From assembly GCA_905215145.1 (NCBI GenBank), contig CAJMOW010000039.1:1-9897 (forward strand): a stretch of DNA of 9,897 nucleotides, read 5' to 3'. The first letter of the stretch is position 1; every line of letters begins with the position of its first letter. Positions 1 to 9,897 of the stretch are shown piece after piece. This DNA comes from an uncultured bacterium. Lineage in GTDB: Bacteria; Bacillota_I; Bacilli_A; RF39; UBA660. Below the pieces are notes generated by a model. It saw nothing but the letters and a program-made list of their open reading frames with translations. It was not told where the DNA came from and did no database searches. Both the position numbers and the translations under genes were made by a program.

Positions 1-61
1 AAAGTATTACAATAACTTGTTGTCCATTTGAATTTTCAAATGTAACTTTACATGTATTCAT
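1..61 (-). CDS. Start of a small unidentified protein (partial, runs off the window)
   Basis: An ATG at 59-61 opens a frame that stays open to the window edge and encodes about 20 residues (MNTCKVTFENSNGQQVIVIL). It overlaps the end of the radical SAM gene by 14 bases, the same overlap seen between several upstream genes of this operon, which supports a real, translationally coupled start. Too little is visible to name a family. It lacks the QSxxDIITNSS motif at its N-terminus, so it is not an obvious seventh member of that set. It is probably the next gene of the same operon. Confidence 0.55.
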   Translation of the reverse strand, partial: MNTCKVTFENSNGQQVIVIL

Positions 62-659
62 ATTTAATTTCTTTTATAGGATTTAAGTTAAATGATGATG
101 GCGTTACTTTAATGGTATTATCTAAAAGAAGATTTTTAGATAGACTCTCAGGAGGATATAAATAGCATTTAATTTTGTTTTGATTGAGTAATGAATTATA
201 AAAATGTGCACCAAATGCAATTTTACCCCAATCTAAATCTTGTTGAAGTAAATATTCAAATGCATCTTCACTATATTTTTCTTTTGATCTACCAGATGGC
301 ATAAGAGGTAGTAACACAAAATATAATACTGCATATTTAAATTCTTTATAAATATCTAAGAATTTATTAACACTTTCAATATCTTTAATAATATAGTGAA
401 TATTAATATTTGTATTCCCAAAAGCATCTAATTTATATATAGCTCTCCTCCATGCTTTACTAATATGTTCTGACCACTCATTAGCAGAAACAGCAACTCC
501 TCCAACAAAACGAGAGGTATAGTCAAGTATTTTAGTACTAAGATCAGAGTCTTCTGCTATAGTAATACCGTTCGTTGTATAGTTTGGAACAATTCCTAAG
601 TAAAACAACGTTTCAAGAAATTCACAGAAGCTTTCGTGCAAACTTGGTTCGCCTGTTGA
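48..659 (-). CDS. Radical SAM enzyme, exon 2 (C-terminal two thirds)
   Basis: This exon supplies residues 98-300 of the radical SAM protein and ends at TAA (48-50). It opens with S-T-G-E-P-S-L-H, the conserved GEP segment that follows strand 2 of radical SAM barrels and helps bind S-adenosylmethionine. That motif cannot be an N-terminus, so the ORF-like ATG at 702-704 is intronic. Joining 659 to exon 1 at 2052 keeps the frame and gives the continuous sequence FQVAIG-STGEPSLHESF. The rest of the exon has barrel-like segments (PNYTTNG, VGGVAVSANEW, INIHYIIKD, YAVLYFVLLPL). Only two cysteines occur in the exon, so there is no SPASM or other auxiliary Fe-S cluster motif. All Trp codons are TGG. 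The substrate is unknown. Confidence 0.85.
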   Translation of the reverse strand, partial: STGEPSLHESFCEFLETLFYLGIVPNYTTNGITIAEDSDLSTKILDYTSRFVGGVAVSANEWSEHISKAWRRAIYKLDAFGNTNINIHYIIKDIESVNKFLDIYKEFKYAVLYFVLLPLMPSGRSKEKYSEDAFEYLLQQDLDWGKIAFGAHFYNSLLNQNKIKCYLYPPESLSKNLLLDNTIKVTPSSFNLNPIKEIKYEYM

Positions 660-2051
660 CGTTGGCGACAGTAATATTTCTATTACCACAGAGTACATTT
701 TCATCCTATAAAGGATGTCGCGCCCTTCAAAGTTTTATATTCTTCGTTAGAAGGTTCATCCATACTCGTTACACTACTTTAACATATTACCTTTAAAGTT
801 AGCACGGTGTTACCATATCACTTCTGACTTAGGTTTCACCGTTAGCCTCATTAGAGACCTCCGAATTTATTTCTTCGGATTGGCGCGATTCAATACCAGA
901 ATTACTTCCAGTATGGGCGATTTCGTATTTAATTTGATAAGTATATTTTGAAATAGAAGTTAAAGATTCAGAAATTAATCTACTAAATGCTTGTCCAAGA
1001 CGAATTTTATTTTTGCTTAAATATTCGCGAATACATTTTTTAGAAAAAGACCGATAAAGTAAATCATTATTGTTATATATAGAATATACATAAACTGAAA
1101 AATCATTATGATGCCTAAACGTATATGGACCTTTCCCATTTATTTTTTCTCGCATCTGTTTAGAAATATTATGCGAAATCATTCCGTATTTTTCTGATGC
1201 AGCTTCAAGCCCCTTTACAACATCTACCAATTCTCCAGACATATTGTATACATCAACTGTATATCCACGGCATTCTCTACTTTTCTCAATATTTAATCGT
1301 TTATCTTCATCTGATATTGTAACTCTATTTTTGGCTATAATATCTAACGAATCTCCATGATAAACAAAAATATGTTTTTTAGGTAATGTTAAACCTTCGC
1401 AGCAATTTTTGATTGTATTTCGTCCACAACAATATTTACGGTTAGCTTCTCTAATCGATCCAATAGTTTCAATAAATTCTCCTTCTAAAGTATAAACGTC
1501 AATAGATTTCCCTCGGGCGCTAGTTTGAATTTTTTTCAGTAATTGTTTTTGTTCTTCAGTCATAGGAACATTTTTGTTTCACGCAGACTTACCTTTATTA
1601 CTTTCTGAAATTTTTTGTCGTTTTTCTTCTGAACAAGGAGTATTAATTGTACCTATTCCTCCTTTAATTACATTATATCCAATAGACTGATCATAAGATT
1701 TAAACTTTTGGATATAATCTGTTTCTAAATCTCTTAATACTCTAATATCTTTTGGTACTTCTTTTAAAACTTCTATAATTTCAAACTTGAAATTTTCTTC
1801 TCCGTATTTAGTAAACGCGTTTTGTAGATGATAATTCTCATGTTTACCTAAACGAAGTAATCTTCGATGTTCATAAAGCCTTTTTCTTAAGTTTACTGAC
1901 GATCCTATATAAAACTTATTATTAATAGTATTGAGGATCCTGTAAATTCCACATTGTATCATAATATATTTATTTTTATTATAATACAAAAATAGGCAGT
2001 ATTTACACTACAACCAAATATACTTATAAATTAATACTAAAATTATTATTC
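660..2051 (-). ncRNA. Group I intron in the radical SAM gene, encoding a GIY-YIG endonuclease
   Basis: About 1392 nt separate two halves of one protein family. The proposed 5' site follows a T (exon GGT, base 2052) and the proposed 3' site follows a G (base 660), as group I introns require, and splicing restores frame. The 3' core is visible on the minus strand. P7 can form between GAGTA (plus 763-767) and TACTC (plus 691-695). A P8 hairpin is CATCC/GGATG (702-717). A P9 hairpin GTAATA-GAAA-TATTAC (671-686) has a GAAA tetraloop. A possible P1 pairs exon AATTGGT with GCCTATT (1991-1997), with one mismatch and a long loop; this is the weakest part. The endonuclease ORF sits between the 5' part and the P3-P8 core. 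Exact splice ends are inferred. Confidence 0.82.
829..1962 (-). CDS. GIY-YIG homing endonuclease with NUMOD3 and IENR1-type repeats (TGA read as Trp)
   Basis: With TGA at 1579-1581 read as Trp, two ORFs become one 377-residue protein. The ATG at 1960-1962 (MIQCGIYRIL) is chosen over the upstream TTG because the GIY domain starts right there. The nuclease domain spans residues 1-100: GIY at 5-7, YIG at 18-20, an Arg pair near 26-28, and a likely metal-binding Glu at 80 in the ExxYI context followed by GYN. A NUMOD3-type DNA-binding motif follows around 110-140 (SNKGKSA-W-NK), with the recoded Trp at 128 exactly where the motif normally has Trp. Two intron-endonuclease repeats follow (IDVYTLEGEF..., VDVYNMSGEL...), then a C-terminal tail. 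The stop is TAA. This is an I-TevI-like enzyme that would cleave the intronless radical SAM allele and spread the intron. Confidence 0.9.
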
Positions 2052-2342
2052 ACCAATTGCCACTTGAAATGGCCTTTCATTTTCTGTCATTTGTCCAAAA
2101 AAGAATTTAGCCTTTTCACAAATATCGGTATAGTTTACTCCCGAACTTTTAGCACTAACATAACACATTGGACAATTAAGATTACACTTAGTATTAATTC
2201 CAATATCATAAAACTCAGGATAATCAAGTTCACTAGCTTGTCCTGTTCCTAATCGGAGTGTTTTGAGATTATACCATATTGCATTATAATTTTTATCTGG
2301 AAATACTCTTCTCTTAATTCCCCAACTTGTCCAATCTTTCAT
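2052..2342 (-). CDS. Radical SAM enzyme, exon 1 (N-terminal, with the CxxxCxxC motif)
   Basis: This exon encodes residues 1-97 of a 300-residue radical SAM protein. The 4Fe-4S ligands are C53, C57 and C60 in CNLNCPMC, preceded by the strand YDIGIN. The enzyme would cleave S-adenosylmethionine reductively to a 5'-deoxyadenosyl radical. The ATG at 2340-2342 has a clear AGGAG ribosome binding site about 10 bases upstream, inside the last codons of the preceding gene, which stops only three bases before. Without splicing, translation runs one codon past the exon and stops at TAA (2046-2048), leaving a 98-residue truncated protein. The gene is last but one of an operon with six motif-bearing small proteins, which makes those proteins candidate substrates. 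Absence of a SPASM cluster argues against a classic sulfatase-maturase or sactipeptide enzyme. QueE- or NrdG-like roles are not indicated by the visible sequence. Confidence 0.88.
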
Positions 2343-2345
2343 AAT

Positions 2346-2714
2346 TTAATCTCCTAAATAATATCTAATTTTATAATTTGCTTTACCTATTTTCTTATTT
2401 AAAATTCCTTCAAAACCAGAAATATAAAACTCTTTTACGGAATTCTTACAATAAGGATAATCTACTTCAATCCATTTATCTGGCAATTCTTTATAAAACT
2501 GACTTTTTAGTTCTGATTCTTCGATGTTAGATTTAGAACAGTAATTAATACAAACATCTATTTCTGGTTCTTGCCTATATCCAACGATACTATCTAATAT
2601 CTGATATATTTCTTTAAGATGTTTTTCAGAAGTTATAGTACAAAATAATTCAGATGAACTATTAGTTATAATATCTGAATAGCTTTGAATTGGAATTAAT
2701 TTATCGATCTTCAT
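2346..2714 (-). CDS. Small protein F of the QSxxDIITNSSSE family
   Basis: This is a 122-residue acidic protein of unknown function. After a short hydrophobic lead (MKIDKLIP) it carries IQSYSDIITNSSSELF at about residues 9-24, the motif shared by five upstream genes. The remainder resembles none of them closely at sight. It has four Cys-containing patches (FCTI, VCINYC, PYC) but no zinc-finger spacing. I prefer the ATG at 2712-2714, giving a 14-base overlap with the previous gene as at its neighbours; an alternative ATG lies at 2721-2723 (MKYMKIDK, 125 residues). It ends at TAA (2346-2348), three bases before the radical SAM start, and its last codons contain that gene's AGGAG site. No signal peptide or membrane segment is evident. 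Confidence 0.85.
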   Translation of the reverse strand: MKIDKLIPIQSYSDIITNSSSELFCTITSEKHLKEIYQILDSIVGYRQEPEIDVCINYCSKSNIEESELKSQFYKELPDKWIEVDYPYCKNSVKEFYISGFEGILNKKIGKANYKIRYYLGD

Positions 2715-2997
2715 GTACTTCATAATTAAATAAACTTCTTAAAGAAGAAAGAATTACAGCCGCTTCAATACACTCTGTTGTATCTTGTTTTGGAGTAACC
2801 ATTAAATCTGAACTATCATCGTATAATATTTCAATTGTAAATAAATCATCTGCTTGAAGTGTAGATCCACTTATTTTAAGAAGATCATTAATAAGCTCTT
2901 TAACTGTGTTAATAGCAGTCTCCTTTACACGAATAAATACCTCTGTACTGCTATTTGTAACTATATCAGTAATACTTTGTATATTAATTATATTCAT
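2701..2997 (-). CDS. Small protein E of the QSxxDIITNSSSE family
   Basis: This is a 98-residue protein of unknown function. The ATG at 2995-2997 gives MNIINIQSITDIVTNSSTEVF, so the shared motif starts at residue 6 or 7. A GTG two codons upstream (3001-3003) is a weaker alternative. The body is acidic and probably mixed alpha/beta (TAINTVKELINDLLKIS looks helical, then a FTIEILYDD strand). It overlaps the upstream paralog by 14 bases and the downstream paralog by 14 bases. No Trp is present. The short length and strong N-terminal conservation fit a modular protein with a common N-terminal tag and a variable body. Confidence 0.83.
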   Translation of the reverse strand: MNIINIQSITDIVTNSSTEVFIRVKETAINTVKELINDLLKISGSTLQADDLFTIEILYDDSSDLMVTPKQDTTECIEAAVILSSLRSLFNYEVHEDR

Positions 2998-3295
2998 ATC
3001 CACTTGTTACAAAATATCCTCCATTCGGAAAATGCTCAGAAAGCAATTGTTCAATTAGTGCACATATATTTTCAGTAAGTTCTTCATTTTCTCCATATTC
3101 CACCTCAAATGTAATTGAATATGTTTTAATAATACACGACCTATGATATTTAACTTTAAATGGAAGAAAAGAATTTAAATAATCTTCAATATTTTGAATT
3201 ATCGTCTCAAAATCACTTTCTATAGAGCAAAACACAGTAGTTGATGAATTAGTAATTACATCAACATAAGACTGAATATTAATGCCAACTTTCGT
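2984..3295 (-). CDS. Small protein D of the QSxxDIITNSSSE family, non-ATG start
   Basis: This is a protein of unknown function of about 103 residues. A naive call would start at the GTG at 3233-3235 (MFCSIESD), but the frame stays open upstream to a TAA at 3323-3325. That upstream part encodes KVGINIQSYVDVITNSSTTVF, plainly the family motif, so the gene must start earlier. No ATG is available. Candidates are ACG (3293-3295, aligning with the MK start of paralogs), ATA (3302-3304) and ATT (3281-3283, which overlaps the TAA of the previous gene). The motif is the least conserved copy (TTV instead of SEL or TEV). The body is acidic with strands (SITFEVEYGENEE) and a helix (ICALIEQLLSEHF). The gene overlaps both neighbours. 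Confidence 0.78.
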   Translation of the reverse strand, partial: TKVGINIQSYVDVITNSSTTVFCSIESDFETIIQNIEDYLNSFLPFKVKYHRSCIIKTYSITFEVEYGENEELTENICALIEQLLSEHFPNGGYFVTSGYEYN

Positions 3296-3671
3296 AGTAT
3301 ATATTCGGATATAAAGAATCTCTTATAGCCTGCCATGTTTCATAATCCATATGATCCCCTAAAACTACAAAAGAACAATTTTTATACTTATCTAAATCAT
3401 TGTTTTTAATTGCTTCTCGTAGCGCGTTTCGATAGTCATCTATATCAAACCCGTCACATATTGTTTTAGGTGGATTTTTAAGATATTTTCTTATTTCAGG
3501 TAAGAGTATTTCTTTTCGTTCAAGATACCACTGAAGGTTTCCTATATTTTCTACATATAAAAAATCTTCAAATGCACTGCTATGTCTATCTCCTTTAACT
3601 ACAAATAATTCACTACTACTATTAGTAATAATATCCGAGAAAGATTGAGTTTTTAAAATAATTATTTTCAT
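3279..3671 (-). CDS. Small protein C of the QSxxDIITNSSSE family
   Basis: This is a 130-residue protein of unknown function. The ATG at 3669-3671 is one base past the stop of the preceding gene. The N-terminus MKIIILKTQSFSDIITNSSSELFVVKGD carries the shared motif at about residues 9-23. The rest is charged, with an aromatic-rich C-terminus (YETWQ, YPNIYYESWH) and three Trp codons, all TGG. Its 3' end lies inside the 5' part of the next paralog, so the two are translationally linked. No catalytic motif, transmembrane segment or signal peptide is recognisable. Confidence 0.85.
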   Translation of the reverse strand: MKIIILKTQSFSDIITNSSSELFVVKGDRHSSAFEDFLYVENIGNLQWYLERKEILLPEIRKYLKNPPKTICDGFDIDDYRNALREAIKNNDLDKYKNCSFVVLGDHMDYETWQAIRDSLYPNIYYESWH

Positions 3672-3672
3672 T

Positions 3673-4185
3673 TTAACCTAGATGATAACGTTTACCAAGT
3701 CGTTCAAATTTTTCTTGATATTCCCATGTAGGATTATCGTCTTTAGAATACATTGCAAAGGTAGTATCAGGGATCATTGCTCGAATTGTTCTTAAACCTT
3801 CAGGCAGATATTTAAGACTAAGTTTATTTATATTAGGATCCCAATTTTCGTAATCTTCATAAACAAATTTTGGTTTTAATCCAAAATGTTTAGCAACTCC
3901 TGTACGTTTTGTATTTTCCTTAGTAATAGGAATATTTCTAATTTCATAATCAAAATCTGACCCACCATATACCCATTCTAAATATGTAACTAATTCATCA
4001 TCACGCATTCTATTAACCTGTATTGGTTCATTATATTCCAGGTTCCAACAAGGATGAATTAAAGAAAGAATTAATACTAAATCTTCAAGCTCTCTATTTT
4101 TAAATACAAATAATTCGCTAGAACTATTTGTAATAATATCAGTTATAGATTGAATATTAAATTCAAATAAAATTTTAGTATTCAT
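3673..4185 (-). CDS. Protein B of the QSxxDIITNSSSE family (largest member)
   Basis: This is a 170-residue protein of unknown function, starting at ATG 4183-4185 (MNTKILFEFNIQSITDIIT). A TTG twelve codons upstream is possible but would lengthen the overlap and put the motif much farther from the N-terminus than in the paralogs. The shared motif DIITNSSSELF is at about residues 16-26. The body is rich in aromatics and charge (CWNLEYNE, LEWVYGGSDFDYEI, ENWDPN, TWEYQEK), with four Trp codons, all TGG. It overlaps protein A by 11 bases, and GGAGA just before the ATG could act as a ribosome binding site. Nothing identifies a known fold. Confidence 0.85.
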   Translation of the reverse strand: MNTKILFEFNIQSITDIITNSSSELFVFKNRELEDLVLILSLIHPCWNLEYNEPIQVNRMRDDELVTYLEWVYGGSDFDYEIRNIPITKENTKRTGVAKHFGLKPKFVYEDYENWDPNINKLSLKYLPEGLRTIRAMIPDTTFAMYSKDDNPTWEYQEKFERLGKRYHLG

Positions 4186-4651
4186 ATTCTCCGAAACTAA
4201 ATAAATCCGACAAATTTTCAATTTGCTGTTTTAATGCATCTGTATTAGGTATAGTAGTTTCAATTGTATAACGAGTAAAAATTAAACCGTACTGTACAGT
4301 ATCATTATATATTTTAGCCATTTCTAAAAGACTACTACCTACATTTGAGAGCATATTTTCAAGTAGATTCCATTTGCCTAAACGAACATATTCTAGAAAA
4401 ATATTAGAATCAATACCAGAATTTTCATAGACAATTTCAGCTAGAGTTTCTATCTGGCCACTAGACAAATCACTTAATGAATCATAATCAACTATTTCTT
4501 TAACAATAATCGATGAATTATTTATACCATAAACCTTTAAAATAGTATCAATAAGTAATTGTAGATCACTAGTTGAACCATTACTTATACAAAAGGTTTC
4601 AGTACTAGAATTAGTTATAATATCTCCAAAAGATTGAATAATAATTTTCAT
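4175..4651 (-). CDS. Protein A of the QSxxDIITNSSSE family (first gene of the operon)
   Basis: This is a 158-residue protein of unknown function. MKIIIQSFGDIITNSSTETF begins at ATG 4649-4651, so the motif starts only five residues from the N-terminus, the tightest placement among the six. The rest is acidic and probably largely helical (DLQLLIDTILKVYG, SGQIETLAEIVYENSG, NLLENMLSNVGSSLLEMAKIYND), ending in an aromatic-acidic tail (FSFGEYEY). It is the first gene after the hairpin at 4666-4693, with only 14 bases between the stem and the ATG. That spacing implies either read-through, a processing site, or a very short 5' leader. Confidence 0.85.
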   Translation of the reverse strand: MKIIIQSFGDIITNSSTETFCISNGSTSDLQLLIDTILKVYGINNSSIIVKEIVDYDSLSDLSSGQIETLAEIVYENSGIDSNIFLEYVRLGKWNLLENMLSNVGSSLLEMAKIYNDTVQYGLIFTRYTIETTIPNTDALKQQIENLSDLFSFGEYEY

Positions 4652-4665
4652 ATTTTAATAAAATA

Positions 4666-4693
4666 AAATAGGAGATCAAAAGATCTCCTATTT
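4666..4693 (-). terminator. Perfect 12-bp hairpin with U-rich tail between the nuclease and the motif-family operon
   Basis: AAATAGGAGATC and GATCTCCTATTT form a perfect 12-bp stem around a four-base loop (TTTT on the minus strand). On the minus strand the stem is followed by TTTTATTTTATT, which fits an intrinsic terminator for the replication module. The stem starts only four bases after the stop codon of the nuclease gene and ends 14 bases before the ATG of protein A. An RNA-processing or 5'-end-protecting hairpin for the downstream operon is therefore an alternative. The stem also contains AGGAG, so it could hide a ribosome binding site. Confidence 0.7.
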
Positions 4694-4696
4694 AGT

Positions 4697-5098
4697 TTAC
4701 AAATAATATTTTTTAATAAGCTTATAAAATAGTTTCTTATCCATAATAACAGCTTCTCCAACAGAACAAATATTTATTTCCTTCTTTTCCTGTTTATTTC
4801 AGATTAATACGAAATCTTCGTTATTAATAGATGATTCTTCTCTAATCTTAAAATAACTAGGAGTATTTTGTACACATTTTAGTTGTATTCCTAAAGGTAG
4901 TTTTTGTTCTGTATCAATTAAATCCTGTTTATTATCATCTGCTCTTTTACTTTCAGATCTTGAAGTTACTATTCCAGTAAATCCTAGTTCTCTTAACTCT
5001 TTAGCTATTCTAATTTCATACGAATGTCCTTTGACTCTAGAATATCCTTTAGATCGTTTCCTCTTTGATTTTATTTCTTCTGATACTGTCTTCTTCAT
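4697..5098 (-). CDS. PD-(D/E)XK-type nuclease, probably Holliday-junction-resolvase-like (TGA read as Trp)
   Basis: This is a 133-residue basic protein. In the standard code it would stop at TGA 4799-4801 after 99 residues; with Trp there it continues FVLI-W-NKQEKKEIN to TAA at 4697-4699. Residues 21-85 follow the pattern of small archaeal/phage resolvases and VRR-type nucleases: GHSYEIRIAKELRELGF with Glu 28 in the first helix, SRSESKRADDNKQDL with Asp 55 and Asp 59, then IQLKC with Gln 72 and Lys 74 as the (Q/E)XK element. It probably cuts branched DNA during replication or recombination. ATG 5096-5098 is preferred over the preceding TTG. It overlaps the primase gene by 50 bases, so the two are co-translated. 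The family call rests on motif spacing only. Confidence 0.75.
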
Positions 5099-6098
5099 CA
5101 ATATATTGTTTTGCTATATTAATTAAATTAATTGTTTTATCTAATCCGTACTTTTTATAAAAATCTGAAATATCTTTACAATGATACTTTCTCGGAATAA
5201 ATATAATAAATAAATCTGGATATTTTTTTCTAATCTTATTCATACTAGAAATCCCAGCAATGTCCGAATCATAGAATAAAACAATTTTCTTAAACTTAGC
5301 TTTTAAACGTTGATATTGGGAATCAGTTATAAAACAGTTTTCAGAAATTGGAGCAATAGCTGGAAGATTACTACATTCATATATAGTCATTACATCTTTT
5401 AGAGATTTTGTAATAACTAAATATTCTCCACCATTTCTTGGAAGTTGTTTAGCACCTTGTAATTGAATTTGTTTTCAATTAGAAATAAACTTATATTTTC
5501 TATTACCTGGATAGTAGATTCTTCATTGTTCTATATCATCTTTTATTCCTCCAAAATATCCAAATACTAGCTGGTTTTCTTTATATAAGTGAAATATTTC
5601 TCCATTTAAAAACACATTTTTACATGAGTAAACTCTAAATTTCTTCAAAGTTTCCTGCGAGATTCCAAACGATTGTCACCAATCTAATTCAAATCTATTT
5701 CAATCTTTTAACTCTACTTGAATAATAGCATTACCTTTATCTTCAAACTTCGTTTCAGAATATTTCTTAATTTTCGATGGATTAATGGTTAAATCTTTTC
5801 TAGAGATTATTCCAAAATCATTTGCAATTATTTGTAATGCTTTGTAAAAGGAGCAGCCAAATTTATACATTACTACCGATACACAATCTCCAGAAAAATC
5901 TCCTCGGAAATCTTTAAAGATAATTGTACCTTTTTTATTTCTGTAAAAAGCACAAGTTGGACGAGAATCAACTCTAAGTGGAGACTTAAATAAGCCTTTT
6001 TTGACAGGAATACCTAAATAATGCTCCATTAGAGTTTCTTCTCGCACTTTTGATAAAATCAATTCTTTGGTAACTGTCGGTTCTAATGTATAATTCAC
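5049..6098 (-). CDS. DnaG/TOPRIM-type phage DNA primase (four TGA codons read as Trp)
   Basis: This is a 349-residue primase. In the standard code it breaks into pieces at TGA codons 5700-5702, 5676-5678, 5523-5525 and 5475-5477 (residues 133, 141, 192, 208); no TAA or TAG interrupts the frame. The N-terminal domain (FKSPLRVDSRPTCAFYRN ... FKDFRGDFSGDCVSVVMY) matches the CHC2-like domain of phage primases, though the classic Cys/His zinc ligands are not intact. A linker (WWQSFGISQETLKKF, QGAKQLP) leads to the TOPRIM domain: LVITKSLKDVM at 227-237 and the metal-binding YDSD at 276-279, then PDLFIIFIPRKYHCKDISDFY. The usual TOPRIM Glu is replaced by Lys in ITKS. The start appears to be GTG (6096-6098), since no ATG lies between it and an upstream TAA at 6108-6110. 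It would synthesise RNA primers with the DnaB-like helicase encoded upstream. Confidence 0.9.
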
Positions 6099-6114
6099 TA
6101 AATATACTTAAATA

Positions 6115-6801
6115 CTAGAAGGGAAGGTCGTCATCTTCATTTGCATCTACTGCTCCAAAATCTGATTTCATATCACTTAGTACGTTATCAGATTTTGTCA
6201 TATTTGTTGGAGTTGCAGTCGCAGCAGCTTGAATTCGAGACATTTCATATGAAGAAAGAGTCAAATCCTTGCCAATTACTTTAGAACTAATATAAACAAT
6301 CCCCTCTCTATTAATACTAGCTACATAACTAGGAAGGCTTGCATATCCATTTTTATTTGGAAGCAGTTTAATTTGAGTTTGTGTACCAACTTTTGAATCA
6401 AGAATCTTTTTCAAAAGTTTTACAATACCATCAAACGAACTTGCTTTAAACTGAGCCTCTCCTTTTTCAATTTTTTCACCAGCTTCAGGATTTAGAGCCA
6501 TAATAAGTTGTTTACATTTAGCCATAAATTGTTCAGCAGGAGAAGCCTGTTCACGTTCAACTCCATTACGATCAGTTGTAGTCTTACGTTCAGCCGAAGT
6601 TGGTTCAAACATCTTATCATCGAAAATACCAGAACCGTCTACAGCTTCAAAATGAATATCAATAGTACCTACTGCATTAGGACCAAAGTCCTCTCCACGT
6701 TCAATCCCTTTAAATATTACATCATGAATTCCACATTTAAGACGATTATTTTCTACTACTCGTGCAGTCGCAACTGCACCCATATCAAACATATTTCCCA
6801 T
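6115..6801 (-). CDS. Putative single-stranded DNA-binding protein with C-terminal DDDLPF tip
   Basis: This is a 228-residue protein starting at ATG 6799-6801 (MGNMFDMGAV) and ending at TAG (6115-6117). The TAG falls right after the tip ANEDDDLPF, which shows that TAG is a true stop in this genome. An acidic tail ending in an aromatic residue is the hallmark of bacterial SSB and functional analogues such as T7 gp2.5, where it recruits replication partners. The body contains likely beta strands (CGIHDVIFKGIERG, GTIDIHFEAVDG, TQIKLLPNKNGYASLP, IVYISSK) consistent with an OB-like fold, followed by a low-complexity linker (AAATATPTN). It sits between another LPF-tailed protein and the primase, which supports a role in coating replicating DNA. 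No fold was verified. Confidence 0.72.
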   Translation of the reverse strand: MGNMFDMGAVATARVVENNRLKCGIHDVIFKGIERGEDFGPNAVGTIDIHFEAVDGSGIFDDKMFEPTSAERKTTTDRNGVEREQASPAEQFMAKCKQLIMALNPEAGEKIEKGEAQFKASSFDGIVKLLKKILDSKVGTQTQIKLLPNKNGYASLPSYVASINREGIVYISSKVIGKDLTLSSYEMSRIQAAATATPTNMTKSDNVLSDMKSDFGAVDANEDDDLPF

Positions 6802-6844
6802 AGTTATATTAATTTATAATAATTTATTAATTTTTCTGTATTAA

Positions 6845-7366
6845 TTAAAACGGAAGAGAATCTTCTTCATCAGAAACTGTAGAGTTAGTAATAATTTCGT
6901 TTGCAATATCTTCTAACTCAATTTCTTCATCTTTTAATTCTTCTGAAACTATTTCTGAATCACTATCGTTCAAAGGAACTAGTTTAAATATATGTTCTTT
7001 AAATGGTTGTAATTCAAAAACAGTTCCATATTCTAATAATATTGTCCTTTGATTTCCTCTAAAAGACACAGTATTAGATTTTGTTAATTTATTTCCTGCT
7101 TTTTTATCTGTAAAATATTCAGATTTAGCAATTACAGGAAATGTTTTTTCTTTTGATTCCTGAAAATAATTGATAGATATTCTATCTTCAGGATTAGCAT
7201 CTAGGAAAGCTAAAGCAGTATCTGAAATAATTAATTTATTTGCAGTAACTTCTACAATAGCTTTTCCAGTAGTATCTCGTTTAACAGTAACAGAAGTCGA
7301 ATTAGTAACAGTTAAATTTGATACCTTTTTAGTTGTTTCATCAAAATCAAATGATATTTTAAGCAT
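6845..7366 (-). CDS. Replication-module protein with SSB-like acidic tail (DEEDSLPF)
   Basis: This is a 173-residue protein rich in beta-type alternation (LKISFDFDETTKKVSNLTVTN, FPVIAKSEYF, RTILLEYGTVFELQPFKEHIFKLVPL) with a long acidic C-terminal region of about 40 residues ending SDEEDSLPF. The tail is almost the same as that of the next gene downstream, although the bodies do not look alike. The ATG (7364-7366) overlaps the end of the Sak4-like ATPase by eight bases, and the gene ends at TAA. It is probably a second ssDNA-binding or replication-accessory protein. The family could not be named from sequence. It has no Trp. Confidence 0.65.
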   Translation of the reverse strand: MLKISFDFDETTKKVSNLTVTNSTSVTVKRDTTGKAIVEVTANKLIISDTALAFLDANPEDRISINYFQESKEKTFPVIAKSEYFTDKKAGNKLTKSNTVSFRGNQRTILLEYGTVFELQPFKEHIFKLVPLNDSDSEIVSEELKDEEIELEDIANEIITNSTVSDEEDSLPF

Positions 7367-7540
7367 TTCTTAACGAAGGATAAATTTGAGTCCAATCATA
7401 AACAACTGTTCCATCTTCTTGATATTTACCTAAAACAATATCTTTATTTCTAAGATGAGCAGGTCTTGCTCCACATTCAACAAATTTATCATTAGTATTG
7501 AAGCTTAAAATAGTGTTAGATTCATCATCGCGATACAAAT
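7359..7540 (-). CDS. Sak4/RecA-like ATPase, exon 2 (C-terminal)
   Basis: This exon encodes the last 60 residues or so of the ATPase: YLYRDDESNTILSF..., CGARPAHLRN and a C-terminal segment YDWTQIYPSLRNA, ending at TAA 7359-7361. It has no start codon of its own. Adding AT from 7540-7539 to the single T left over from exon 1 makes a Tyr codon (residue 184) and restores the run DAIG-Y-LYRDD that I recognise from phage AAA/Sak4 proteins. Its stop overlaps the start of the next gene by eight bases. Confidence 0.85.
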
Positions 7541-8478
7541 CATTTATACTCGGTTTTTAAACCTATTTTTGAACCAATTAATAATAGGCTCTTTTTGTTT
7601 ATAAGATAATTTATTAATATACTTTTGCATTTCTCCGTTAATGACTTGCACAGGAGATAATTGCTCTAATAAATATCTTGCAAAAACAGCTTCTTCATAT
7701 GTAATAAACCAAGGGCTGCGATATGTTTTACCTTTTATGGCAAACCTAGCCATAAAACGTTTTGTTCTATTTATATCAGAATGTTGATCGATCCCTTTAA
7801 TATCAAAACGTGTATTCTCTCGACAATGTTGATTATAGTTCTGTACAGTTTGATTTGCAAATCTAAGATTAGATTTTCGATTATCAAATGTATTTAAATT
7901 AATGTGATCAATCATTTGCCCTGGTTTTGCATCCATTATATATCTATGATAATAACCAACGTCATTACTTACAAGATATATTAGTTGAGTAGATTTCGTA
8001 GGTTTAGTAGAATGCCATTTATATAAACTAACTCTATTTATATCTTCTAAATCTATTTTAAATTTATGAAGAGGTTCATTATTAATATTATATGTAACGA
8101 TTTCGGCATAATTTTTATGTAAAATTATTTCGTTTGGATCGTACTTGCTTCTAGGATTTGAATCAAGAAACTTTCCATATTGTTGTAGTTGTGTAGCATG
8201 TTTACGACATAATGTGCCTCTCCCATAAAAAATTTTTCCACAATGCTTACATATGTGATTTTTATAATATTTTTTATTCATGTTTTTGGTTCGAGATTAG
8301 ACTATATCATATTCCTAATTTTAGGAACCCTCCTTGTAGTCGTTGAGGCTATTTTAATCGCCTGCTGATTGTCCAATCTTAATCATTTTTACCCTTTGGT
8401 AGATTAAGCTCTAAGGAGTTTCCAGCATATACGAGGTTTTCGATAATTATTACTAATTAAAGGGGCATTCTTAAGTTA
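7541..8478 (-). ncRNA. Group I intron in the ATPase gene, encoding an HNH endonuclease
   Basis: This 938-nt intron has a well-formed core just after the 5' splice site. P1 can form between exon GGGT and GCCC about 13 bases into the intron, with the T-G wobble at the splice site. The core has the classic elements: GGACAATCAGCAGG in the P3/P6 region, CTCAACGACTACA (R) and ATATAGTC (S). P7 pairs GACTA (plus 8337-8341) with TAGTC (plus 8300-8304). P8 is the hairpin TTCCTA/TAGGAA (8312-8327). The 3' end after G at 7541 restores the protein frame. Unlike the intron in the radical SAM gene, the endonuclease ORF lies 3' of P7. A CTCG before it (near 8292-8295) can pair with CGAG after it (7550-7553), so the ORF may sit in a P9-type loop. 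Confidence 0.9.
7544..8281 (-). CDS. Intron-encoded HNH homing endonuclease with AP2-like DNA-binding domain
   Basis: This is a 245-residue protein. An N-terminal zinc-ribbon-like motif has C11, C14, C25 and H28 (ICKHCGK ... LCRKH). The HNH_3-type nuclease core lies at about 110-150: H112, then IDHINLNTFDNRKSNLRFANQ, with D125/H126, N134 and NLR at 138-140. An AP2-like domain follows (about 160-208: IKGKTYRSPWF, TYEEAVFARYLLEQ). This domain order is typical of phage intron HNH enzymes that cleave the intronless allele. It starts with ATG 8279-8281 and stops at TAA 7544-7546, only three bases before the inferred 3' splice site, so the coding region and the splice-site sequence are tightly constrained together. 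Its three Trp codons are TGG, unlike the TGA-bearing GIY-YIG enzyme. Confidence 0.92.
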   Translation of the reverse strand: MNKKYYKNHICKHCGKIFYGRGTLCRKHATQLQQYGKFLDSNPRSKYDPNEIILHKNYAEIVTYNINNEPLHKFKIDLEDINRVSLYKWHSTKPTKSTQLIYLVSNDVGYYHRYIMDAKPGQMIDHINLNTFDNRKSNLRFANQTVQNYNQHCRENTRFDIKGIDQHSDINRTKRFMARFAIKGKTYRSPWFITYEEAVFARYLLEQLSPVQVINGEMQKYINKLSYKQKEPIINWFKNRFKNRV

Positions 8479-9028
8479 ACCCAATTGCATCGCTTTTAGA
8501 AGCTAAAATACGTCCTGTTTTACCTAACAAGTCAATTTGCTTCGCTGTTAAATCACTATTTGCAATAGCTGCATCTTTAGCATGACAGACAAGTATTACA
8601 TTTCGAGTACACTTAGCAACCATATTAATAACTTGCTCTAAAGCATCTCTCATAAATTTATACCCAGCTCCCATTGCCGCGTCAATGACATCAGTGCCAG
8701 TAAACTTCTCTCCAGCAGGAGTTTGTTTATACAGGTGTAATGCTAAATGTTTAACTATATCTTCTAACGCTGTAACTGTATCAATTGTAATAAAATCGTA
8801 AGGTTTTCCAGCTTTAATTACTTCTTGACAAACTTCTTTAATATCTTTTACAGACGTTACTCTAACTTTAAGTGCTTCAATATATGCTAATCCACCTTCA
8901 GTATCAAGCATCAAGTTATTAGGAAGTTCTGCAAGAGCTGAACTTTTTCCTTGTTTAACTTTTGAGAATATAATTAAATTTCTCGGATCTTGTGTTTCTG
9001 CAGGTAGTTTAGATTTTGGCAATTCCAT
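8479..9028 (-). CDS. Sak4/RecA-like ATPase, exon 1 (N-terminal three quarters)
   Basis: This exon encodes residues 1-183 plus one base of codon 184 of a 243-residue ATPase. The P-loop is SKVKQGKSS (22-30), which keeps GKS but lacks the usual first Gly. Walker B is YDFITIDT with Asp 83, and a later strand VILVCHAKD lies near 170. The architecture LIIFxKxKxGKS ... LPNNLMLDTEGG ... TIDTVTALE fits the AAA_24/Sak4 family of phage RecA-like single-strand annealing or recombination ATPases found in crAss-like replication modules. Unspliced RNA gives a stop (TAA 8471-8473) two codons past the exon. The ATG (9026-9028) is two bases after the helicase stop, so they are co-transcribed. The next two genes encode proteins with SSB-like tails, plausible partners. 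Confidence 0.88.
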
Positions 9029-9030
9029 AA

Positions 9031-9583
9031 TTAAAACGTATATTCAGTATTAGTTCTTATTATCTTTTTATCTATATCATTTTCTGATAAATCTTGTTGT
9101 ATAATACGTTTTGTTTTACACGGAATGTTTAGAGAAGGTTCTCTAATTAATTTTATATCAGTAATTTGTTCGGGTAAAGGTAATTCTGTTCACCAACCTA
9201 CGGAGCCATAAAATCCACAATTTAAGACTTGATTAGCAATTCCATATCGATTTTTACTTATAATCAACCCTCTATATGTGTCTCTTAATCCTCCTCCATT
9301 TTCACCTAATATTTTATATCCTCTACAAGTAGAAAGTTTTTCTCTAGCAGGATAAAATATTTGTAAGGTTACATCGCTATCATTTACAGGAGCACTTGAA
9401 GCCATAATATCATTTAAACCTGGTTCAGATAAATCAGCTTTTCTTCTATCCATAGAAGAAGATTCTCTATTTTGCTGCATAATCATAAATCAAGATATTC
9501 GATATTTACGCTTAAGCGTTACCATATAAGAAGATGTTAAATCAATTTCTTCCTTTATTTTCCTACCTTCTTCTAATTTTAAT
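9031..9583 (-). CDS. dnaB: DnaB-like replicative helicase, C-terminal exon (TGA read as Trp)
   Basis: This is the C-terminal part of a hexameric replicative helicase. It contains KKEEIDLTSSYMVTLKRKYR, then IMQQNRESSSMDRRKADLSEP (the Q-Q-N-R and S-x-x-x-R-R segment of the DnaB RecA fold), DSDVTLQIFYP, and GLIISKNRYGIANQVLNCGFYG. Two in-frame TGA codons, 9490-9492 and 9190-9192, are read as Trp (ISWF and GWWTELP); the second extends the protein by about 53 residues to TAA 9031-9033. The upstream limit is uncertain: the frame is open to 9591, and a TAA at 9592-9594 shows the exon cannot extend farther. A 3' splice site after G at 9584 or 9573 would work. Walker A and B lie upstream of the window, beyond the intron. 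The apparent ATG at 9484-9486 is internal. Confidence 0.85.
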
Positions 9584-9897
9584 CAATTTTGTTATCCTAG
9601 AAGTTTTTTATCTTCCAGTTCTTATAGTTTCCTATAAGTTCGGCATACATTTTCATCTTCATTTAAGTAAGATGTCAAACACTCTTGGAAACATTTTATT
9701 CTAATTTCTTAGGTTCAGTTTCTATGCTCTACGATAGCTTAGACTCTTTAGTTTCTAAGCTTATCTCGGTATTAGCATGATAAAAATCATCAAATACTTT
9801 CTTCTTACGTAAAAGAAAAAAGTCTGCATTTGTATATATCAGCTTATAAAATTTTTTTAAACTTTTGCACTATATTATGCCCGTAAAATATACAATC
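9584..9897 (-). ncRNA. 3' part of a third group I intron, in the helicase gene (continues beyond the window)
   Basis: Between the helicase exon and the window edge there is no helicase sequence, but a group I 3' core is visible. P7 can pair GCATA (plus 9723-9727) with TATGC (plus 9643-9647). P8 is the hairpin CATCTT/AAGATG (9654-9674). P9 is a 7-bp hairpin CTTATAG-GAAA-CTATAAG (9621-9638) with a GAAA tetraloop. The string ATGAAAATGTA before the 3' P7 strand is the same as in the intron of the radical SAM gene, so the two introns are probably related. The 3' splice site lies between about 9560 and 9591 and is not resolved. The 5' part is outside the window. Confidence 0.75.
9729..9897 (-). pseudogene. 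C-terminus of an intron endonuclease, LAGLIDADG-like, with apparent frameshift
   Basis: Two short overlapping frames encode consecutive parts of what looks like one C-terminus. The first (CIFYGHNIVQKFKKI) runs off the window edge and stops at TAA 9844-9846. The second (KFYKLIYTNADFFLLRKKKVFDDF) lacks its start and ends at TAG 9729-9731. Removing one A from the seven-A run at 9852-9858 joins them. The pattern YxLIYTNADxxLxRKKxxF resembles the end of phage LAGLIDADG intron endonucleases (usually LYxxAxIYLxRKYxxF). This could be a decayed gene, a sequencing or assembly error in the homopolymer, or programmed slippage. Its stop sits two bases before the P7 strand of the intron. Confidence 0.45.

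Follow-up and report, generated by a model that had tools for sequence, protein, structure and literature searches.

A portable N-terminal Asn-Ser-Ser tag and its associated radical SAM enzyme: a putative protein-modification system in phages, bacteria and archaea

Six small phage genes whose products begin with the same short motif, lying immediately ahead of a radical SAM (rSAM) gene, raise the question of what the enzyme might do to these proteins. The locus occupies part of the window, i.e., the whole 9,897-nucleotide stretch of DNA analyzed here. A sequence-only reading had described the six tagged genes and the rSAM gene; all are present, but all lie on the minus strand, as follows.

4175..4651, minus strand: gene F, tagged protein of 158 aa (from the ORF listing and tag match)
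4592..4624, minus strand: tag of F, DIITNSSTETF
3673..4185, minus strand: gene E, tagged protein of 170 aa, start ATG at 4185
4108..4140, minus strand: tag of E, DIITNSSSELF
3279..3671, minus strand: gene D, tagged protein of 130 aa
3603..3635, minus strand: tag of D, DIITNSSSELF
2984..3322 (stop-to-stop extent), minus strand: gene C, tagged protein of about 101 aa
3230..3262, minus strand: tag of C, DVITNSSTTVF
2701..3003, minus strand: gene B, tagged protein of 100 aa
2935..2967, minus strand: tag of B, DIVTNSSTEVF
2346..2723, minus strand: gene A, tagged protein of 125 aa
2643..2675, minus strand: tag of A, DIITNSSSELF
2052..2342, minus strand: rSAM exon 1, with the CxxxCxxC motif as CNLNCPMC
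660..2051, minus strand: intron of 1392 nt, supported by the uninterrupted 300-aa relative P0001
829..1989, minus strand: ORF within the intron, encoding a GIY-YIG homing endonuclease with NUMOD3; one of its codons is TGA for Trp
48..659, minus strand: rSAM exon 2, with the VPNYTTNG signature

The ORF listing also offers a TTG at 4221 as an alternative start of gene E, and gene C has no ATG, GTG or TTG start ahead of its tag. The phage uses a genetic code in which TGA specifies Trp. As had been noted, the rSAM gene directly follows gene A, the start of the former (2342) and the end of the latter (2346) being 3 bases apart. The rSAM gene is split by the 1392-nt intron, and the frame at 48-704 is exon 2 plus the intron tail. 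The spliced product is 300 aa long and 99% identical to the intact relative (four differences). The intron ends agree with the group I rule (a U before the 5' splice site and a G as the last intron base); an Rfam search of the intron gave no credible match.

The six tags, with TNSS at 4615, 4131, 3626, 3253, 2958 and 2666 on the minus strand, share the residues Q-S-x-x-D-[IV]-[IV]-T-N-S-S-[ST]-x-x-F. Their invariant Ser residues are encoded by AGY in some copies and TCN in others, and synonymous codons vary among the copies, so the likeness is preserved in the protein sequence and does not stem from recent duplication of DNA. When up to two mismatches were allowed, a degenerate DNA pattern found two of the six copies and nothing in 200 shuffles. 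The earlier description of the proteins as paralogous is borne out for the tag only; the bodies split into several groups. When 100 tagged-protein bodies were grouped by single linkage (E<1e-3), those of A and C fell together in a group of 15, that of B in one of 43 and that of E in one of 12, while D and F had no matches among the 100. As 43 of the 100 bodies link into a single group, “unrelated” is true only between groups. A search with gene E gave 193 relatives at E<=0.001, including two that bear the name Wendovervirus sonii (Lak).

Could these proteins be precursors in a RiPP cluster, with the tag as leader and the C-terminal part as a cleaved, exported core peptide? Multiple precursors per enzyme are known in RiPPs, and the fold of the rSAM is closest to the RiPP maturases SkfB and SuiB. 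However, 92 of 94 unique tagged ORFs encode 87-281 aa, and in the model of the gene E product, the sole tagged protein folded, the first strand begins at residue 24, right after NSSS, and residues 1-20 are of low confidence (block means of 56 and 49). Such lengths, with a folded domain straight after the tag, do not fit a short precursor made of leader and cleaved core. Further, the 10 window frames scanned contained no protease or exporter match, and general family scans detected no RiPP recognition element in the enzyme. In the enzyme model, short strands are all that precedes the barrel. We regard a RiPP cluster as very improbable.

The association of tag and enzyme, which had been proposed from co-location, is borne out well beyond this locus. 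With loci chosen by the rSAM alone and an ORF with an N-terminal [TS]NSS[ST] sought within 2.5 kb, 78 of 81 had one, and all 140 [TS]NSS[ST] matches near an rSAM lay on its strand; none of 30 control loci with other rSAMs had an N-terminal tag ORF (about 1.5 kb scanned on each side). In the reverse direction, the rSAM was present on 37 of 38 viral contigs chosen by the tag alone, and in one cultured phage the tag and rSAM are fused in a single protein. Both occur in RB43, Lak megaphages, Microcystis phages and the Thermus phage phiYS40, and the pairing recurs with varied gene orders in Lak, Microcystis, Thermus and pseudo-T-even phages, Alphaproteobacteria, one deltaproteobacterium and archaeal contigs. 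Many loci come from near relatives, the 81 forming 61 clusters at 90% identity, which might suggest coincidence or common ancestry of related phages; the near tag is nevertheless found in 58 of the 61 clusters, and its recurrence with different gene orders across diverse phages, bacteria and archaeal contigs leaves that explanation largely refuted and scarcely credible.

Tags without the enzyme, or the enzyme without tags, would speak against a link; the searches in both directions favor it, with few exceptions. RB43 carries its two tag genes (CCK73964.1 and CCK73969.1, tag peptide MKIRSGFVSNSSSSSF) about 20 and 24 kb from the rSAM (CCK74014.1) and none within 6 kb, and there is likewise no tag within 6 kb of the rSAM in Lw1 (Lw1_gp161) and KP15. 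A Mycobacterium prophage rSAM, which matches that of Arash over only 71 residues, had no tag in the 10 kb examined. A profile of the bacterial tagged proteins found three new genomes, one (L169) with an adjacent rSAM; the stretches examined of the other two, 1.9 kb of L170 and 2.7 kb of L171, contained no rSAM with VPNYTTN.

The window enzyme displays the features of the rSAM superfamily, namely the CxxxCxxC cluster motif and the PF04055 (TIM-barrel) core, and belongs to what we define here as the VPNYTTN rSAM group, having VPNYTTNG and six tags nearby. This signature is kept in 40 phage and 34 bacterial-type sequences, partly by construction, VPNYTTN being one of the two patterns used to collect them; the enzymes of Lak, MaMV-DC, D479, RB43 and Arash fall into the same group without bearing the exact signature. 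As the sequence-only reading had it, the window enzyme lacks the SPASM cysteines: PPES...TPSSF stands in their place at the C-terminus, and family scans gave no match to PF13186 or TIGR04085. In the SPASM columns, the 34 bacterial-type sequences have Cys in 94%, while the 40 phage sequences have H249 (93%), E268 (97%) and S285 (100%); two bacterial relatives match TIGR04085 at 32.6 and 33.5 bits (cut-off of 27). Since no Cys other than the three cluster ligands is invariant in the 40 phage sequences, the chemistry in the phage clade would appear to require neither the auxiliary clusters of SPASM enzymes nor a Cys as hydrogen donor. With the phage enzyme lacking SPASM and its bacterial relatives possessing it, a single chemistry for all is not assured. 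SkfB and SuiB are the best structural matches of the enzyme model, with viperin, MoaA and GDGT-MAS also among the matches; such likeness of a model to peptide maturases is not proof of function.

Taking these findings together, we propose that they point to an undescribed protein-modification system, and we consider it probable that it is tag-directed: a dedicated rSAM would recognize the portable N-terminal tag, [D/G]-Φ-[VI]-[TS]-N-S-S-[ST]-x-x-[FY], on proteins of several families and, via radical chemistry, alter a residue in its Asn-Ser-Ser core. In the window phage, the six tagged proteins would be produced from overlapping genes upstream of the enzyme. That the rSAM acts on the tag is likely; the Asn-Ser-Ser core is likewise the likely site because it survives in the most diverged copy. 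N-S-S is retained in every tag read, including that of L042 with changed neighbors, although it was built into the tag search expressions bar one comparison.

The same conservation could mark a docking element, as in RiPPs, where the conserved N-terminal part is usually the leader and not the site; the tag also precedes the folded part in the sole model, and the enzyme might then modify a residue elsewhere in each body. Against this, a common site is hard to see in body groups without detectable likeness, and the retention of N-S-S with changed neighbors, where search expressions mostly required it, argues for the core itself; we deem docking alone unlikely. An inert structural or targeting tag (a hairpin, partner binding, or a protease or localization signal), with the rSAM making a nucleotide or cofactor for the tagged proteins and never touching them, seems to us improbable: that a single enzyme group goes with a single tag on bodies of several families, and that the two are once fused, is hard to explain without contact. 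For the viperin NCBIfam model, with its cut-off of 180 bits, the window enzyme scores 20.5.

Modification of the tag would also set the system apart from known rSAM modifiers. The anSMEs require SPASM auxiliary clusters and act on C/S-x-P/A-x-R in related sulfatases, whereas the system described here has another motif, a phage enzyme without auxiliary cysteines and putative substrates from several families. An anSME identity was rejected, [TS]NSS[ST] lacking Pro or Arg at the corresponding places; no sulfatase domain was found in the six tagged proteins in one scan, nor in the five (A, B, D, E and F) covered by a second. SkfB and SuiB possess SPASM clusters and RRE domains and act on short precursor peptides, unlike the window enzyme, which is devoid of SPASM and whose proposed substrates are proteins. 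A literature search found no published description of the tag–rSAM system. A parallel is offered by vWA-MoxR conflict systems, in which an rSAM, with a peptide effector, has been proposed (Kaur et al. 2020, PMC7159879) to modify what another standalone gene encodes, again inside an NTPase conflict system. The passage concerned mentions no tag and no phage form, and the NTPases differ (vWA-MoxR, FtsH ternary systems).

The pairing is not confined to phages: the same tag and enzyme are found in archaeal contigs and in bacterial operons that code for a NACHT/Avs2-like STAND ATPase, a small protein, the tagged protein and an rSAM with SPASM. One such four-gene operon is that of Rhodobacter sp. CZR27 (CK951_RS19770-19755). 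All eight STAND proteins scanned match NACHT or NPHP3_N, a few above and most just below the Pfam cut-offs, and all eight have partial matches to Avs2, recalling AVAST type 2. They are shorter than the Avs2 profile, and full Avs2 identity was rejected, NF041813 scoring 44.0 (L049) and 64.4 bits (L081) against a cut-off of 1000. To our knowledge, Avs2 has neither an rSAM nor a tagged partner. This arrangement suggests that the modified bacterial protein works with the Avs2-like ATPase in defense. The six phage proteins most likely serve as accessory proteins during infection, which is the weakest step of our proposal. A broader scenario, which we hold to be somewhat less likely than not, is a pan-prokaryotic code, in which one rSAM group places a novel modification on the Asn-Ser-Ser of the portable tag: bacteria might thereby license the partner protein of STAND immune ATPases that resemble NLRs. 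Phages, ranging in size from about 150 kb up to megaphages and carrying as many as eight tagged proteins, might mimic or disarm those systems.

While rSAM protein modifiers are known, we know of none that serves a portable tag carried by full-length proteins from several families, nor of one paired with NLR-like immune ATPases. The link between tag and enzyme is shown; that a modification takes place, and what its chemistry and function would be, we infer. The system could be tested in the RB43 group of E. coli phages, as RB43 itself has both the enzyme and two proteins with the tag. Being genetically encoded, about 12 residues long and modified by a single enzyme, such a tag would also make a labeling tool. 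If the proposal is true, it would constitute a new class of post-translational modification common to phages and their hosts and would offer a way into the many phage proteins now called “hypothetical”.

The phage represented by the window reads TGA as tryptophan: under code 4, four TGA codons are read through in its primase frame and one in each of its RusA-like and endonuclease frames. Contigs carrying relatives of its radical SAM enzyme (rSAM) include two of 161 and 179 kb. The genes of interest are all on the minus strand, with the rSAM gene starting 3 bases past gene A:

4651 down to 2346, minus strand: genes F to A, six tagged small-protein genes, overlapping or nearly touching
2052-2342 and 48-659, minus strand: the two exons of the rSAM gene, around an intron at 660-2051

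In five of the six tagged genes, 9-16 residues precede the tag, which in alignment reads QS-x-x-D-[IV]-[IV]-TNSS-[ST]-x-x-F. Any two copies agree at 9-14 of 15 residues, with identical codons at only 3-10 of those same-residue positions, and the invariant serines are encoded by AGT, AGC, TCT or TCA. Since residues agree while codons differ between copies, selection acts on the tag at the protein level. Ahead of its tag, gene C (2984-3322) lacks any ATG, GTG or TTG and offers ATT, ATA, ATC or ACG in frame, hinting at an unusual start codon or a sequence error. Judged by eye, a second gene at 7359-9028 also seems split: between a frame resembling an ATPase (8471-9028) and a short one (7359-7538) lies an HNH-like ORF (7544-8281), which may be a homing endonuclease within a further intron. 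Also by eye, P0131, a relative of genes F and E with an F-like N-terminal half and an E-like C-terminal half, would be a recombination product of neighboring tag genes.

The association of tag and enzyme extends well beyond the window. Among 81 loci selected solely on the rSAM, from IMG/VR and from a set with a single genome for each GTDB species, a tagged ORF, detected as [TS]NSS[ST] near a start codon, lies within 2.5 kb of the enzyme in 78, against none of 30 other PF04055 loci (30 of 183 matches, from five of the genomes, about 3.4 kb each), which upholds the motif-enzyme link that the sequence-only reading had drawn from co-location. The same holds for 58 of the 61 clusters formed at 90% identity. 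All 140 near matches agree in strand with the rSAM, at least one of them (in L077) being a wrong-frame match beside a real tag. Tag density is 3.17 per 10 kb near the rSAM versus 0.146 per 10 kb in the remainder of the same loci, and the true background is near zero, because all 14 matches in that remainder look like genuine tags. In L023 and L037 the tag lies beyond 2.5 kb, that of L023 on the opposite strand, and L042 has a diverged tag (AMNSSGNVYF) 0.5 kb upstream.

The claim that carriers of the motif also have the enzyme largely held in the reverse direction. Scanning IMG/VR with a degenerate DNA version of D[IV]ITNSS[ST]E retrieved 40 stretches on 38 contigs, 25 of which were, by name, already among the rSAM contigs; when the other 13 were searched whole, 12 encoded an rSAM at E<=5e-58. 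The 13th (G007, 22 kb), without an rSAM match, has three tag genes pointing toward the contig end, the last tag being at base 734. A tag peptide from Lak matches 24 named-phage records, some of them duplicates (15 Lak, 8 Microcystis phages and cyanophage MaMV-DH01), and all 24 fall within the 34 named-phage rSAM matches. Among the other 10, Arash, D479 and phiYS40 bear differently worded tags, five are further Thermus phage records, and of two Mycobacterium prophage records the one read has no tag in the 10 kb examined. In the pseudo-T-even group, the rSAM occurs in 174 records (D479 included) and the two tag proteins of RB43 in 174 and 175; within each host genus the counts are also nearly equal. 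As a single clade, this group counts as one event. On the bacterial side, the tag-protein profile A3 matched in 3 of 297 genomes and in 2 of 289, counting those that supplied the query. Three of the matching genomes were new: L169 has an adjacent rSAM, while none was found in the 1.9 kb examined in L170 (tag at the contig start) or the 2.7 kb examined in L171 (37 residues matching within a frame of 408 aa).

Cultured and named phages display several arrangements of the pair. In Salmonella phage Arash, gp146c fuses the tag (RYGFATNSSSSHSV) and the rSAM in a single 476-aa chain; in Prevotella phage Lak-A1, the rSAM is followed by five tandem tag genes (VFETNSSS); and a tag gene lies within 2 kb of the rSAM in Microcystis phages MaMV-DC and LMM01, Vibrio phage D479 and Thermus phage phiYS40. 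The two exact tags of RB43 lie some 20 and 24 kb from its rSAM, with none within 6 kb, and Lw1 and KP15 likewise have none within 6 kb. The C-terminal part of RB43 tag protein 1 (L213:22550-23017) matches PHROG 132 (head-tail adaptor, E 3e-10); thus, a body known from untagged proteins may also occur with a tag. In the stretches read of one 147-kb viral contig (L043/L160), there are eight FVTNSS-type tag ORFs, six of them far from the rSAM. A tree of 50 rSAM cores sets the 32 from this group apart from all 18 controls (support 0.79), subject to the uncertainty of deep rSAM alignments and the small number of controls.

The tag is conserved on otherwise differing proteins. In 94 unique phage tags, where the regular expression fixes [TS]-N-S-S-[ST] and leaves the flanks free, the free positions show S at -3 (88), E at +8 (83), [LVI] at +9 (94) and [FY] at +10 (94); 28 unique bacterial-side matches align gap-free, mostly as D/G-F-V-[ST]-N-S-S-[ST]-T-S-F. 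The bodies of 100 sequences fall into 8 groups (the largest of 43) and 14 singletons at E<1e-3. In a 48-row alignment of the gene E family, made up of the query plus 47 of 193 matches, 10 of 16 invariant columns lie within the tag; the structural model of E gives block-averaged pLDDT values of 56 and 49 over residues 1-20, with the fold starting at residue 24, directly after NSSS. Such a conserved, predictedly flexible N-terminal stretch has the look of a recognition or modification site. The enzyme itself ends in an invariant, tag-like T-x-S-S-F (within 48-659), which aligns with the "xPCSF" that bacterial relatives have in their SPASM region.

In bacteria (Alphaproteobacteria, Verrucomicrobia, a deltaproteobacterium and others), the tag is mostly MKIKxDFVSNSSSTSF, directly before the rSAM; the pair is also found on contigs labeled Helarchaeota and archaeon (L055, L080). 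Of three bacterial enzymes scanned (L049, L081, L056), TIGR04085 detects SPASM in L049 and L081, and Pfam, just below cut-off, in L081 and L056. Typically, a protein of ~800-1065 aa comes first, followed by one of ~120-167 aa, the tagged protein (~133 aa) and the rSAM. All eight large proteins scanned match NACHT or NPHP3_N, a few above the Pfam cut-offs and most slightly below, together with partial matches to Avs2 models, and their N-terminus is SMEK in five and esterase-like (DUF676) in L078. The operon occurs in seven plasmid records, including Rhizobium, Agrobacterium and Rhodobacter plasmids; the three read are annotated with a SMEK domain-containing protein, a hypothetical protein and a radical SAM protein. 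Bacterial-form loci are also present on IMG/VR contigs. The bacterial operon is scarce, its STAND core stays constant while the N-terminus changes, and it is carried on plasmids and IMG/VR contigs, all traits usual for defense systems. The loci L049, L056, L063, L075, L077, L078 and L081, which encode a STAND/NACHT ATPase (with SMEK or another N-terminus), a small protein, the tagged protein and the rSAM/SPASM, represent a candidate defense operon.

To our knowledge, there is no earlier account of a portable tag of this kind or of its pairing with STAND proteins. No match examined from NCBIfam, Pfam, PHROG or PADLOC names the tag-rSAM pair, PHROG 7397 and 28997 being families of unknown function that contain tag proteins, and literature searches by tag strings and by topic found no description of it. 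Protein modification by rSAM enzymes is itself already known. The nearest printed idea, in a passage of PMC7159879, concerns another NTPase system, whose rSAM "likely modifies a peptide-effector".

Taking the likely order of events, the tagged protein would be made first and its tag tail then bound by the rSAM, whose 5'-deoxyadenosyl radical would abstract a hydrogen from the Asn-Ser-Ser core; in the phage clade of the window, the resulting change would need no auxiliary cluster. The phage enzyme has no further invariant cysteine, making cysteine-quenched epimerization and cluster-assisted thioether formation less likely; a redox-neutral change or a SAM-consuming one would fit better. The phage tagged proteins probably act inside the host, and the bacterial tagged protein probably acts with the STAND ATPase.
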